In this document: piece by piece, positions 1 through 64,000 of the stretch | How positions within the stretch are numbered: the stretch's first letter is position 1 | Layout: each line of letters begins with the position of its first letter | From: Rhodothermales bacterium | GTDB taxonomy: Bacteria; Bacteroidota; Rhodothermia; Rhodothermales; Bin80 | Reading direction: 5' to 3' | DNA: 64,000 nucleotides | Assembly: GCA_951812585.1 (NCBI GenBank) | Contig: OX638318.1 | Location: 2,106,380 to 2,170,379, forward strand | Translations under genes and position numbers: made by a program | Notes under the pieces: generated by a model | What the model saw: the letters and a program-made list of their open reading frames with translations, nothing else | Told to the model about the DNA's origin: nothing | Database searches by the model: none

Positions 1-565
1 ACGCGCCGACCGAGTTGATGCCGTCGACCACGACCTTGAAGCGGCGTGCTCTGATGCGGTCTATGTCGATAAAATCCAGCGCTGCTATGGCAGCGATGTG
101 TTCATCCAGGAAGTCCTGCTGCGCATAGCGGCCGATGCGTTTGCCGTGCGGGGCCGGCGGCTTGCCGGCGGCTGCCATGACGCGGGCACTCTCCTCGGGT
201 GAGAGAAACTCGCTCTTTTCGTTCAGGAGCTTGAGCGCATTCCATTCCCCTGCGTTGTGCGAAGCGGAAAGGATGATCCCGCCGCGCGCCGGGGCTTGCA
301 GCACCGCCATCGCCACTGTAGGCGTCGTGGCCAGGCCCGCATCGATAACATCCAAACCCAGGCTGCGCAGCGTACCCATGACGATCTGGGCGCAGACCTC
401 CCCTGACACGCGTGCATCTCTGCCGACTACAATGCGCGGCGGCAGGTGCTGCGTGCGGCTTACGGCCCAGGCGCCATAGGCCAGCGTGTACCGCGTGAGC
501 ACCGACGCGTCTAGCCCTCGCCCGAAGATGCCGCGGATGCCGGAGATGCTTGCAATGAGTGTCAT
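1..565 (-). CDS. Phosphohexomutase (phosphoglucosamine/phosphomannomutase), N-terminal part
   Basis: The minus frame is open from an ATG at 563-565 to the left edge, giving 188 codons of the N-terminus. The protein begins MTLIASISGIRGIFG, then has GRDARVSG, TPTVAMAV and the phosphoserine loop GGIILSASHNAGEWN. These are the N-terminal hallmarks of the alpha-D-phosphohexomutase family, in which the loop serine carries the phosphate that is moved between C1 and C6 of a hexose (or hexosamine) phosphate. The enzyme would be cytosolic and feed cell-envelope sugar synthesis. GlmM and ManB/Pgm cannot be separated without the C-terminal half. It is divergent from ctaA with about 110 bp between the likely starts. 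Confidence 0.9.
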   Translation of the reverse strand, partial: MTLIASISGIRGIFGRGLDASVLTRYTLAYGAWAVSRTQHLPPRIVVGRDARVSGEVCAQIVMGTLRSLGLDVIDAGLATTPTVAMAVLQAPARGGIILSASHNAGEWNALKLLNEKSEFLSPEESARVMAAAGKPPAPHGKRIGRYAQQDFLDEHIAAIAALDFIDIDRIRARRFKVVVDGINSVGA

Positions 566-674
566 GTGGGCAGCAAGTAGGTTTGTGCAAAGTGCTGCAC
601 AGCGTGCGGATCTGGGCGGTGGAACAGCCTCCGCTTCGGCATTGTTGCAATGGGCTGAACTGCAATCAGCTCTA

Positions 675-1598
675 TTGGATTCCGCCGCTGGTAATGGATC
701 CCTGCGATATGCGCCCTGGCGTCACCGGTACGCGCTCTTGGGGATGGTGCTGTGCCTCACGCTCATTGGCTGGGGCGGCTGGGTGACCAGCATTGATGCC
801 GGTCTTGCAGTTCCGGACTGGCCCACCTCCTTCGGGTCGCTGGATCCTTTCGCGACAGGATTCAATGATCCGGCCAATCCGGCGTCCAAGTGGTGGCAGG
901 TTACCCCGATCCTAGCGGAGCATGGGCACCGCCTGCTGGGCGCACTCCTAGGACTCTGGGCGCTAGGCCTGGTGCTGTGGACCTGGAGAGCGGAACCACG
1001 CCGCGGCGTGAAACTCCTTGCACTTGCCGTGCTGGGCCTGGTCGTTCTGCAAGGGATCCTGGGCGGACTCCGTGTACTCTGGGTTTCGATGGATCTGGCC
1101 GTGGTACACGCACTTGGGGCGCAGATTTTCTTTGCATCCATCATGGCGATGGCGGTGGTGTCTTCTGCAGAATGGATCCGGCGGGAAGTGGCCTGGCACG
1201 CACCGCGCGTTCTGGTGCGGCTGAGCCTGTGGACGGCGTTCGCGCTCTTTGCACAGATACTCCTGGGGGCGCTGCTCAGGCATCCCGGCGGGGGCGTGCA
1301 CCTGGGTTTTGTGCTGACGCATGTCGGCGGCAGCATTGCCGTGCTGGTACTCATCGTGTTGCTCTTCAGTCGACTGCAAAAGCGCGGCTTGCTGCGCCGG
1401 TGGGCGTGGAGCTTGATGGGAGCCCTGAGCATACAGCTGATGCTCGGCATCATGGCGCTTCTCGTGCTGTTTTACGAAGAGAGCCTCGGCGTACGTTCGT
1501 TGTGGCAGGTGATCTTGAACTCAGCGCACCTTATGGTGGGTACACTCCTCTTTGGCATGACTGTGGGGATTACGCTCCAACTGATACGGAGGAGATAG
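675..1598 (+). CDS. ctaA: Heme A synthase (COX15/CtaA family)
   Basis: Integral membrane protein with about eight hydrophobic segments that oxidises the C8 methyl of heme O to give heme A for aa3-type cytochrome oxidase. Recognisable pieces are AGLAVPDWPTSFG after the first helix, the heme-ligand helix with EHGHRLLG, and later histidines in the second half (DLAVVHALGAQ, LTHVGG, NSAHLMVG). The cysteine pair seen in the first extracellular loop of many CtaA proteins is absent (V and T/S there). The frame is open from 486, but that end overlaps the divergent mutase. No ATG lies in frame between 566 and 743, so I chose the TTG at 675 (307 aa, normal family length); TTG at 642 or 645 is also possible. 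ctaB follows at once. Confidence 0.85.
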   Translation: MDSAAGNGSLRYAPWRHRYALLGMVLCLTLIGWGGWVTSIDAGLAVPDWPTSFGSLDPFATGFNDPANPASKWWQVTPILAEHGHRLLGALLGLWALGLVLWTWRAEPRRGVKLLALAVLGLVVLQGILGGLRVLWVSMDLAVVHALGAQIFFASIMAMAVVSSAEWIRREVAWHAPRVLVRLSLWTAFALFAQILLGALLRHPGGGVHLGFVLTHVGGSIAVLVLIVLLFSRLQKRGLLRRWAWSLMGALSIQLMLGIMALLVLFYEESLGVRSLWQVILNSAHLMVGTLLFGMTVGITLQLIRRR

Positions 1599-1599
1599 C

Positions 1600-2541
1600 G
1601 TGGAAGCGCAGACAGAAACGCTGTCGAATCCGCGGCGCGCCCGCTGGGGTTTCACGCGCCCGCGCACTGATGCGGATGCTGATCGGGCGTCCGCGCGGGA
1701 CTACTGGGTGCTGGTCAAGCCCGAGATTTCCTTCCTGGTCACGGTGTCGGCCCTGGCAGGCTTCCTGCTGGGCTCTCCTGGTGCGATCCGCGGTGCAACG
1801 CTCCTTTTGACCTTGGCTGGCACCGCGCTGTCCGCTGCCGGCAGCGGCGTGCTTAACCACTATGCGGAGCGCAGGCATGATGCTCTGATGCGCCGCACAG
1901 CGAGTCGACCGCTGCCTGCCGGGCGCGTTGCACCACAGGCCGCGCTGATCTATGGCCTGGCACTGGTCGTCCTGGGCCTGGGTGTGCTCTGGTTTACAAA
2001 CCTCTTGACCGCAACTCTCGCTGCACTTACGGTGGTGTTGTACCTCCTGGTGTACACGCCGCTCAAGCGCCACACGCTGTACAACACGCTGGTGGGCACC
2101 ATCCCGGGCGCACTCCCCGCACTCGGGGGCTATGCGGCTGCTACGGGACGCTTAGGTACGGCTGGCTGGGCGCTCTTTGCGATCCTTGTGCTGTGGCAGA
2201 TGCCGCACTTCTTGTCGCTGGCCTGGATGTATCGCAAAGACTATGCGCGCGCCAACTACCGGATGCTCCCGGTTGTTTGTCCGGACGGCAATGCTACGGT
2301 TCGCCAAACGCTGGGCTTCGCGGTAGCACTAGTCATCGCCAGCGCGCTTCCAACGGTCCTCGGAAGCACGGGGTGGCTCTATCTGGCGGGCGCGCTGGTG
2401 CTCGGGGCTTGGTTTATGACCCCTGCGTATGCCTTCTATCGTTCCAAGAGCACACGCGACGCCCGCCGCGTGCTGATGGTGTCTATTGCGTACATACCGC
2501 TCCTGGTCGTGGTGATCTGCGCTGACCGCTGGGTGCAGTAG
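1600..2541 (+). CDS. ctaB: Protoheme IX farnesyltransferase (heme O synthase)
   Basis: UbiA-type prenyltransferase, 313 aa, that adds a farnesyl group to heme b to make heme O, the substrate of the upstream ctaA product. The GTG start at 1600 lies one base after the ctaA stop and has a strong purine-rich ribosome-binding site (GGAGGAGA) inside the end of ctaA, so the two are translationally coupled. Signature regions are VKPEISFL, the first Asp-rich motif in NHYAERRHDALMRRT, ASRPLPAG, YTPLKRHTLYN and WQMPHFLSLAWMYRKDY. The remaining sequence is mostly membrane helices. It converges with the gene at 2545-2955, leaving only 3 bp between the stops. Confidence 0.95.
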   Translation: MEAQTETLSNPRRARWGFTRPRTDADADRASARDYWVLVKPEISFLVTVSALAGFLLGSPGAIRGATLLLTLAGTALSAAGSGVLNHYAERRHDALMRRTASRPLPAGRVAPQAALIYGLALVVLGLGVLWFTNLLTATLAALTVVLYLLVYTPLKRHTLYNTLVGTIPGALPALGGYAAATGRLGTAGWALFAILVLWQMPHFLSLAWMYRKDYARANYRMLPVVCPDGNATVRQTLGFAVALVIASALPTVLGSTGWLYLAGALVLGAWFMTPAYAFYRSKSTRDARRVLMVSIAYIPLLVVVICADRWVQ

Positions 2542-2544
2542 AGG

Positions 2545-2955
2545 CTACTCGATCCGGCGCCAGACTTCCTCCAGGCGATAGCCGCTAGGGAATTCGCCCG
2601 AATGGTACCACAAGTCCCCCACGATTCTGACAGAGAACTGCAATGCCACGCCCACCAGAACTTCGGTCACATGGTATTCCAGAAATTCCGTGTACACGGA
2701 ATCGCCATCCAGGGTATAGCGCCCACCGCCTGCCAGCACGTCTTCTCCTTCCTCGGACTGGTATCCCCAGGAAAAATGCGTAGAGTTCAGGATCTTGATC
2801 GATGGCGGGGGATTGGTTGTGACGATTACGGTATCGGGGTAGACGGAGCGTTGCGAAACCAGCCGCCATGATCCCTCAAGAATGTTGGCGGGCAGCTGGG
2901 CCTGCGCTGAGCCCGCCATTAGCAGTAAGGAACCGATTACACAGAGGGTCTTCAT
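2545..2955 (-). CDS. Secreted lipocalin-like protein
   Basis: 136 aa with a clear Sec signal peptide (MKTLCVIGSLLLMAGSAQAQ, cleavage after AQA). The mature part starts LEGSWRLVSQRSVYPDT, alternates short beta-strands, and contains FSWGYQSEEGEDVLAGGGRY and YTEFLEYH. This is the pattern of small lipocalin-like / DUF4488-type periplasmic beta-barrels in Bacteroidota, where a WxLV strand opens the barrel. The ligand is unknown. It stands alone between ctaB (convergent) and rlmN (divergent). The family call is from overall pattern only. Confidence 0.6.
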   Translation of the reverse strand: MKTLCVIGSLLLMAGSAQAQLPANILEGSWRLVSQRSVYPDTVIVTTNPPPSIKILNSTHFSWGYQSEEGEDVLAGGGRYTLDGDSVYTEFLEYHVTEVLVGVALQFSVRIVGDLWYHSGEFPSGYRLEEVWRRIE

Positions 2956-3039
2956 AGCTCACCTCGGATTGATGTCTCGGATTGATATGGTTTAGGCAAG
3001 GTAGTAGGACGCACCCAATAAATCAAAGTCGCAAGCACC

Positions 3040-4116
3040 ATGCAGCCCCGAGAAGGAGATACCGCGCCGATCAACGTCAAAACGCTGGATCTGGGCGGAC
3101 TGGAAATGCTGGCCCAAAGCATGGGCCAGCCGTCGTATCGCGGCCGTCAGCTCTTCGAGTGGATCTACGGCAAGCATGCGCAGTCTTTTAAGGAGATGAC
3201 AAACCTGCCGCTGGCGTTCAGAGAGGCGCTGGCCGCGCGCTGCTTCCTCGAATCAGCGGCACTCGCAGCGCTCAAGACCTCGCAGGATGGTACCGCCAAA
3301 GCACTCTTCACGCTGCGCAGCGGACGCCAGATCGAAACGGTCCTGATACCGGAAGAGTCTGCGGAGCGCTTCACAGCCTGCGTATCGAGTCAGGTGGGCT
3401 GCGCCATGGGATGCACCTTCTGCGCTACAGGCCTAATGGGGTTCAGTCAGAATCTGACGCCTGGCGAAATCTATGATCAGGCACGCTTCATGGATGCGCT
3501 GGCGCGCAAGCGTTTTGGACGTGGCCTGACGAACATCGTATACATGGGCATGGGCGAGCCGCTGCTCAACTATGCCTCCGTGCTGCAGAGCCTTGCCCTT
3601 TTTTCTGACCCGCACGCGATGGACTTTGCTGCACGCCGCATCACGGTGTCTACCGTGGGGCTGGCGCGCCGCATTCGAGCATTCGCAGACGATGACCCAG
3701 GCGCCAACCTGGCCGTGTCTCTCCATGCCCCGACGGCAGAAAAACGCAGCCAGATATTGCCAGTCAGCCGTGGACACGCTACGGGCCTGGGCCCGTTATT
3801 GGAGAGCCTTCAGTATTACACCCGGCGTACGCGCCGGCGCGTGACCTTCGAGTACTGCCTGTTTCTGGGGTTCAACGATACGACGGGCGATGCGCGGACA
3901 CTCGTGGACATCTGCCGCCGCGTGCACAGCAAGGTGAACCTGATCATGTATAATCCGGTACCGGGGCTTGATTTTGCGCGCACCACGGAAGCGCGTCTGA
4001 ACGCCTTTGCGCGCACGCTTGCGGATGCGGGCGTCACGGTCACCGTTCGCAGGAGTCGAGGCCAGGACATAGACGCGGCATGCGGACAGCTCTTTGCCGC
4101 GCAGCAGCAGGCATAG
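3040..4116 (+). CDS. rlmN: Dual-specificity 23S rRNA (A2503-C2)/tRNA (A37-C2) methyltransferase RlmN
   Basis: 358 aa radical-SAM enzyme that methylates C2 of adenosine 2503 in 23S rRNA. The CX3CX2C iron-sulfur motif is CAMGCTFC around residue 128, followed by ATGLMGFSQNLTPGEI. Other family blocks are YRGRQLFEWIYGK near the N-terminus, NIVYMGMGEPLLNY (SAM-binding GEP), ISVSTVGL-like ITVSTVGLARRI, LAVSLHAPTAEKR, VTFEYCLFLGFND and VTVRRSRGQDIDAACGQL with the C-terminal catalytic cysteine. Length is normal. It appears monocistronic and is the last core gene before a decayed region. Confidence 0.96.
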   Translation: MQPREGDTAPINVKTLDLGGLEMLAQSMGQPSYRGRQLFEWIYGKHAQSFKEMTNLPLAFREALAARCFLESAALAALKTSQDGTAKALFTLRSGRQIETVLIPEESAERFTACVSSQVGCAMGCTFCATGLMGFSQNLTPGEIYDQARFMDALARKRFGRGLTNIVYMGMGEPLLNYASVLQSLALFSDPHAMDFAARRITVSTVGLARRIRAFADDDPGANLAVSLHAPTAEKRSQILPVSRGHATGLGPLLESLQYYTRRTRRRVTFEYCLFLGFNDTTGDARTLVDICRRVHSKVNLIMYNPVPGLDFARTTEARLNAFARTLADAGVTVTVRRSRGQDIDAACGQLFAAQQQA

Positions 4117-4120
4117 TTCA

Positions 4121-4533
4121 GGGGCTTATAACGATAACTTTACGGGTTAACCACAACGTGAGGGTCGTGCGTTTTTGCGTAACAGCCTCACATACCAGAA
4201 ACTGCCTATAACAAGTTGGCTCTACAACTTAGCAGTGGTTCGCATCAATAAAGCTGCACGGTGTCCACCAGGCGCTGCCGGCTGTACTTCTGCGCATCAA
4301 ACCCAGACTCGCCATGCCCCAACAGCTCCCGCAGCAAATGATCTTGTTCGCCCGGTACAACAACGCATCGTAGTCCAGATCCAGGCACTGCTTGACAATG
4401 GCAAACACGATGACGCGCCATAGGTCCATGCCCGGTTGCAGATTCACCGCAAAACGGAAGATATAACTGATTGCCGTGTAAAGACTTAAAGGATTCTCGA
4501 ACAAGCACGAGTTAAGCGTATAAGTCCCTTTAA
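4121..4533 (-). pseudogene. ISNCY-like transposase N-terminal remnant with element end
   Basis: The minus strand carries a broken transposase N-terminus in two frames. From about 4500 one frame reads NPLSLYTAISYIFRFAVN, then VIVFAIVKQCLDLDYDALL. After a shift near 4365 the other frame reads EQDHLLRELLGHGESGFD and QRLVDTVQLY. Joined, this fits the N-terminal part of ISNCY/IS1202-type transposases (LDLDYD.L..AN....LR..LGH). The stretch just upstream (4510-4533) is an insertion-element end. A loosely similar inverted sequence at 4123-4145 may be the other end of this deletion derivative. It is certainly non-functional; the family assignment is from memory. Confidence 0.6.
4510..4533 (-). repeat. 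Insertion-element terminal sequence, 24 bp, shared with 8128-8151
   Basis: The reverse complement of 4510-4533 is identical over 24 bp to 8128-8151, the left end of the IS1595-like element (core CTTATACGCTTAACT). The right end of that element, 9955-9984, carries the same core. Here it sits directly upstream of an ISNCY-like transposase remnant rather than an IS1595 transposase. Confidence 0.7.
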
Positions 4534-5035
4534 TATAGATGCCCAGACTGGATTGGGGAGATATCTTGGACATGCCCAGACAGGAAGGGGCAGGTACCTG
4601 GGAGATGACCTAGACATGATGGGTATCGACTCAAGCTATGTGTTCATGGCGAGCAACGCTCCGTTCCCACAGGCCGCCATACACAAGCCAAAAGCGGGAG
4701 CCAACTGACTTGGGCGCTTGTTGGACCTTAGGCAATCGCTAGGCCCGTGGCTGTGCGGTGGGCAACATGCTCGGTCATGCGCGGCTTTGCATCCGGTCGT
4801 GCCTTGACAAAAGGCAGTACGATTTAACGGAGACTTGTCCATTGCGGCTGTAAACACCGGAACGCGGGTTTCAGCGTGTATTGGCCTGCTTTGCTGCGGG
4901 CATGCATGCCGAAAATCACACCAGCCTCCAAAACTGTAAGCCGACTTAGGGTACTGACGTGCTCCAGCGGGCGAGGTGAACCCGCACCGCAACAGGTGGC
5001 TGCTCATGTTATCATCATGCTCGCCCGAATGACTA
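4534..5035. other. Intergenic DNA, nothing recognised
   Basis: About 500 bp between the transposase remnant and a broken beta-propeller gene. Open frames exist on both strands (the longest spans 4636-5187 on the minus strand), but their translations show no domain, no signal peptide and a composition typical of out-of-frame high-GC DNA. I see no RNA gene. Confidence 0.5.
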
Positions 5036-5486
5036 TTGTTGGGGCTGCTTCTTTCCATGCTTATTGTGCCTAACGCGAATGGAATGCAGCGTTTTCGGCT
5101 CGCGCAGCTGCATCCAACGGCGGAGAGTATCCCGAAGGTGACTGGCCCGAGCTTCATCCTAGGTACGGGCCCCAAGTCCGCCTTCATGGACGACGGAGAC
5201 TACCAGAAGACTGCTATAAGCGTGGTAGGCGGCGCGTACCACGAAATACTTGGCGAAGTTGTTAGCCTAGCGCTCCCGGGCGACAGAACTGAGCTTGTAT
5301 TGGACTCCCAAAAACCGCGAGGTGTGTGTACTCGACTATGGTGGAGCCCTGCTAACGACACTTGGCGAGCCCGGAGAGGGCCCGGGAGAATTCTGTGGCC
5401 GGACAGAGAAGACTGCCGTCGCCGATCAGGGGAGTGTGGCAGACTTGGAGAAGATGGAAGCGCTCTTGGCAGCCCTGTCTGCATAA
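5036..5486 (+). pseudogene. 6-bladed beta-propeller protein, frameshifted remnant
   Basis: One frame from 5036 starts with a hydrophobic stretch (MLGLLLSMLIVPNANG) and continues IPKVTGPSFILGTG and LPGDRTELVLD. A second frame from about 5295 gives NREVCVLDYGGALLTTLG followed by EPGEGPGEF. The string (D/Y)xxGxLxxxxGxxGEGPGEF is the hallmark blade of the 6-bladed beta-propeller lipoproteins of Bacteroidota; the intact gene at 21329 has the equivalent GQQGEGPGEFARL. The two pieces are out of frame and only the first blades remain. Confidence 0.65.
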
Positions 5487-5545
5487 GGCTACCCAGCGCC
5501 CCCGGGAAGGCATCGTGAGTGGGAACGTGCCGGAGATGTCTCACT

Positions 5546-6235
5546 CTAGTAAGGTTCCGCCCCCTCACGCCGCTCGAGTGACGGCATGAGGTCGTACCTG
5601 ACCCAGCCGAATTCGGGATCTATGACCAGCGCCATTTCGAATGCCTTGCGCGCCTCGCTAAGATTGTCCTCGTCCAAATGGGCAATGCCCAACCATGCAT
5701 ATACGTCGCTGTGTCCCCACGAAGGCTGGAGCGGATTCGAGACTGATTCTTCCTGAAAAAGCGTTGCCGCACGACGAAGACCCTCTATGGCCCTCTTCTT
5801 GCTGCCTCCCCACATTCTGGGTGTGTTGAAATCGCCGATCGCCTTGAGAAGCACGACTCTGGGATTGTCGGGAGCGATTCCGACCGCCGTTCTCTGTGCG
5901 CGCCTTGACTTTTGCCCGAGTGTCATACCCAACAGGGGCTTAAGACTAATTTTTCGTCCGTAAACGCTCGCCAAGAGCGCCCATCCTTCCGCAAAGGACG
6001 GGTCCCGCTGCGTTGATTCCTCCAAGTGGTGGATGGCATAGTCAATGTGCACGAGCAACTCGCGCTTAGGAATGTCGGGATTGCTGCCGGTAAGCAGATC
6101 AACCAGTTGATGCGCGGCGTACGCGGCGTAGTAGTGCGCAAGCGTAGCAAGGCTTTCATCGGCCGTTGCCCGTTCAAACGTTGCGCGGGCTTGCTGAATC
6201 TTGTCGGGCCTGTCTTCAAACTCGCCTAATACTTA
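5546..6235 (-). pseudogene. TPR-repeat protein lacking its N-terminus
   Basis: The minus frame is open from a TAA just above 6235 to the stop at 5546. It encodes helical tetratricopeptide-like repeats: FERATADESLATLAHYYAAY, HLEESTQRDPSFAEGWALLA, and YAWLGIAHLDEDNLSEARKA followed by FEMALVIDPEFG. There is no ATG at the upstream end and no signal peptide; the first possible start is a TTG at 6058 inside a repeat. I conclude the 5' part was lost at a recombination junction near 6235. TPR proteins of this kind are usually protein-interaction scaffolds; the partner is unknown. Confidence 0.7.
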
Positions 6236-6293
6236 CCTTGGCAACAGTTGCCTTGTTCGCACAATTCCAAATCATCCAACCTATACGATCATT

Positions 6294-7589
6294 GTGGAAA
6301 TTCATCATCGCGTTGTGGTGGGCAGCCGAGTCAACGAAGACCAGGCCGCTGGGGCCATACAAGAAAGGCACTGGCGAGAACAATATCGCGAGGCTGGACA
6401 GTGTCCTACACTTACTGCCCCGGTACTCAAGGGGACGGGAGAAAGTAAGCCGAAACCTGCCTCAACCGCGAGCAGAGCGACCACTGCGATAGCTGCGCTG
6501 ATCCTAGCCCTGTGTGCTGCGGGCCTTTCCGGATGCGTTTTGAAGTTGGCGACAACGGTCGAGGCACCAGCCCCGCTGACGCTTGACGCGTTCCTGTCCG
6601 ACGATTCGCCCTGCTACGACCGGTCCGCGCAGCCTCAGACCTCAGTGATCGACTCCCACGTACACTTCCGGCCGTTCGGCGGACCGGCCATCCCATTCGG
6701 GCAAATGGTGCAATATCTCCAAGAGACCGGAGTTCTGTTCGCCAACATCTATGGCATCGGCCAGACGCTGCCGGTCACATCCTCGTGCACCTACTACCTG
6801 GACTGCCCCGGCACGCCGGTGACACCATCGTTGAAGAACGACTTCGTCAACGCTGCCAACTACGTTACAGCGGCGCAGTCGGGCGTTCATCTGACGCTTG
6901 CGATGACCTTTCCAGATCTTGCAGAACCGGAAACAATTCTACCCGGCATTGAGCTACTGGAAACGGAGTACCCGGGACTTTTTCAGTGGATGGGCGAGGT
7001 CAACCTGGTGAAGCAGGCGCTGTTCGACAACGGGCACACGCCGGTTTCCCCGGCTACGATCAGCGAGTGGGCTCCTTTCATGGAGGTACTGCGGGATCGT
7101 GGTTTTCCGTTTGCGGTGCACTCGGATCTGGGTAGCGAGGATGCCCCGACCCTCTACCTTCCGCTGATGGAAGAGGTGCTGCGGCAGTATCCGGACAACG
7201 TGATCGTTTGGGTCCACATGGGCCTTTCCCGGGAGCTCACCACCATGGATGCTGCCCGGCACGTCGAGCTGATGACGGCATTGCTGGAGCGCTATCCTAA
7301 CCTGATGCTGGACATAGCCTGGCGTGTACTTGATGACGCGTACTTCTCGACTCCCGACGGTCTTGCGGCGTATGTGCCGTTCCTGAACACACACTCCGAA
7401 CGGATTCTCCCAGGCACGGACTTCCTGGCTTCGCACGACAAGAGTCTGGACATTTACCGGACGGAACTGGAAGTGACCAGCCGCATCAACCGTTACCTTG
7501 ACGACGATGCTTTCCGGGACATCGCGCTGGGCCAGAACTACTTCCGGTTGCTGGGCCTGGACTACGAAGCACCCCCCATATGCCCGTGA
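6294..7589 (+). CDS. Amidohydrolase-family TIM-barrel lipoprotein
   Basis: The frame holds a lipoprotein-type signal (IAALILALCAAGLSGC) at 6490-6535, then a metal-dependent amidohydrolase barrel. The barrel shows HxH in VIDSHVHFRPFGG, then MGEVNLVKQ, FAVHSDLGSED, VIVWVHMG, and the C-terminal aspartate in ILPGTDFLASHDK. These match the amidohydrolase-2 family, which hydrolyses or decarboxylates small cyclic or carboxylated substrates; the substrate here is unknown. No ATG exists in the 200 bp before the signal peptide. The GTG at 6294 leaves an overlong N-terminus, so the true start may have been lost when the TPR gene beside it was truncated. Confidence 0.7.
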   Translation: MEIHHRVVVGSRVNEDQAAGAIQERHWREQYREAGQCPTLTAPVLKGTGESKPKPASTASRATTAIAALILALCAAGLSGCVLKLATTVEAPAPLTLDAFLSDDSPCYDRSAQPQTSVIDSHVHFRPFGGPAIPFGQMVQYLQETGVLFANIYGIGQTLPVTSSCTYYLDCPGTPVTPSLKNDFVNAANYVTAAQSGVHLTLAMTFPDLAEPETILPGIELLETEYPGLFQWMGEVNLVKQALFDNGHTPVSPATISEWAPFMEVLRDRGFPFAVHSDLGSEDAPTLYLPLMEEVLRQYPDNVIVWVHMGLSRELTTMDAARHVELMTALLERYPNLMLDIAWRVLDDAYFSTPDGLAAYVPFLNTHSERILPGTDFLASHDKSLDIYRTELEVTSRINRYLDDDAFRDIALGQNYFRLLGLDYEAPPICP

Positions 7590-7750
7590 AGCCAAGCGCT
7601 AGAGGCATAGGACCATTCCACAGATCGAAAGCAAATGCGGGAACAGGCGGGCCAAGGACGGACTGGTCGCCCCGTCCTACGGCGTGCCGCGAGCCCATTG
7701 CTGTACCGGCGCGTCCGACATGGACACCAGTGCCGTCAGCCAGCGTTGGA
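7590..7750. other. Short unassigned DNA after the amidohydrolase
   Basis: Open frames are present but no protein family is recognisable. It may be the decayed middle of the IS21 transposase that becomes readable from about 7750. Confidence 0.35.
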
Positions 7751-8128
7751 CCAGCAATAGCACCCACTGGTGGTCTACCGCTGGCAGCGACATCAAGCAT
7801 TGAACGGCACTTGACTTCAACCGCCTCGTGACAAGGCAAAAGCCGAATCAGGCGTATTGCTGGGCCAGCATGTGGATTCTGACGCATCTGCGGGAGATCG
7901 AGTTCTTCAGCATCGAAGAATTGAACCGGCAGATCGCCCCGCTCTTGGTGGAGCTCAATAGCAAGCCCTTCCTGAAGTGGGAAGACAGCCACCGTAACCT
8001 GTTCGAAACGGAGGAGCGGCCCGCATTGTGCCCTTTGCCGCCGCATCCATACGTCTTCCGGGAATGGAAAAAGGCGAAGGTCCGCATCGACTACCATGTC
8101 GAAGTCCACAACGCCTTCCACAGATATT
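7750..8128 (+). pseudogene. istA: IS21-family transposase IstA, decayed fragment
   Basis: One frame around 7790-7860 reads LQPPRDKAKAESGVLLGQ after an in-frame stop. A shift then gives MWILTHLREIEFFSIEELN and FLKWEDSHRNLFETEERPAL. The end is LPPHPYVFREWKKAKV and RIDYHVEVH. This is the conserved stretch of IstA just after the DDE core (KDKAKVE...RWILARLR...FFSLAELN...YHVEVD). The frame stops exactly where the IS1595-like element begins, so that element probably inserted into this IS. No istB helper is present. Confidence 0.75.
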
Positions 8129-8131
8129 AAA

Positions 8132-8160
8132 GGGACTTATACGCTTAACTACGCAATCCT
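8132..8160 (+). repeat. Left terminal inverted repeat of the IS1595-like element
   Basis: 29 bp beginning GGGACTTATACGCTTAACT; pairs with 9955-9984 on the opposite strand. Confidence 0.75.
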
Positions 8161-8884
8161 TTTTGGCTCGCCTTGATGCAGGCCGTGGGTCTGGTGGACT
8201 CTTTAGGTACAAACAGTGCAAGGAGGACGGCTCGGGCTCGCCGGTGCGCTTCCATGGGTATGCGGTCTTGGGCCTCTTGTTGGGCCTGCGGGTCGTTGCC
8301 GACGGTGGCGTTCGTTTTGGAGTCGCCGTCGTGCTGCATAGTGCACCAGGTTAAGCGACCAGGCTGGGATATGTGCTCGTAGAGAACGAGCGGCGCTTGG
8401 GTCGGGCAGCCCGTGCGCTCCTTTAACATGGCGTTTAGCGACAGCACTGTTACCACATCGTCGGGGACCCTTACTTTTGAAGTCCGCTTTCCCGCTTGCC
8501 ACCTGCCGCAGGATCGCAATGCAGGTAGATGCTCCCAGTTGGCGTCCACAGGCGACGCATTTCCCGTAAGCGTATGGCCATGTAGCACATGTACATTCCC
8601 ATGGATTCCGCGTGCGCTGTCCTGGCACTCTCTGTCGCTTTCATCCGTACGGGTAGGCCTGCTTTATTCTCGTCTGCCCAAGACTGGCGCATACCTTCCC
8701 CCGCTCCAATGGCCATGAACGAAGCACCGGCGGCTAAGCTATTTGGTGTGGCATGCGCGTCCTTTTTCTTGGTGAGCGACGGATCAGTAGCGATCAGATC
8801 TACCGTACCACGGTTCATGGCCCACATAAACGGCAAGTGGTCCCCGTGAATCAGGGTGCAGCTATTTCAGTTTGGCTTAGCCAT
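8145..8884 (-). pseudogene. Site-specific DNA methyltransferase (N6/N4 type), decayed passenger gene
   Basis: The minus strand starts at an ATG (8882-8884) with MAKPN, then an in-frame TGA, then CTLIHGDHLPFMWAMN and TVDLIATDPSL, where the catalytic DPPF/Y motif would be. It continues DAHATPNSLAAGASF, TAHAESMGMYMCYMAIRL and PTGSIYLHCDP. After a frame change, 8480-8390 reads LNAMLKERTGCPTQAPLVLY. These are hallmarks of beta-class DNA methyltransferases (HGDNL...DLIATDPPF...GSIYLHCDPT...ERTGYPTQKPL). Nonsense, frameshifts and a degraded catalytic motif show it is dead. It lies 24 bp after the transposase stop inside the same inverted repeats. Confidence 0.75.
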
Positions 8885-8888
8885 TGTT

Positions 8889-8902
8889 CCCCCCCCCCCC
8901 CC
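8889..8902. repeat. Homopolymer tract of 14 G (minus strand) before the methyltransferase start
   Basis: Fourteen consecutive C on the plus strand, so G14 on the coding strand, between the transposase stop (8909) and the methyltransferase ATG (8884). It directly follows GAG, so it occupies the ribosome-binding-site region. Long G tracts here can change length by slippage and alter expression. Confidence 0.9.
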
Positions 8903-8908
8903 TCAAGG

Positions 8909-9907
8909 CTACTGTTGTAAGTGTACGCGCTCCTCATCAGTCAGCTCTCGGTAGCACAAGCGGCGGCCAACCATTGCAGCGGCCAAATGCTGCATCTGCT
9001 TCAAAGTGTCCAGGTCCCGAAGGTTGTGCCGAGTAGCAAACTCGTTAACGTACCGAGCCAAGTGCTTCGGACTCATCTTGTGATAGGTGCCATGATACCC
9101 ACGCTTCAACAAGGCCCAAAAGCTTTCCAAACCATTCGTGTGGGCCATGCCGTTTACGTACTCCGATACCGAGTGCTTCACCGACTCGTGATGCAACAGG
9201 CCTTCGTATGCCTTGGCCTCATCTGTGTATACCATGGCACCCTCCTGAACGTTGTCCAGCACGAATCCTTGCAAGGTCCTCTTATCTGTGCGCTCCACCA
9301 CCTGAGCCTTCACCCTGTTGGTGGAACGATCTTTGATACCCGCCACCGCAACTTTACCCACGGTGCCCCTACCGGCCTTGCGCCTCTTGCGCTCGTGCTT
9401 GTTGCCTTCCTTACCGCCAACGTACGTCTCATCCGCCTCTACGGGGCCGGCAAACAGCTCCTCAGTGACCCCAGCTACCTTCATAGCCTCTCTAATCCGA
9501 TGCGATAGGTGCCACGCCGTAGCCTGCCGAATATCCAAGTCCCGATGCAACTTCATGCTGAACAAACCCTTAAGGCTGCTGACATGAAGATAGATGGTAA
9601 TGGCCCAAAGGCGCAAAGGTAAGTGGGAAGACTCCATTACCGTCCCCAAACGTACGCTGAATCCCCGACGACAACTGTCGCACCACCACGGCATGGGCTT
9701 GCGAGACTCCCTGCGGTTAACCTTGCAGCTGTAACAGCGAGGACAGGATACCTCCTTAACCGCAAAGCCTCAACGCCCCTCCTCAAACCACTGCTCGGCA
9801 GCCGCCTCATCAGGAAATAAAGCACACAACTCCAACAGGCTGATGCCCTCACGGTACGACCGCCCAGGACCTCCAGATCCCCGAGTTCGACCTGCCTTGC
9901 CTTGCAT
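8909..9907 (-). pseudogene. IS1595-family transposase with an internal TGA
   Basis: From the ATG at 9905-9907 the frame reads RSYREGISLLELCALFPDE and WFEEGR, then TGA (near 9766-9768), then GFAVKEVSCPRCYSCK and a zinc-ribbon end MPWWCDSCRRGF. The DDE domain follows: GPVEADETYVGGKEGNKHER (first Asp), YTDEAKAYEG (second Asp), THRHG-like MAHTNGLESFWALLKRGYHG, then YVNEFATRHNLR. It is 332 codons, normal for the family. The TGA stands where a Trp fits and is the only lesion. Without it, translation would have to restart at the ATG near 9694, losing half of the zinc ribbon. The homologue at 23196-23884 shares the N-terminus (GPERSYRKGISMAKL). Confidence 0.8.
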
Positions 9908-9954
9908 AGCGCTCCAATGGTTTCGTTCGTTTCCTTATACGCACACCTCACAGC

Positions 9955-9984
9955 AGGATTGCGTAGTTAAGCGTATAATTCCCC
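9955..9984 (-). repeat. Right terminal inverted repeat of the IS1595-like element
   Basis: 30 bp; its reverse complement begins GGGGAATTATACGCTTAACT and continues identically to the left repeat at 8132-8160. Confidence 0.75.
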
Positions 9985-10049
9985 AATAAAGAGTAGATAT
10001 GCACCGACACGGAGATGATAATGCTTATTAGGACTTGGCGATACAGATG

Positions 10050-10345
10050 CATGTGTGACGAAGGCGCAGCATCAAAAACTGGACGGCCTGTTCCTTCACC
10101 TGGCCTGGCTGCGTAACCACTTGTTGGCGTATTGCAGCGTATTGCGGCGTATTGCAAGAGCGCGTACAGAGCCGGGCGCAAGCATCCGACCTTCTACGAC
10201 CTGTGCAAGTACCTGACGAAGCGCCGACAAGGTCAGGGGGCGGTCTTGCTCAGAGACCAAAAGCCAAGGATGGATAGCCCGGATACGCTGCCGATCTCAA
10301 TGCAAGTCCAGCAGCAAACGCGGCTTAACTTGTGCAGGCACGGCC
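10050..10345 (+). pseudogene. tnpB: TnpB (IS200/IS605 OrfB) N-terminal remnant
   Basis: One frame reads TKAQHQKLDGLFLHLAWLRN then HLLAYC. After a local triplication of GCGTATTGC (10129-10156) another frame reads AYCKSAYRAGRKHPTFYDLC then KYLTKRR. A third short piece near 10290 reads DTLPISMQVQQQ. Together they follow the TnpB N-terminal pattern (YPTxxQ...L...F...R..N.AL...Y..G...S..DL...LTKLK ... LPSQVLQQALRDL). The nuclease domain is missing entirely. Confidence 0.6.
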
Positions 10346-10646
10346 ACCCGATATCCAGGTCCCGGTCCCGTCCCACAACCAACCCGGCGAACGCCCCGCC
10401 AGATGCACCATTGCACAATCTCGTCACCCTTTCCGGGCCCAGCAGCATGAACTCCGACGCTATTGTGCACCTTAGTACTTTCTGATCTGGCAGACCCCGC
10501 AAGGACTGCTGCGCCATGACTACGCCGCTAGCGGCTTGCTGGGCCATGCCATGCCCATGCCGATGCTGATCCGTTCTCGGACCTACGACCAGACGTCCTT
10601 TGGCGAAATGCGCAGCCAGACGGGGGTTGCCGATGAGGACCTGGCC
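10346..10646. other. Unassigned DNA between the TnpB remnant and the ferredoxin gene
   Basis: Plus-strand translation near 10540-10640 gives MPMPMLIRSRTYDQTSFGEM and then TGVADEDLALVLG before a stop. It looks like the tail of a real protein, but I do not recognise it and its beginning is missing. Confidence 0.35.
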
Positions 10647-11018
10647 CTAGTCCTGGGGTGAGGCCAGGTCGATCCAGTCTGGTTCCGGCGTGACTGTTTC
10701 GTCGAGGGGCGGACCGGGGTCGGCCCAGCCCATTTCCGATACGGTCATCAGCGGCTTCACCGACATGTCGCCTTCCACCACGATCTGACACGAGAGGCGA
10801 ACCGCCCCGAGCAGGCCGCGATCCTTGAGCTTTTCATATTCGGCGCGCGTGCAAACGGAAGGCTCCCCCGCGATGAATTCCACGCGACAGGTGGTGCAGC
10901 GGGCATAGCCTCCGCATCGGTGGCCTATATCGGTGCCGGCATCCTCAATGGCGAGGGCCAAGCGTTTGCCCTCAGGGACTTCGATCATGGCCCCGCTTTC
11001 AACAGTAACTGTAGGCAT
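10647..11018 (-). CDS. 2Fe-2S ferredoxin
   Basis: 123 aa from the ATG at 11018 (MPTVTVESGAMIEVPEGKRL); a longer frame to 11087 adds only implausible residues. The plant/mitochondrial-type cluster ligands are in HRCGGYARCTTCRVEF (C-x5-C-x2-C) plus the distal C in VRLSCQIVV. It is a cytosolic electron carrier, partner unknown. The C-terminal extension of about 25 residues (PPLDETVTPEPDWIDL) is acidic. It is divergent from the serine hydrolase at 11101 with an 82 bp shared upstream region. Confidence 0.88.
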   Translation of the reverse strand: MPTVTVESGAMIEVPEGKRLALAIEDAGTDIGHRCGGYARCTTCRVEFIAGEPSVCTRAEYEKLKDRGLLGAVRLSCQIVVEGDMSVKPLMTVSEMGWADPGPPLDETVTPEPDWIDLASPQD

Positions 11019-11100
11019 TGTATGGAATAGTGTGATTTTGGTACATTGCCGCGCCGCTGTGCGGCGCAGGCCCCCAATACTACACAATCATCGGCATTCT

Positions 11101-12285
11101 ATGAACCATGCGCGTTTCATTGCTGTGGCCGCGGCTCTTATTGCGGTCAGTCCTGGCTGCAGCGCCCCCGGCACGATCTCAGAGGGTGCTGTCCAGGCAG
11201 ACACCACACAAGTATTTGCGCGCATTGATTCGCTCATCGCGGCCTACATCCGCGACCGCGCATTTCCGGGTGCCGCGTTGGCCATTGGACACCGCGGAAC
11301 GGTCCACAAGCTGGACGGCTACGGCACCTACACGTATGAATCGACTCGGCCTATCATGCCCGAGTCGGTATTTGATCTCGCGTCGCTGACCAAAGTCATC
11401 GCGACGACCACAGCCTGCATGCTGCTCTACGAAGAAGGCCTTCTGGACCTTGACACCGCCGCCAGCGCGTATTTGCCCGCGCTGCGTGGCACGGACAAGG
11501 CTGGCATCACCGTGCGACAGCTGCTTACGCATACCAGTGGCTTTATGCCATTTCGCTTCTTTTACGAAGACAGCGTTCTGACCCGCGCCGCCGTGCTGGA
11601 TTCCATCTTCACCATCCCGCTGCAAAGGATGCCAGGTGAAGACTACGCGTACAGCGATTTTGGCATGATCACGTTGCTTCTGGTGATTGAATCGATTACG
11701 GGCCAGGACTTTGCGACCTATGCGGCCGAAAACATCTTCGAGCCGCTGGGAATGGCGAGCACGGGCTATCGCGGCACAGGAACGCCGGATGCGTCAGTGG
11801 TGCCCACAGAGCTGGATGATTATTTCCGGCACCGGCTCGTGCAGGGGGAAGTGCACGACGAGACGGCCTGGATCCTGGGCGGCACCGCAGGGCACGCGGG
11901 TCTCTTCTCTTCGGCGACCGATGTAGCCCGGTTTGCATCCATGATGGCGCAAGGCGGCCGGTACGACAGGGGTCTTTTCCTGAGTCCCGAAACCGTGGAG
12001 TTCTTCACGACCGTGGTGGACAGTTCCATGTCCACGCGCGCGCTCGGCTGGGACACCAAGAGCCGGGACAAACCATCCTCGTCAGGCGAGCACTTTGGTC
12101 CGCGCAGCTTCGGCCACACGGGTTTCACTGGCACATCCATCTGGATTGATCCGGATTCCGGCGTTTTCGTGGTGTTCTTAACGAACCGGGTCTACCCTAC
12201 GCGGGAGAACTACGGCATCATAGACTTGCGTCCGCAGCTTGCGGACCTGACCTACGAGGCACTGGTCGGAACGCCTGTGCAGTAG
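11101..12285 (+). CDS. Serine hydrolase lipoprotein, beta-lactamase (class C)/esterase fold
   Basis: 394 aa from ATG 11101; a lipobox follows the signal (LIAVSPGC). The catalytic SxxK is in FDLASLTKVIATT, the second motif tyrosine in DYAYSDFGMITL, and the KTG-equivalent is HTGFTGTSIW. This matches the beta-lactamase-related serine hydrolase family, which includes D-aminopeptidases, esterases and cell-wall peptidases. HTSGFMPFRFFYED and GTAGHAGLFSSATDVARF are also typical. It would be anchored in the envelope facing the periplasm. The substrate cannot be deduced. A second family member is at 28151-29437. Confidence 0.88.
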   Translation: MNHARFIAVAAALIAVSPGCSAPGTISEGAVQADTTQVFARIDSLIAAYIRDRAFPGAALAIGHRGTVHKLDGYGTYTYESTRPIMPESVFDLASLTKVIATTTACMLLYEEGLLDLDTAASAYLPALRGTDKAGITVRQLLTHTSGFMPFRFFYEDSVLTRAAVLDSIFTIPLQRMPGEDYAYSDFGMITLLLVIESITGQDFATYAAENIFEPLGMASTGYRGTGTPDASVVPTELDDYFRHRLVQGEVHDETAWILGGTAGHAGLFSSATDVARFASMMAQGGRYDRGLFLSPETVEFFTTVVDSSMSTRALGWDTKSRDKPSSSGEHFGPRSFGHTGFTGTSIWIDPDSGVFVVFLTNRVYPTRENYGIIDLRPQLADLTYEALVGTPVQ

Positions 12286-12328
12286 CATGCGTTTATAGAG
12301 GCTGGTCTCACCAGGCGCATCACACACA

Positions 12329-12643
12329 ATGCCCACATACGTCTATCGGCGCGAGGACGGCACAACGTTTGACTACGTTCAGCGGATAACGGCAGATCCG
12401 CTTGCGCAATGTCCTACCACGGGCCAGCGGGTGTATCGCGTCATTTCAGGCGGCACCGGGTTTATCCTCAAGGGCTCGGGATTCTACAAGACGGATTACG
12501 CTACCAATGGCAATGGCGTGGCGAAGGGCGACGCAGAGGCGTCCGATGGCGCCGAATCCAAAGCCAGTGCGCAGCCCAAAGCCGATGCGCAGTCCGCATC
12601 CAAGGACACGAAGGAGGCGGCACCGGCTGCGACTGACGACTAA
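12329..12643 (+). CDS. FmdB-like small protein with degenerate zinc ribbon
   Basis: 104 aa. MPTYVYRREDGTTFDYVQRI and VISGGTGFILKGSGFYKTDY are the start and the core of FmdB-family regulators, which normally hold a zinc through two CxxC pairs. Here the first pair is gone (YRREDGT) and only one Cys remains in CPTTG, so zinc binding is unlikely. The tail (AEASDGAESKASAQPKADAQ) is low-complexity, Ala/Lys/Asp-rich. Its stop overlaps the stop of convergent tpiA. Confidence 0.8.
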   Translation: MPTYVYRREDGTTFDYVQRITADPLAQCPTTGQRVYRVISGGTGFILKGSGFYKTDYATNGNGVAKGDAEASDGAESKASAQPKADAQSASKDTKEAAPAATDD

Positions 12644-13395
12644 GCCGCTTGCTGCGCGGCGCGCACGATCGCCGCGAATGAGCGGGCATTGAGGCTGGCA
12701 CCGCCAATCAGGCCGCCATCGACATCGGGCTGACCGACCAGGTCCGCTGCATTGGCGGGCTTCATGCTGCCCCCGTAAAGGATTGTGATGTCCGCCGCGG
12801 CAGCTTTCCCAAACTGCTTGGCCAACAGGGCACGGATGTACGCGTGCATGGACTGGGCCTGAGCGGGTGTGGCGGTTTCGCCGGTGCCGATCGCCCACAC
12901 GGGCTCATAGGCGACAACCAGCGGCGCGGACGCGTCCACGCCGCGCAGCGCAACGCTCACCTGCTTTTCCACGACTGCATAAGCCCGGTCGGCTTTGCGT
13001 TCGTGCAGCGTCTCGCCCACGCAGACGATAGGCGTCAGGCCGTGTGACAGCGCCTGGCGCACCTTGGCATTGACAGAATCGTCGGCTTCGCCGAAAAACT
13101 GCCGGCGCTCGGAGTGTCCCAGGATTACGTAGTGGCACCCGACTGATACCAGCATCGGCGCGGAAACCTCGCCGGTGTAGGCACCGGATCCGGCCGCATG
13201 CATGTTCTGCGCGCCAAGGCGCACGGGTGTGCCCTGCAGCACACTCCCAACGCCTGTCAGGTGCACGAAGGGCGGGCATACCGCAACCGCCACACCGGCA
13301 TCGGTGCGCACGGTGGCACAAACGTCTTGCGCCAGTTGCGCCGCCGCCGCGGCGTCTGTGTTCATCTTCCAGTTTCCTGCGATCAGCATAACCAT
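12640..13395 (-). CDS. tpiA: Triosephosphate isomerase
   Basis: 251 aa glycolytic enzyme interconverting dihydroxyacetone phosphate and glyceraldehyde-3-phosphate. Visible are the substrate-binding NWKMN near the N-terminus, catalytic His in ILGHSERRQFFGE, catalytic Glu and flexible loop in VVAYEPVWAIGTGETATPAQ, and the phosphate-binding ILYGGSMKPANA and GGASLNARSF. The start MVMLIAGNWKMN is at 13395, and the ATG two codons later is equally possible. No glycolytic neighbours are present. Confidence 0.97.
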   Translation of the reverse strand: MVMLIAGNWKMNTDAAAAAQLAQDVCATVRTDAGVAVAVCPPFVHLTGVGSVLQGTPVRLGAQNMHAAGSGAYTGEVSAPMLVSVGCHYVILGHSERRQFFGEADDSVNAKVRQALSHGLTPIVCVGETLHERKADRAYAVVEKQVSVALRGVDASAPLVVAYEPVWAIGTGETATPAQAQSMHAYIRALLAKQFGKAAAADITILYGGSMKPANAADLVGQPDVDGGLIGGASLNARSFAAIVRAAQQAA

Positions 13396-13560
13396 TTGTA
13401 ATGGGGCGCAGCCTGCCGGACCCGAGGCTCCGACTACGTTGCTGCACCAGGGGATCAGAAGGAATTGATCCGCTGTGAATAGACCGTGCGTGCTGCCATG
13501 TTCGTGCGTCTCAGGCTCGCCGGCTCCGAATCACACCGCTGGCTCCGAGCCATCCCGTCA

Positions 13561-14901
13561 CTACTGCGCTCCGACCACATCCTGGTAGATGGCAGCCATG
13601 GCATTCCCGACGTACTTGGCGACGATCCGTCCATCAGGACCCACCAAGAAGCGGGTGGGCAACACATTGATGTTGTACAAGAGTGCCAGGCCCGGCGGCC
13701 TGGGCACATGGCGGCCCGGAATATCCCGCGAATCAAAGAATGCCTCGTCTACAAGCGGATCAAGCGCCATGGAGATGGATACGATCTCCAGGCCCGCCGC
13801 ATCGTCGTAGAGCCTGCGCCGCCCCTCCAGTTCGCGCTCGTAGACGTCATCCTGCGGATGGTAGAACTCCAAAAGCACATGCTGTCCACGAAATTGCGCG
13901 AGGTGCAACGAATCTCCCGCCGCATCGCGCACAGAAAAGAGCGGCGCGAGTTTGCCCGGAATGAGGTTCTCCAGCTCATAGATCGCGCGCGTACCCCAGT
14001 CGGCATAGGGCGAATCCGCATAGGCCTCCTTAAACGAAAGTGCCGCTTCCATCGCCGCGTCATGCTGCATGCTGTCCAGCCGCGCGGCAATGATCTCGAA
14101 CGCCAGCGCGGCGCGATGCTCTTCAGTGGTGGCGCGCGTCGCAAACTCCTCCAGCAAAGCAATCGCGGCTTCCTGTCCGGCAAGCCGTGCCTGTGCGGTG
14201 CGCGCAGCCTGGGCGATCTCCACATAGTTGATATTCTCCGGTTCAATCTCTCTCGCGCGTGCAAGCGCTAACGAATCATTCCAGTTGGTGACCATCGATA
14301 CGGCTTCAGCCGCCGCCAGCTCGCTGCCCATCGTGCCGCCAAAGGTGCTGCGCATGCCCCAGAGAATCATGCTGGTCTGGTGAACCAGATCGGACACGGC
14401 AGATTCGTTGTATTCGCCGCTTTGCACCAGCTCCAAAAGGCTTTGGCGGTGCAAGGCTGTCGTGTTTTCATAGGCCAGCCAGGCGGAGTTCTCCTTGGAG
14501 CGGACGCGCAGGGGCCGGTTGCCCATAGGCAATACTGCCGTCAGGGATGCCGTATCCGCGTGAGCAACTGCCAGCACCCCCACCTTCAGAATCTGGCCCC
14601 GACGACTGATCAAAAGCGAATACCGACCGCGCACCGGTGCGACCACATCCATATTGAATGCTCCAGTACTGTCGGTGATGGCGTAGCCCAGCGTGTCCGG
14701 CTCGCCATCGGCATCGACCGCTACCAGCACCTCGAAGCCCCGATAGTCCTGCGTAGCATCGACCAGGGCATCGACCGTTATGGTGCCCGTGAATACGCTG
14801 CGGACCTCGGCGCGCTCCGTCGCGGCTTCCTGCTGTGCACATGCGGGCAGCGTGAGGCAGCCCACAATGATCAGCACGAGATACCTGGGGTTCAGAATCA
14901 T
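13561..14901 (-). CDS. TlpA-like thioredoxin-fold lipoprotein without the CxxC
   Basis: 446 aa. The signal ends in a lipobox (LTLPAC). About 270 residues of alpha-helical sequence follow (GMRSTFGGTMGSELAAAEAV, AQARLAGQEAAIALLEEFAT), then an AhpC/TSA-TlpA domain: FSVRDAAGDSLHLAQFRGQH, VLLEFYHPQDDVYERELEGR, INVLPTRFLVGPDGRIVAKY. In the position of the redox WCxxC there is YHPQDDVY, so thiol-disulfide activity is not expected. The family (TlpA/thioredoxin-like DUF4369 type) is common in the Bacteroidota envelope. Its ATG overlaps the gatB stop by 3-4 bp, so it is co-translated with gatB. Confidence 0.78.
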   Translation of the reverse strand: MILNPRYLVLIIVGCLTLPACAQQEAATERAEVRSVFTGTITVDALVDATQDYRGFEVLVAVDADGEPDTLGYAITDSTGAFNMDVVAPVRGRYSLLISRRGQILKVGVLAVAHADTASLTAVLPMGNRPLRVRSKENSAWLAYENTTALHRQSLLELVQSGEYNESAVSDLVHQTSMILWGMRSTFGGTMGSELAAAEAVSMVTNWNDSLALARAREIEPENINYVEIAQAARTAQARLAGQEAAIALLEEFATRATTEEHRAALAFEIIAARLDSMQHDAAMEAALSFKEAYADSPYADWGTRAIYELENLIPGKLAPLFSVRDAAGDSLHLAQFRGQHVLLEFYHPQDDVYERELEGRRRLYDDAAGLEIVSISMALDPLVDEAFFDSRDIPGRHVPRPPGLALLYNINVLPTRFLVGPDGRIVAKYVGNAMAAIYQDVVGAQ

Positions 14902-16349
14902 GGCGCCGGGGAGTCTAATGCCTTTGAAAGTAGGACGCGTACGCGCTTGGGGTCTGCAGATCCTTCGAATCCGTGCATAACTTGCCCGATGAAGAACCCG
15001 ATGATGGATTTCTTGCCGCTGCGATACTGTTCTACCTGCATCGGGTTTGCGGCGAGGACTTGCGCCACTACGGGAATCAGTGCTGCATCATCGGATACTT
15101 GGAGCAGGTTGTGCCGCATCGCAATCTCCTTGGCGGTCCCTTTCTGCGTCATCATGAGCATGAACAGCTCCTGCACGCCGCTCGAACTGATGGCCCCCGA
15201 CATGCGGAGGTGCGCCAGAGATGCCAGCCGCTGGGCGCTGACGGGAAAGCCTGCGCTGGGGTTGGCTTTGAGCGCACGCAGGACATCGCCCATAACCAAG
15301 TTCGAAGCGGCCTTGGCGCAGGCGTGCACACCCGGGGCCCCGTCCAGCGCCAAAAGTGCCGCCAGCACCGCCTCAAAGTAGTCCGCCAGGGGCCGCTCAT
15401 CCGTAAGCACGCCGGCATCGTATGCTGGCAGTCCCAGATCGGTCACATAACGCGTGTGGCGCGCATCGGGCAGCTCGGGCAGCGTGGCCTTGATGGCCGC
15501 GCACGCTTCCGGCGTAACGACGATGGGCGGCAGGTCCGGATCGGGAAAGTATCGATAGTCGTGCGCCTGCTCCTTCGAGCGCATGGGACGCGTCTCTTGG
15601 CGAATCGGATCCCAAAGCATTGTCTGCTCGCGAGTGGTACCGCCCGCCTTCGCGACGCAGACCTGCCGCGCCACCTCGTATTCGATTGCGCGCTCCACAT
15701 GCCGAAACGAGTTCATGTTCTTGATCTCCGTCTTGACGCCGAGTGGAGCGCGGCTCGCTTTGCGGATGGACACATTCGCATCGCACCGCAGCGATCCCTC
15801 CTCCATGTTTCCATCGCTGATGCCGAGGTAGCGGACGAGCTGGCGCACCTTTTGCAGGAAGAGGCTGGCCTCGCGCGCCGAGCGCAGATCGGGCTCCGTC
15901 ACGATTTCGAGCAGTGGCACGCCGCAGCGGTTCAGGTCCAGCAGCGTGGACTCTGGATCCTGATCGTGCAGGCTCTTGCCTGCGTCTTCTTCAATATGGA
16001 TCCGGGTCAGGCGGATGCGGCGGCCGATATCTACATAGCCGCCGGTGCAGATCGGATCTTCGAACTGCGAAATCTGATACCCTTTGGGCAGGTCCGGGTA
16101 GAAGTAGTGTTTTCGCGCCAGTACGCTGCGCGGCGCGATGCGGCTATGAGTGGCCAGGCCGAGCCGCACAGCAAAATCCACCACTCGGCGGTTCAGGACG
16201 GGTAGCGTGCCAGGGTGTCCGAGGCTTACCGGGTCCACATGGTGATTCGGTCGTGCGCCAAAAGCCGCAGAGTCGGGGCTGAATGCTTTCGAGTGCGTCT
16301 GCAGTTGGCAATGCACTTCGAGACCGATGACCGTTTCGTACGACGCCAT
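14898..16349 (-). CDS. gatB: Aspartyl/glutamyl-tRNA amidotransferase subunit B
   Basis: 483 aa subunit of GatCAB that phosphorylates and amidates Glu-tRNA(Gln)/Asp-tRNA(Asn). ETVIGLEVHCQLQTHSKAF opens the protein, followed by HPGTLPVLNRRVVDFAVRLG, RKHYFYPDLPKGYQISQFED, HIEEDAGKS, DLNRCGVPLLEIVTEPDLRS and DYRYFPDPDLPPI. The C-terminal YqeY-like tail is present. The zinc-binding cysteines of the CxC and CPVC pairs are replaced (SPDSAAFGARPN and DPVSLGHPG). It overlaps the TlpA-like gene downstream; no gatA or gatC is in the window. Confidence 0.96.
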   Translation of the reverse strand: MASYETVIGLEVHCQLQTHSKAFSPDSAAFGARPNHHVDPVSLGHPGTLPVLNRRVVDFAVRLGLATHSRIAPRSVLARKHYFYPDLPKGYQISQFEDPICTGGYVDIGRRIRLTRIHIEEDAGKSLHDQDPESTLLDLNRCGVPLLEIVTEPDLRSAREASLFLQKVRQLVRYLGISDGNMEEGSLRCDANVSIRKASRAPLGVKTEIKNMNSFRHVERAIEYEVARQVCVAKAGGTTREQTMLWDPIRQETRPMRSKEQAHDYRYFPDPDLPPIVVTPEACAAIKATLPELPDARHTRYVTDLGLPAYDAGVLTDERPLADYFEAVLAALLALDGAPGVHACAKAASNLVMGDVLRALKANPSAGFPVSAQRLASLAHLRMSGAISSSGVQELFMLMMTQKGTAKEIAMRHNLLQVSDDAALIPVVAQVLAANPMQVEQYRSGKKSIIGFFIGQVMHGFEGSADPKRVRVLLSKALDSPAP

Positions 16350-16373
16350 GCCGCCTGCCAGGTTCAGGGCTTG

Positions 16374-16832
16374 CTACGCCCCAAACTTCTTCAGCACTTC
16401 TTCTGCGTGCACCGCAACCTTGGGACGCCTGATGATGTGATGAATGACGCCATCCTCGTTGATGAGGAAGGTGGTCCGCTTCACGCCCATGAAGGTGCGG
16501 CCGTACATTTTCTTTTCGCCCCAGACGCCGTAGGTGGCCATGATCTTCTTGTCGGTATCGGCCAGAAGCGGGAAGGGCAGGTGGTGCTCGGCGGCAAACC
16601 GCTGGTGGGACGCGACACTGTCACCGGACACGCCGAGGACCGCAATACCCTGCGCCTCCAGAATTGCCGCATGGTCGCGCAGGCTGCATGCCTGCTTCGT
16701 GCACCCGGGCGTGTTGTCCTTGGGGTAGAAATACAACGCAACCCGCCTGCCTTTGTAGTCGGAAAGGCGAACCACGGTGCTATGCTGCGTTTCGGCAGCA
16801 AAGTCGGGGGCACGATCACCCACTTGCACCAT
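16374..16832 (-). CDS. bcp: Thioredoxin-dependent peroxiredoxin (BCP/PrxQ)
   Basis: 152 aa. The peroxidatic cysteine is in YPKDNTPGCTKQACSLRD with the resolving cysteine five residues later, the classic atypical two-Cys arrangement of PrxQ. Other blocks: APDFAAETQHSTVVRLSDYK, VLGVSGDSVASHQRFA, LPFPLLADTDKK. It reduces peroxides in the cytosol using thioredoxin. The gene is 24 bp upstream of gatB on the same strand, so it probably leads the bcp-gatB-lipoprotein operon. Confidence 0.95.
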   Translation of the reverse strand: MVQVGDRAPDFAAETQHSTVVRLSDYKGRRVALYFYPKDNTPGCTKQACSLRDHAAILEAQGIAVLGVSGDSVASHQRFAAEHHLPFPLLADTDKKIMATYGVWGEKKMYGRTFMGVKRTTFLINEDGVIHHIIRRPKVAVHAEEVLKKFGA

Positions 16833-17008
16833 CGATATAGCATGCTATAAGTGAATACTTGCCGAGGCTGCACCCCGGCGCCTGCGCGCCCGAGTCAATG
16901 CGCAAAGGCGCCGAAAGATCCGGTCCCGCCGCTATGCGGTGTATCCCACCCGCTCCGAGGCTGCCCCGTTCCGACGCGGACGCATGCCGCTGGCCTGGCG
17001 TTTTGCGC

Positions 17009-18982
17009 CTAGTAACCCAAAAGCGCCGTCAGCGCGGGCCTGAGCTTCGGCTGCGCAGAAAACACGCCCTTTTCGAGGCTCAGCGAAAAGGGTACGGGCA
17101 AGTCTTCGGCCGCCACCCGCATGGGCGGCGCGTCCAGGAGTGCGAATCCCATTTCGCTGATTGTCGCCGCCACCTCAGCGCCAAATCCGCAGGTGGCCGT
17201 GGCTTCATGCAACACAAGCAGCCGACTGGTCTTGCGAACCGAATCCAGCACAGCGCGCTGGTCCCAGGGCACCAGCGAACGCAGGTCTACAACCTCCACC
17301 TCAGCGTTGTGCGCAGCGCTCCAGTACGCAGCCTCTTCCAGCGCCCAGTGCACGCCAAGGCCGTAGGTTGTTATGGTCGCGTCAGTTCCTTCGCGTACCA
17401 GGCGCGCCGCTCCAAGCGGCGTCTGATACGGCGCTTCGGGTACCATGCCGCGCACGGATCGGTAGAGGTGCTTGTGCTCAAAGAAGAGAACTGGATTGGG
17501 ATCTGCAATTGCGGCGAGCAGCAACCCCTTGGCGTCCTCCGGCGTGGCGGGTGCGACGACCTTGAGTCCAGGCACATGGCAGAACCAGGCCTCCTTGCTT
17601 TGCGAATGAAATGGCCCCGCCCCGATGTTGCCGCCGTAGGGTGCTCGTATCGTTACATTCAGCGGGGCACCCCAACGGTAATGCGTGGTTGCGAGGTTGT
17701 TAACGATCTGATTGAATCCGCAGGCGATGAAGTCAGCATATTGCATCTCTACGACCGGCCTCAGGCCCTCCAGCGCCAACCCCATGGCTGCGCCGATGGC
17801 GCCACTCTCGATTATGGGCGTGTTGCGCACGCGGGCGGCCCCAAAGGTTTTCAGCAGCCCTTTGGTCGCCTTGAATACGCCACCGTATTCTGCAACATCC
17901 TGTCCCAGAAGCAGCACGCGGTCGTCTGCTTCCATCGCTTGCCTGAGGCCTTCGCTGATGGCATCGATGTAGCGCGCCTGGCGCTGGGGCCCTTTCGGAG
18001 GCGCCAGCACTGCAGGTGCCGGCGCAAACAAGGCCCTGCGTTCCACCGTGCAGCTGCTTTCCACCACGGGCTGCGCCAGCGCGTACGCTGCAGCGCGTTC
18101 GACCTCGGCGTCCAGTGAGCCGCGCAAAGTCGTGATCTCCTCATGGGTCTTGACGCCCTCATCCACCAAAAAGCGCGCGAAGCGATCAATCGGATCTCTT
18201 GCGGCCCACTTCACCATCAGGGACTTAGGCACATACCTCGTTCCTGACGCTTCCTCGTGGCCCCGCATACGAAATGTCTTCATCTCCAGCAGCGTCGGTC
18301 CCGCTCCGCTGCGGGCGCGCACGGCGGCTACGGTGACGGCTTGCACGACCGCCAGCACATCGTTGCCATCGACCACCGCGCCGGGCATGCCGTAGCCCGC
18401 AGCGGCGTCCGCAATGTCTTCTACAGGAATGGCTTCACGCGTGGGCGTAGACAATCCGTAGGCGTTGTGTTCCACGACGAAAACCACCGGCAACTGCCAT
18501 AGGCCAGCCAAGCTCAGGGACTCGTGGAAGTCTCCTTCGCGCGTTGCACCATCGCCGCAGAAGGCGATGGCCAGATAGTCCTCGCCTTTGAGCTGTGCCG
18601 CCTGCGCGATGCCGCAGGCCACGGGGAGCATTGCGCCCAGGTGCGAGATCATGCCGACGATGCGCCGTTCGGGTAACCCAAAATGGAAGGTCCTGTCGCG
18701 GCCCTGCGTGTAGCCGCCGCGGCGTCCCATGAGCTGGCAGAAGAGCGGTTTCAGCGGTACGCCGCGCGTGGTCCATACGCCCAGGTTGCGGTGCAGCGGC
18801 AGGAGCACATCCCGTTCCTCGGCGGCCCATGCGCAGCCCACCGCAATGGCTTCCTGTCCGTAGCCGCTGAACCACTTCGCGATGCGGTTTTGTCGGATGA
18901 GGTGCAGCATGCGCCGTTCAATGGCGCGCGGGAGCTCCAGCGCGCGGTGCAAAGCGCCCAGGTCCTGTGCTGTCCAATTCAT
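17009..18982 (-). CDS. 2-oxo acid dehydrogenase E1, alpha and beta subunits fused
   Basis: 657 aa from the ATG at 18982. The alpha half has GYGQEAIAVGCAWAAEERDV, HLGAMLPVACGIAQA and the thiamine-diphosphate motif GDGATREGDFHESLSLAG...VEHNAYGLSTP (GDG to N). The beta half begins near residue 330 with RYIDAISEGLRQAMEADDRV and has LGQDVAEYGGVFKATKGL, RVRNTPIIESGAIGAAMGLA, PFHSQSKEAWFCHVPGLKVV and SLVPWDQRAVLDSVRKTSRL. This is the branched-chain/pyruvate-type E1, which decarboxylates a 2-oxo acid and passes the acyl group to an E2 lipoyl protein. Fused forms are frequent in Bacteroidota/Rhodothermota. No E2 or E3 is nearby. Its start overlaps the stop of the sugar transferase gene by 4 bp. Confidence 0.92.
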   Translation of the reverse strand: MNWTAQDLGALHRALELPRAIERRMLHLIRQNRIAKWFSGYGQEAIAVGCAWAAEERDVLLPLHRNLGVWTTRGVPLKPLFCQLMGRRGGYTQGRDRTFHFGLPERRIVGMISHLGAMLPVACGIAQAAQLKGEDYLAIAFCGDGATREGDFHESLSLAGLWQLPVVFVVEHNAYGLSTPTREAIPVEDIADAAAGYGMPGAVVDGNDVLAVVQAVTVAAVRARSGAGPTLLEMKTFRMRGHEEASGTRYVPKSLMVKWAARDPIDRFARFLVDEGVKTHEEITTLRGSLDAEVERAAAYALAQPVVESSCTVERRALFAPAPAVLAPPKGPQRQARYIDAISEGLRQAMEADDRVLLLGQDVAEYGGVFKATKGLLKTFGAARVRNTPIIESGAIGAAMGLALEGLRPVVEMQYADFIACGFNQIVNNLATTHYRWGAPLNVTIRAPYGGNIGAGPFHSQSKEAWFCHVPGLKVVAPATPEDAKGLLLAAIADPNPVLFFEHKHLYRSVRGMVPEAPYQTPLGAARLVREGTDATITTYGLGVHWALEEAAYWSAAHNAEVEVVDLRSLVPWDQRAVLDSVRKTSRLLVLHEATATCGFGAEVAATISEMGFALLDAPPMRVAAEDLPVPFSLSLEKGVFSAQPKLRPALTALLGY

Positions 18983-20376
18983 TGCCCTGCGCCTGTGAAC
19001 ACCGTGCGTATGGTGCTGAAGAGGATCTTGAAGTCCATTCGCAGGCTCATATGCTCGATATAGAAAAGGTCGAACTTCACCTTTTGGCGCACATCCTGCA
19101 GCGAGGTGTCGTAGTGCCACATCACCTGCGCCCACCCCGTGATGCCCGGCTTCACGCGGTGACGGCGATTGTAGAGTGGTATCTCCTTGCGCAGCCTTTC
19201 AACAAAGTAGGGGCGTTCAGGCCGCGGACCGACCAGACTCATGTTTCCTCTGAGTACGTTCCACAGCTGGGGAACCTCGTCCAGGCGCATCTTGCGCAGC
19301 CACCGACCGAGCCCGGTGTACCGCGGATCGTCTTCTTTCGCCCACACAGGTCCCGAAAGGGCCTCTGCGTTCTCGTGCATTGTGCGAAACTTGTACATCG
19401 TAAAGACGCGTCCCTTGCGGCCCACGCGCTGCTGTCGGAAGATCGCGGGGCCTGGCGATGTTATCCGGACCAGTACGATCAGCACAATCCACAAAGGCAG
19501 CCCGAGTAGCAGCACCAGAAGCGCGATGGTGATGTCGAACAGCCGTTTTGTGCTCTGCTCCCATGCGGGCATCGGTACAGGCAGGACCTCGATGAGCGGC
19601 AAGCCATAGATGTGCTCCGTGCGGGCCATGCCGCCGATCACCGAATAGAAGTCGGGCACGATTTTTAGCGTCACGGCTTTGCCATCGCACAGGCGCAGCA
19701 CTTCTTCAAGTTCACGATTGTCTCCAGATCCTAAGGCGATCAGCACATCGCGGATCTCCAGGTCATCAATGAGCTGTGGCAGCCCCTCGATGGCGTGCAA
19801 CCCATTGGCGCCCTGCTGTGCTTCCCCCTTGTGTCCCAGGCGCAATGCACCGACGATCTGTATGCCGGCGGCCGGATACCGCGCCGTGTCTGCATGGAGC
19901 CGCTCCACCTTGTCGCTCCAACCGACGACCAGTGCCCGGTGGGTTCCATGGCCGCGCAGGATGAGCGCCTTCTGCACGGAACGTACCGCTACACGCCCAA
20001 CGGACGTCAGGCTCAGCATTGCGCCCCAATAGATCAGAAGAATCGAGGCGCTCGCGCCGGTGCGCAGCGTGTCGATGAAAATGCTGAAGACCAGGATGAG
20101 CACACCGACAGTCACGACCTTGGCCATGGAAACGAGTTCATCAAAGCGGCTAGCTGCGTGCCGCTCCCGATACATTCCAGCGAAGACAAAGACAACAACC
20201 CAGAAGACGCAGAGGCCCAGCAGCGCATACAGGGGGAACACGGGACCATCCGGCGTGGCGAAGCCTGTCCAGCGGAATGCATCCTGGAACTGTATGCGGA
20301 GATAGACGAGGCATGCTGCGGCAGCGCCGAGGGTGTCGGTGAAGACGAGCGCAGCGAATTCTACCTTTCGAGTCAT
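18979..20376 (-). CDS. Polyprenyl glycosylphosphotransferase (exopolysaccharide initiating sugar transferase)
   Basis: 465 aa from MTRKVEFAALVFTDTLGAAA; the frame is open further up to 20574, but that part is not protein-like. The N-terminal third has four or five membrane helices. A central soluble domain resembles the CoA-binding-like region (HRALVVGWSDKVERLHADTA, EIRDVLIALGSGDN). The C-terminal catalytic domain is typical: KRLFDITIALLVLLLGLPLW, GPAIFRQQRVGRKGRVFTMY, KFRTMHENAE, WLRKMRLDEVPQLWNVLRGN, MSLVGPRPERPYFVERLR and RVKPGITGWAQV. It links a sugar-1-phosphate to undecaprenyl phosphate at the inner membrane. No other capsule genes are adjacent; the overlap with the E1 gene suggests shared transcription. 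Confidence 0.92.
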   Translation of the reverse strand: MTRKVEFAALVFTDTLGAAAACLVYLRIQFQDAFRWTGFATPDGPVFPLYALLGLCVFWVVVFVFAGMYRERHAASRFDELVSMAKVVTVGVLILVFSIFIDTLRTGASASILLIYWGAMLSLTSVGRVAVRSVQKALILRGHGTHRALVVGWSDKVERLHADTARYPAAGIQIVGALRLGHKGEAQQGANGLHAIEGLPQLIDDLEIRDVLIALGSGDNRELEEVLRLCDGKAVTLKIVPDFYSVIGGMARTEHIYGLPLIEVLPVPMPAWEQSTKRLFDITIALLVLLLGLPLWIVLIVLVRITSPGPAIFRQQRVGRKGRVFTMYKFRTMHENAEALSGPVWAKEDDPRYTGLGRWLRKMRLDEVPQLWNVLRGNMSLVGPRPERPYFVERLRKEIPLYNRRHRVKPGITGWAQVMWHYDTSLQDVRQKVKFDLFYIEHMSLRMDFKILFSTIRTVFTGAGQ

Positions 20377-20619
20377 GCCAAGCGCGGGCGCCAGTGAACC
20401 AGTCAAGATAATGCCCGTGCACACAGCAGCCCGGGCAGAGCGGTTGAACGCAGGGCCGGCTTGTTTTTTTCCTGAGACTGACCCCTCAGGCTCTGCGCTG
20501 TCGTCGCCTTGCCACGCCTTTTGCGGTACGCTGCAATTCAAGCTGCTTCCGGGGCATGATTTTCGTACGAGCAAACGGGTCCGCTTTCAGCGGCGAACGC
20601 ACGCTTTAAAGCAGGGCCA
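20377..20619. other. Intergenic DNA upstream of the sugar transferase
   Basis: It holds the promoter region of the minus-strand transferase operon. No gene was recognised. Confidence 0.4.
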
Positions 20620-20755
20620 CGCTTTGCCATCTGTTCTGGGCCAGCTCACGCAGCTTCAGTGGCTAAAGGTCAGCAGCAACATGCTGACGGGTCCTATGCC
20701 GGACTCGTTGTCGCATCTTGTGCATCTGGAATATCTGCAAGACAACGCGCGGGCG
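20620..20755 (+). pseudogene. Leucine-rich-repeat protein fragment
   Basis: About 40 codons read LPSVLGQLTQLQWLKVSSNM then LTGPMPDSLSHLVHLEYL. This is one and a half copies of the plant-type LRR consensus (LxxLxxLxLxxNxLTGxIPxxL), which is also common in secreted proteins of this phylum. Nothing precedes or follows in frame; an IS3 fragment abuts it at about 20750. Confidence 0.7.
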
Positions 20756-21240
20756 GGCAGCAGAATTCATCGCCGCTATGTGCGAGCGCCAGGGTATTCG
20801 TCCGCAGCAGCTCACGATTCATTCCGACCGTGGCCCCGCCATGATTTCTAAGACCTATGCGCAACTGCTGGCGGACTTGAGGGTGGAACGCTCCTACATC
20901 CGGCCCTACTGTTGAAACGACAATGCGTATTCGGAGTCGCAGTTCAAGACGATGAAGTACCATTCGGACTACCCGGTACGTTTCGGATCGTTGGAGGATG
21001 CCCGTGCCTGGTCCCGGGCGTTCTTTGACTGGTACAATAACTAGCACGACCATTCGGGTCTTGCCTTGATGCGTCCGTCCACGGTTCACTACGGCCAGGC
21101 GCGATCGGTACAATCCCAGCGGCAGCGCGTACTGGCAGCGGCGTATGCAGAGAACCGTGAGCGCTTCCCACGGGGCATGCCCAAGGTGCCCAGAGGCCAC
21201 CCCGGCAGGCTTGGATCAACAAGCCGTCAAAGCTTGATGC
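20750..21240 (+). pseudogene. IS3-family transposase OrfB C-terminal remnant
   Basis: Frame: AEFIAAMCERQGIRPQQLTI, HSDRGPAMISKTYAQLLADL, RVERSYIRPYC, TGA, NDNAYSESQFKTMKYHSDYP, FGSLEDARAWSRAFFDWYNN, TAG, HDHSGLALMRPSTVHYG. HSDRG holds the second catalytic Asp, and NDNAYSES contains the glutamate of DDE. It aligns through this stretch with OrfB of the intact copy at 49753-50751 but is a different, older element. The two stops (20913-20915 and near 21044) and the missing front half make it dead. Confidence 0.85.
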
Positions 21241-21328
21241 GCTGCCATTCGTGTTGCCCGACCCTGCGCAGGCGAACCACGATACCTTGGCTCCACTTAC
21301 TCTCTAGCCACCAGCGATCTGTTCATCC

Positions 21329-22483
21329 ATGAAACTATTCCCATGTCATCTGAATGCCGAAAGCCTATTCCGGCTTACCATTGCTATCCTATTGTGCGCG
21401 CTGTTGGCGGCATGCTCAAAGGATTCAGGGAAGGCATCCAATTCAGAATCCATACCCCAAGTAGTACTCGTCCCAGCACTCACAATTGGTAGTGAAACAA
21501 GCGTGGACGGGGTACTTTTTGGCCATATTGGCGACTTGGTTGCGGTCAATAGCACCGGGAGTATTTACGTCGGTGATAGACAGGCCTCTACTATCTACGC
21601 CTTTACCGCGCAGGGAGAACTGATTGATGAAATTGGTCAGCAAGGGGAAGGGCCAGGCGAATTCGCGAGACTCAGCACAATTCGCATAGGCCCTAGCGAT
21701 ACGCTTTATGTGTTTGATTCTCAAGTCGACCGCATTTCAGCCTTTGAACCGACAGGGCACAGTTTCGCCTATGGATTTAAGGTATCGGAAGACTCGAGGG
21801 GAGGTCGGCCGGATCAGTTCGTCGGCGTACTGGACACGGGGTTCCTCATTACATGGGTAGAGGATCCAAGTATAAAAGACGGCGCAGGTCTAACGGAGCT
21901 CTATGTCTCCGCAAGACGCGTAAGCTGGGCAGGACTGCGTGTTCAGAATCCACTGGTGCGACTGCTTGGCAAGAGTTGGTTGGTTGCGGGAACTGAAAAT
22001 GGCTTCACGGTATCAGCCATTCCATTTGGACCCGAACCGTTCATTCACCTAGGGCCGGGCGGGCACGTTTACTCTGGTTCAAATGCATCTGTTGACGTTG
22101 CGATTACAACAGCCAGCGGCGTGCCCATAGGCTCCATTACTCACGAACTGGAGGCGATTCCCGTGATGTCAGCCGAGCTTGAAGAGTATCTGGATTATTT
22201 CTCCAGTGACAGAGCAGAGAGGCTCCGGCCCTTCACCCCAAAGGCCAAGCCAGCATACTCATCCTTTATCGTTGACGACGAGGGTCGCATCTGGGTCAGG
22301 CTTACACCAGCAGATTACGAAGCCGACACCTCTTCTTGGTTGATTCTGGACACAGAAAGCCGAGTTCGTGGTCAGGTAATCCTCCCATCATCCGTGAGAT
22401 TGGAGGTCATTGCCGCGGGACGGGCATACGCCACAAGCAGCGCCGATGGGGTTACCCTTGAAGTCTTTGAAATCCAGGAATAG
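21329..22483 (+). CDS. 6-bladed beta-propeller lipoprotein
   Basis: 384 aa with a lipoprotein signal (IAILLCALLAACSKDSG). The body shows the repeated blade pattern ending in the family signature: GSIYVGDRQASTIYAFTAQG, ELIDEIGQQGEGPGEFARLS, TLYVFDSQVDRISAFEPTGH. Such propellers are abundant in Bacteroidota and lie on the outer face of a membrane; they are thought to bind ligands or peptides, but no activity is established. The gene stands alone between an IS3 remnant and DNA with an IS1595 remnant, and has lower GC than the core genes. Related genes here are 5036-5486 (broken) and 48312-49400. Confidence 0.85.
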   Translation: MKLFPCHLNAESLFRLTIAILLCALLAACSKDSGKASNSESIPQVVLVPALTIGSETSVDGVLFGHIGDLVAVNSTGSIYVGDRQASTIYAFTAQGELIDEIGQQGEGPGEFARLSTIRIGPSDTLYVFDSQVDRISAFEPTGHSFAYGFKVSEDSRGGRPDQFVGVLDTGFLITWVEDPSIKDGAGLTELYVSARRVSWAGLRVQNPLVRLLGKSWLVAGTENGFTVSAIPFGPEPFIHLGPGGHVYSGSNASVDVAITTASGVPIGSITHELEAIPVMSAELEEYLDYFSSDRAERLRPFTPKAKPAYSSFIVDDEGRIWVRLTPADYEADTSSWLILDTESRVRGQVILPSSVRLEVIAAGRAYATSSADGVTLEVFEIQE

Positions 22484-23195
22484 TGTGAATGGATTTGTGG
22501 TACGTGCCGCCAACCGGTCGCCCCGCAGGCCTGACCTAATGAGTGGTTGATCACAGTGACTCTACCCCGTCCCAGTAGCTCGATAATGTACATGGAGTGT
22601 ATGCACAGCGGCCTCTCGTAATGAATTGAACTGTCTCACTTCTTATTGGCACAGAGGGGTCGCCGTACACGACTTCGCTCATTCCAAGGAATTCTCGCCT
22701 CCTTAGTGACGTGTATCGGCGGGGCCAGGCTGAACCAGTGTGAATAGCGTTTGCGTTCACGCTAGCTGAGCTGCTGGTCGGCTCCCAGCGAGCCTGCTTC
22801 CACCTCGTACGGCGTACGTTGCGCGCCGTATTCCGCCTTGATCGGCGCAGCCTGCACAGCCCAAAAATTATTGTCGGCTCGGTGCGACAGCATGGCCGGT
22901 GACAACGCAGTGCTTTAAGCGCTTTCCAGTCTCTCCCCACAGCGACGGCGCTTCCGACTCGAAACCTTGGTCAGTATGCGTGCCGCCTTCTGCCTGCGCT
23001 CGTCGGCGGAAACGTGTTGGCATGATTCGCCCTTCAGTGGGTCACAATCATTGACGGGACGCCTGCCATAGACCAAGCGTCTAAAACGGATCAGCCAAGT
23101 TCGAGAATTCGCGCGAGGAGCAGTGATACGAAGCGCTGCTCCACAGTTTGCTCGAAGCTGCCTTGGAATACCTTTAAACTGAACTTCATAGTATT
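22484..23195. other. Unassigned accessory DNA
   Basis: About 710 bp with no convincing gene. On the minus strand, 22905-22769 translates to a protein-like piece (NNFWAVQAAPIKAEYGAQRT then PYEVEAGSLGADQQLS) that stops and is not recognised; it may be a remnant of another element. The 26 bp at 22632-22657 recur near 51286. Confidence 0.4.
22632..22657 (+). repeat. Dispersed 26-27 bp repeat, copy 1
   Basis: TGTCTCACTTCTTATT followed by GGCACAGAGG here and AGTACAGAGGG at 51286-51312. The second copy abuts the outer end of an IS3 element. It may be an insertion-element end. Confidence 0.5.
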
Positions 23196-23884
23196 CTACC
23201 TGGCAAGGGGACCGAGAATGCGCTTGTAGGCGTGCGCCTCATCGGTGTAGACCGTTGTGCCGAGGTGTTATCGTAGACGAACGGCTTTAAGGTCGCTGCA
23301 TTCGTGCTCTCTACCACTTCGGCCCGAATCTGCCCGCTTGCACGGTCTTTCAGGCCGGCCACCGCCGTCTTGACTACCGGGCCGCGTCCGGCTTTCTGCT
23401 TTCTGTGCTCGTGCTTGTTTTTCTCCAAGCCACCCCCGTACGCTTCGTCGGCCTCCACCGGTCCCTCGAACGCAGCGGCCAGCAGGGGTGCAAAGGCGGC
23501 CCGTACGCGCTGCAACATGAACCAGGCCGTAGTCTGCGTCCCATCGAGGTCGCGGTGGAGCTTCATGCTGGAGACGCCCTTCAGGGAGGTCATTTCAAGA
23601 TAAATGGCCCACACCCACTTCTTCAACGGCAGCCGGCTACTGGCCAATGCGGTACCTGTGCGCACCGAGAAGAACCGCTTGCACGGACGGCATCGGTACG
23701 GCATTGGCCTGTGTGTGCCCGCATACGTGTCTGTGCCCTTGCAGCGCGGGCACAGACGACCGTCCGGCCAAATCACAGCCTCGAGCCACAGGACGGCCGC
23801 CTGCTCATTCGGAAACACTTCGGCCAGTTTGGCCATGCTGATTCCCTTGCGATAACTGCGCTCAGGCCCCGATTTAACCGCCAT
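23196..23884 (-). pseudogene. IS1595-family transposase, truncated and frameshifted
   Basis: From the ATG at 23884: GPERSYRKGISMAKLAEVFP, LCPRCKGTDTYAGTHRPMPY and RCRPCKRFFSVRTGTALASS (zinc ribbon), MKLHRDLDGTQTTAWFMLQR, GPVEADEAYGGGLEKNKHEH (first Asp). After a one-base shift near 23262 it continues VYTDEAHAYKRILGPLAR and stops. The second Asp is present but the C-terminal catalytic end is missing. It is a relative of the 8909-9907 transposase, and no terminal repeats like those at 8132/9984 are seen around it. Confidence 0.85.
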
Positions 23885-24056
23885 GAATTCCCCGATCTGG
23901 TGTATTCCCTCATGCGGCCGATCGGAAAGAATGTTTCAGTTCTCTATATAATCACCTTCTTTTTACGGGCAACAGCTGTGCGCGCCAACGGAGGCCGCCT
24001 TTGAAGCCTGGACTGCTTCGCTGGATGCGGTCAGGGGGTCGTGTTGCGGCGGCGCG

Positions 24057-24686
24057 GTGCTGACCTTTGCGGATCAGATTCCGGATCAGCGTTTCACCGC
24101 AGGGACGGACATTGGCCATCTGGTGCTGCTTGCGGCCGGAGACGGTTTGGGTCCGTATCGCTACAGCATACAGCCGGCCCTGCCCGAGGGTCTCCACTTC
24201 GATGAGGGTGCGCGCACGCTCTATGGCGTGCCGGCCGACACAATGTCTTCGGCCGTCTTCATGTACGAGGTGATGGACGGTGCGCTGAACACCGGTCGCA
24301 TGGCCTTTTCCATCGCGGTGGTGCTTGGCACGGATTCGCTGTTCACGTTTCAAGGCAACTGTCCGAATCCTTTTCGCGAGGTTACCAGGCTGGAGTTCAG
24401 CCTGTCGAAGCGTGCGGAAGTCGGCGTGGAGGTTTATGATTTGCTGGGCAAGCGTATCTTGAAGCAGCCGCCTAGCGTGTACTTCTATCGGGTGTTGGTG
24501 GGCGGACAGCAGGTGGTCCACACCGGGCAGATGACGGTGGTGCGATATAGGGTGCGCTACAGCAACGCAAACAGCGAAATGATTAGCCACACATGCATAC
24601 CTTGGCGAGCGTGTTCGTGCAGGAGGCAGGGTCCCCCTGGATGCTACTTCCTTCGGGGCGTTAGTAGGGTACGCACGGGGCTTTGA
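24057..24686 (+). pseudogene. C-terminal piece of a T9SS-type secreted protein (Ig-like domain + sorting-domain-like end)
   Basis: The frame is open from about 23952 without a usable start. It reads a putative-Ig/cadherin-like domain (YRYSIQPALPEGLHFDEGAR, TLYGVPADT), then NCPNPFREVTRLEFSLSKRA, EVGVEVYDLLGKRI and VYFYRVLVGGQQVVHTGQMT. The P-NPF...TxLxFxL...V.VYDLLGRRV...G.YFYRL pattern is the C-terminal sorting-like domain of type IX secretion cargo in Bacteroidota. About 20 residues between GKRI and VYFYR are missing, the normal stop after MTVVR is lost, and the N-terminal bulk is absent. Confidence 0.7.
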
Positions 24687-25256
24687 ATACCCGATCGGCC
24701 TCGTGTCTGTTGCTGGACTCTTTCTGATCTGCACCGCCTATGTGTGTGCGCTCTATCAGTGAAAAAGTCACAAGCGCCTGTCCCGGCTGAACCCGGGCGA
24801 GGCGACCCGGGGCGAGCTGGAAGCCGCCCTGAGCCGCATGCCGGAAGTCAACCTGTATCGCAAGTTGTGCGAAAAGATGCTGCAGGGCCGGACTACCAGA
24901 ACACGTTGGCCTATGTCCTGCGGATTATGGACCTGGATCACGAACGCTACCGCGAAGTTGGCCGGTACATCAGCGCATTCGTCTACATCGTGCTCAGCCT
25001 GGGACTTTTGGGTACGCTCCTCGGCATTTTTGTCCTCTTCACCACAAGCGGTCGTCATGAAGCGTCGGATCTGGTAGGACTCGGCATCGCGGTGGTTTCC
25101 ACGCTGCTGGCCCTCGTCGTGCGCCTGGTCCTGTGGCCCGCCAGCCTGTTTGTGCAAGTCTGGATGCGCAGAAGATGTCATCACCTCAAAGAATGGTGCA
25201 CAGAACTCGCACTCTCGCTGGAGAATCACAGCGGTGCACCTGGCACGCAGCACTGA
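24592..25256 (+). pseudogene. MotA/TolQ/ExbB-like proton-channel protein, frameshifted
   Basis: An ATG at 24593 opens MHTLASVFVQEAGSPWML. After a shift comes FEYPIGLVSVAGLFLICTAY (first membrane helix), then a stop, then RGELEAALSRMPEVNLYRKL, and after another shift YQNTLAYVLRIMDLDHERYR and LSLGLLGTLLGIFVLFTTSG. The GLLGT-LG helix and GLGIAVVSTLLALVVRL are the conserved channel segments of MotA/TolQ/ExbB, which couple proton flow to work at the outer membrane or flagellum. At least two frameshifts separate pieces that are otherwise in order. No exbD/tolR partner follows. Confidence 0.65.
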
Positions 25257-25311
25257 TCGCGCAAGCCCGCACCACTACAAGATTGCTGCACATGCGTGCG
25301 GCTCCGCTGCG

Positions 25312-27216
25312 ATGACAAGAACCTGGGGCCGGAATGGCGTCGCGCTCCTGTGCGCCGTATGGATCGTCCAAGCTGCGTGGTCGCAGCAGGTCTTTACGCA
25401 GGAAGCGCTGGTCCAAGCGGGCATCACCCGTCTCGGAGACATTTTCAGCTTGGCATATGGCTGGGCAGTTGTCTCCACCGATGGCTACTTGTGGGATGCT
25501 GCCGTGCTGGGTGCGGTGCCGGAGCAGGAGCCGGTCTGGCAATTGTTCGTGGACGAGGTCCCCGTGGATCTGCGCGCCCTGGGGCGGGCCAACCTCAGCG
25601 CTGTGCCGGTGGCGATTGCCGATGTGTGTCAGGTCGTGCTGCACCGCCAGCCCGCGCTGATTGGGGGCGTCATAGCGCCAAGCGGCGCGGTCCACATCCG
25701 AACCTGCCAGGCGGCGGACGGACTGTTGCTGCAAGGAGCCGTGGAAGCAGGCAGCGAAACCGGCGATCCCGGCCCGTTTCAGTACGTTGAGTCCGGCGAC
25801 CGCAATGTGGACCGCACCGGGCCCACGGCCCACGGCTCGCTAGCGTTCGGCGGCCCGGGTGGACACGTTCGCCTGGGCGGACTGCTAGACGAGCACCACG
25901 CTACGGATCCGCTGATACGACCCCGCGTCCGCACGCTGTACCGTGGAGAGAAAGACGCCCGCATCCATCTTCGCGCGGCCAGCTTTGATGGCGCGTCGCA
26001 CCGGTCCTGGGGAACGTGGGCTGTACGCGTCGCTGCAACAAGGCTGGAAGATCTGCGCTTCTTTGAGCGACTGGGTCTTGAGGTTCCAGTAAACCATGAC
26101 GTCGTCATGGGGCATCTGGCGGGCACATGGGCGGCGCGCAGGGTGGTTTTTCGACTCGGTGCGCAGCGCTCGAAACTGACCACGCGGGCGAACCCGCTGG
26201 ATGTAGACGTTGCGTGGCGGCAGACGGCGGTGCGTGGCGTGTTGCAGCGGCGGTGGGGCGAGCGAAGCGCCGTTGGCCTGCGTTCGGCCATGCTTCGCAC
26301 CTGGGGTCTGGGGATGCGCGGGCATCAGCTGCTGCTGCTCCATAGCGCTTTTGTGAGCGCCCGAACGCAGCCTGCGGCAGCGATCAATCTCCTGTCGCAT
26401 GTCCAGGTGTCGCTGGATGGCGGTGCCTTGGGATGGCAAGTGTTTGCCGCTGCGCATCACACATCGATTGGCCTGAGGCTTACCGCGCTCTGGCAGTGGC
26501 GGGCACCCGCCCACACGCAGGGCTACGCCTACTGGTCCAGTCTGGGCTATCGCCCGAGCGGTCTCCCGCCCGATGATGCGCCCGTGCTGCCGCCTATGGC
26601 CACGGTGCGGTCTGCGGATCTTATGTGGCAGACCGGCACGGCACGGCAGCTCACGCTGATCGGTGGACTTCGGCAGTTCCAAGACGCGGTGATGACGACA
26701 TATACGCACGGGTACGACTCGCTGACGACGGGGCTGGAGGGCACGGCGCGCCTTGTTGCTGCGTCCGGTGCGGTGGCTACGGCGGCGGTGATTTTCGAGA
26801 CGCGGCTCTTGCAGCGACTTTCCGCAGGAGCGTTTGGGCTGTATGCCTATCCCATTTCGTCGGCGCACCCTTTCAGGGCCGCCTGGCATACGCGCAGTCT
26901 TGTGCAGCTGCACGTTCGATTCAGGCCGAATAATCGCCTGAGCTGCTTTGCTTCGCTGCGCTACCGTGGAACGTCGTCATGGCCAGACTATCATGCGGCG
27001 GCCCAGGTGGCCCCGTCGCGCTATGCCACCGCACTCCCGGCTGCCGCGGCAGCTGACCTGACCATTCAAAAGCGCTTCTGGCATGAGCGCCTGCGCGTTA
27101 GCGCCACACTGCGCAACCTGCTCAACACGCGCTATCGCACGCACCCTGGTGGCGCCGTGTCTAAGCTTGCATTCCATGTGCGTGCGCAGTATGCGTTGCG
27201 GGCGTTTGGAAGCTAA
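25312..27216 (+). CDS. Outer-membrane TonB-receptor-like beta-barrel protein
   Basis: 634 aa from MTRTWGRNGVALLCAVWIVQ (signal peptide, cleavage near AAWSQQ). The first 150 residues resemble a plug (EALVQAGITRLGDIFSLAYG, VDEVPVDLRALGRANLSAVP, VHIRTC). The rest alternates amphipathic strands (VRLGGLLDEHHATDPLIRPR, LTLIGGLRQFQDAVMTTYTH) and ends SATLRNLLNTRYRTHPGG and a final strand, as TonB-dependent receptors do. It is shorter than most receptors, and I cannot find a TonB box or a carboxypeptidase-like N-terminal domain. The broken ExbB-like gene lies just upstream on the same strand. Confidence 0.72.
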   Translation: MTRTWGRNGVALLCAVWIVQAAWSQQVFTQEALVQAGITRLGDIFSLAYGWAVVSTDGYLWDAAVLGAVPEQEPVWQLFVDEVPVDLRALGRANLSAVPVAIADVCQVVLHRQPALIGGVIAPSGAVHIRTCQAADGLLLQGAVEAGSETGDPGPFQYVESGDRNVDRTGPTAHGSLAFGGPGGHVRLGGLLDEHHATDPLIRPRVRTLYRGEKDARIHLRAASFDGASHRSWGTWAVRVAATRLEDLRFFERLGLEVPVNHDVVMGHLAGTWAARRVVFRLGAQRSKLTTRANPLDVDVAWRQTAVRGVLQRRWGERSAVGLRSAMLRTWGLGMRGHQLLLLHSAFVSARTQPAAAINLLSHVQVSLDGGALGWQVFAAAHHTSIGLRLTALWQWRAPAHTQGYAYWSSLGYRPSGLPPDDAPVLPPMATVRSADLMWQTGTARQLTLIGGLRQFQDAVMTTYTHGYDSLTTGLEGTARLVAASGAVATAAVIFETRLLQRLSAGAFGLYAYPISSAHPFRAAWHTRSLVQLHVRFRPNNRLSCFASLRYRGTSSWPDYHAAAQVAPSRYATALPAAAAADLTIQKRFWHERLRVSATLRNLLNTRYRTHPGGAVSKLAFHVRAQYALRAFGS

Positions 27217-27340
27217 CAAGCCCGGCAACCAGCGTCTTCCGTAGCACTTGGCCATAAGGAGCGCGCCTGACGACCGGCGGCACCTGGTTGTATCGGCATG
27301 CCGACCGCCGAATCTGTGCGACCCCTGCAGACCGCTGCCG

Positions 27341-28069
27341 CTAACGCATGAAAAGGCCGCCGTTGACGTCGATCGTTTCGCCGGTGGTGAAGGTGTTCTC
27401 AATGAGGAAAGCGATAGCCGTGGCGATGTGCTCCGGCGCTCCGTTGAAGCCGACCGGCGTCTCTGCCTCAAAGGCTCGCATCCGCTCCGCAGGCGTGTAC
27501 TTGTCGTGAAACGGCGTGACGATGACGCCCGGGGCCACCGCATTGACCCGGATCACGGGGGCCAATTCCCGTGCCGCGCCGCGCGTAAACGAATCCAGCG
27601 CCGCCTTGGCAGCGCCATAGATGGTGGCGGTAGGTGCGCCGTGTCGCGCCGCGATAGAGGTCAGGTTGACAATGGAGGGGCTTGTGCCCTTGCGAAGCAG
27701 CGGTGCGCAGCGCTGCGTCAGCATCATGGCGGAAAACGTATTCAGCGCAAAGATGCGCTCCATGACCTCCCATTGGAGCGTGTCAACAGTATGGCGCTCC
27801 AGAAGCGCGCCCACATTGTTGACAAGCGCATCCAGGTGGTTCGCGCACGCTTCTACAGCGTCCATCAGGGACTGGCAGCCTGCTTCGGTAGCCAGGTCGG
27901 CCTGCGCGGTATACACCACGCGCGCACCGGCGGCCTTCGCAGCTTCAGCCGCGGCTGTAATCGGGGTCCTGTGGTGATGCAGGATCAGTGTATTGCCGGG
28001 CGCCAGGTGCTTCGCTGCTGCAGCGCCGATGCCGGTGCTGGCTCCCGTAATGAGTATCGTCTTGTTCAT
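27341..28069 (-). CDS. Short-chain dehydrogenase/reductase (FabG/pteridine-reductase-like)
   Basis: 242 aa from MNKTILITGASTGIGAAAAK (classical TGxxxGIG nucleotide motif). NNVG, the catalytic Ser in VNLTSIAARHG, YxxxK in YGAAKAALDSFTRGAARELA and the NGGLFM end are all present. LILHHHRTPITAAAEAAKAA replaces the usual NADP-selecting loop; a basic residue in this loop resembles FolM/pteridine reductases. Upstream ATGs at 28072 and 28090 are in frame. The substrate is unknown, with a ketoacyl or pteridine-type carbonyl most likely. It lies downstream of the serine hydrolase on the same strand. Confidence 0.88.
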   Translation of the reverse strand: MNKTILITGASTGIGAAAAKHLAPGNTLILHHHRTPITAAAEAAKAAGARVVYTAQADLATEAGCQSLMDAVEACANHLDALVNNVGALLERHTVDTLQWEVMERIFALNTFSAMMLTQRCAPLLRKGTSPSIVNLTSIAARHGAPTATIYGAAKAALDSFTRGAARELAPVIRVNAVAPGVIVTPFHDKYTPAERMRAFEAETPVGFNGAPEHIATAIAFLIENTFTTGETIDVNGGLFMR

Positions 28070-28150
28070 CATGCTGCAAGCGCGCTGCATGGCACCGGCG
28101 GCGGGCTAAGTGCGCACAAGGCGTCTGCGCGCCGCGATGATCGCGCGAAA

Positions 28151-29437
28151 CTAACGAAGCGGAGCATAGATTGCCTCCTTGAACGGCCGCTGCACCAGAT
28201 CCTTGTTGAAGGGCCGAAGCTGCGTAAAGATCATGCCGATCAGTTCCGATTGCGGATCAATGAAGAAAAACGTGTTGGCGGCACCCGCCCAACCGTACAT
28301 GCCATCCATACCCGGCTCATTAAGCTCGCTGGCGTCCAGGAACACTTCCACGCCGAGCCCGAAGCCCCAACCCGCCGAGCTGTTTGCCTGCAGGTGGTCA
28401 CGCGTCATGAGGGCCACGGTTGAGGGCTTCAAGATCTGCACCGTGCCCCAGCGGCCTCCGCCTAGAAGCATCTCAGCAAAGCGGACATAGTCCAAAGGCG
28501 TGGAAACCAGTCCGCCGCCGCCGGAAAGAAAGGCCACCGGTTCGGCGAACTCGCTGTCGGAGCCGCGGTCAGCAGCCCGCCAAGCACCCGCGCGGCTTTT
28601 GGTGTAGAGAGTGCTCAGGCGGTGCATCCTGGCGGGCGGCACGCTAAAGGCGGTGTCATGCATCTCCAGCGGCGCAAAGATGCGTGTCTCAAAAAACGAA
28701 TCCAACGACTGGCCCGAAGCCACCTCTACGACACGCCCGAGTACGTCGGTGGCGACGCTGTAGTGCCACCGCTCACCCGGCGCGTACAGGAGCGGTAGCG
28801 CAGCCAGGCGCTCGCAGAACGCTTCCAGATCGCCTGGCCCGAAGACGCCATCGGACCGGTACATGGAATCCACCGCCGTATTGCTGAAGAACCCGTACGT
28901 GAAGCCAGCCCGATGCGTCAAAAGATCGTGAATCGTAGGCACGCGCGGCAGCGATGTACGTTGATCAGGAGCATCGGGCTTGTATAGCGCAAGGTCTGCA
29001 AATGCGGGAATGTATGCCGACACAGGATCATCCAGCGCCAGCGCCCCCTCTTCGTAGAGCATGAGCGCCGCTACACTGGTGACCGGCTTGGTCATGGAGT
29101 AGATCCGGAAGAGTGTAGAATCGGTCATCGGCACGCCAGACTCCAGGTCCTGGTACCCCGCCGTCTCGTGGTAGACCACCTTACCACTTTGCCATATCAG
29201 GGCCTCCGCGCCCACCACCTGACCGCTTGCTACGAGCTGCCCAAGCGTGCTGTCCACACGCGCAAGATGCCCCGTTTCAAGCTGAAGCCCCTGACTGGCC
29301 GCGGGTAGCGCAAACCCGTGGCACAGCAGCAACAGTCCAGCGAAGCGCGACAAGGCGCAAGCGCTGCGCCGTAGGAGCGTCAGCTTGGAGCGGACGGGAA
29401 AGTGGCCCGTGCGGCGTTTCATGCTTCGCATTCGCAT
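28151..29437 (-). CDS. Secreted serine hydrolase, beta-lactamase-related
   Basis: 428 aa. After a basic N-terminus comes a signal segment (FAGLLLLCHGFALPAASQGL). SxxK is in LFRIYSMTKPVTSVAALMLY, the YxN-equivalent in GERWHYSVATDVLGRVVEVA, and HRAGFTYGFFSNTAVDS follows the LLTH motif. The C-terminus contains WGFGLGVEVFLDASE and GWAGAANTFFFIDPQSELIG, the typical (H/W)xG third motif. These enzymes are periplasmic esterases, D-aminopeptidases or beta-lactamase-like proteins. It is similar in fold to the 11101 gene but not a close copy. A sulfatase gene follows upstream on the same strand with a 33 bp gap. Confidence 0.9.
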   Translation of the reverse strand: MRMRSMKRRTGHFPVRSKLTLLRRSACALSRFAGLLLLCHGFALPAASQGLQLETGHLARVDSTLGQLVASGQVVGAEALIWQSGKVVYHETAGYQDLESGVPMTDSTLFRIYSMTKPVTSVAALMLYEEGALALDDPVSAYIPAFADLALYKPDAPDQRTSLPRVPTIHDLLTHRAGFTYGFFSNTAVDSMYRSDGVFGPGDLEAFCERLAALPLLYAPGERWHYSVATDVLGRVVEVASGQSLDSFFETRIFAPLEMHDTAFSVPPARMHRLSTLYTKSRAGAWRAADRGSDSEFAEPVAFLSGGGGLVSTPLDYVRFAEMLLGGGRWGTVQILKPSTVALMTRDHLQANSSAGWGFGLGVEVFLDASELNEPGMDGMYGWAGAANTFFFIDPQSELIGMIFTQLRPFNKDLVQRPFKEAIYAPLR

Positions 29438-29470
29438 ATGTGCTGGTCGCTGTGCATGGTCCTGATCCCC

Positions 29471-31024
29471 TTACGGTTCGGGTATCCGGACACCCAGGGT
29501 ATCAGCCCATGAATGCCATTGGCGGGCCAGCGCGTCCGCCAGGTCCGGGTGGCTGGCGATGAGGTCCTGACGCTCAACGGGGTCTGTCGCAAGGTTGTAC
29601 AGTTCCCATTCGCCTATGCGGCGGTCCATAACCAGCTTCCACGATCCTTGTCGGATGGCTCGATGGCGGATGTGTTCCCAGTACAGGGTGCGCTCTTCCA
29701 GATCTGGGGGTGCTGCTTTGAAATGCGGGACCAGGCTGGTACCATCGGTTGCAGGCAGGGCGCTGCCGGCGATTTCCTGCAATGTCGGCAAGAGGTCAAT
29801 GATGTGGCCGGGGCCATCGGTGATTGTGCCGCGGTGCTGGATGCCTTCCGGCCAATGCGCAATGAAGGGCGTCAGGATGCCGCCTTCGTGGACCCACTGT
29901 TTGTACAGCCTGAAGGGCGTGTTCGAAGCCATTGCCCACCCTTCCTGGTATGCCACGTAGGAGCCCGGCTCGCCGGGCTGCGTGGCCGGATCGTGTAGCT
30001 GCCGGTAGACCACGCTTTCTGCGCAGCCGCCGTTGTCCGCCAGAAACACCACCAGCGTATTGTCCAGCGCATCCATTGCGCGCAGCGCTGCGATCACACG
30101 GCCGATGCCCTGATCCATGCGATCAACCATGGCCGCGTACACCGCCATGCGCAAGGCCCAGTCTTCTTTGCCTTCCGCGTCTTCCCAGGAGGACAGCTGT
30201 GCGGGGCGCGCAGGTATCTCATGCCGCTCATCAATGAGCCCCATCGCCAGCATGCGCGCGTGTCGCTCTGCGCGCAGCGAATCCCATCCGATGTGGTAGC
30301 GGTCCTGGTACCGGGCGATGTCCTCCGGCCATGCGTGCAGCGGCCAGTGCGGCGCGGTATAGGCCAGATATAGGAAAAAAGGTTCAGGCGATTCGTGGGC
30401 TGCGTGTTCTGCGAGGAACGTCACCGCGTAGTCGGAAAAGGCATCCGTCATGTAGAAGCCCTCCTCCGGCGGCGTCCAGGGCGTGTCATCCAGCACCATC
30501 ACGCGGTTGTCCGGGCCCACTTCAAAGTAGCTGCTCGCGCCGCTGATGAGGCCATAGTACCGGTCGAAGCCGCGTTGCCGCGGCCAGTGCTGGGGCCGTT
30601 CTCCCACATGCCACTTGCCTGACATGTAGGTGCGATAGCCCGCATCCCGCAGCATTTCGGCGATGGTGGTCGCCTCCTCACTGAGGTAGCCCTGGTAGGG
30701 CCCCGGCCGCAGCGTATTGCCGACAAGGCTTACCATCCCGCCCATGCCGACCGCATGGGGGTATCGCCCGGTCAGGAGCGATGCACGTGTAGGACAGCAG
30801 CGGCCGGCATTGTAGAACTGTCGGAAGCGCAGGCCACTTTCAGCGAGGCCATCCAGATGCGGCGTGGCGATTTCGCCGCCATATGCGCCAATGTCGGAGT
30901 AACCCAGGTCATCAGCCAGGATGATCACTACGTTGGGCTGTGGCGCAGTCTCGGCACCGCCGCAGCCGATCAGCAGCAGCATGCAAGCCCAAAGCCAGCG
31001 GCGGCGCGAAAACTTACAGGCCAT
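29471..31024 (-). CDS. Arylsulfatase-family lipoprotein
   Basis: 517 aa from MACKFSRRRWLWACMLLLIG with lipobox Cys (LLIGCGG); the frame extends upstream to 31102. NVVIILADDLGYSDIGAYGG gives the metal-binding Asp pair. The formylglycine site is CCPTRASLLTGRYPHAVGM (C-x-P-x-R; the cysteine needs oxidation by a formylglycine-generating enzyme). Other blocks are YMSGKWHVGERPQHWPRQRG, APHWPLHAWPEDI, VFLADNGGCAES and GTSLVPHFKA. It removes sulfate esters, probably from algal or animal glycans, on the outer or periplasmic face. It is divergent from the LarA-family gene at 31230, so it may belong functionally to the sugar locus. Confidence 0.93.
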   Translation of the reverse strand: MACKFSRRRWLWACMLLLIGCGGAETAPQPNVVIILADDLGYSDIGAYGGEIATPHLDGLAESGLRFRQFYNAGRCCPTRASLLTGRYPHAVGMGGMVSLVGNTLRPGPYQGYLSEEATTIAEMLRDAGYRTYMSGKWHVGERPQHWPRQRGFDRYYGLISGASSYFEVGPDNRVMVLDDTPWTPPEEGFYMTDAFSDYAVTFLAEHAAHESPEPFFLYLAYTAPHWPLHAWPEDIARYQDRYHIGWDSLRAERHARMLAMGLIDERHEIPARPAQLSSWEDAEGKEDWALRMAVYAAMVDRMDQGIGRVIAALRAMDALDNTLVVFLADNGGCAESVVYRQLHDPATQPGEPGSYVAYQEGWAMASNTPFRLYKQWVHEGGILTPFIAHWPEGIQHRGTITDGPGHIIDLLPTLQEIAGSALPATDGTSLVPHFKAAPPDLEERTLYWEHIRHRAIRQGSWKLVMDRRIGEWELYNLATDPVERQDLIASHPDLADALARQWHSWADTLGVRIPEP

Positions 31025-31229
31025 AGGGTCATTGGCAGATTTCCTGAATATAGCCATGAGGCATGGTTTCGGCCCGGCACAACGCACGCGTTCTTGCTGC
31101 AATCCGTGTATGTGCCGCTGATCGGATCCGAGTGCGCCACCAATGGGTTTGCATAGCCATCCTGATCAGACTTCAGCCGCCATGCAGCAATGGAAAGCGT
31201 GGCCAGCGCCATGACTTGGCACCACGCTC

Positions 31230-32492
31230 ATGACTTTTGGACGCGGGGATACCCATACGATAATCGGTGAGGCTGAAGCGCGCGCAATCCTCGCGGAGGG
31301 CTTGGCGGCGGCTGCGCCCGATGCCCGGCGCGTGCTGGTCATCATACCGGACGCCACGCGGACTGCGCCGATACCGCTCTTTTTCAGGCTGCTGACGGAG
31401 CTGCTGCTTCCGCAGACCGAGGCCTTGGATTTTCTGGTTGCGCTCGGGACCCATCCGCTGATGAGTGCCGCGGCCTTGCGACGCCTGGTCGGCATTACTG
31501 CCGCAGAGGCTCGCGGGCAGTACGGCGCAGTGGAGCTCTTCAACCACCGATGGGATCAGCCCGAGCAGCTCATCACGCTGGACACGCTGGAGGCGAGCGA
31601 AGTCAGGGCTATCACGCAGGGTCGCCTGGATATGGCGGTACCCGTTTCTATCAATCGACTGGTGCTGCGTTACGATACGCTGCTGATTTGCGGGCCTACG
31701 TATCCGCATGAGGTGGCGGGATTTTCCGGGGGCAACAAGTACTTCTTTCCAGGCATCAGCGGGCCCGATGTCATACACATCACGCACTGGCTTGGTGCGC
31801 TCTTGACCAGCCGCGCACTGATAGGCACCCCGGACACTGCTGTGCGGGCCTTGATCGACCGTGCGGCGGCATGCATTCCGCGCCGCAAGCTTTGTGCCAG
31901 CCTCGTGGTGGACGGCGAGGCGCTGCGGGGCTTGTATGTGGGCGCGCCCGAGGCGGCATGGCAGGCTGCCGCGGACCTTTCCAGCAGGATACACATCCAC
32001 TGGGTTGACCGTCCCTACCGGCGCGCCTTGGCCGTGATTCCTCCGATGTACGCGGATTTGTGGACCGGCGCGAAGGGGATGTACAAGCTTGAGCCGGTGA
32101 TCGAGGATGGCGGCGAAATTGTGCTCTATGCGCCGCACATCGGCAACATTTCGTACACGCACGGTCGGATTCTGAACCAGATTGGATACCATGGCAGCGA
32201 ATATTTCGTGCAGCAATGGTCTCGCTTTCGGCGCTACCCCTGGGCCGTGTTGGCACACTCGGCCCATGTCCGGGGCGAGGCCACCTTTGAAGGAAATGTA
32301 GAAACACCCAGAATCAACGTTACGCTGGCCAGCCGCGTGCCGCGTGTCGTGTGCGAGCGCCTGGGCCTGGGCTACCTGGATCCGTCTGACGTTAATCTGA
32401 ATGCATGGCAGGGTCAGGACGACACCTTGTTTGTGCCTAAGGCAGGCGAACGGCTTTACCGGCTGTTGCCGCCCCAAGCAGCTGCGCGTTAG
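31230..32492 (+). CDS. LarA-family (nickel-pincer) racemase/epimerase homologue
   Basis: 420 aa. VLVIIPDATRTAPIPLFF is the N-terminal D-x-T-R motif. FLVALGTHPLMSAAALRRLV and TYPHEVAGFSGGNKYFFPGI carry the two catalytic/ligand histidines and the GFSGG loop of LarA, the lactate racemase with a nickel-pincer nucleotide cofactor. LarA homologues act on many 2-hydroxy acids, including aldonates, by hydride transfer. No larB/larC/larE cofactor genes are in the window, so these would have to lie elsewhere. It opens a plus-strand cluster with a hydroxyacid dehydrogenase 71 bp on and then a lactonase, which points to a sugar-acid substrate. The start ATG is at 31230. Confidence 0.85.
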   Translation: MTFGRGDTHTIIGEAEARAILAEGLAAAAPDARRVLVIIPDATRTAPIPLFFRLLTELLLPQTEALDFLVALGTHPLMSAAALRRLVGITAAEARGQYGAVELFNHRWDQPEQLITLDTLEASEVRAITQGRLDMAVPVSINRLVLRYDTLLICGPTYPHEVAGFSGGNKYFFPGISGPDVIHITHWLGALLTSRALIGTPDTAVRALIDRAAACIPRRKLCASLVVDGEALRGLYVGAPEAAWQAAADLSSRIHIHWVDRPYRRALAVIPPMYADLWTGAKGMYKLEPVIEDGGEIVLYAPHIGNISYTHGRILNQIGYHGSEYFVQQWSRFRRYPWAVLAHSAHVRGEATFEGNVETPRINVTLASRVPRVVCERLGLGYLDPSDVNLNAWQGQDDTLFVPKAGERLYRLLPPQAAAR

Positions 32493-32563
32493 GGGGCGCG
32501 TGCGCGCCTGCTTCCGCCAATCGGCATTATCTTGGCGCCCCTTGTATCAGTACGGAGTGCCTC

Positions 32564-33451
32564 ATGAGCGAATCGATCGGGTTTGTTGGGCTGGGCATTA
32601 TGGGCCGCGGCATGGCCTGCAACTTGGTCCGGGCGGGCTTTTCGGTCCGCGTATGGAACCGCACGGCCCGGCGCATGGCACCGGTAGTGGCGGCGGGCGC
32701 GACAGCCGGCAGCAGCCCCTCGGATGTGGCAGCCCACAGCAGTATTACCTGCGTCTGTGTCAGCGACACGGCCGATGTGGAAGCGGTGATCTTTGGCCCC
32801 GAAGGCGTTGCCGCCGGGGCGCGCGAAGGTGCGCTGGTGATAGATAACAGCACGATCAGTCCCGAGGCCACGCGCTCGATGGCGGAGCGCCTCGCCGCCC
32901 GCGGGGTCTTCATGCTGGACGCACCGATCAGCGGAGGCAGCGAAGGCGCGGCAAACGGCACGCTGAGCATCATGGTGGGCGGCGAAGAGGTGCAGTACAC
33001 CCGTGCGCTACCCGTCCTGCGCGCGATGGGGCAGACCATCACGCATGTCGGCGGTCACGGGGCGGGACAGACGGTGAAGCTTGTCAATCAGATTCTGGTC
33101 GTCGGCACGATGCTGGCTGTCAGCGAAGCACTGCTCTTTGCGGAGGCTGGCGGCCTGGATCTGGAGAAGACGCTGGCAGCCGTGAAGGGAGGCGCCGCGG
33201 GAAGCTGGATGCTTGCCAACAGGGGCATACAAGCCATCGCACGGGACTGGCGCCCCGGTTTCACTATCGATTTGCAGCAGAAAGACCTGCGCTTGGTGTT
33301 GGAAGCTGCGGACCACTATGGCGTGCCGCTGCCAACGACGCACCTGTGCTTTCAGCTGTATCGGACGCTGCAGGCGCGTAATCTGGGCCATGAAGGCAAC
33401 CACGCGTTGCTCAAGGCTCTAGAGCATCTGGCTGACATCAAGGTCGGGTAG
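32564..33451 (+). CDS. NAD(P)-dependent beta-hydroxyacid dehydrogenase (3-hydroxyisobutyrate/tartronate semialdehyde reductase family)
   Basis: 295 aa. The Rossmann motif GFVGLGIMGRGMACNLVRAG begins at residue 6. NRTAR suggests NADP preference. Substrate-binding SGG is in FMLDAPISGGSEGAANGTLS, and the catalytic Lys is in GAGQTVKLVNQILVVGTMLA. The C-terminal helical domain (FTIDLQQKDLRLVLEAADHY) is complete. It oxidises or reduces the 3-hydroxyl of a short or sugar-derived acid. It is 3 bp from the lactonase gene. Confidence 0.92.
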   Translation: MSESIGFVGLGIMGRGMACNLVRAGFSVRVWNRTARRMAPVVAAGATAGSSPSDVAAHSSITCVCVSDTADVEAVIFGPEGVAAGAREGALVIDNSTISPEATRSMAERLAARGVFMLDAPISGGSEGAANGTLSIMVGGEEVQYTRALPVLRAMGQTITHVGGHGAGQTVKLVNQILVVGTMLAVSEALLFAEAGGLDLEKTLAAVKGGAAGSWMLANRGIQAIARDWRPGFTIDLQQKDLRLVLEAADHYGVPLPTTHLCFQLYRTLQARNLGHEGNHALLKALEHLADIKVG

Positions 33452-33454
33452 GCC

Positions 33455-34516
33455 ATGGCACGTCTGTACGTGGGCACATATACACAGCCGGAAGATCATG
33501 TCGAAGGGCATGGTGAAGGCATCTACTGTTACCAACTGGACGAAGAGACATGGGCGCTGACGCGCCTGAACGTCACGGGCGGCATCACCAATCCGTCCTT
33601 CTTGACGCTTAAGGGAACGCGGCTCTATGCGGTGAGCGAAATCACATCCGGGCCAGGCCAGATCGGAGCCTTCGCCGTGGATGCCGGCACTGGCCGGCTG
33701 ATGCACATCAATCACCAGTCTACGCTGGGCGCGGCCCCTTGCTATGTTACTGCAGATGACCACCATGTTCTGGTTGCCAACTACCTGGGCGGCTCGGTGG
33801 CAGTGCTGCCAATTGACAGCCGTGGCGGCATCGGCCCCGCGTCGGACCACACAGTCCGTGCGGGCACCAGCGTCCACGAGGAGCGGCAAACGGCTCCGCA
33901 CCCTCACGCAATCGTGTTGGACCACACGCGCCGGTATGCCCTGGTTCCGGACCTGGGCACCGACACGGTGACCGTGTATCGCTATGACCGGCAGCGGGGC
34001 CGCCTTCTTGCGGCGGCATCGGAGTTGCGTACGCACCTGGGCGCGGGTCCCAGGCACTTGACCTTCGATCAGTCGGGACGGTTTGCCTATCTGATGAATG
34101 AGCTGGATTCTACCATCATGGTGTGCAGGTTTGAGGGCGGGCGGCTTACGACTATGCAGACGGTTGAAGCCCTGCCCAAGAGCTTCGCCGGCACACCTTC
34201 CGGCGCGGACATCCATCTGCATCCTTCCGGCCGGTTTCTGTACGCTTCCCTTCGCGGCCTCCAATGCATCATCAGGATGCGCGTAGATCCGGGCACGGGC
34301 CGCCTGACGGGAAGAGCCTATGCACATGTGCTGGGCACGACGCCCCGCAACTTTGCTGTAGATCCCAAGGGCCGTTATCTCGTCGTCGCCAATCAGGACT
34401 CTGACTCGCTCGTGGTGATGTCCATTAATGCGGACACCGGCCTGTTGACGCTGACCGGATCACCGGTTCCTGTCTCCAGTCCCGCCTGTGTGATCATTGC
34501 GCCTTGCGTCGCCTAA
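33455..34516 (+). CDS. Lactonase, 7-bladed beta-propeller (6-phosphogluconolactonase-like)
   Basis: 353 aa of repeated propeller blades: RLYVGTYTQPEDHVEGHGEG, IYCYQLDEET, LYAVSEITSGPGQIGAFAVD, HHVLVANYLGGSVAVLPIDS, HPHAIVLDHTRRYALVPDLG, GPRHLTFDQSGRFAYLMNEL, TPRNFAVDPKGRYLVVANQD. The YVGTYT start, the PH(A) motif and the GPRHL motif are hallmarks of the Pgl/YbhE lactonase family, which opens sugar-acid lactones. There is no signal peptide, so it is cytosolic. Coupled to the upstream dehydrogenase (3 bp gap), it would turn a lactone into the aldonate that the LarA-like enzyme could epimerise. Confidence 0.93.
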   Translation: MARLYVGTYTQPEDHVEGHGEGIYCYQLDEETWALTRLNVTGGITNPSFLTLKGTRLYAVSEITSGPGQIGAFAVDAGTGRLMHINHQSTLGAAPCYVTADDHHVLVANYLGGSVAVLPIDSRGGIGPASDHTVRAGTSVHEERQTAPHPHAIVLDHTRRYALVPDLGTDTVTVYRYDRQRGRLLAAASELRTHLGAGPRHLTFDQSGRFAYLMNELDSTIMVCRFEGGRLTTMQTVEALPKSFAGTPSGADIHLHPSGRFLYASLRGLQCIIRMRVDPGTGRLTGRAYAHVLGTTPRNFAVDPKGRYLVVANQDSDSLVVMSINADTGLLTLTGSPVPVSSPACVIIAPCVA

Positions 34517-34601
34517 GAGCGAGCCGGTTCTGCATGCGGGTTGTTGCGCCTAAATTCCTAAATTGGCCCCGACTGTTCCACGCTGAGCCTGAGACCTTGT
34601 A

Positions 34602-35525
34602 ATGACGATTTACACACGTAAGCCGTTCACGCGGCGCGATTTTCTAAAGACGACGGCCGGTTCCCTCGGCGTGGCAGCCATTGCTGCGGGGTGCGCTTCC
34701 GGCGACGATGCCAGCGCCGACGCATCCATGGCCGAGACGCCAGTCTCGAACGTGCCGGTCGGTGTGCAGATGTTCTGCTTCAGGCACCTTTTGGAAGAGG
34801 ACTTTGAAGGCACGCTGGCCCAGATTGCGACGCTTGGCTACGATGGCGTAGAGTTTGCAGGGTACTATGGCTACAGCGCGGCCGATCTTCGCAAGCTCCT
34901 GGATGGCCACGGCCTTATTGCGTGCGGCGCGCATGTAGGCATCGACATGCTTCTGGGCGACGAGCTGCAGCGCTCCATAGATTTTCACGGAGAGCTGGGC
35001 AACACACGACTGATCGTGCCGGCCATTGGCGATGATCGGCGCGCGCCCATGGATGCGGTCATGCGGACCGCAGACGACCTTACCGTGATCCAGCAGGCGC
35101 TTCGGGTGCATGGCATGAGCACGGGATATCACTGCCATGCGTACAGCTTTGATGCGCCAGTAGAAGGGCAGACCATCTGGGACCTCTTGGCCCAGAACAC
35201 GCCCGAGGATGTGATCATGCAGCTGGACACGGGCAACGCTGCCAATGGCGGGGCCGATGTATCCAGCATTATTCGCTCCACAGCGGGTCGTATCCATTCG
35301 ATGCATGTCAAGCCGTTTACGCATGGCGCGGAGCATCCTTTCGCGCCCTTCATCGGCGATGATTCCCTGCCTTGGGCGGAGATATTCGCGCTTAGCGAGT
35401 CGGAAGGCGGCATTGAGTGGTACGTCGTGGAATATGAAGATGAGTCGCGCCCGCCGCTGGAGGCCTTGAAAACAAACCGGGACCGCGTGCGGGCGCTGGG
35501 CCGCGTCGGTATGCATGCGGGTTAA
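34602..35525 (+). CDS. Tat-exported sugar phosphate isomerase/epimerase-family lipoprotein
   Basis: 307 aa. A twin-arginine signal TRRDFLKTTAGSLGVAAIAA ends in a lipobox (AAGC). The TIM barrel of the xylose-isomerase-like/AP-endonuclease-2 family follows: TLAQIATLGYDGVEFAGYYG, GMSTGYHCHAYSFDAPVEGQ, VIMQLDTGNAANGGADVSSI, IHSMHVKPFTHGAEHPFAPF, EWYVVEYEDESRPPLEALKT. Metal ligands E, H, D, H and E are all visible. Members of this family epimerise or isomerise keto-sugars, including 3-keto-glucosides. It is 12 bp from the Gfo/Idh/MocA gene, its usual partner. Confidence 0.92.
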   Translation: MTIYTRKPFTRRDFLKTTAGSLGVAAIAAGCASGDDASADASMAETPVSNVPVGVQMFCFRHLLEEDFEGTLAQIATLGYDGVEFAGYYGYSAADLRKLLDGHGLIACGAHVGIDMLLGDELQRSIDFHGELGNTRLIVPAIGDDRRAPMDAVMRTADDLTVIQQALRVHGMSTGYHCHAYSFDAPVEGQTIWDLLAQNTPEDVIMQLDTGNAANGGADVSSIIRSTAGRIHSMHVKPFTHGAEHPFAPFIGDDSLPWAEIFALSESEGGIEWYVVEYEDESRPPLEALKTNRDRVRALGRVGMHAG

Positions 35526-35537
35526 TCTGCTCGGCTG

Positions 35538-36680
35538 ATGAGTAGCTTTCGCGATATCGGCGTCGCTGTAGCGGGCACGGGCTTCATTGGACCAGTCCAT
35601 GTGGAAGCCTTGCAGCGCCTTGGCGTGCACGTCACGGGCATTCTCGGCAGTACGCCGGAGAAGTCGGAGGCCGCATGCGCGCGCCTCGGTTTGCCGCGCG
35701 CCTACGTTTCCTATGATGCGCTTCTGTCGGATTCCGCCGTAGCCGCCGTGCACCTCGCGATTCCCAACGTGCTGCATTACGACTATGCGCGGCGGGCCCT
35801 GGCATCGGGAAAGCATGTGATGTGCGAAAAGCCGCTGGCTATGCATGCGCAAGAGGCACATACCCTGGTGGCGCAGGCCAAGGCCACGGGCTTGCATGCG
35901 GGTGTGTGCTACAACATCCGGTTCTACCCACTCAACTTGGAGGCGCGTGCACGCCGGAAGCAGATGGGGCGCGTGTATTCGGTTGTAGGTCGCTATGTGC
36001 AGGACTGGCTGCTTTACGACACGGACTACAACTGGCGGGTGCTCGCAAGCGAGGGCGGCATCTTGCGCGCGGTGGCCGACATTGGCACACACTGGATGGA
36101 CCTGGTCGTTTCCGTTACGGGGCTTGAGGTAGAAGCGGTTTTTGCTGACTTGCGCACGGTTCACAAGGTGCGTCAACGTCCGGTCGGGGAGATACAGACT
36201 TTTGCTGGTTCGGGCGAGGTAGCGCGCGCGCCAGTGGGCATCGGAACCGATGACACCGGGTGTGTGCTGTTTCGATTCAAGGGCGGCGCACAGGGCGTCC
36301 TTTGGGTTTCACAGGTGACGGCGGGGCGCAAAAACACGTTGCATTACGAGATTGCTGCTGCGCGAGGCGCGCTGGCCTGGAACAGCGAGCAACCCAACGA
36401 GCTTTGGATCGGTCACCGCGACAGGCCTAGCGAAGTACTGGTGCGGGATCCCGCGCTGCTCAGCGATCTGGCTCGCGGATATGCGCACTATCCTGGCGGG
36501 CACAACGAAGGCTTCCCGGACTCTTTCAAGGGGTGCTTCCAGGCGTTTTATACAGCCATCTCGTCCGGCACATCTCCAGATGCGGTGCAGTATCCTACGT
36601 TCGCCGAAGGTGCGCACGAGATCGTGCTGTGTGATGCGATCCTGCAGAGCCACAGGGAAGAGCGCTGGGTCGCGGTCTAA
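35538..36680 (+). CDS. Gfo/Idh/MocA-family sugar oxidoreductase
   Basis: 380 aa. The Rossmann motif is [20 protein letters not shown]. The conserved EKP is in [20 protein letters not shown], followed by [18 protein letters not shown]. The C-terminal domain includes [27 protein letters not shown], with the catalytic H-x-x-D region, and [20 protein letters not shown]. It binds NAD(P) tightly and oxidises or reduces a sugar hydroxyl, often at C3. No Tat or Sec signal is visible, unlike the exported partner next to it. Together with the epimerase it suggests keto-sugar chemistry. Confidence 0.94.
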
Positions 36681-37090
36681 GGCTGGTAGTGCTGTACATT
36701 CTCCAGGGTCGCTGCTTCGAGGCGGCCCGTAGCCTCGGACAGCCACGCCAGAGGCGCACCCCCATCATTCAGGCAAAGTCAGCCTGTGGTGCCGCGCGAT
36801 CCTCGGTAGGCGCACAATTCTCGTCCGAAACGCTGCCCGCGGCGCGGCGAATCGGTGCGTTGGAAACGCTTCCTATATTGTGGTTTTGCGCTGATCATGG
36901 CCGGCCCTGCGCAGTGCCTCATTGTTAAGCAACAGTGCACAGTGTATCTTCAATCTTTCCACCGCATCCGGTCCAATCCGGCCCACAGCCCGGGCTTTGG
37001 GTGCAGCGCTTTGGGCGCAGCACTTCGCGCGGAAGGTTTGCCGCGGAATGCCGGTGCCCATGAACCCCTAAGTTCTATTCAAAAGACGCC
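36681..37090. other. 410 bp gap inside the sugar locus
   Basis: No credible gene on either strand. It separates two subclusters, so a promoter for the DMT-AKR-DUF1080-ThuA half probably lies here. I could not pick a consensus with confidence. Confidence 0.45.
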
Positions 37091-37552
37091 ATGAAAGCAG
37101 CTTTCTTTGCCATGACCCTCGGCCTCGGCGTGGTCCTGGCCGTACACCTCGCCATGAACGGCAAGGTCGGCGCCGCAATCGACAATCCGCGCGTGGCCAA
37201 TGCAGTGTTCTGGTGCATCGGCGCGCTGACTGCCGTCATCGTCGGTCTTACCGGATGGCAGTCTGGTGCCCTGGGGCAGATAGCCACCGTGAACCCGCTT
37301 CTCTTGACCGCAGGCGCAATGGGCGCGCTGCTGGTGTTTGCCATTGCTGCGCTTATCCCGCAAACGGGTGCCGCTGCGCTGTTCATCTCGCTTTTGGCCG
37401 GCCAGGTCATCACGGCTATGGTGCTGTCGCACTACGGATGGCTCGGGTCCCCGGTGGAGCCCATCAATATCTACAAGATCATCGGCGTGCTCCTGATGAT
37501 CGGCGGGGCTATCATCGTCACGTTCACGGAAGAGATATTTCGCGCCACGTAG
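37091..37552 (+). CDS. DMT-superfamily small membrane transporter (YdcZ/DUF606)
   Basis: 153 aa with five hydrophobic segments. MTLGLGVVLAVHLAMNGKVG, ANAVFWCIGALTAVIVGLTG, FAIAALIPQTGAAALFISLL, AGQVITAMVLSHYGWLG and GVLLMIGGAIIVTF are the conserved parts of the DUF606/YdcZ half-transporter family. It is an inner-membrane protein, probably acting as a dimer, that would move a small metabolite. The next gene starts 2 bp after its stop. Confidence 0.85.
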   Translation: MKAAFFAMTLGLGVVLAVHLAMNGKVGAAIDNPRVANAVFWCIGALTAVIVGLTGWQSGALGQIATVNPLLLTAGAMGALLVFAIAALIPQTGAAALFISLLAGQVITAMVLSHYGWLGSPVEPINIYKIIGVLLMIGGAIIVTFTEEIFRAT

Positions 37553-37554
37553 CC

Positions 37555-38523
37555 ATGGATATCGTAACGCTTGGGTCAAGCGCTGTTGCCGTCAGCGCGC
37601 TATGCTACGGTACGGATCTGATTGGCAGCCGCATCAACGAGCGGGATTCGCACGCGCTCCTGGATGTGTTCGCAGACCATGGCGGCACGTTCATTGATAC
37701 CGGCAATTTTTATGCAAGCTGGTATCCAGGCTGCGTCGGCGGAGAGAGCGAAAGCACCATTGGACGCTGGATGGCTGCGCGCGGCAACCGGGAGCGCATC
37801 GCGATCTCCACGAAGCTGGGCTTTGACTATCCAGGGTGCGCCGGCGGACTGACCGCCGCCGAGATCACCCAGGAATGCGAAAAAAGCCTCCGGCGCCTGC
37901 AGACCGACCACATCGATGTCTACTACGCGCACCGCGATGACTTCGACACGCCCGTGGAAGAAACGATGGAGGCCTTCCATGGACTCATTCAGGCCGGAAA
38001 GGTGCATGTTTTGGGGGCCAGCAACCTGTGGCTCTGGCGCGTGGCGGAAGCCAACATGCTGAGCAGTTTGCGCGGGTTTACGCCCTACAGCGTCGTGGAG
38101 CAGCGGTACACGTACTTCAGGCCGCGGCATGGGGCCGACTTTGGTCCGCAGATCTGCATCACTGACGACATGAAGCGCTTCTGCACGCATCATGGCATGA
38201 CGCTGATCGCCTATTCAATACTGCTCCAGGGAGCATACACGCGTTCGAACAGGCCGGTGCCTGCCCAGTTTGCGGGGCCGGAGGCCGATGATCGGATGGC
38301 CGCGCTGCAGTCGGTAGCCGCAGAGGTCGGGGCAACGCTGAACCAAGTAATCATTGCCTGGATGCGGCAAAGTGATCCGCCCGTGCTGCCGATCATTGCT
38401 GGAAGTCGCAAGGAACAGGTGCAGGAAAACATCGGTGCGCTCGCGGTCACACTGTCCGCAGAGCAGATGGAGCGGCTCACCAGGGCCGGCGATCCCGATG
38501 TCAGGAAGGCGTGGTTGCGCTAA
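37555..38523 (+). CDS. Aldo/keto reductase
   Basis: 322 aa from MDIVTLGSSAVAVSALCYGT, 2 bp after the transporter stop; a longer frame to 37213 merely overlaps that gene. The catalytic tetrad is visible: Asp in GTFIDTGNFYASWYPG with Tyr four residues on, Lys in ISTKLGFD, His in HIDVYYAHRDDFDTP. Later come LGASNLWLWRVAEANML, LIAYSILLQGAYTRS and LPIIAGSRKEQVQENI, which binds NADPH. It reduces an aldehyde or keto-sugar. It belongs to the yeast-aldo-keto (Tas/YghZ-like) branch often found with Gfo/Idh/MocA genes. Confidence 0.93.
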   Translation: MDIVTLGSSAVAVSALCYGTDLIGSRINERDSHALLDVFADHGGTFIDTGNFYASWYPGCVGGESESTIGRWMAARGNRERIAISTKLGFDYPGCAGGLTAAEITQECEKSLRRLQTDHIDVYYAHRDDFDTPVEETMEAFHGLIQAGKVHVLGASNLWLWRVAEANMLSSLRGFTPYSVVEQRYTYFRPRHGADFGPQICITDDMKRFCTHHGMTLIAYSILLQGAYTRSNRPVPAQFAGPEADDRMAALQSVAAEVGATLNQVIIAWMRQSDPPVLPIIAGSRKEQVQENIGALAVTLSAEQMERLTRAGDPDVRKAWLR

Positions 38524-38556
38524 ACGCTTTTGATCTATACCAACGGAGGGAATGTC

Positions 38557-41166
38557 ATGGTTAGGCTATTATGGCTTGCGGTGATACTGGCACTGCCAGC
38601 GAAGGCCCAGGAGGTCATCTTTATTCCTGTAAAGATTGACGGGCCTGTGCACGATCCGCTCCAGAACAGTTACTGGTTCGGCCCATTTTCAGAAACGGCC
38701 TCCGTGGCCGACCTGGACAACGATGGCGACTACGACATCGCTGCAGGACGCAACTGGTACGAGGCTCCGCTGTGGCTGAAACACGAACGGTTTCGCTCAG
38801 GCGCCGAGCCCAACGGCCCCGAAACCGAATCCAACAGCGAGTTCGCGCTTGACGTCGACTTTGATGGCTGGGAAGACATCGTGAGCTCTGGCTGGATGTT
38901 CATGAAAGGGGCATACTGGTATCGCAATCCGGGTCGTCCCCTGGAGCCGGGAGAGCAGTGGGTATCACACAAGATCCATCAGGCCTTCAACATGGAGGGT
39001 GTGATCCACGGCGATATCGACGGGGATGGCGATGAGGATATCCTGGTCAACCACTGGTCGCTCGTAGAAGGGCAGGGCATGACCTGGCTGGAGCACATTG
39101 ATACCGCACCGTATTGGGTGGAACATGTTGTGGGCACCGATGGCGACACGCATGGCAACGGACTCGGCGACATCAACATGGATGGCCGGATGGACATCGT
39201 CACAGGGCAGGGCTGGTACGCACAGCCGGACGACCCCCGGGGTCCTTGGCCGTTCCATGCGGACTGGGACTTCAAGAGCGCACTATCGGAAGGCGCGGGT
39301 TCGACCGCCCATCCAGACCTCGTGTACGATGTGAATGAAGACGGGCTTAATGATGTCATCATCGGGTCGGCCCATGCCTACGGCTTGGCCTGGTACGAGC
39401 AAGGCCTGGATGCGGATGGCAACCGCTCGTTTACGCGCCACTGGATTGAGACCGATCACAGCGTGTTTCATACGCTGGCCTTGGGCGACCTCAATGGCGA
39501 CGGGAAGGACGACCTCATCGCAGGCAAGCGGCTGTTCGCGCATTACGGCGGGGATGTCGGCGTCGGCGACCCCTCTTTTGTGTTCTGGTACGACATCCAG
39601 GGCGGTGCTTTTGAGCGTCACATCCTGTCCTACAATCATGTGCCGTACTACCCTGATGAGGGGGGTGTTAGTCCGCCGCCCAACAACGTGGTAGGTGTGG
39701 GCATGAAGATCAACGTCAAGGACATGGACAAGGATGGGCGTCAGGATGTCATCCTGGCGGGCAAGACGGGCCTGTACGTTTTCTACAATCAGGGCAACCC
39801 GCCGAAGCCCAAGTACGCCAACGCGCTGCCGCCCCGCTACACCTATCCTACCTGGCGCGAATGGTCCAGCTATCGTTCCCTCTTCAACGGGCAGGACTTT
39901 GAGGGCTGGAAGGTGCCCGAAGGTGATGGCGGCCACTGGAAGGTGATGGACTACATGATCGATTACGATGCGTTGTCGGAGGCCGAGGAAAAGCACCTTT
40001 GGACCGAAGAGGAGTTCGGCGACTTTCAGCTTCATGTAGATTGGCGCTTCAAGGGGGCCAGTGGCATCTTTGACATGCCCACCATCCTGCCGGATGGGTC
40101 ATACAAGACCGATGACGACGGCAACCCGGTCACGGAGCCGACGCCGAATTCGGATTCCGGCATTTTCTTGCGCGGCACTACGCAGCAGGTCAACATCTGG
40201 AACTGGGGTGTTGGCAGCGGAGAGCTCTGGGGCGTACGCACCAGTGCAGATGCCACGCCCGCACAACGCGCGGCGGCCGTGCCCACTATGAAGGCGGACA
40301 ATGCCATGGGCGAGTGGAACTCCATGGATATCACGCTGATAGGCAACCGTGTGTCGGTGATGCTGAACGGGCACTGGGTTATCGAGGATGCCGAGATTCC
40401 GGGCCTGCCGGCTCGCGGCCCGATTGCATTGCAGCATCACGGGGGCTGGGATGCTGAGTTGGGTGCATTGAACCCTACCTCCAGCAACATACAGTTTCGC
40501 AACATCTGGATACGTGAGCTGGATGGTGCCATGGCGGCAGAAGATCCCGCGGATAGCGAGGAGGGCTGGGAGGCGCTCTTTAACGGCGAGGATCTCAGCG
40601 GCTGGCTTACAGGAGACAACAACAAATTCGTCGTAGAAGGCGGCGAGCTCACTGTCAAGCGCGAAAATCCCGATGGCCAGGAGCACAACTTGGACTATCT
40701 GTGGACCGAGGAGCGGTACGGGGACTTTATTCTGGAGCTGGAGGTCAAGGTCATCGAAGGCACGAACAGCGGCGTGTTTTTCCGCACGGACGACATCATG
40801 GATCCCGTCTATACAGGGTTGGAAATCCAGGTCACCAATTCCTATGACCTTCCCTACACTTCAGCGACGCGAAGCGCGGGTGCTGTCTACGACCTTAAAG
40901 CGCCCTCCACCAATGCCATCAGCCCTGCAGGTGAATGGAGCACCTACCGCCTGACATGCCGCGGCGGCCGTATTCAGGTGAACATCAATGGGCACGACGT
41001 AGTGGATATGGATATCGCCCAGTGGCGAACACCGCACCAGAACCCCGACGGCACGTGGAACAAGTTTCCCTTGCCGGGTGCGGCCTTCGCACGAGAAGGT
41101 CATATTGGCTTGCAGGATCATGGACAGCCCGTATGGTATCGCAATATTCGTGTCAAGCGCTTGTAG
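38557..41166 (+). CDS. Secreted VCBS/FG-GAP repeat protein with two DUF1080 (3-keto-disaccharide hydrolase) domains
   Basis: 869 aa from the ATG at 38557, with a GGAGG site 9 bp upstream; the signal peptide ends LPAKAQ. Residues 45-420 form a propeller of FG-GAP/VCBS blades with calcium loops: VADLDNDGDYDIAAGRNWYE, GDIDGDGDEDILVNHW, DINMDGRMDIVTGQGWY, DLNGDGKDDLIAGKRLF. DUF1080 domain 1 (about 437-660) starts SLFNGQDFEGWKVPEGDG. Domain 2 (about 670-868) starts ALFNGEDLSGWLTGDNNKF and has GTNSGVFFRTDD. DUF1080 members of this lamin-G-like fold cleave 3-keto-glycosides. The two copies differ, and domain 1 has a longer insert. The product is extracellular or periplasmic. Confidence 0.92.
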   Translation: MVRLLWLAVILALPAKAQEVIFIPVKIDGPVHDPLQNSYWFGPFSETASVADLDNDGDYDIAAGRNWYEAPLWLKHERFRSGAEPNGPETESNSEFALDVDFDGWEDIVSSGWMFMKGAYWYRNPGRPLEPGEQWVSHKIHQAFNMEGVIHGDIDGDGDEDILVNHWSLVEGQGMTWLEHIDTAPYWVEHVVGTDGDTHGNGLGDINMDGRMDIVTGQGWYAQPDDPRGPWPFHADWDFKSALSEGAGSTAHPDLVYDVNEDGLNDVIIGSAHAYGLAWYEQGLDADGNRSFTRHWIETDHSVFHTLALGDLNGDGKDDLIAGKRLFAHYGGDVGVGDPSFVFWYDIQGGAFERHILSYNHVPYYPDEGGVSPPPNNVVGVGMKINVKDMDKDGRQDVILAGKTGLYVFYNQGNPPKPKYANALPPRYTYPTWREWSSYRSLFNGQDFEGWKVPEGDGGHWKVMDYMIDYDALSEAEEKHLWTEEEFGDFQLHVDWRFKGASGIFDMPTILPDGSYKTDDDGNPVTEPTPNSDSGIFLRGTTQQVNIWNWGVGSGELWGVRTSADATPAQRAAAVPTMKADNAMGEWNSMDITLIGNRVSVMLNGHWVIEDAEIPGLPARGPIALQHHGGWDAELGALNPTSSNIQFRNIWIRELDGAMAAEDPADSEEGWEALFNGEDLSGWLTGDNNKFVVEGGELTVKRENPDGQEHNLDYLWTEERYGDFILELEVKVIEGTNSGVFFRTDDIMDPVYTGLEIQVTNSYDLPYTSATRSAGAVYDLKAPSTNAISPAGEWSTYRLTCRGGRIQVNINGHDVVDMDIAQWRTPHQNPDGTWNKFPLPGAAFAREGHIGLQDHGQPVWYRNIRVKRL

Positions 41167-41172
41167 CTCTAC

Positions 41173-44007
41173 ATGAGATCAACACTTTTGATGCTCATGT
41201 GTCTCGGGGTCTGTATCGAGGCACCGGCGCAACCTGGAGCGTACGATGTACTGGTCTTTTCCAAGACAGAGGGATTCAGACACAGTTCCATAGAGCCCGC
41301 CATAGCGGCGCTTAAATCACTGGGTGACGAGGCCGGATTTGCCGTCGTAGCAACGGAGGACGCGGCGGTTTTTGCGCCCCCTTTCTTGGGAGGCTTTGAA
41401 GTGGTGGTATTCCTGAACACCACGCTGGATGTGCTCGACAGCTTGCAGCAGGTTGCGTTTCAGTCGTACATCAGGGCCGGGGGCGGCTTTGTCGGCATCC
41501 ATGCCGCGGCAGATACGGAGTACGATTGGTCCTGGTACGGGGAACTGGTGGGTGCGTATTTTGAGAGTCATCCGCCGGTGCAGCCCGCGGAGGTGCTGTT
41601 CACCGACCGCGCGCACCCTGCTACGGCGTCATTGCCGCTGCGCTGGCAGCATACCGATGAGTGGTACAACTACGACATCAATCCGCGGGCCGATGTCCAT
41701 GTGGTGGCCGTGGTGGATGAACGGACCTACGAAGGCGGCACCATGGGGCATGACCATCCCATCGCCTGGGCGCACGAGTTTGAGGGCGGACGTGCCTTCT
41801 ATACCGGGCTCGGGCACACGGCCGAGAGCTACAGTGAACCTTTGATGCTTCAGCATCTTCGGGGAGCCATCGCGTGGGCGGCAGGCCGGCAGGCGGCCGA
41901 CACCTGGGCCACGCGCAGCGCGGCCTACGATGAGGTGATTCTAACGGGTGAGCTGACCGACCCGATGGAGATTGACATCACTTCCGATGGGCGCGTGTTC
42001 ATCATCGAATGGGCCGGTGCCATCAAGATCTGGGAGCCGACAACGAGCAAGATGCGCGTAGTTGGCTGGTTGCCTGTTGAGAAGGACATCGAAGATGGCC
42101 TCCTGGGGCTGGCGCTGGATCCGGGCTTCGACAATAACCAGTGGCTGTACATCTATTATTCCCCGGTTACCGAGGGGGCCAAGTTCAATCGCCTTTCCCG
42201 CTTTTACTATGATGGCCACATGGTAGATATGGACAGTGAAATCGCTGTCCTGGAGATCCCGGTCCAGCGCGTCCAATGCTGCCATTCGGGTGGTTCCATT
42301 CAGTTCGACAAAGACGGGCTGCTTTACCTGTCGACGGGAGACAATTCGGGTGGTGCGCGTGATCACGCGGACTTGACCCGGCGCCGGCACGCAGATCAGG
42401 GGCGGACCAGCGCCAACACCAACGACCTGCGCGGCAAGATTCTGCGTATTCGCCCGGAGCCTGACGGCACCTACTCCATCCCTGAAGGCAACCTTTTCAA
42501 GGCGGACGCGCTGCACCGCGGCGAGATCTGGTCTATGGGGCATCGCAATCCCTTCAGGATCTCCATTGACGACAGCACCGGGTGGGTGTACTGGGGCGAT
42601 GTTGGTCCAGGGACGCCGGGCGGATGGGACGAGTTCAATCAGGCGCAGCAGCCCGGCTATTTCGGTTGGCCGTTGTATACCGGGTACAACGATCTGTACC
42701 CTGACTATTATGCCTTTGGTGTGGAGGCACCCGAGCCCGATCCTTCGGCTCCCGTGAATCTGTCGTCTTTCAACACGGGTGCCAAGGCGCTGCCACGGGC
42801 GGAGCCGGCATGGATACGCTATTTCTACGGGCCCTCGGAAGAGTATCCGGAGCTTGGTGCGGGAGGACTCAATCCCATGGCAGGCCCAACCTTTCACTAC
42901 GACGCGCAAACCGCGCATCCGAACGCGCTGCCCCCCTACTACGACAACAAGGTGCTGATCTACGAGTGGATGCGCAACTGGGTCCAGGTCGTCACCCTGC
43001 ATGACGATGGCAGCGTGCTGAGTATTGATCCCTTTCTGCCCGGTTTCGATTACATCAGCCCCATGGATATCGAGGTGGGGCCGGACGGCCGGCTCTACAT
43101 TGTCGAATGGGGAGACGAGTTCTGGGGCAGCAATGCGAACGCGCAGCTGGTTCGCCTGGACTATTTCGGGGGCTTGATCCGTCCCGCTTTGCGCATGACT
43201 ATCCGACGCGCATCGCACGGTGCGGTCGAGATTGCGTGGCCGCCAGACGGGGGCATCTTCGACTTTGAGTCTGCCCTCACGTACGAGGTTGCAGTAAGCG
43301 ATCAGGCCTTGGCTGATCAGACGGAGGTCCGAACCTTTACGGGCTTCGACACTTCGCCCTACCCGTTGGAAACCATGCAGGGCACGCACGGCACGTTTGT
43401 GATCACGCGCGCCTACACGCATTCGCCCGATGTCCACTATGTCGACCGCTTTGCGGAGGTGGAGGCGTGTCTTCAGCGCCTTTGCGACCGCATGCGGCTG
43501 CAGCCCCGCACGAAGGAAGCAGAACACACTTCGGGCGGCAAGAACGCCGTGCGAAAGACCTATTCCGCGCGGCCTGCGAGCGAACACTGGGGCCGTACTG
43601 CTCTGACCGTTATGCAGGTAGCAGCGGAGTCTGTCCTGGAGTACGCTCCGCTCAACCTCCACGGGATTGACTCGCTCTCGATTCGTTTCAGAGCTTCGGC
43701 CGCCGGTATCATCCGCCTCCGTCGTCACCGGACAACCCCGTTGGCCCGGGTCGCGGTAGGCCCGGAAGCAGGCATGCCGGTTCGTCCGCATCAGGCGGAT
43801 TACCTGGCGGGTGTACCGGAAGGTGCGTCTGGGCTGGGGCAGCTGGAGGATGGAGCGTACGAGCGGTGGCGCGAGATTACTGTGCCGGTCAATGATCCGG
43901 GAGATACCTTTACCTTGGTGGTGGACTTTGAAACGGAAGCCGAGAAGACTTTTCTGGAGATCGACTGGATCCGCTTTCACGGGACGGGCGTTCACCAGCA
44001 GCCTTAA
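41173..44007 (+). CDS. Secreted ThuA + glucose/sorbosone dehydrogenase + CBM-like protein
   Basis: 944 aa, signal peptide ending IEAPAQ. Residues 25-240 form a ThuA (trehalose-utilisation) domain: VLVFSKTEGFRHSSIEPAIA, GGGFVGIHAAADTEYDWSWY, GHDHPIAWAHEFEGGRAFYT, GLGHT. Residues 250-680 are the PQQ-type glucose/sorbosone dehydrogenase propeller: DITSDGRVFIIEWAGAIKIW, GLLGLALDPGFDNNQWLYIY, CCHSGGSIQFDKDGLLYLST, NDLRGKILRIRPEPDGTYSI, RNPFRISID. The last 150 residues (LNLHGIDSLSIRFRASAAGI) look like a CBM6-type sugar-binding module. It starts 6 bp after the DUF1080 gene. It likely oxidises sugars outside the cytoplasm and passes electrons to the respiratory chain. Confidence 0.92.
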   Translation: MRSTLLMLMCLGVCIEAPAQPGAYDVLVFSKTEGFRHSSIEPAIAALKSLGDEAGFAVVATEDAAVFAPPFLGGFEVVVFLNTTLDVLDSLQQVAFQSYIRAGGGFVGIHAAADTEYDWSWYGELVGAYFESHPPVQPAEVLFTDRAHPATASLPLRWQHTDEWYNYDINPRADVHVVAVVDERTYEGGTMGHDHPIAWAHEFEGGRAFYTGLGHTAESYSEPLMLQHLRGAIAWAAGRQAADTWATRSAAYDEVILTGELTDPMEIDITSDGRVFIIEWAGAIKIWEPTTSKMRVVGWLPVEKDIEDGLLGLALDPGFDNNQWLYIYYSPVTEGAKFNRLSRFYYDGHMVDMDSEIAVLEIPVQRVQCCHSGGSIQFDKDGLLYLSTGDNSGGARDHADLTRRRHADQGRTSANTNDLRGKILRIRPEPDGTYSIPEGNLFKADALHRGEIWSMGHRNPFRISIDDSTGWVYWGDVGPGTPGGWDEFNQAQQPGYFGWPLYTGYNDLYPDYYAFGVEAPEPDPSAPVNLSSFNTGAKALPRAEPAWIRYFYGPSEEYPELGAGGLNPMAGPTFHYDAQTAHPNALPPYYDNKVLIYEWMRNWVQVVTLHDDGSVLSIDPFLPGFDYISPMDIEVGPDGRLYIVEWGDEFWGSNANAQLVRLDYFGGLIRPALRMTIRRASHGAVEIAWPPDGGIFDFESALTYEVAVSDQALADQTEVRTFTGFDTSPYPLETMQGTHGTFVITRAYTHSPDVHYVDRFAEVEACLQRLCDRMRLQPRTKEAEHTSGGKNAVRKTYSARPASEHWGRTALTVMQVAAESVLEYAPLNLHGIDSLSIRFRASAAGIIRLRRHRTTPLARVAVGPEAGMPVRPHQADYLAGVPEGASGLGQLEDGAYERWREITVPVNDPGDTFTLVVDFETEAEKTFLEIDWIRFHGTGVHQQP

Positions 44008-44060
44008 CGCAGCGTGACCACCAGAGCGCTGCAAGCAAATCCAAGCAAAGCAAGCAAACG

Positions 44061-44969
44061 ATGAATCATTCCTTCACCCGTCGCAGCTTCCTGCAGACTT
44101 CCGCCTTGGCCGCTGTCGGTCTGGGCCTTTCCGGGCGCATTGCCGCGAGGCCGCGTCCGCTCTTCAAGATCTCTCTTGCCCAGTGGTCGTTGCACCGCTC
44201 CTTGTTTGATGGCAAGATTGACAACTTGGACTTCGCCCAGGTAGCCGCGGATGCCGGCATCCACGGCTTGGAATACGTTAACCAGTTCTTTATGGACAAA
44301 GCGGAAGACGAGGCCTACTTGGCGCAGATGAAGGCACGTGCTGAAGATGCAGGTTCTGAGAGCATTCTCATCATGTGTGACCGTGAGGGCCGCCTGGGTG
44401 ATCCGGATGCCACGAAGCGCAAGGAGTCGGTTGAACGGCATTACAAGTGGGTCACTGCGGCCAAGTTTTTGGGTTGTCATTCCATTCGCGTCAACGGCTA
44501 CAGCGCGGGCTCTGCTGAGGAGCAGATGAAGCTCGTTGCTGATGGCTTGCATCAGCTATGCCGCTTTGGCGATGAGCACGGGTTGAATGTGATCATCGAA
44601 AATCATGGTGGCTATTCCAGTAACGGCCAGTGGCTTGCCCAGACGATTGAGCTGGCGGATCACCCGCGGGCGGGAACCCTTCCCGACTTTGGCAATTTCC
44701 GCATCAGCCAGGACGAGACCTATGATTCCTATCGGGGCGTCCAGGAGCTGATGCCCTATGCGAAGGGGGTCAGTGTCAAGACCGTCGTCCAGGACGACCA
44801 TGGCAACGCCAGCCCGCTGGATTACATGCGCATGATGCGCATCGTGGTCAATGCCGGCTGGACCGGCTATTGTGGCATTGAGCACGGGCCCGAGGGTCGC
44901 GAGGTGGAAGGCATTCTTGAAGTCAAGGCCGAGCTCGAAGCCGTGCGCGAGAAGCTTGCGGCGGATTAG
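44061..44969 (+). CDS. Tat-exported sugar phosphate isomerase/epimerase-family protein
   Basis: 302 aa. The Tat signal TRRSFLQTSALAAVGLGLSG has no lipobox, so the product is soluble and periplasmic. The TIM barrel matches the same family as 34602: KISLAQWSLHRSLFDGKIDN, LDFAQVAADAGIHGLEYVNQ, LNVIIENHGGYSSNGQWLAQ, YMRMMRIVVNAGWTGYCGIE. The metal-binding Glu in VIIENHGG, Asp in TLPDFGNFRI and Glu in GIEHGPEGRE are present. It closes the sugar locus, 53 bp after the ThuA gene. It is not a recent duplicate of 34602, as the sequences differ widely. Confidence 0.92.
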   Translation: MNHSFTRRSFLQTSALAAVGLGLSGRIAARPRPLFKISLAQWSLHRSLFDGKIDNLDFAQVAADAGIHGLEYVNQFFMDKAEDEAYLAQMKARAEDAGSESILIMCDREGRLGDPDATKRKESVERHYKWVTAAKFLGCHSIRVNGYSAGSAEEQMKLVADGLHQLCRFGDEHGLNVIIENHGGYSSNGQWLAQTIELADHPRAGTLPDFGNFRISQDETYDSYRGVQELMPYAKGVSVKTVVQDDHGNASPLDYMRMMRIVVNAGWTGYCGIEHGPEGREVEGILEVKAELEAVREKLAAD

Positions 44970-45033
44970 TTTCTAAGTGCGGCCACGGCTGCGCCAGGGC
45001 CTGATCGCGTTTTCAGTGGGTAGCATTGTGCGC

Positions 45034-45300
45034 CTAGGCTATTGGTGGCAGTTTGTACCGCTCAAAGAGCATGTTCAGCGCCTCGGCCACCAAAGCATTC
45101 TGGGTGCGTTCGGTGTGCACTTTCAGCAGCGCGAGTTGCTTGGCAGCCACCTTTCGCACGCGGAAGGCCCGCAGAATGGTTTCGTCGGCTGCAGCCGCTT
45201 TGGAACGGTCCGGCTTGCCGGGAAGCACAGACTGGACGGAAACGGCTGCAGGCTTTATAACTTAGAAGGCGGTCAGGTCCGCGGGTTTCGCTTTGGGCAT
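45034..45300 (-). pseudogene. Ribbon-helix-helix (partition/antitoxin-like) protein with an early stop
   Basis: From the ATG at 45298-45300 the frame reads MPKAKPADLTAF, a TAA at 45262-45264, then VIKPAAVSV and continues in frame through FRVRKVAAKQLALLKVHTER and TQNALVAEALNMLFERYKLP to 45034. The C-terminal half is the RHH fold of ParG/StbC/ParD-like DNA-binding proteins (QLxxLxxxTxxTxxxLVAEALNxLF). A GTG at 45228 could give a 64 aa protein without the leader, so a residual product is possible. It follows a ParA-like tail by a few bases, the usual partition-operon order. Confidence 0.65.
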
Positions 45301-45302
45301 GG

Positions 45303-45416
45303 TCAGGCAGGTCCGGTTAAGATCGGTATCTGTGCGGCCACCCACTGCCAAGATGCGGCGATTTCCGCTGCAGCTTTGCTGCGGGGGCGCAGCACCGCCT
45401 GCAGCTTGACACACTG
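45303..45416 (-). pseudogene. ParA-like ATPase, last 37 codons only
   Basis: The frame reads VKLQAVLRPRSKAAAEIAAS then WQWVAAQIPILTGPA and stops at 45303, three bases before the RHH gene start. The pattern SxAAxEIxxLWxxV is the C-terminal helix of ParA/MinD-type partition ATPases. The rest is replaced at 45416 by the DsbA-like gene, so this is a truncated plasmid-type partition operon. Confidence 0.5.
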
Positions 45417-46106
45417 TTAGTCGGCGTCGCGAAGAGCGCGCTGTAGAATGGAGTCTAGCTCATTAGAAGTCATGAGTCCAGTGTACACTGTGCCATTTAC
45501 GATCAACGTTGGGATACCATTAATTCCAAACATGTTAGCCATAGCCATGTCAGCCTTCACTTTTGGTGCTGGGCGAACGGCAGATACGCAATTACTGAAA
45601 CGCAGCAAATCGGGTAGTCTTGCCATTTGGGCCAACAAATTCCAATCTACACTGTCAGGCAACAGTGGCTGATTTGCAAATAACATGTTGTGATACACCT
45701 TGAAATAGCCCTGATTGGCAGCGCATTCGGCTGCTATCGCGGCATCATAGGCGGCGATGTGGTAGAATGCTGGGTAGTGCCGATAAATCAGCGTGATATC
45801 CTCCGAATAGCGCTCTTCAAGAGCACTCAGCATCGGCTGAAGCTCACCGCAGAAGGGACACTCGTAGTCAAAGTACTCTACAACCGTCACAGGCCGTGCG
45901 GCAGCAGCTTCATATTCCACATGACTCTCCGACAACACCTGCCACACTGAGTCCGACAGGACTCGATCAGGCTCTCGCTCGGATACCTGACCCAAGAACA
46001 ACTCGCGCCGAACAAGCAGAGCGGTGATGACCACAGCACAAGCCACCATCACTATCACTAGTAAGATCTTGAAAGTCTGCATTAAGTTCACGGATTTAAG
46101 AACCAT
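45417..46106 (-). CDS. Membrane-anchored DsbA-family thiol oxidoreductase
   Basis: 229 aa. One N-terminal membrane helix (FKILLVIVMVACAVVITALL) is followed by a DsbA-like thioredoxin domain with active site CPFC in VVEYFDYECPFCGELQPMLS, a helical insert (LIYRHYPAFYHIAAYDAAIA) and the cis-Pro loop NMFGINGIPTLIVNGTVYTG. Two further cysteines (AAECAANQG, FSNCVSAV) may form a structural disulfide. It acts on protein thiols in the periplasm. The start is at 46106 or at the Met at 46082. It uses more AT-rich codons than the core, sits between a broken partition operon and a truncated IS, and was probably acquired. Confidence 0.88.
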   Translation of the reverse strand: MVLKSVNLMQTFKILLVIVMVACAVVITALLVRRELFLGQVSEREPDRVLSDSVWQVLSESHVEYEAAAARPVTVVEYFDYECPFCGELQPMLSALEERYSEDITLIYRHYPAFYHIAAYDAAIAAECAANQGYFKVYHNMLFANQPLLPDSVDWNLLAQMARLPDLLRFSNCVSAVRPAPKVKADMAMANMFGINGIPTLIVNGTVYTGLMTSNELDSILQRALRDAD

Positions 46107-46139
46107 GGGTGTTCCTTGAAGCGTAGATGACCAGCACTG

Positions 46140-47162
46140 GCACCTCCATCCAGCCCACTACGTATCGGCTGTAGATATCCAGCATTTCGAACAGCTTATA
46201 GCTGCTCCACTTCTGCGGTCCGCGCAGCTTGGTGATGTCCCAGGACCAGACCTTGTTGGGAACGGCAGCCAGCAGCTCCGGCTTCTTGTACGGGGAATGA
46301 ACACGTTGATTGCGGCGCGCTCGCACTTCGTCGTACTCGTGGAGGATGTTGTACATCGTGCGCCAATAGCACACATAGGGGCCTTCGTTCAGGAGCGTGG
46401 CATAGATCTGCCGTGGGGGCAGGTCCCTGAACCGCTCCGAGTTCAACAGTGCGCGAATCTCCGCTCGTTGCGCCGCTGGCAATCGGCGAAGGCTTCGTCC
46501 ACGCCGCTGCTTCGGCGGCCTGGGCCCCGGCGCCTGTATGCTGGGGTAGTAGGTCGAACGAGGAATACCTACGACCCTGCAGGCGGGGGCCACACCAAGA
46601 TCCTTTGCCAACAGCTTCACTGCCGCGATCTTCATGGGCCTTCGCTGTCCTGGATCCCGATCCCAAAGGTGCTCGAGATCTTTTTTGAACGTCAATGATC
46701 CGCTCGGCCTTGCCGCGTTTGCTCCTCAGGCCTTCGATCGTCCTGTGAGCAGCTTCCAGCTGGGCTTCCAGTAAGGCTACTACTTCGTCGTCGCCCCGTT
46801 TGACGGTGCCCAGTCTGCCCTCGCTGCGCTGCTTACGCCACTGCGAGAGATGGGACGAATAGAGTCCCTCCCTGCGCAGCAGTGCGCCAACGGCCGTGCC
46901 GCCCGTGCATTCATCCGCTTCCCGGAGAATTCGCAGCTTGTACTGGGCGGAGAATCGGCGGCGACGATCGCGTGGAACCACCTCTGTGGCGGACGCTTCA
47001 GGCGCCCCATTCGTGAGCGTAGTCGGGTCGTTTTTCATGGCAGGAAAAGGATTACGTTAGGGGTTACGTTGCACTCTAGCCTGGCTCTTCGCGCCATCAG
47101 CTGATAACGCAACTCACTAACTCCGACTCCAAAGTGTCCAAGGAAATATATGCACAGGGGGT
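46140..47162 (-). mobile_element. IS3-family element, copy B, truncated
   Basis: Nearly identical to the corresponding part of 50250-51279. It contains all of orfA (47038 down) and the first 160 or so codons of orfB, ending near 46140 inside the DDE domain; the frame then runs 14 codons into flanking DNA. The slippery run has 6 A here (46681-46686) instead of 7 in copy A, so orfA now runs out of frame to 46196 and cannot shift normally into orfB. Only the first catalytic Asp (WSWDITKLRGP) remains. It is inactive. Confidence 0.85.
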
Positions 47163-47226
47163 CTTTCCCGGTCTGGAGAGCGGTCTTGAGCCTATCCGGC
47201 GTCTTGTACTCACCGAGCATCTTCAC

Positions 47227-47743
47227 AACGTCGTCTAGCGTTACAAGCCCGTCAGGCTTGCGGGCAGCCGCAGCTGGAGGGATGGGCGTGCGGAGGTGAG
47301 GGTTCCGACTATCGGGTGGGGTGTGATCGGACAGGCTTTCGCGCTGGTTACAGGCGCTTCCAGGTCCGGACCATCAGCCGCGCTGCCCCCCCCCCCCCCT
47401 CACGGCCGAGCAACTCCATGATCTCGCTGAACTGCCTGACCAGGTAGAGACGCCAGTCCCCACAGGCGCGCAGATCAGCGCCAGAGACACTGTCAGATGG
47501 GTGGGATGCGTGTGTAGTCCGTGCATAGAAAACAGAATAGACATATGTGGAAAATGGCTCCATCATCTAACTGTTTCTGCCTTTTAACAACTAAGAATGG
47601 TGCACCGCCCACTGAGTTTCGCAGACACCTTGATGCGCAAGCTAGGGTTTCAAGCGTATCCGTGTATGATGAATGTCAATACTGACTTGGCGGAGAGATT
47701 CGACCAAGACAAATGGCAACCTAAGCTGCAAGGTGTGGTCTGA
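47227..47743 (-). other. Accessory DNA with unrecognised broken reading frame and a G14 tract
   Basis: The minus strand has protein-like pieces: LRACGDWRLYLVRQFSEIME then LLGRE running into a 14-G tract (47386-47399), and, in another frame, DGLVTLDDVVKMLGEYKTPD then RLKTALQTGKDPL, which runs into the IS3 end at 47162. They may be one gene disrupted by tract-length change and by the IS. I do not recognise the family. Confidence 0.4.
47386..47399. repeat. Homopolymer tract of 14 C (G14 on the minus strand)
   Basis: Fourteen consecutive C inside a minus-strand open frame (47348-47566), encoding glycines. It is the same length as the tract at 8889-8902. The sequence around it does not match the first tract. 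Confidence 0.9.
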
Positions 47744-48325
47744 CTACTGCAGCGCAGGCGGATTGAGCGCTGTCGTCGACGGGTTTAAGACGTGCGTGAT
47801 GACCTGAGACTCGACCAGCACCACCTGCGGCGTTTGAATGCCCATGGCCCGCAGGTTGAAGTCTGGGTCTTGCGACACGATGAAGGGGAATGGAGCTTTG
47901 CTCACACGCCGTAAGATCAGCGACTCGTAGGCACCCTGCTCTACGCCCAACAAAGGATCAGCGTAGATAGCCAGTACAGGGTAGTCCTGCAGCCCCGTTG
48001 CTGCCTGCTGCTCAGACCAGTAGCGGAGCAGCGTAACCTGGTCGGCCGAGCAGCCCACTCCACCCAGCAATATTACGACCGCCGTATCCGGCACGGCCCA
48101 TCCCTGTTCAGCCAGCGGGGCGCGGGACTGCGCTTCGAGGAGCTCGTCGACGGGGAGCGTAAGTCCCAGGAGTGCTGACGCATCAGGCAAAGATACCGAC
48201 GAGGTGAAGCGTGGTTGTGGACTCGAGTTCACAAGCCATGCCCGTATACCGGTGAGCGCCGCCAGTGCTAGCAAGAATGGCAGTGCAAACCACAGGGAGG
48301 TTCGAAACCAGCTACTCATCGGCAT
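47744..48325 (-). CDS. Membrane-anchored thioredoxin-fold-like protein
   Basis: 193 aa: one N-terminal helix (FRTSLWFALPFLLALAALTG), then a periplasmic domain with VVILLGGVGCSADQVTLLRY, DYPVLAIYADPLLGVEQGAY and PQVVLVESQVITHVLNPSTT. GxxGC after a buried strand and a final strand pair resemble AhpC/redoxin-like proteins, with a single cysteine at the start of the first helix. That is a tentative fold call. It overlaps the end of the beta-propeller gene upstream by 14 bp, so the two are co-translated and probably act together in the envelope. Confidence 0.6.
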   Translation of the reverse strand: MPMSSWFRTSLWFALPFLLALAALTGIRAWLVNSSPQPRFTSSVSLPDASALLGLTLPVDELLEAQSRAPLAEQGWAVPDTAVVILLGGVGCSADQVTLLRYWSEQQAATGLQDYPVLAIYADPLLGVEQGAYESLILRRVSKAPFPFIVSQDPDFNLRAMGIQTPQVVLVESQVITHVLNPSTTALNPPALQ

Positions 48326-49400
48326 CCGTGGGTTGAATGAATTTGTACCGGACGATAACAGGGTTGCCTACCTCGCCATCAGGCAACGATTCGTTGTCTC
48401 CCACGCTATGGAAATAGCCGTAGCCTGCTGCTTTTGGGATAACAGTAGACAGCGTGCTGCGAGCAGGAAACCGACTGACATTACTCACAACACCGAGGCC
48501 TACGAATCTCTGTGTGTCTGAATGCCATTTGTCTCTCAAGTTGCTATAAACTACCATACGCGTTAGGCTATCAATCCTAAAAACCCCATAGTTCGTGGGA
48601 TATGCCCGGATCTCTGCTTGTGCCTCCATTGGAGTGAGGTTTCGGCGAAGGTCTTGCTGCCTTTTCACAAAAAAGGGAGGATGCGCCTGTGCTATTTCAG
48701 CATAGGTGCGTACGGGTTTGGCGTCCTCACTTCCCAGATACGTGTAGTATGGCCCGTCATCAAAGCACTCAAAGGTGCGCCCCGCATAACCATGCCGCCC
48801 GAGGTTGAGTTGGCGGAATTCAGGCTTCTCCACGCGTGTTTTGCCAAGCCTCTCCAATGCAGTAGAATACACTACAGCGTCAGACCCTTGGGGAGGACCG
48901 ACCATGGTCAGCACGTGGATAGAATCATCTTTTGCGCAAAAGGCAGTGAAGGAGTCCGGCAATCTTCTGCTGGCGGCAATGCAGTTGCCAGCAGCGTCAA
49001 ATACTACTACCGGTCCACCCATGGTCATAGCCATGATTCGATCCCCATCGATGAAGCGCGAGCTCCAAGGGACGAATTCCGCTACATCAGGCAGGCATTT
49101 AGGCACCGAGTAGGCCCTCATATACTCCCCAGAGGCCGAAAATCGGTATACACTCTTTGTGATCATATCGGACACCAGGAGGTGCCCCTCCTGATTGACA
49201 TCCAGAAACATGATCATGCCAACCACGATAGACGGATCCAATCGGACGGTATCCTCCAAAGCAAATAGTTCATCGAAAGGAACTAATGGTGAATCAATAA
49301 TGTGTCTGCGTGGTGCATCGGAAGAAGTGCATCCGACCGCAAGGAAAGCTAGCAGCAGCACCAACAACCTCGCGCGCGACCAAGGGGATAGATCCGTCAA
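48312..49400 (-). CDS. 6-bladed beta-propeller-like lipoprotein
   Basis: 362 aa from the TTG at 49398-49400 (the frame is open to 49556). A lipoprotein signal (RARLLVLLLAFLAVGCTSSD) sits right after this start. The body has propeller-like strands: VVGMIMFLDVNQEGHLLVSD, MITKSVYRFSASGEYMRAYS, FIDGDRIMAMTMGGPVVVFD. A later segment is AEIRAYPTNYGVFRIDSLTR. This is the architecture of the 21329 gene, though the GEGPGEF signature is lost. It pairs with the thioredoxin-fold gene that overlaps its stop. Substrate unknown. Confidence 0.7.
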   Translation of the reverse strand: MTDLSPWSRARLLVLLLAFLAVGCTSSDAPRRHIIDSPLVPFDELFALEDTVRLDPSIVVGMIMFLDVNQEGHLLVSDMITKSVYRFSASGEYMRAYSVPKCLPDVAEFVPWSSRFIDGDRIMAMTMGGPVVVFDAAGNCIAASRRLPDSFTAFCAKDDSIHVLTMVGPPQGSDAVVYSTALERLGKTRVEKPEFRQLNLGRHGYAGRTFECFDDGPYYTYLGSEDAKPVRTYAEIAQAHPPFFVKRQQDLRRNLTPMEAQAEIRAYPTNYGVFRIDSLTRMVVYSNLRDKWHSDTQRFVGLGVVSNVSRFPARSTLSTVIPKAAGYGYFHSVGDNESLPDGEVGNPVIVRYKFIQPTDADE

Positions 49401-49752
49401 TGGGCGAAGGACACACCAGACCCAAGCGGTACCCGGTGACCCGATCTCTTCTGAAATGTGGACAGCCCTGCCCGCGCGGCACCCAAATACCGGTTGCAAG
49501 ATCATAGCTGATACACGCTTGTTAGGAGGTTCTATTCTTGCATGGACGGTAGCCACCTCAGACTAGCAAACCTTCCGAAGGTACGTGGCTAGGGGCGTAC
49601 CCTCTGAGAGCTTCCCCCACAATCCAAGCTGATAGCGATTCGGTGCGATAGGGGCCGCATACGGTATGTGCCAACCGAAATGATGCACTTTAGCGTAGTT
49701 AGCGTAGGCTAAGTTCCACGTTAAATCGGGCAATGTTTTGCGGCTGAGCGTG

Positions 49753-50751
49753 TTAGGTAGTGTGTTTGGGCTTGTTGATCCATACGGCTCTTAGCGGCAT
49801 CGGTATGCGTGGTCTGCCACCCAAGAAGTGTTCCGGGTGTTGTGCGTAGGCCGCGTCCATGACTTGCTGACGGGCAACTCTGACGGCTTCGGTATGGCCG
49901 TAGTGCACAGTCAGGGGGTGCATGAGCCCAAGGTCGGAGTGGTAGAACATCTCGTTGTACCATGCGAAGAACCATCGGGCCCATTGCTGGGCATCCTCCA
50001 GAGATCCGAACCGCCTCGGGTACAGGTGAGGATACTGGGCGGTCCGGAATAGGGCCTCCGAGTACGGGTTATCGTTCGACTGGTACGGTCGCGCATAGGA
50101 GCGCGTGACGCCCAGCTGCCCCAACAACTGGATGTAGGTCCGGGCGGTCATGGGCGCGCCCCGGTCCGTGTGAACCGTGGGTGGATCGGCTGTGACCCCT
50201 TGGCGCTCGCAGGTGGTCACGACCAGATCGGCCGCCAGATCAGCCGTCTCGTACGGGGCCACCATCCAGCCCACCACGTACCGACTGAAGATATCTACGA
50301 TCACGTAGCACTTGTAGTAGGTCCCTTTTCGGGGACCGCGCAGCGTGGTGATGTCCATGGACCAGACCTGGTTGGGGGCCGTGGCCACCAGCTCCGGCCT
50401 GGTGTAGGGCGGGTGTACCCGTTGATTGCGGCCCGCTCGCACTTCGTTGTACTCGTGGAGGATGTTGTACATCGTGCGCCAATAGCACACATAGGGGCCT
50501 TCGTTCAGGAGCGTGGCATAGATCTGCCGTGGGGGCAGGTCCCTGAACCGCTCCGAGTTCAACAGTGCGCGAATCTCCGCTTGTTGCGCCGCCGGCAATC
50601 GGCGAAGGCTTCGTCCACGCCGCTGCTTTGGCGGCCTGGGCCCCGGCGCCTGTATGCTGGGGTAGTAGGTCGAACGAGGAATACCTACGACCCTGCAGGC
50701 GGGGGCCACACCAAGATCCTTTGCCAACAGCTTCACTGCCGCGATCTTCAT
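49753..50751 (-). CDS. IS3-family transposase OrfB
   Basis: 332 aa from MKIAAVKLLAKDLGVAPACR. The HTH_21-like part (VVGIPRSTYYPS, RDLPPRQIYATLLNEGPYVC) precedes the DDE integrase core: WSMDITTLRGPRKGTYYKCY (D), PTVHTDRGAPMTARTYIQLL (D), QSNDNPYSEALFRTAQYPHL (E). The end, YNEMFYHSDLGLMHPLTVHY, is complete, so the enzyme looks intact. It starts by overlapping the orfA stop (ATGA) but is normally made as an OrfAB fusion by frameshifting. Confidence 0.95.
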   Translation of the reverse strand: MKIAAVKLLAKDLGVAPACRVVGIPRSTYYPSIQAPGPRPPKQRRGRSLRRLPAAQQAEIRALLNSERFRDLPPRQIYATLLNEGPYVCYWRTMYNILHEYNEVRAGRNQRVHPPYTRPELVATAPNQVWSMDITTLRGPRKGTYYKCYVIVDIFSRYVVGWMVAPYETADLAADLVVTTCERQGVTADPPTVHTDRGAPMTARTYIQLLGQLGVTRSYARPYQSNDNPYSEALFRTAQYPHLYPRRFGSLEDAQQWARWFFAWYNEMFYHSDLGLMHPLTVHYGHTEAVRVARQQVMDAAYAQHPEHFLGGRPRIPMPLRAVWINKPKHTT

Positions 50752-51155
50752 GGGCTTTCGCTGTCCTGGATCCCGATCCCAAAGGTGCTCGATATCTTTT
50801 TTTGAACGTCAATGATCCGCTCGGCCTTGCCGCGTTTGCTCCTCAGGCCTTCGATCGTCCTGTGAGCAGCTTCCAGCTGGGCTTCCAGTAGGGCTACTAC
50901 TTCGTTGTCGCCCCGTTTGACGGTGCCCAGTCTGCCCTCGCTGCGCTGCTTACGCCACTGCGAGAGATGGGACGAATAGAGTCCCTCCCTGCGCAGCAGT
51001 GCGCCAACGGCCGTGCCGCCCGTGCATTCATCCGCTTCCCGGAGAATTCGCAGCTTGTACTGGACGGAGAATCGGCGGCAGCGAGCGCGTGGAACCACCT
51101 CTGTGGCGGACGCTTCAAGCGCCCCATTCGTGAGCGTAGTCGGGTCGTTTTTCAT
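50748..51155 (-). CDS. IS3-family transposase OrfA (helix-turn-helix)
   Basis: 135 aa. RRFSVQYKLRILREADECTG, GTAVGALLRREGLYSSHLSQ and WRKQRSEGRLG form the HTH_Tnp_1-type DNA-binding domain, followed by a leucine-zipper-like coiled coil (VALLEAQLEAAHRTIEGLRS). It binds the element ends and supplies the N-terminus of the OrfAB transposase through the frameshift at 50797-50803. Confidence 0.93.
   Translation of the reverse strand: MKNDPTTLTNGALEASATEVVPRARCRRFSVQYKLRILREADECTGGTAVGALLRREGLYSSHLSQWRKQRSEGRLGTVKRGDNEVVALLEAQLEAAHRTIEGLRSKRGKAERIIDVQKKISSTFGIGIQDSESP
50797..50803 (-). promoter_or_regulatory. Programmed -1 frameshift site (A7 slippery run)
   Basis: The coding strand reads GTTCAAAAAAAGATATC. 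A -1 slip on the seven A continues in the orfB frame as DIEHLWDRDPGQRKPMKIAA, fusing OrfA to OrfB. This is the usual IS3 arrangement. Copy B has A6 at the same place and has lost it. Confidence 0.75.
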
Positions 51156-51285
51156 GACAGGAAAAGGGTTACGTTAGGGGTTACGTTGCCCTCTAGCCTG
51201 GCTCTTCGCGCCATCCGCTGATAACGCAACTCACTAACTCCGACTCCAAAGTGTCCAAGGAAATATATGCACAGGGGGCTGCCTC

Positions 51286-51312
51286 TGTCTCACTTCTTAT
51301 TAGTACAGAGGG
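51286..51312 (+). repeat. Dispersed 26-27 bp repeat, copy 2
   Basis: Near-identical to 22632-22657 (three differing bases). It lies 6 bp outside the shared IS3 end. Confidence 0.5.
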
Positions 51313-51420
51313 TTGCGAACTTATTGTGCTGTAGGTTGTATGGTAAACGAAGAGGTCGATACAAACTCACATGGCGATATACACATCAGTTGCGAAGACT
51401 GACTCGCTGATTAGCCGACG

Positions 51421-52191
51421 GTGACACACCTTATACATACTGCCGCTGTTCGTGCGGTTGCCCTGTTCGCTCTTGTGTTGATGCCACTTGCTGCCTCAGC
51501 GCAAGAAGGGGTGGTGCGCTATAGCCATACTTCGCCGATTCTGTATGGAGCACCAGACCCAATCAAAGAATCGATTGCGGCGGCGGACGGTACGGAGTAT
51601 ACCCAGGGGCCTAGCCATGCAACTGTGCCCAGGCAGTTGGTCTTCGGCCCATTATCCTCCCTCATGTATCCTGCTGTCAATCAGATCGTGGTGCCCGGTG
51701 ACCGGACGGGGTGGGAGTATATTGATACGACGTATGTCAGCTTCGAAGACGGCACGTACACGGAATCACGGGAATTCTATGCTGACATGTACCTCGTTGA
51801 GGGCGAGCGGCCCGTAATATCCTGGCGCTTGCCCGGCGAGGAGCGTATCTATCTCGGTCACCGCGTCGTGAAGGCAACGGCGGTGGTGGATTCCGCGGTC
51901 GTTGAAGCCTGGTTTACACCCGAGATATCGGTGCCGGCGGGGCCGGGCTTGTATGGTGGCCTGCCGGGACTCATCCTTTTGGTGACCAATGCAACGATCG
52001 GGGAAGTGTATGCGGCAGAATCCGTTGGTCTGGGCGAACAGCCCCCGATCACGGCGCCGATCAGCGGGCGTGTGGTTTCCGACGATAAGTACGATCAGAT
52101 AAAGAGGGCAGGTATGGCGGAGGATGAGCGCTTTCAGAGCTGGATGCGGCGCGGTATAGAAGAGGGTCGGGTGAAGATCAGGAGGCAATGA
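51421..52191 (+). CDS. GLPGLI-family secreted protein
   Basis: 256 aa with a Sec signal (VALFALVLMPLAASAQ). The signature is AWFTPEISVPAGPGLYGGLP followed by GLILLVTNA; the YGGLPGLIL string defines the family, which is confined to Bacteroidota and relatives. Upstream it has QEGVVRYSHTSP, and SWRLPGEERIYLGHRVVKAT, the usual strand before the signature. Function is not known. These genes commonly sit next to an outer-membrane receptor-like gene, and here a truncated one follows at 52454. The start at 51421 (GTG) is the first in frame before the signal. Confidence 0.85.
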   Translation: MTHLIHTAAVRAVALFALVLMPLAASAQEGVVRYSHTSPILYGAPDPIKESIAAADGTEYTQGPSHATVPRQLVFGPLSSLMYPAVNQIVVPGDRTGWEYIDTTYVSFEDGTYTESREFYADMYLVEGERPVISWRLPGEERIYLGHRVVKATAVVDSAVVEAWFTPEISVPAGPGLYGGLPGLILLVTNATIGEVYAAESVGLGEQPPITAPISGRVVSDDKYDQIKRAGMAEDERFQSWMRRGIEEGRVKIRRQ

Positions 52192-52453
52192 TGGCCTGCT
52201 GCAAGGAAGGCAGCTATTTCTTGCCGGCGCTGCTGTCACATTGTTCCAGCGCTCTGGTACCGTGAGACTTTCCATCCTGCGTTCGGCAGGATGGTTTCAT
52301 GCGCCGCTTGGCGACGCGCCTTGCTGTTGGGTAGGGGGAGGGAGAGGCGACGTGTTGCGGACCGGCAGGCCCGGTGCCAGTGCATTGCTCCGCCCATGCA
52401 GTCACTGCATGGGGGAATGCAAGAGCTCCGGGGCACTAATACTGGCAACGCTG

Positions 52454-52810
52454 ATGCGTCCATCTTCATTTGTCCGTCTTGCTCTGATACTTCTGACGTT
52501 ATTTGTGAGCGAGACGGTTAGGGCACAGCACTATACCGTAACGGGTTCGGTGGCCGATTCCTCGGGCACGTTGCTGTCCCAAGCCACCGTTGTGGCACTA
52601 CATCGCACAGACTCGACCTTGGTCAGCTTTAGCACTTCGCGCAGCGACGGCCACTTTACGCTCCGCCGCCGCCCCAGACAGAAACCAGTGCGCACACTCG
52701 ATACGCTTTTGTTAACTGCACTTAACGGATCTTTAATGGCACATGCCATGCGCCTCAAAATTGGTGTATTTTGGCCACCGGTTCCTGTCTTATGCGTCGC
52801 AGCTTTCTAG
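52454..52810 (+). pseudogene. N-terminal fragment of an outer-membrane protein (carboxypeptidase-regulatory-like domain)
   Basis: Reads MRPSSFVRLALILLTLFVSE (signal), then AQHYTVTGSVADSSGTLLSQ, ATVVALHRTDSTLVSFSTSR and SDGHFTLRR. This is the beta-sandwich start of large outer-membrane beta-barrel proteins partnered with GLPGLI genes. After about 52675 the sequence changes to unrelated residues and stops, so roughly 90% of the protein is missing. A longer open frame upstream to 52241 is not protein-like. Confidence 0.65.
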
Positions 52811-52844
52811 GCTCATATACATCTGGCACACCGGTCACAAAAAG

Positions 52845-52861
52845 CACCCCTCGTGGGGGTG
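52845..52861. terminator. GC-rich hairpin, possible terminator
   Basis: CACCCC-TCGTG-GGGGTG can form a 6 bp GC stem, followed closely by a second hairpin (TCCCCG-CAC-CGGGGA, about 52887-52901). There is no U-run, so this could equally be a structured leader for the small lipoprotein gene at 53009. Confidence 0.3.
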
Positions 52862-53008
52862 GGCCGGCGGCTGATTCGGCGGAGAGTCCCCGCACCGGGG
52901 AGCAAGGAATAGAAAGGCTCAATCACCCCAATATTACGAATAATCCTCACGAATACCTGTTAATGGAAGCGGTACCAGTACATTCACTCACTCAAATACC
53001 CTTGAATC

Positions 53009-53242
53009 ATGAAGACCTTCTTCACGGTCACTGGCCTATTGATTGCAGGCCTCCTGATCATAGCCGGCTGCGAGTCGTCTTCTACCGTGGTGGACGAATC
53101 ACCACAGGACCTGCTCTCACTGATTCGTCAACTTGAAACGCCTGGAGAGTCGCTGATCACCTCCAATCGTAGCGTTTTTGTCTCGGAGTTTGGCCCAGTG
53201 ACATTGGCCGGTTGCCCAATGGGATTCACTGGGGGTTCCTGA
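53009..53242 (+). CDS. Small lipoprotein, unknown function
   Basis: 77 aa: MKTFFTVTGLLIAGLLIIAG then CES, a clear lipoprotein signal, followed by an acidic segment (VVDESPQDLLSLIRQLETPG) and SEFGPVTLAGCPMGFTGG. I know no family. The next open frame overlaps its last 30 bp in the -1 frame, so the two may be one gene split by a frameshift. Confidence 0.55.
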   Translation: MKTFFTVTGLLIAGLLIIAGCESSSTVVDESPQDLLSLIRQLETPGESLITSNRSVFVSEFGPVTLAGCPMGFTGGS

Positions 53243-53532
53243 CTCGAGAGGACACACACGCACTCCGTCTGGGGCTTGCTTTCGGCAGTATCAGCAGGAG
53301 TGGATCCCCGAGCAAGGTGGATGCTCCGACAGATTGCACATTGAAGAGCGGTGGAGGCCTGAGAGCCCAGAAGCGATTTGCGGATTGGGTGAAAGCCCTG
53401 CATAATCACTGCGACGGAGCATGGACATGGACCGAAGAGAACGGGGAGACTCATGCCAACGGGTACAATCTGGTTGTGGACAGTACGGGCGAAGTGACGC
53501 TGGCCGATTACGACCTGCCCGACGACGGATGA
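53212..53532 (+). CDS. Hypothetical protein, possibly the continuation of 53009-53242
   Basis: 106 aa: ADWVKALHNHCDGAWTWTEE, NGETHANGYNLVVDSTGEVT and LADYDLPDDG look like real protein (acidic, Trp-rich), whereas the first 30 residues (RLGLAFGSISRSGSPSK) do not. That favours a frameshifted single lipoprotein gene. No domain recognised. Confidence 0.4.
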   Translation: MPNGIHWGFLTREDTHALRLGLAFGSISRSGSPSKVDAPTDCTLKSGGGLRAQKRFADWVKALHNHCDGAWTWTEENGETHANGYNLVVDSTGEVTLADYDLPDDG

Positions 53533-53820
53533 AGGCTAATCCCGTGGTAGGATGAACACAGTTTTCGCCAACCGTTCCGCGATTGCTGAGCGAGGATGGC
53601 TCAAAGTCAGCATCCACGGACTGAACATGAGGCGCCGGATGCGTTAGCGCGCACATCCAGTCTGTGTGCCCCCAGGGGAAACCCTGGGGCACCATTGCCC
53701 ACGGACTAGGATGATTTATCCTCCCTGCGTTTGGGGCGGGGAAATCCGCTTTCATTAATGCCTTACATCCTTTGTGGTACGGTCTGACAGGCTTGCGCAG
53801 CACGCTGTTCTGACACCGGT

Positions 53821-54124
53821 TTGGCGGAAAGAGCCTACTTGTCGAAGGAATCCAAGGCCATGGGGGACACGTTACCAGTGCTTGGCAATACGACTATGGA
53901 TGTCTACCTCAACGGCGAGGCTTTCTGGTGCAACATCCCTGCCGCTGTCTGGGATTACAGACTTGGCGGTTACCAAGTGCTAAAGAGTGGTTGTCGTACC
54001 GGGAGCGCAAAGTTCTGGACAGAAACCTGCGAATCGAGGAAGTTCGGCACTTCACTGACATGCACGGCGGATTGGGGCGCTGCTGCTGGTGACATCCGAA
54101 GGATCCAGGAGGAGATCGCAATGA
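53821..54124 (+). pseudogene. Type ISP-like restriction-modification enzyme, C-terminal remnant
   Basis: Frame one: VLGNTTMDVYLNGEAFWCNI then PAAVWDYRLGGYQVLK. After a shift: EWLSYRERKVLDRNLRIEEV then RHFTDM. After a second shift: IGALLLVTSEGSRRRSQ. The string LDVYLNxxAYWxxVPxxVWxYxxGGYQVLKKWLSYRExxxLGRxLxxEEVRHFT is the conserved C-terminus of type ISP and related single-chain restriction enzymes, where it ends the target-recognition region. All upstream methylase and helicase domains are absent. Confidence 0.7.
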
Positions 54125-54282
54125 CTAAGGGATTTAAGACTATGTAAAATATGATTTTAGGAGGTTAGACGAAGTCAGCAGCTTTCGTTGCTGCGACTCC
54201 GATCGCGTGCACGGCGACGAGTTGATAATGAGCCCAGAAATCCGTATAGTAGGGATCCATCTAACTAGTCACTACTCCTCGT

Positions 54283-54834
54283 ATGCAGCTACGTCACACG
54301 TTTCTGATCATCATCGCGCTCTGCCTCGTGCTGCCTGCTTCTGCGCAGGATGGCGATAAGGGCATGAGCAACAGCGCGTACCTCGACGCCTTCCTGGCTG
54401 ACTTCGAAGCGTCTTCCGACAAGATCATGCAGCTGGCCGGTGCCTTCTCGGAAGAGCAGTACGCCTGGCGCCCCGCCGAAGGGATTCGCTCGGTAAGCGA
54501 AGTATTCGTTCACGTTACCAACGCCAACATCGGTTTAGCTAGTGCCTTGGGCTTCAATCATGAAATGGATCGCCCTGCCGGCCCGGAGGCCGAGCAGGCA
54601 ATCACCTCCAAGGCGGATGTCATCGCCGATCTTGAAATGGGCCAGATCCATGTTCGCCAGGCAGTAAAGGCGATAATGGAGGAGGATCTCAGTGGAGAAA
54701 TCAGCGCCTTCGGCCAGACCATGACACGTTTGCAGGTTCTCATGATCCTGGGGTCCCACAGCCATGAGCATCTTGGACAGGCCATCGCCTACGCGCGCAG
54801 CATCGGCGTTGTGCCGCCCTGGAGTGGCGGCTGA
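54283..54834 (+). CDS. Secreted DinB-family protein
   Basis: 183 aa with a signal peptide (FLIIIALCLVLPASAQ). Four-helix DinB/YfiT-like domain: FLADFEASSDKIMQLAGAFS, EEQYAWRPAEGIRSVSEVFV, HVTNANIGLA and LMILGSHSHEHLGQAIAYAR. The metal-binding histidine triad of the family is visible as H in VFVHVTN and HSHEHLGQ. DinB-like proteins are metal-dependent thiol transferases or of unknown role; exported ones are common in this phylum. Surrounding DNA is accessory, but the gene itself is intact. Confidence 0.9.
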   Translation: MQLRHTFLIIIALCLVLPASAQDGDKGMSNSAYLDAFLADFEASSDKIMQLAGAFSEEQYAWRPAEGIRSVSEVFVHVTNANIGLASALGFNHEMDRPAGPEAEQAITSKADVIADLEMGQIHVRQAVKAIMEEDLSGEISAFGQTMTRLQVLMILGSHSHEHLGQAIAYARSIGVVPPWSGG

Positions 54835-55245
54835 TCAAGGCTGCGCTTAGTGGGGATCAGCCCGGCGACTCTGGCTGCAATTAGTGCGCAGCATCAACGT
54901 AGCGCTACTCCGGATGCTGTTGCCGCATAGAAAACTAGCGGCAGCACTGGTGGAAGCTCTGTCGCACACATGCTGCGACCCTTGCCGTGCATATGTCAGT
55001 GGCCCGTTTGCTGCCTTGCTGTGCAGGCGTGCGCTTTATGCGCTGTCATGCAAACGGATCCAGCCGGTGTGGGTGTCAACCACCCCATTAAACGTATCTC
55101 AAGAGCCGTCGTGATGTCGGCGCGATATGATTGCCTAGCCTTGTCGCAACGGATCCTCGGGCGTTCGGCCAGGAACTGATCCATTAGTCATCTGCCGACC
55201 CGGTTCCCGGAGCGGAAGGATGCGGTTGTGCGCTCGTAACCGATT
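54835..55245. other. 410 bp of accessory DNA, nothing assigned
   Basis: Minus-strand 55184 downward reads MDQFLAERPRIRCDKARQSY without known similarity. No RNA gene is seen. Confidence 0.4.
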
Positions 55246-55598
55246 TCAATCGTGCTTGAACCACGCGGCACGTTGTTCATAGCCCACTTCTCCGCGGGCG
55301 ACCGCCGTAATCACGTCTGCTAGGACCAGATCCTCCCCGGCCAGCCAATACCCGCCTTCTTATCGTCAGTACTTCTACCAGGTAGGCAGCCGTCCGCTTG
55401 TTGCCGTCTACAAAGCCGTGATTGGAAACGATGCTGTGGACCCAGCCGACGCTTTTTGTTGGATACGCGGTGGATCCGCGGGTAGTAGCCGTGATAGGGC
55501 CTTGCGATCGCGGACTCGACGCCGGATCGGTTGAGGATTCCTACGGCGCCGCCAGACAGAAGCACTTCGTCATGGGCACAGATTGCATCGGCCCACAT
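55246..55598 (-). pseudogene. doc: Doc/Fic-type toxin, frameshifted
   Basis: Three frames in order give a Doc protein: MWADAICAHDEVLLSGGAVG and ILNRSGVESAIARPYHGYYP; then VHSIVSNHGFVDGNKRTAAY (Fic motif HxFxDGNKR); then GYWLAGEDLVLADVITAVAR and EVGYEQRAAWFKHD. Doc toxins phosphorylate EF-Tu. The motif is intact, but two frameshifts (near 55470 and 55355) disable the gene. Confidence 0.8.
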
Positions 55599-55613
55599 GA
55601 TTCGGTAGTGGCC

Positions 55614-55721
55614 TCAGCGATTGGCCAAGACCTTCATGACCCTGCGTCGCCGAACTGAGACCTCCTGGATGATTGCCTCGGGCAGCTTGGAAACAGGGCG
55701 CTGTGCCACATAATCAGACAT
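55614..55721 (-). CDS. Small ORF just upstream of doc, possible antitoxin remnant
   Basis: 35 aa: MSDYVAQRPVSKLPEAIIQE then VSVRRRRVMKVLANR. It ends 15 bp before the doc frame on the same strand, the position of the antitoxin in phd-doc operons, but it is shorter than known antitoxins and shows no diagnostic motif. Confidence 0.3.
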   Translation of the reverse strand: MSDYVAQRPVSKLPEAIIQEVSVRRRRVMKVLANR

Positions 55722-55972
55722 GCCGCGATCCGTAGCGGAACGGTTCTTTCTCCGATCCACTGGTCACGGCACCAGCAGGCTTGGAGTCCGTGTTCTCAAG
55801 GGTCATCGGTTCCTCCATGGCTGATGCAATACCGCCGTCTTTTCTTCAAGAGCTGAAAACTCGCGGTCGAGCATCTGACGTTTGCCGGGGGCCTTTGGTT
55901 CAGCTAAGCGCGGGCTTGCACCCCGCGCGCCTTGCCCGTTCACTCCCAGTTCCTCGGTGTGCCCACGGGCAG

Positions 55973-56761
55973 CTAATCCATGACGCCGTACGGCGTCGCA
56001 GCGAGGCTGCGCCTAGCGGTGCTATTCTGCACGACGCCGCCGAAGCGGCGCTGCCTGCCGCAGAAGGCTGTCAGGGCTTCATCAAGTGCCGTGTCGTCAA
56101 AGTCAGGCCACTGACAGGGCGTGAAGTATAGCTCTGCATACGCGCACTCCCAGAGCAGGAAGTCGCTCAGGCGCTGCTCTCCGCCCGTCCGAATGAGGAG
56201 GTCCACATCCGGCACAACGGTGTCAACCTGGCAGGCTCCGGCTATAGCACGCTGGAAGACGTCCACGCAGCTTTCTCCCACGCCATTGGCATGGTGTTGG
56301 TCGGCGAGGTGCCGCGCGGCACGCGCCAAAGCGTACCGGGCTGAGTAGTCCACCGCCAGGCACAAATGCATAGAAGTCCCGGCGCGGGTGACCGCCTCTG
56401 CGTCTTTGATGGCCCGCAACACGTTATCTGCAAGCCGGTCACGCCTTCCCACAACGCTGAGCCTGATGCCCTCCTGCGCAAGCCTGCGGGACTCTGCAGG
56501 CAAACGATTGACCAAGAGTTGCATGATGGCCGAAACCTCGGAGCGCGGCCGCTTCCAATTGCCGGAAGAAAACGCGTACAGCGTGAGCGTGCCGACATTG
56601 CGGCGCGCAGCAGTTTCCACTACGGTGCGCACGGCATTAACGCCAGCGATATGGCCGGCGGTGCGGGGCAGCCCTCGATCATTGGCCCAGCGGCCGTTGC
56701 CATCCATGATGATGGCCACATGGAGTCTGGACTGCGGCGCTCTGTTATTTGTGGGTTGCAT
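55973..56761 (-). CDS. uppS: Isoprenyl transferase (undecaprenyl diphosphate synthase type)
   Basis: 262 aa. HVAIIMDGNGRWANDRGLPR holds the catalytic Asp and substrate-binding region, GHIAGVNAVRTVVETAARRN follows, then LTLYAFSSGNWKRPRSEVSA, LIRTGGEQRLSDFLLWECAY and ELYFTPCQWPDFD, all canonical for cis-prenyltransferases that elongate farnesyl diphosphate to the C55 lipid carrier. It is cytosolic and membrane-associated. Its start overlaps the stop of the small membrane gene upstream by 17 bp, and it closes a four-gene minus operon. Confidence 0.96.
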   Translation of the reverse strand: MQPTNNRAPQSRLHVAIIMDGNGRWANDRGLPRTAGHIAGVNAVRTVVETAARRNVGTLTLYAFSSGNWKRPRSEVSAIMQLLVNRLPAESRRLAQEGIRLSVVGRRDRLADNVLRAIKDAEAVTRAGTSMHLCLAVDYSARYALARAARHLADQHHANGVGESCVDVFQRAIAGACQVDTVVPDVDLLIRTGGEQRLSDFLLWECAYAELYFTPCQWPDFDDTALDEALTAFCGRQRRFGGVVQNSTARRSLAATPYGVMD

Positions 56762-57131
56762 TACGGTACAAATAGAGATGAAACAGCGTGATAATGCCCT
56801 GCGCTGCCAGGATCAAACAAATCATCAGGGCCCAGTACTCGAAGTCGCCCGTGGCGCGTCCCATGAGGTAGCTGTGTGCAGCCCCCGCGGCACCCAAGGC
56901 GACGAGCGTTGCAGACCCCAAGAAGAGCAGCATGTCGGCGCGCGGGAGCGGACGCTGTAATCGCACCAAGGCCGTACCGCTCATCGCCAGGATGAAGAGG
57001 GCTGCTCCCAAGCGTGGTGCGACCCAGGTCTGCGCCGGGTCGATCGTAAGGAAGAAGAGCACAAGGAGTGCCGCTACACCGGTGATGCAGCAGGCGGCGC
57101 TGCCAGACAGTCGAAGAAAAAGCTGAAGCAT
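56745..57131 (-). CDS. Small four-helix membrane protein
   Basis: 128 aa with four hydrophobic segments (GSAACCITGVAALLVLFFLT, LGAALFILAMSGTALVRL, MLLFLGSATLVALGAAGAAH, LMICLILAAQGIITLFHLYL). No family recognised. It lies 2 bp after the regulator and overlaps uppS. Confidence 0.65.
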   Translation of the reverse strand: MLQLFLRLSGSAACCITGVAALLVLFFLTIDPAQTWVAPRLGAALFILAMSGTALVRLQRPLPRADMLLFLGSATLVALGAAGAAHSYLMGRATGDFEYWALMICLILAAQGIITLFHLYLYRNATHK

Positions 57132-57133
57132 GG

Positions 57134-57478
57134 CTAGTAGACCTGGCGGGCAAGCGCCAGCATCTGTTCCATTTGGTTCAAGTACTTGATGAGCGCCTCC
57201 CGACCCTTGCGCGTAAGGCAGTATTCAGTCCTGGGCATGCGGCCAGCAAAGGACTTAAGGCATTCGATGTAGCCAGCGGTTTCCAGCTTGCGCGCATGGA
57301 CACTGAGGTTTCCATCGGTGGTGGCCAACAGATTCTTCAGGTCGCGGAAACTAAGCCGCTCGCCCGCAGCCAGGGCGCTCACAATGCCCAGCCGGATGCG
57401 GCCGTGAATCAGCGGGTCTGGACGCGTGCTCAGCGCCGCGGTAGTCCGTGCTATGAGCTGCACCGCGCTATCCGCCAT
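57134..57478 (-). CDS. Winged-helix transcriptional regulator
   Basis: 114 aa from MADSAVQLIARTTAALSTRP; a longer frame to 57688 lies inside the neighbouring gene. PLIHGRIRLGIVSALAAGER, LSFRDLKNLLATTDGNLSVH and ARKLETAGYIECLKSFAGRM are the DNA-binding domain of small ArsR/MarR-like regulators (family with N-terminal winged helix recognising a strand-turn, TEYCLTRKGREALIKYLNQM wing). No metal-binding cysteines. It overlaps the upstream membrane gene by 11 bp and would be expected to repress this operon through the palindrome at 58088. Confidence 0.87.
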   Translation of the reverse strand: MADSAVQLIARTTAALSTRPDPLIHGRIRLGIVSALAAGERLSFRDLKNLLATTDGNLSVHARKLETAGYIECLKSFAGRMPRTEYCLTRKGREALIKYLNQMEQMLALARQVY

Positions 57479-58070
57479 ACTTCCGGGCAATAGCAAGGCC
57501 AAAACCGATATGAAGCCCTCCAAACCCGGTAGCCAGCATCCAGTGATCCAGCGGCAACAGCAACGCCAGGACACCGAGCGCCATGAACAGAAGCCCCAAA
57601 ACCGGAATAAGGCCCACCGAGTTGCCACCGCCCGTGATGGTGCCCGCACCGTAGAGCAGCAGCCAGATGGCCGCGAGCATTTCGGCATCGCCCCGCTGCC
57701 ACAAAGCCACGGTGAGGACGATACCGGCCACCAGCGGCGGTGCCATGTTCAGAATGTACTTGCGACCCGGCCCGGAGCGCAGAGACACGCCGCTCCGGTG
57801 CGCCTTGCGCCTAAGCCCTGTAACGCCGACGGCGAGCGCGGCAACAAGCGCAAAAAGCCAGACCAGAAGAAAGCGATCCACCGTAGGCTGACGCGCCGCC
57901 AAAAAAGCCGCTGGCAGGGCCATCAGGCCGACCCAGAACATGCTCCAGCCTGGAACCGCCGTAAAGGAAGCGGTCCGTTCCATCACCTCGCGTATGAACC
58001 GCAGGTGCTCCGCAGCCTGGTCTTCGCTGCCATTTGCGCCGCGCGGGATTGGTTCGTGCATTGAATTCAT
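57468..58070 (-). CDS. Multi-pass membrane protein, first gene of the regulator-uppS operon
   Basis: 200 aa: a soluble N-terminus (EDQAAEHLRFIREVMERTAS), then five to six hydrophobic segments (MFWVGLMALPAAFLAAR, FLLVWLFALVAALAVGVTGL, MAPPLVAGIVLTVALWQ, LIPVLGLLFMALGVLALLLP). HLRFIREVMERTASFTAVPG is a motif seen in membrane proteins that partner with small winged-helix regulators. No function is assigned. Start ATG at 58070; the next Met is at 58061. Confidence 0.7.
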   Translation of the reverse strand: MNSMHEPIPRGANGSEDQAAEHLRFIREVMERTASFTAVPGWSMFWVGLMALPAAFLAARQPTVDRFLLVWLFALVAALAVGVTGLRRKAHRSGVSLRSGPGRKYILNMAPPLVAGIVLTVALWQRGDAEMLAAIWLLLYGAGTITGGGNSVGLIPVLGLLFMALGVLALLLPLDHWMLATGFGGLHIGFGLAIARKYGG

Positions 58071-58087
58071 ACCCTGTAGTACACACT

Positions 58088-58114
58088 TAAAGTACTTTAT
58101 GTTTCAAAGTATTT
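58088..58114. promoter_or_regulatory. Palindromic operator candidate upstream of the regulator-uppS operon
   Basis: TAAAGTACTTTA at 58088-58099 is a perfect 12 bp palindrome. A second, imperfect copy (CAAAGTATTT) follows at 58105-58114, 17 bp centre to centre. It lies 18 bp before the first gene of the minus operon and 61 bp before the plus-strand aldolase-like gene, so it could serve both. The assignment to the winged-helix regulator is inferred. Confidence 0.5.
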
Positions 58115-58174
58115 AGCCCGTACCTATTCGCGTGCGGCCAGAATCTATGCGTGCCAGAATCCGTTCCACTCGCC

Positions 58175-59314
58175 ATGCCGAAAACGATAGACGACCTCAG
58201 TACGCCATGCCTGCTGATTGAAAAGGAGCGCCTGGAAGCGAACTGTCGACAGATGCAGGCGCGCGCACGGGCTGAAGGCGTAGCGCTGCGGCCGCATACC
58301 AAGACGCACAAGATGTTGTCGCTAGCCGCGCTGCAAAAGTCGCACGGGGCACGGGGCATCACCGTTGCAAAGGTAGGCGAAGCCGAGGTGTTTGCGGCAG
58401 CGGGATTTGACGACATCTGCATCGCATACACCGTCGTCGGAGCGGAAAAGTCTGCGCGCATTGCCGCGCTCGCGCCTGGGATCTCGTTCTGCATAGACTC
58501 GCTCGAGGGGGCCCGCCAAGCGTCTGCTGTCTTTGCGGGCCTGGGCCGAACGGTGCGCGTGCTGCTGGAGATCGATGCCGGATACGGCCGTTGTGGCCGG
58601 ACCTGGGATGACCCCTCGCTGGTGACGTTTGCCCGGCATGTGGCGGACCTGCCCGGCCTTGCACTTGGCGGTATTCTAACGCATGAGGGGAACGCCTATC
58701 AGCCTCACCAAGCCGCCACGGTCATGGCCGAAGCGCGTGATCGCATGCTGTCGGTGGCGGTGCGGCTCGGTGATGCAGGCCTCGCGACACGGGGCCGGTT
58801 TGTCATCAGCGTGGGGTCCACGCCGTCGGCCAACGTCTTCAGGAACGCCCACAGGGACGGCTTCAGCATCACAGAGATCCGTCCAGGCAATTACGTTTTC
58901 AACGACCTGACTCAGGTAAACCTGGGCGTTTGCAGCTTTAAGCAGTGTGCTTTGACTGTGTTGACCACTGTCGTGAGTCAGCATCGGGGTGCAGGTGGTG
59001 CCGTGCGCTTCTTCCTCGATGCAGGGCGCAAGGTGCTGACCTCGGACCGTGCGCCGTTGTCCGACACATACGGACAGCTCCTGTACCACGCCAGGACCAT
59101 GGCTCCGCACCCGCACGCGCGCCTAACCAATCTGAGCGAGGAACACGGATGGGGCGCTGTGCGTGGGGGCAGCACGCTGACCGTCGGCGACCGTGTGCGC
59201 ATAGTGCCCAACCACGCATGTGTAGTCGTCAACACGCAGGATGAGGCCTACCTTGTCGATGGAGATGAAGTCCTAAACACCTGGCGCGTGGATGCGCGCG
59301 GGCACGTACAGTAG
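58175..59314 (+). CDS. D-threonine aldolase / D-serine dehydratase-like PLP enzyme
   Basis: 379 aa from ATG 58175 (GTG 58151 also in frame). N-terminal alanine-racemase-type barrel: [40 protein letters not shown] with the PLP Lys (PHTKTHK), [36 protein letters not shown]-terminal beta-domain: [12 protein letters not shown] and [14 protein letters not shown], where His and Cys bind the zinc/metal. The family cleaves D-3-hydroxy amino acids to glycine or dehydrates D-serine. It is cytosolic. Alcohol dehydrogenase follows by 13 bp. Confidence 0.92.
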
Positions 59315-59327
59315 CATAAAGAACCCC

Positions 59328-60365
59328 ATGAAAGCAGTAATGAAGGTAGCGCCCGGCGTTGGGCAGATAATGCTGCAGGAGATCGACGAGCCGGAGCCGG
59401 GTACCGAAGAGGTCAAGCTGAAGGTGCATGCAGCGGGAATCTGCGGCACGGATATACACATCTGGCTGGACGAGTTCAAGTCGCGGCCGCCCGTCGCATT
59501 GGGGCATGAAGTCTGCGGCGAAGTGGTTGGTCTTGGAGAACGGGTGCGCGGCGTAGCACTGGGTGATCGTGTAACCACCGAAACCTACTATGCAACCTGC
59601 ACCCGGTGTCGCTACTGCAGAGCCGGGCATTGTAACCTCTGCCTGGACCGGTACTCTATCGGCTCCGCCGTCAATGGGGGATTCGCCGAATATGTGGTGG
59701 TACCTGCGGCCAGCCTCCACCGCCTGCCCGCACACATATCCTATCGGGAAGGTGCGCTTACAGAGCCGCTGGCTTGTGCGGTGCAGGGCGTGCAGCTTTG
59801 TAGCGTACCCCCGCGCGCAGGGGAGGTCGCGGTGATTGCGGGTCCCGGCACCATGGGACTCTTGACGCTGCAGCTGGTCAAGGCGGCGGGTGCGCAGGTT
59901 GTGATGCTGGGCACCGATGCAGATGCGCGGCGTCTGTCGGTGGCAGAAGCGCTCGGCGCAGATCACATCTTCAACGTCAATACGCGCGACCCGCTGCCCC
60001 TTATCGAGGATGTAACCCATGGCGCGCTGGGCGCGGATGTGGTGTACGAATGCTCGGGAGCAGGCCCCGCCGCCGCGCAGCTGCTGCGGCTGGTGCGCCG
60101 CCGCGGGCGGTATGTCCAAGTGGGCCTGTTCGGAGGACCCATTCAGTGGGACCTGGACCAGGTGTGCTACAAGGAGCTGGTGGTCACCGGAAGTAACGCC
60201 AGCACACCCGAGTCCTGGCTCCGGGCCGTACAGCTGCTTGCGGACGGCACGGTGGTCGTAAGGCCGCTCATCACGCATGACTATGCGCTGGCGGACTGGG
60301 AGGCGGCCTTTGAAACGTTTCGCACCCAGCGCGGCATCAAGACGCTGTTTCGTCCGCAGCTCTAA
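59328..60365 (+). CDS. Zinc-dependent medium-chain alcohol/sorbitol dehydrogenase
   Basis: 345 aa from [10 protein letters not shown] at 59328. Catalytic zinc ligands: Cys in [17 protein letters not shown], His-Glu in [18 protein letters not shown], Glu in [16 protein letters not shown]. The structural zinc cysteines are [17 protein letters not shown]. The NAD motif is [20 protein letters not shown]. It is closest to sorbitol/threonine-3-dehydrogenase types. Pairing with the upstream D-threonine-aldolase-like gene hints at amino-alcohol or sugar-alcohol metabolism. Confidence 0.93.
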
Positions 60366-60605
60366 CGTCGCGCGCCAAGCGGTGCCACGAGAGACTGAGG
60401 CCCTGGGCCCGACGCGGTGTGCACATCTGGCGCCAACGTCTCTGCCCGCCTGCCGCTGCGGGGCCCATCCAAGGGACTGTGCGCGAAGCAGCTGGCACCG
60501 GCCGCGCGCGGCCAGTGGGCATGCGCCGCCCTATGAAGAAATGCCGAACGATTTGAATTGATGTCGGACGCTTCTTTTCTTATAGTGCTAAATGATCTTG
60601 CAGTG
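60366..60605. other. Leader of the hem operon
   Basis: 240 bp before hemA; likely holds its promoter. An in-frame ATG at 60561 would extend HemA by 15 residues (MSDASFLIVLNDLAV), which homologues lack. Confidence 0.4.
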
Positions 60606-61853
60606 ATGATTGCGCGATTTGGGTGTTTGGGACTGAGTCATCACGACGCCCCCGTAGCTGTGCGGGAGGCGCTGTGCCTTTCGCCCGCGGCCCAGGCACG
60701 CATGCACGCGCGGACAGGTGCGCTGGAAGGGTTCGCCCTGCTGTCTACCTGCAACCGCCTGGAGTTCTACGTCGAGCAAGGGGCCGGAGACGACCGCTCG
60801 CTCCGCACAGTGGTGGAGGGACTGCTGCCCCCAAACCATGGCCAGTACCTGGCCGGCGCAGCGTTGTATGTGTACCGTCATGCGGGCATGGACGCAGCAG
60901 ATCACCTAGCGCGCGTGGCTTCCGGGCTTGATTCCATGGTGCTCGGTGAACCTCAGATTCAGGGGCAGGTGCAGGAATGCCTCAGACAATCCGAATCACT
61001 GGGGTGCGCCAGCCCGCTGCTCTCTTCTGTATTCCACGCCGCGCTCCGGACTGGTGCACGCGTGCGCCAGGAAACCGCACTGGCGCGCAGTCCCGCAAGC
61101 GTCGCCTCCGTAGCGGTAGACCTTGCCGCGCAGCGACTGGGACCCCTGTCGGAGCGCCGCATCGCCATCATCGGCACGGGCGTGATGGGACGCCTGGTAG
61201 CCAAGATTCTGTGCGGCGCCGGGGCAACGCAGCTGTCGCTGGTGAACCGAACCCAGTCGCACGCAGCGGCGCTGGCGGAATCGATAGGCGCACAGGCGCA
61301 TGCGCTGGATGCAATGGAAGCGGCGCTGAAGCAAGTAGAGGTGGTTTTCAGCACGGCACGTGGCCATGGCGTGCTGCTCGATGAATCCCACATCAACGGC
61401 CGCCAAGACCCACTGCTCATCCTTGACCTTGCCGTGCCGCGCAATGTGGACGCCAGCGTGCAGCGCCTGCCGGGGGTTCAGCTCTACGATATTGACAGCT
61501 TGCGCGACGGCGTCGATGCCTCGCTGGGGCTGCGCCGCGCGGAAGTGCCGAAGGCCGAAGTTATCGTGGAAAGTGAAATGGCGGCGCTCCAGGGGCGACT
61601 CAGGGTGCAAACAGTAGAGCCGGTCATCCGTCGCCTGCGCCGCAAGGCGGAAGCCATTCGCCAGGAAGAGCTCAGCCGCACCATGGGCTATATGAACGGA
61701 CTGAGCGCTGACGACGCAGCCCAGCTGCGCTACTTCTCACAGGCGCTGGTCAACAAGATCCTGCATGAGCCTACCACGCGGCTGCGCGAGCGCGCCGCGG
61801 CCAAGGATGCTGGCGACGAAGCCGCTCTGATCGAGGCGCTCTTTGCCCTCTAG
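60606..61853 (+). CDS. hemA: Glutamyl-tRNA reductase
   Basis: 415 aa, first step of C5 tetrapyrrole synthesis: Glu-tRNA to glutamate-1-semialdehyde with NADPH. LGLSHHDAPVAVREALCLSP opens the catalytic domain. The nucleophilic Cys is in FALLSTCNRLEFYVEQG. Other blocks: RVASGLDSMVLGEPQIQGQV, RIAIIGTGVMGRLVAKILCG (NADPH), ILDLAVPRNVDASVQRLPGV, and the C-terminal dimerisation helix LRYFSQALVNKILHEPTTRL. The start at 60606 fits the family. The gene is 1 bp before hemC. Confidence 0.96.
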   Translation: MIARFGCLGLSHHDAPVAVREALCLSPAAQARMHARTGALEGFALLSTCNRLEFYVEQGAGDDRSLRTVVEGLLPPNHGQYLAGAALYVYRHAGMDAADHLARVASGLDSMVLGEPQIQGQVQECLRQSESLGCASPLLSSVFHAALRTGARVRQETALARSPASVASVAVDLAAQRLGPLSERRIAIIGTGVMGRLVAKILCGAGATQLSLVNRTQSHAAALAESIGAQAHALDAMEAALKQVEVVFSTARGHGVLLDESHINGRQDPLLILDLAVPRNVDASVQRLPGVQLYDIDSLRDGVDASLGLRRAEVPKAEVIVESEMAALQGRLRVQTVEPVIRRLRRKAEAIRQEELSRTMGYMNGLSADDAAQLRYFSQALVNKILHEPTTRLRERAAAKDAGDEAALIEALFAL

Positions 61854-61854
61854 C

Positions 61855-62751
61855 ATGCGGCGCCTGACAATCGGAACGCGCCGATCACCACTGGCGCGCA
61901 TGCAGACTGAAATCGTATCCGACCGGCTGCGGGAGGCTTGGCCCAGCCTGAAGATCATAGAAGTATGCATTACCGCCGAGGGCGACCAGCACAGCGGCCC
62001 GCTGCGCGGCGGCAAGGGACTTTTTACGTCGGCCCTGGAAGAAGCCGTCGTGCTCGGCGACGTTGACATAGCGGTGCACTCCCTGAAGGACCTGCCCATC
62101 GATTCGAACCCGCGGGTTACCCTGGGTGCCGTTCTGGACCGTTCTACCGCGCGGGATGTGCTGATGTCGCCTTGGACTCTCAGCGCCCTGCCCGCCGGCG
62201 CGCGCATCGGTACCTCCAGCCTGCGGCGCCGTGCACAGCTGAAGGCCTTTCGCCCCGACATAGCCGTAGTGCCCATGCGAGGCAATGTCGGCACGCGCCT
62301 GCGGAAGCTTAAGGCCGGCGCGGTGGACGGGCTCGTGCTGGCACAGGCAGGACTGCGCCGCTTGGGCATTCCGCACGAAGAACGAGCGTTGCTTCCGCTC
62401 AGCGTAATGCTGCCGGCTCCTGGGCAAGGCGCGCTGGCCGTGCAGTGCAGGGCAGCCGCCGACGAGATTGCAGCCTTCCTAAAAGCCGTAGATTGTCCCA
62501 AAACGCGCAGGGCTACGACCGCCGAACGAAGCTTTCTCGCGGCGCTGGGCGGGGGCTGTGCTGCGCCGGTGGCGGCCTTTGCGCAGACATCGACTAACGG
62601 TCCTATTCGCATGCAAGGCATGGTAGCTTCTACGGATGGCAGCAGCGTGATACGCGTGCAGGACGAAGGCCATGATCCCCGGTCGCTCGGCATCCGACTG
62701 GCCCAGCGGGCACTAAGCCAGGGTGCAAACACAGTGCTCCATGGGTGCTAA
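61855..62751 (+). CDS. hemC: Hydroxymethylbilane synthase (porphobilinogen deaminase)
   Basis: 298 aa from ATG 61855, 1 bp after the hemA stop. RRLTIGTRRSPLARMQTEIV, GKGLFTSALEEAVVLGDVDI, AVHSLKDLPI (catalytic Asp nearby), IGTSSLRRRAQLKAFRPD, MRGNVGTRLRKL and LPAPGQGALAVQCRAA are all canonical. The dipyrromethane-cofactor cysteine is in FLAALGGGCAAPVAAFAQ. It polymerises four porphobilinogens to hydroxymethylbilane for HemD. It overlaps hemD by 11 bp. Confidence 0.97.
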   Translation: MRRLTIGTRRSPLARMQTEIVSDRLREAWPSLKIIEVCITAEGDQHSGPLRGGKGLFTSALEEAVVLGDVDIAVHSLKDLPIDSNPRVTLGAVLDRSTARDVLMSPWTLSALPAGARIGTSSLRRRAQLKAFRPDIAVVPMRGNVGTRLRKLKAGAVDGLVLAQAGLRRLGIPHEERALLPLSVMLPAPGQGALAVQCRAAADEIAAFLKAVDCPKTRRATTAERSFLAALGGGCAAPVAAFAQTSTNGPIRMQGMVASTDGSSVIRVQDEGHDPRSLGIRLAQRALSQGANTVLHGC

Positions 62752-63463
62752 TCCCCTGGTAAACAAGCGGGTGGTCGTGACACGACCGGAACCGCAGGTC
62801 GAATCGCTGTGCAGGCTTCTGCGTGGCGCAGGGGCGGTCCCCGTTCGATTTCCGACGATTCGGCTGGTGCCAGCGGCCGACAAGGCACCTTTGCGATCAG
62901 CACTGGTGCACCTTTTGTCGTACGACTGGGTGGTTTTCACCAGTGTCAACGGGGTTCGATATGTGCTGGACGAAGCAGGCAGCACCTGGCCCGTATCGGT
63001 GAAGGTGGCGGCGATCGGACCCGCGACGCGCGCCGCACTGGAACGCCGCGGCGTGGCGGTGCGCTACATGCCTGAAGAGTATCGGGCGGAGCGCATTGCG
63101 GATGGCATTGACAGCGGCCGCATCTTGCTCCTGCGGGCACAAGGGGCGCGCCCCGCGCTTCGGGGAATCCTTCGCGCGCGCGGGGCCGAGGTGGACGAAG
63201 TCCCGGTGTATGCCGCGGAGGTCAACAGGCCAACACATGCTGCCTTCGAAGACGTTGCGGCCGGCGTTGATGTCCTCACATTCACGAGCGCATCGACCGT
63301 GCGCGCCTTCGCGCAGCTTGTGGGCGCCGTCCCGACGGACGCGGTTTGCATTGGCCCAATCACCGCCAGCGCCGCGGAAGCGCTGGGATTCCGCGTGCGT
63401 GCGGTGGCCAAAGACTATACCATCGAAGGGCTTGTTGATGCTATAAAGACGCATTATGCTTGA
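62741..63463 (+). CDS. hemD: Uroporphyrinogen-III synthase
   Basis: 240 aa from MGANPLVNKRVVVTRPEPQV. This poorly conserved enzyme closes and inverts ring D of the linear tetrapyrrole. Recognisable are VTRPEPQVESLCRLLRGAG, YDWVVFTSVNGVRYVLDEAG, VAAIGPATRAALERRGVAVR, ILLLRAQGARPALRGILRAR and LTFTSASTVRAFAQLVG (the GxxTS-like loop), then CIGPITASAAEALGFRVRAV. Position between hemC and hemB supports the call. It overlaps hemB by 8 bp. Confidence 0.92.
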   Translation: MGANPLVNKRVVVTRPEPQVESLCRLLRGAGAVPVRFPTIRLVPAADKAPLRSALVHLLSYDWVVFTSVNGVRYVLDEAGSTWPVSVKVAAIGPATRAALERRGVAVRYMPEEYRAERIADGIDSGRILLLRAQGARPALRGILRARGAEVDEVPVYAAEVNRPTHAAFEDVAAGVDVLTFTSASTVRAFAQLVGAVPTDAVCIGPITASAAEALGFRVRAVAKDYTIEGLVDAIKTHYA

Positions 63464-64000
63464 AGGCCCGTACCCACGCCCGCGGCGCTTGCGGCGTACG
63501 CCTGCAATGCGCCGCCTGGTGCGCGAAACCAGCCTCGCTCCGGCCGACTTCATACTGCCGCTCTTCGTGACGCACGGCGACACCGGACCGATACCCACGA
63601 TGCCGGGCATAAGCCGTTTGGATGTTAAGGGATGTGTGCAAGAGGCCCGAGAAGCCGCGGCACTTGGCATTGCGGGTGTGCTGCTCTTTGGCATCCCGAC
63701 ACGCAAGGATGCGGAGGCTAGCGGCGCAGTAGACCCGCATGGCCCCGTTGCTCAGGCCATCGCGGCCGTTAAGGAGGAGGTGCCTGGGTTGGTGGTGATC
63801 ACGGACGTATGCCTGTGCTCCTACACGGATCACGGGCATTGCGGCGTGCTGGATGGCCACACCATAAGCAACGACGCGACGCTCCCACGGCTCGCGCGGA
63901 TGGCGACCATGCATGCGGCGGCGGGGGCGGACATCGTGGCTCCGAGCGGCATGATGGACCGCATGGTGGTGGCGATTCGCTCCGGCCTGGATGAAGGGGG
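63456..64000 (+). CDS. hemB: Porphobilinogen synthase (delta-aminolevulinate dehydratase), N-terminal part
   Basis: 181 codons to the right edge. PRPRRLRRTPAMRRLVRETS, LAPADFILPLFVTHGDTGPI, MPGISRLDVKGCVQEAREAA, FGIPTRKDAEASGAVDPHGP and VVITDVCLCSYTDHGHCGVL; the three cysteines of the last motif form the zinc-site type. VAPSGMMDRMVVAIRSGLDE precedes the catalytic lysines, which lie outside. It condenses two aminolevulinates to porphobilinogen, feeding HemC. This makes the order hemA-C-D-B, with overlapping or 1 bp junctions throughout. Confidence 0.97.
   Translation, partial: MLEGPYPRPRRLRRTPAMRRLVRETSLAPADFILPLFVTHGDTGPIPTMPGISRLDVKGCVQEAREAAALGIAGVLLFGIPTRKDAEASGAVDPHGPVAQAIAAVKEEVPGLVVITDVCLCSYTDHGHCGVLDGHTISNDATLPRLARMATMHAAAGADIVAPSGMMDRMVVAIRSGLDEG

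Follow-up and report, generated by a model that had tools for sequence, protein, structure and literature searches.

Positions 8132 to 9983 of the window, by which we mean the whole 64,000-nucleotide stretch of a Rhodothermales genome analysed here, hold two broken genes between inverted repeats. The locus raises the question of whether a transposon once carried a DNA methyltransferase (MTase) and, if so, what kind of passenger that enzyme was. The initial annotation had described an element of IS1595 type whose passenger is an MTase, a description borne out by the terminal inverted repeats (TIRs), by Pfam and NCBIfam matches of the transposase and by a profile match of the MTase. Its main idea, a self-methylating transposon, fared less well: nearly all intact relatives encode a nuclease together with the MTase, either in the same protein or as a partner. 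We consider it probable that the window element is a dead IS1595 transporter insertion sequence (tIS) that carried a compact restriction-modification (R-M) enzyme, and that its relatives are R-M vehicles with swappable cargo.

A decayed element with a methyltransferase remnant

The element is 1,852 bp long; its right end had been placed at 9984 and lies at 9983. The repeats around both genes are near-perfect, as first described (29 nt, 97% complementary), and begin with the GGG that is a hallmark of the IS1595 family. Their 19-nt core occurs twice in the window, against 0.01 occurrences expected from shuffling, and in the 3.2-Mb genome it marks just the two element ends with 3 mismatches allowed; the element is the sole copy with its inverted repeat in its own genome. 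A search for other gene pairs bounded by this repeat, proposed at the outset, did recover pairs between related repeats, but the exact repeat (CTTATACGCTTAACTACGCA) was seen in the source genome alone, the relatives sharing its GGGA[AC]TTATA start and differing further inward.

Table 1. Features in and around the window element, with the target-site duplications (TSDs) of six relatives from the same order (tnp, transposase gene).
Feature	Positions	Strand	Sequence or remark
Exact 27-bp inverted copy of 8124-8150	4510-4536	-	8 bp of flank and the outermost 19 bp of left TIR
Left 8-bp flank	8124-8131		ATATTAAA; right flank (9984-9991) is CAATAAAG
Left TIR	8132-8160	+	GGGACTTATACGCTTAACTACGCAATCCT; GGGA[AC]TTATA start as in TSD-validated relatives
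Degraded 3' part of cargo	8161-8369		neither catalytic motif I nor a nuclease domain detected
MTase remnant with ERTGxPTQxPLxLYE (PTQKP) motif	8370-8471	-	shifted frame; i-E 4e-7
Beta-class (N6_N4) DNA MTase, N-terminal part	8474-8884	-	ATG at 8884; in-frame stop at codon 6 (8867-8869)
Spacer, transposase stop to MTase ATG	8885-8908	-	24 bp; 14-nt G tract (coding strand) at 8889-8902
IS1595-family DDE transposase pseudogene	8909-9907	-	one in-frame stop (9770-9772)
Right TIR	9955-9983	-	GGGAATTATACGC..., reading inward
L066			TSD TAAAAAAT; tnp and MTase-nuclease between TIRs
L067			TSD TAAAAAAA; tnp and MTase-nuclease between TIRs
L068			TSD CAATTTTA; tnp and MTase-nuclease between TIRs
L069			TSD ATTTCTAT; tnp and MTase-nuclease between TIRs
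L070 inner			TSD AATCCAGA; tnp and MTase-nuclease between TIRs
L076			TSD AATCAAGT; tnp and MTase-nuclease between TIRs

The 8-mers on the two sides of the element are unequal, leaving it with no TSD, and its empty site had no match in nine family genomes. An inverted copy of the left flank and part of the left TIR lies some way to the left (Table 1), its identity ending precisely 8 bp outside the TIR; this copy may be the end of another decayed element or the result of a rearrangement. Replicative inversion was considered as its source and rejected on account of incompatible flanks. A decayed relative of about 400 bp with degenerate repeats may lie at 4129-4528. Directly left of the element, a relic ORF (7828-8130) with a weak Mu-transpos_C_2 match (PF22483, E 0.003) is truncated by the element's left end and has no continuation in the right flank; by eye it looks like IS21 IstA.

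Both genes are broken, as had been reported. The transposase carries a single in-frame stop; its ORF (8909-9694, minus strand, 261 aa) belongs to a frame that reaches back to an ATG at 9907, and it matches Pfam DDE_Tnp_IS1595 (PF12762, 4e-40) and NCBIfam IS1595 (NF033547, 3.7e-54, 183.8 bits against a cut-off of 75). Catalytic residues D88, D158 and E190, in the numbering of that ORF, are retained and are invariant in our transposase alignment (A1). The MTase begins 24 bp past the transposase stop, the distance originally given (ATG at 8884, stop end at 8909), and the run of 14 C between them (14 G on the coding strand) is a possible slippage tract. The MTase itself has an early stop, an internal deletion and a shifted frame. 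Its open stretch (8474-8866, minus strand) contains DLIATDP and TGSIYLHCDP motifs and matched a profile of 19 intact MTase-HNH proteins at 9e-50, over their N-terminal part only, and about 100 residues are absent between this part and the PTQKP piece. An HNH remnant had been suspected by eye in the degraded 3' part of the cargo; the same profile matched nothing there, its hits being confined to the N-terminal MTase part and the PTQKP piece. With a stop in its transposase and a deletion in its MTase the copy is dead, and movement of its own is impossible. The remnant lies between the TIRs, as a tIS passenger does, and relatives hold an intact counterpart there.

The nearest relatives of the window MTase (55-58%) are all MTase-HNH fusions, and from this homology the window cargo was most likely a beta-class MTase fused to a C-terminal HNH nuclease. 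Because neither repeats nor an IS1595 transposase were detected beside the closest of these relatives (L078-L082), it is homology that links the window MTase to the IS-borne MTase-HNH proteins. In the window copy neither a nuclease remnant nor a TSD is left, and both absences count against the explanation we prefer. The MTase fragment had no match in phages, and in plasmids it matched distant Mesorhizobium MTases only. One family genome (G005; L081, L082, L163-L171) has 14 matches to it; the majority are MTase-HNH genes with 48-56% identity to it and no IS1595 transposase nearby, and L081 adjoins an IS66-type transposase. In the source genome, at least 20 further IS1595 transposase matches were examined, nearly all split over several frames and none completely intact. 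A second transposase-MTase pair lies there outside the window (L063, 2223500-2229500), with an MTase-HNH frame open over 470 aa, a frameshifted transposase and degenerate repeats.

Intact relatives, their cargo and its exchange

Intact relatives had been considered possible, and many genomes do hold a transposase-MTase pair that is intact and lies between such repeats. The two genes adjoin repeatedly in genomes of the same order, where six elements combine GGG(A/G)(A/C)TTATA repeats with exact 8-bp direct repeats outside them (Table 1). The sites of two of these insertions are uninterrupted in sister genomes (L068 in G009 (C9) and G007 (C10); L067 in G015 (C6) and G011 (C8)); the existence of these empty sites confirms that the elements are mobile, with the gene pair as a unit. 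The transposase stop and MTase start overlap by 1-4 bp in L066, L067 and L069. In another genome (G048; L064, L105, L174, L175) a 1,237-bp IS1595 with TSDs is present in about six copies; at its 3' end about 47 MTase residues lie on the opposite strand, the remains of a cargo in an IS that multiplied recently.

We then scanned the transposase alignment against 84,980 species genomes, which gave 80 wider-relative loci, and counted an element as validated if it had inverted repeats and 8-bp target duplications differing at no more than one position (42 of 80). R-M genes or their remnants were present in 22 of the 42 (18 with beta-MTases, counting L101 and L105 in which only remnants survive, and 4 with other R-M types), a fraction that may be biased upward since the transposase set came mostly from MTase-bearing elements. 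Roughly half of the validated elements had other or no recognisable cargo, and R-M cargo is thus common, not universal.

MTase domains of the relatives matched PF01555 at 1e-30 to 1e-50, and by Pfam the N6_N4_Mtase domain was followed by one of three nuclease domains: HNH (L063, L068, L069, L070, L076, L111, L129, L142, L158), Mrr_cat (L066, L067, L103, L147, with L091 slightly below the cut-off) or the GIY-YIG domain T5orf172 (L100, L133, L144). Judged by its domains, such a beta-MTase-nuclease fusion would be a one-protein R-M unit. Other cargos comprised HSDR_N-N6_Mtase with Methylase_S (L083), MT-A70 with a BglII-type restriction endonuclease (REase; L113), a C5-MTase with GIY-YIG (L119), and a C5-MTase with an NgoFVII-type REase (L162; PADLOC REase_II, 2.5e-128); in L112, for which no TSD was called, an N6_N4 MTase is accompanied by a BglII-type REase. 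The cargo therefore resembles an R-M module more than it does an MTase that marks its own element or alters expression.

Some TSD-bearing IS1595 elements carry cargo outside R-M, namely a secreted trypsin-like protease (L141), a CsgG-like protein (L095) and Excalibur/SNase (L084), and cargo in the remaining validated elements was unrecognised and often lipoprotein-like. Genes directly after N6_N4 MTases at L160:6022-6762 and L125:5967-6602 are candidate new restriction endonucleases; neither had a significant match in Pfam, PADLOC or NCBIfam, nor did the L160 gene in PDB sequences.

Cargo has been swapped between transposon backbones. In two Flavobacteriaceae MAGs, L160 and L162 are 89.6% identical over an initial 1,161 bp that takes in the left end and the transposase, and 92% identical over the final 167 bp, while their middles are unrelated, encoding an N6_N4 MTase and a 246-aa protein in L160 versus a C5-MTase and an NgoFVII-type REase in L162. 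L125 and L128 show the same pattern with a different pair of cargos, and across 21 transposase-MTase pairs the distances of the two proteins were uncorrelated (Mantel r = -0.09, p = 0.80). It is this combination of shared ends and transposase, unrelated R-M genes and uncorrelated distances that establishes exchange.

These data bear on the proposal that methylation of the element or its promoter by the MTase would adjust transposition or host gene expression, in the way that Dam acts on IS10 and IS50, and would leave the nuclease a secondary role. The MTase does lie directly downstream of the transposase gene, often overlapping its stop codon, and methylation control of transposases is known in other ISs (PMC9296519). 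However, almost all intact beta-MTase cargos have a nuclease domain or candidate partner, with three unrelated nuclease folds among them, the cargo is convergent or divergent to the transposase gene in L111, L115, L133, L158 and L134, and cargo type varies while the transposase stays constant (L160/L162, L125/L128), making self-methylation an unlikely account of these elements. We regard as very unlikely a homing-like spread in which the nuclease half would cut empty or unmethylated target DNA instead of serving addiction or defence: although HNH and GIY-YIG are also folds of homing nucleases, and the HNH domain of L068 resembles those of IscB and Cas9, insertion sites vary, the 8-bp AT-rich duplications are the pattern of a DDE transposase and not of fixed-site homing, and separate type II REases (BglII-type, NgoFVII-type) occur among the cargo. 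That a plain IS1595 landed by chance beside an unrelated MTase relic, as the initial annotation had allowed and as the decayed, single-copy window element taken by itself might suggest, is scarcely credible, since both genes lie between the repeats, pairs between such repeats recur with TSDs in many genomes, and the elements contain 18 beta-MTases in 87.7 kb of cargo (transposase excluded) against 0 in 221.5 kb of flanks of the same loci, which refutes it.

R-M genes also lie between such repeats with no transposase of their own. L071 (1,539 bp) consists of an MTase-HNH gene between repeats and has the TSD TTCATTTT on both sides; the outer element of L070 has the same composition and the TSD TATTTCAT twice, and is interrupted by the transposase-bearing inner element, whose repeat is near-identical.

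A possible mechanism and its precedents

In an IS1595 tIS carrying an R-M enzyme, as we read these elements, the cargo bay would extend from the transposase gene to the right end. By analogy with its family, the DDE transposase would act on the 20-38-bp GGG(A/G)(A/C)TTATA repeats and move the entire unit, with insertion at AT-rich sites and 8-bp duplications as seen in the anatomy of the elements and their empty sites. In many cases the cargo gene begins inside the final codons of the transposase gene, so the two are probably translated together. The predicted activity of the cargo is to methylate a short DNA site and cut unmarked DNA. If it behaves as type II R-M systems do, loss of the element would put unmethylated host DNA at risk of attack and retention would provide defence; the cargo would stabilise the transposon, and the transposon would spread the R-M unit. 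A transposase already resident in the cell could mobilise in trans those R-M units that retain nothing but the repeats.

The IS1595 family was reportedly described by Siguier, Gagnevin & Chandler in 2009 and is covered by ISfinder. The present elements resemble the IS1595 tISs ISNha5, MTnSag1/tISSag10 and tISCpe8 in their DDE transposase, GGG repeats, 8-bp AT-rich TSDs (seen in the relatives of the window copy) and a passenger between the transposase gene and one end. These traits and passengers have been described (PMC5704250, PMC12561309, PMC11891212), and passenger-carrying tISs are an accepted category within it (PMC5704250, PMC11891212). IS1595 tIS passengers named in the papers surveyed are regulators or lincomycin resistance, whereas the present elements carry R-M; methyltransferase passengers have been cited for an IS1380-family element (PMC11891212). 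We found no R-M modules, MTase-nuclease fusions or cargo swapping on IS1595 in the literature surveyed, the 2009 family paper and ISfinder lying outside that survey.

That R-M genes travel with IS elements has been documented by the Kobayashi group, together with some R-M units bearing inverted repeats and short target duplications but no named mover, post-segregational killing by type II systems, and collaboration between ISs and R-M (PMC3031569, PMC3874152). The movement described there involves composite transposons, plasmid cointegrates or units lacking a named transposase; in contrast, here one unit transposon family holds R-M inside its own repeats, and transposase-less R-M units share those repeats. 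Passengers on tISs and R-M on transposons are thus already known, and R-M modules on IS1595 are apparently new to the surveyed literature. The family is a candidate mover for R-M units that have inverted repeats and no transposase. Single-chain type II systems (types IIC/IIG) similarly combine a methylation and a cleavage domain within a single protein chain, but the predicted enzymes here place a beta-class MTase N-terminally and an HNH, Mrr PD-(D/E)XK or GIY-YIG domain C-terminally. MTase scaffolds joined to three nuclease folds offer material for testing the origin of single-chain R-M enzymes.

Distribution among host communities

Going by record titles, validated R-M carriers belong to at least five phyla, namely Pseudomonadota, Rhodothermota, Chloroflexota, Gemmatimonadota and Bacteroidota. 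Most come from the MAG series SB06xx, RHO, COS, CAR and APA, which we take to be sponge-microbiome sets, and R-M-bearing relatives thus occur mostly in what look like marine-sponge symbionts. Type I and II R-M systems have been found almost exclusively in sponge-associated MAGs and not in those from seawater, and lateral transfer of R-M by mobile elements was suspected with the carrier left unnamed (Robbins et al., 2021; PMC8163846). The present elements provide one such vehicle, a compact unit transposon whose own repeats enclose the R-M gene and which has TSDs, empty sites and swappable cargo, and suggest a route by which R-M defence genes spread in these communities.

A broader reading, on which we are evenly divided, is that this IS1595 clade is a general, cross-phylum R-M vehicle with interchangeable cassettes in apparent sponge-symbiont communities, and that many seemingly solitary R-M units with inverted repeats and short target duplications are transposase-less derivatives moved in trans. 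If true, it would supply a mechanism for both the enrichment and the lateral transfer of type I/II R-M genes in sponge symbionts. On six non-sponge plasmids, too few loci for a rate, no R-M gene was annotated within 4 kb of the IS1595 transposases, and one of the six had a VapC toxin. In plasmid pMOC1 of Methylobacterium oryzae (L206), the IS1595 transposase is followed by a hypothetical gene and then a VapC toxin gene, a possible toxin-antitoxin cargo.

Follow-up and report, generated by a model that had tools for sequence, protein, structure and literature searches.

Two incomplete copies of a recurrent peptide-propeller-thioredoxin-fold cassette at IS3 edges in a Rhodothermales genome

In methylamine dehydrogenase, a cysteine-rich small subunit sits on a propeller subunit, and the small subunits of TTQ dehydrogenases carry two conserved tryptophan residues. 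The mau cluster (MauA, MauB, MauD, MauE) brings together a cysteine-rich small exported protein, a propeller partner and a thioredoxin-like protein, as does the cassette described here in its intact form. The neighbourhoods of the NVEALA peptides (PF14055), on which a search by name found nothing in the openly licensed literature, are similar as well: a small exported cysteine-containing peptide is encoded directly before a propeller lipoprotein. In the Bacteroidales-like genome G329, each of the six NVEALA peptides found (6/6) is followed by a propeller of PF17170, PF15869 or PF13970, and one of these units also has a CTSC thioredoxin-like lipoprotein and a signal peptidase I. Finally, for candidate RiPP families that decRiPPter proposed in Streptomyces, homologues of mauE, and in one case of mauD, are reported next to precursors that have eight or more cysteines; the likeness is one of gene content, and the passages on these families mention no propeller (PMC7794033).

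We have analysed a stretch of 64,000 nucleotides from a Rhodothermales bacterium, the window, to which all coordinates without a contig name refer. The anatomy of the region is well supported: two incomplete copies are left here of a recurrent cassette, the genes of which encode a small exported peptide rich in cysteines, a beta-propeller and a thioredoxin-like protein. This cassette is apparently undescribed, and we found no description of it in the openly licensed literature. The propeller and the thioredoxin-fold protein of the window are the last two genes of cassette I, which is repeated in one Rhodothermales family (f1, to which the window belongs), and the DsbA-like gene nearby belongs, as judged from its sequence context, to cassette II, the propeller of which is of another type. 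Here, the peptide gene is gone from cassette I and the propeller from cassette II, and both losses lie at the edges of IS3 elements.

The last gene of cassette I (47744..48319, minus strand; open reading frame to 48325) was assigned by structure search and family alignment to the type I thioredoxin-fold proteins; the protein is membrane-anchored by a hydrophobic helix at its N-terminus and has a single active-site cysteine (GGVGCSADQ). The structure prediction suggested for this frame by the sequence-only reading gave a fold of the thioredoxin/peroxiredoxin kind (mean pLDDT of 78 in AlphaFold; probability of 1.00 in Foldseek), which is of the peroxiredoxin/ResA/CcmG type (VIA Z 9.0-9.6 against ResA, CcmG and Prx chains). 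As modelled, the protein shares its fold with TlpA, ResA, CcmG and the 1-Cys peroxiredoxins, and it has the redoxin fold of a TlpA/MauD-type oxidoreductase but not the CXXC: it differs from TlpA, ResA and CcmG in that CSx[DN]Q replaces this motif and that searches of Pfam and NCBIfam gave no match. Its frame is overlapped by 8-14 nt by that of the type I beta-propeller lipoprotein (48312..49556, minus strand), which carries the lipobox-like LLVLLLAFLAVGC and the start of which is uncertain, comparison with the orthologue L181 of the same-genus genome G001 (80% DNA identity) placing it at 49505. The window propeller itself has no Pfam match at E<=1 and thus does not reach PF17170; its distant homologues are PF17170-like, with L201 scoring 24.1 bits against a cut-off of 22.9. 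The structure model of the propeller is poor (pLDDT 57.6), and its best Foldseek matches, NHL/WD40-type propellers, speak for the general fold only. The BtuG and NHL structures among these matches were not counted as evidence for a family.

The pairing of the two genes is conserved. Propeller/thioredoxin-fold paralogue pairs occur at four other places in the same genome, always in the same order, which is more than chance. In 26 of 32 distinct loci bearing the thioredoxin-fold gene a propeller lies just upstream; the other six have none, and each of these loci breaks off within 309 nt upstream of the gene. This tally is based on 33 chosen loci, of which L021 has no thioredoxin-fold gene and stands outside the 32; duplicates from named records (L059-L064, L066), duplicates of loci from the window's own genome and matches without a fetched locus are excluded. 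The type I propeller profile also matches the propellers of G022 and G142 (E 6e-46 and 9e-44), and the order peptide, propeller, thioredoxin-fold protein is found in the distant G022 and in four genomes of family f26. The sequence-only reading was right in taking the propeller to be co-translated, and the two genes form a conserved unit; envelope thiol chemistry has likewise stood as its context.

The DsbA-like thiol oxidase (45417..46082, minus strand) is the survivor of cassette II. Its open reading frame spans 45417-46106, and the start was set at 46082 by aligning the junction with the own-genome locus L151. The protein has an N-terminal membrane anchor and a YECPFC motif, matches Pfam Thioredoxin_4 (E 1.2e-22) and scores above the curated cut-offs of both PF13462 (81.3 bits, cut-off 23.2) and PF01323 (43 bits, cut-off 25.6), so that Pfam scores and translation confirm its initial annotation as a DsbA-like enzyme with CPFC. 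We have read its close homologues at eight loci (L105-L112) and at L029 of the same genome: at L105, L106, L107, L111 and L029 they lie directly after type II propellers, at L108 a piece of a propeller lies about 0.7 kb upstream, and at L109, L110 and L112 no propeller was recognised upstream. The sequence-only reading had joined the DsbA-like protein, the thioredoxin-fold protein and the propeller in one periplasmic thiol/ligand system. The three genes do share a strand and together span no more than 4.2 kb; however, the DsbA gene is preceded by the tail of another propeller, and no DsbA homologue occurs in any propeller/thioredoxin-fold locus examined outside the window, each with 1.5 to 10 kb of flanking DNA, or in the 12 kb downstream of the thioredoxin-fold orthologue in a same-genus genome (L182). 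Thus, as far as examined, the trio never co-occurs elsewhere, and a single system of the three genes is highly improbable.

The tail in question is a remnant of 46083..46145 (minus strand), which by alignment with L151 comprises the 3' end of the type II propeller of cassette II (about 11 codons, frameshifted) and the spacer before the DsbA gene: positions 46031-46146 align in 118 columns, at 76% identity, with the junction between propeller stop and DsbA start at L151 (C1:1189250). At this point begins copy B of an IS3-type element (46146..47161, minus strand), recognised by similarity to other copies (94% to 50259-51278 of copy A, 98% to C1:721877-722893). The element does lie between the genes, as first described, but it is cut short: the part equivalent to about 49661-50258 of copy A is missing, and with it the C-terminal part of the transposase. 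The other loss is found at copy A (49661..51278, minus strand; orfA 50748-51155, orfB 49753-50751), the orfB of which matches Pfam rve and the edge of which is set by the homology that IS3 copies elsewhere share from about 49658-49661. This element occupies the place expected for the peptide gene of cassette I. At the orthologous locus of G001 the peptide gene is retained, and homology of the window to G001 ends 9 nt past the peptide stop codon, at the start of copy A; what is left is an inter-genic remnant before the propeller (49557..49660, minus strand), the alignment of which with L077 of G001 starts directly after that stop codon. A search of 49301-49760 for a relic of the peptide found none. 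The idea that IS elements have damaged the locus was therefore correct, but it was not a trio that they split: one cassette lost its peptide gene, the other its propeller. IS activity can thus make parts of two systems resemble one.

Where it is intact, the peptide has a Sec-type signal or anchor and a mature part of about 45-60 residues with eight cysteines (9 of 11 peptides) or seven (2 of 11). The peptide profile has 24 matches in 10 of 119 genomes, 13 of them outside the seed alignment, and all 24 lie directly before a propeller. This is the architecture of the NVEALA units, of which the window copy has only the part without the peptide. The Rhodothermales peptides differ from NVEALA peptides in having more, strictly patterned cysteines, and only the G329 region showed a signal peptidase I and DUF1573. 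Membership by sequence was rejected: PF14055 matched neither three of the peptides nor the own genome or the other f1 genomes sampled. Moreover, profile-profile comparison gave no significant link of the f1 peptides, propellers or thioredoxin-fold proteins to their G329 NVEALA counterparts, and the relation is therefore architectural. Many type II propellers have no recognisable cysteine-rich peptide (a crude filter recognised one for 4 of 35 propeller matches in the regions scanned). Several peptide frames are frameshifted, both in MAGs and in this genome. These points, like the poor propeller model and the missing profile links, count against the explanation that we favour below.

The peptides are present in multiple divergent copies (28-47% identity to the first row of the alignment), their dN/dS is 0.62-0.65 in two pairs, and the gene missing from the window is retained in the same-genus relative. 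These features would suit a secreted antimicrobial, bacteriocin-like peptide or a signalling peptide, with the propeller as its receptor, immunity or export partner, the thioredoxin-fold protein protecting or folding it, and the paralogues reflecting rivalry between strains. However, a reading of the open reading frames listed beside the cassettes turned up neither an ABC transporter for export nor an immunity gene, and the thioredoxin-fold protein is more strongly constrained (dN/dS of 0.16 between the window and G001). We regard this reading as unlikely.

As an explanation of the whole cassette, we lean slightly towards the idea that the peptide is folded by the thioredoxin-fold protein, aided by MauE in genomes that have it, and then docks on the propeller. 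The gene order, its conservation, the cysteine pattern, the fold of the thioredoxin-fold protein and the two losses are what the analysis shows; the transfer of disulfides, the docking and the function in the organism are what we infer from them. In an intact cassette, a small exported peptide with eight cysteines is encoded first, a beta-propeller lipoprotein of the 6-bladed type second, and last a thioredoxin-fold protein with a membrane anchor, which resembles redoxin/TlpA proteins in cassette I and DsbA in cassette II. Upon export, the disulfides of the peptide would be made or shuffled by the thioredoxin-fold partner, and in lineages keeping CXXC a membrane protein of the MauE type would re-oxidise this partner. 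The folded peptide would then be captured by the propeller in a peptide/propeller complex, laid out much as methylamine dehydrogenase is, with its cysteine-rich small subunit and its propeller subunit.

The distribution of the active-site cysteines bears on this mechanism. The CSAD of the window protein is typical of its family: in 24 of the 25 f1 thioredoxin-fold proteins read (L058 and one L200 frame were unreadable), the second cysteine is replaced by D or N. CXXC is found in L023, G037 and f26; the proteins of distant relatives mostly have it, often with a MauE gene. MauE-type proteins (PF07291) lie near the f26 cassettes (E 5e-23 and 1e-21 in the two scanned) and behind a propeller fragment in G037, and they are absent from the window genome (G000) and from 15 of 16 f1 genomes. 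Given the single cysteine and the absence of MauE, classical disulfide transfer is doubtful in f1. MauE beside the f26 cassettes, and the company of a cysteine-rich small protein, a propeller and a thioredoxin-like protein, might also point to a redox enzyme that consists of a small subunit and a propeller and is matured by proteins of the MauE/D type, as methylamine dehydrogenase or some other dehydrogenase with a cofactor would be. We regard this as improbable: the distant propeller homologues match PF17170 in Pfam and not the methylamine dehydrogenase heavy chain, the window genome has no MauE, and the peptide alignment has no conserved tryptophan column and hence no TTQ site.

Extending the idea of a folded and docked peptide beyond this family, we tentatively propose that Bacteroidota/Rhodothermota possess an undescribed and widespread class of surface systems: a hypervariable peptide, exported and rich in cysteines, would be folded by a dedicated thioredoxin-fold protein (with MauE) and handed to a propeller lipoprotein of its own. 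Such systems may have come about with no fewer than two enzymes, one redoxin-like and one DsbA-like, and one family may have passed from CXXC to a single cysteine along with the loss of MauE. Such a view would bring several families of unknown function under one testable hypothesis, namely NVEALA peptides, DUF5128/TolB_like propellers of the 6-bladed kind and orphan thioredoxin-like and MauE-like proteins, and the single cysteine accompanied by the absence of MauE would be a natural experiment on the decay or re-purposing of a disulfide pathway.

The window contains another propeller, an orphan of type II (21329..22483, plus strand; PF17170, 50.6 bits) behind a broken IS3 element. With 28-33% identity to DsbA-linked propellers, it is possibly the former partner of the DsbA-like protein. 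An inversion of 22484-46106 might have separated the two, but no IS repeat pair supports it, and the remnant tail before the DsbA gene resembles L151. A repeated fragment with a poly-C run (47395..47609) is 92% identical to C1:1646401-1646620.

The 3.2-Mb single-contig genome that carries the window (C1:2106380-2170379) encodes there, as the sequence-only reading had described, a DsbA-like protein (45417-46082), a thioredoxin-like (Trx-like) protein (47744-48325) and a beta-propeller (48312-49556), and only the DsbA-like protein has a Pfam match. The proposal that the three form one periplasmic thiol/ligand system was not supported: the propeller and the Trx-like protein belong to one type of cassette (type I), whereas the DsbA-like protein belongs to another (type II). 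Behind the propeller/Trx pair stands a larger, apparently undescribed cassette; since both copies in the window are broken, the window is a poor site for its study.

The pair recurs as a unit. In the same genome, propeller paralogues occur in five further places (35-48% identity), plus two weak ones, and Trx-like paralogues in four places (51-69% identity), always in the order propeller, Trx. A Trx profile matched 11 genomes (119 relatives searched, own genome included): 10 of the 16 in f1, the window's own family, plus G037 from a different family. The propeller gene lies immediately upstream in 26 of the 32 distinct Trx-bearing loci examined, often overlapping by a few bases; in the remaining six, the contig ends at most 309 nt upstream. 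Named records with relatives of the pair are MAGs that bear the title 'Rhodothermales bacterium' or, in one case, 'Bacteroidetes bacterium'.

Many type I propellers are preceded by a small ORF encoding a hydrophobic leader and a Cys-rich tail with a CLYC-like end, frameshifted in some copies. Past residue 35, nine of 11 aligned peptides have eight cysteines and two have seven. A peptide profile matched 24 places in 10 of the 119 genomes, exclusively in f1, and a type I propeller follows at all 24; 13 of these matches lie outside the seed, whose 11 members had been picked for preceding propellers. Three scanned peptides had no Pfam or NCBIfam match above cut-off, the best sub-threshold match being Pfam RET_CRD (E 0.0037). 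Near-identical peptide/propeller units stand in tandem elsewhere in the genome (L023:5498-8989, about C1:1993500-1997000).

The window has lost this peptide gene. The orthologous propeller of the same-genus genome G001 (80-82% DNA identity) is preceded by an unbroken peptide ORF of 119 aa, for which no counterpart was found in the window. Homology to G001 extends from the propeller back to 49661, a position equivalent to 9 nt beyond the stop codon of the G001 peptide, and at this very base starts the minus-strand IS3 copy A (49661-51278; edge placed where other copies of the IS begin to match). The IS may have deleted the peptide gene or have inserted once the gene was already gone. Comparison with G001 gave dN/dS values of 0.16 for Trx and 0.56 for the propeller; therefore, both genes have been under constraint. 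The 12 kb downstream of the G001 Trx orthologue, on a different contig from the propeller, contain unrelated genes and no DsbA. Window positions 47395-47609 and 51715-52033 both match another locus of the genome (C1:1640000-1652000; 92% and 76-83%), and 51421-52191 encodes a Porph_ging-type protein.

DsbA homologues have a different neighbour: in L105, L106, L107, L111 and the own-genome locus L029 they are directly preceded by a PF17170-type propeller, unlike type I. In front of the type II propeller of L107 lies a CC-rich small peptide of a second kind, and L105 has one in the same position, as a separate ORF. In the own-genome locus L151, APVLVAYA forms the C-terminus of a type II propeller and a degraded DsbA start comes next; the window matches this junction (76% over 118 columns) exactly at the end of the shortened IS3 copy B (46146-47161, minus strand). 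Since an L151-like junction adjoins the IS and DsbA homologues follow type II propellers, we conclude that the DsbA gene of the window is left over from a type II cassette that has lost its propeller. A possible former partner of the DsbA gene is the type II PF17170 propeller at 21329-22483, which stands without DsbA; it immediately follows a broken IS3 transposase and has 29 matches in its own genome and 48 in G009. Further Cys-rich small ORFs, mutually different and with hydrophobic leaders, directly precede type II propellers in L147, L152, L156 and L165.

The AlphaFold model of the Trx-like protein has a thioredoxin-type fold (pLDDT 78), with peroxiredoxins, ResA, CcmG and Sco as Foldseek and VIA-align neighbours (best E 4.8e-5, best Z 9.6). 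The active site reads CSAD; C-S-x-[D/N]-Q is present in 24 of 25 readable f1 proteins, the odd one being L023 with CSPC. G022 has CYPG, and CXXC is present in G037 (2/2) and in another family, f26 (6/6 read). MauE (PF07291) was not found in 15 of 16 f1 genomes, nor in G022; G037 has it behind a propeller fragment. Over a small number of independent lineages, active-site type correlates with MauE presence; L023 is an exception.

Among 395 genomes sampled from the phylum, a wider Trx profile matched 11, including G022 and four of f26. All five regions fetched (G022 and the four f26 genomes) have the order peptide, propeller, Trx, and the type I propeller profile matches the G022 and G142 propellers (E 6e-46 and 9e-44). 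Multi-TM proteins with a DCGCFG motif occur in all four f26 regions; the two scanned are MauE matches, and the others are termed MauE by resemblance. In two f26 regions, MauE and the peptide gene are separated by a large membrane protein (L202:7032-8858, L203:1728-3554), Wzy_C/O-antigen-ligase-like by scan in L203 and by resemblance in L202. NVEALA (PF14055) had any match in three of 296 genomes sampled, over cut-off in one. In G329, which we read from its NVEALA proteins as belonging to Bacteroidales, all six NVEALA peptides precede a propeller-like lipoprotein ORF, and these propellers match PF17170, PF15869 or PF13970. The G329 array (L101) also contains signal peptidase I (13835-14725) and DUF1573 (10183-10536) genes.

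Next to the directly established gene order, conservation, cysteine content, Trx fold and losses, a mechanism can be proposed: Sec would export the peptide, the Trx protein and MauE would form or shuffle its disulfides, and the peptide would dock on the propeller. The nearest known layout is presumably that of methylamine dehydrogenase maturation; the family tests for TTQ enzymes were negative. According to PMC7794033, MauE and MauD mature methylamine dehydrogenase and are linked to precursors containing eight or more cysteines. Elsewhere in the window, at 41173-44969, a single protein combines ThuA and glucose/sorbosone dehydrogenase domains, followed by a TAT-signal xylose-isomerase-like protein.
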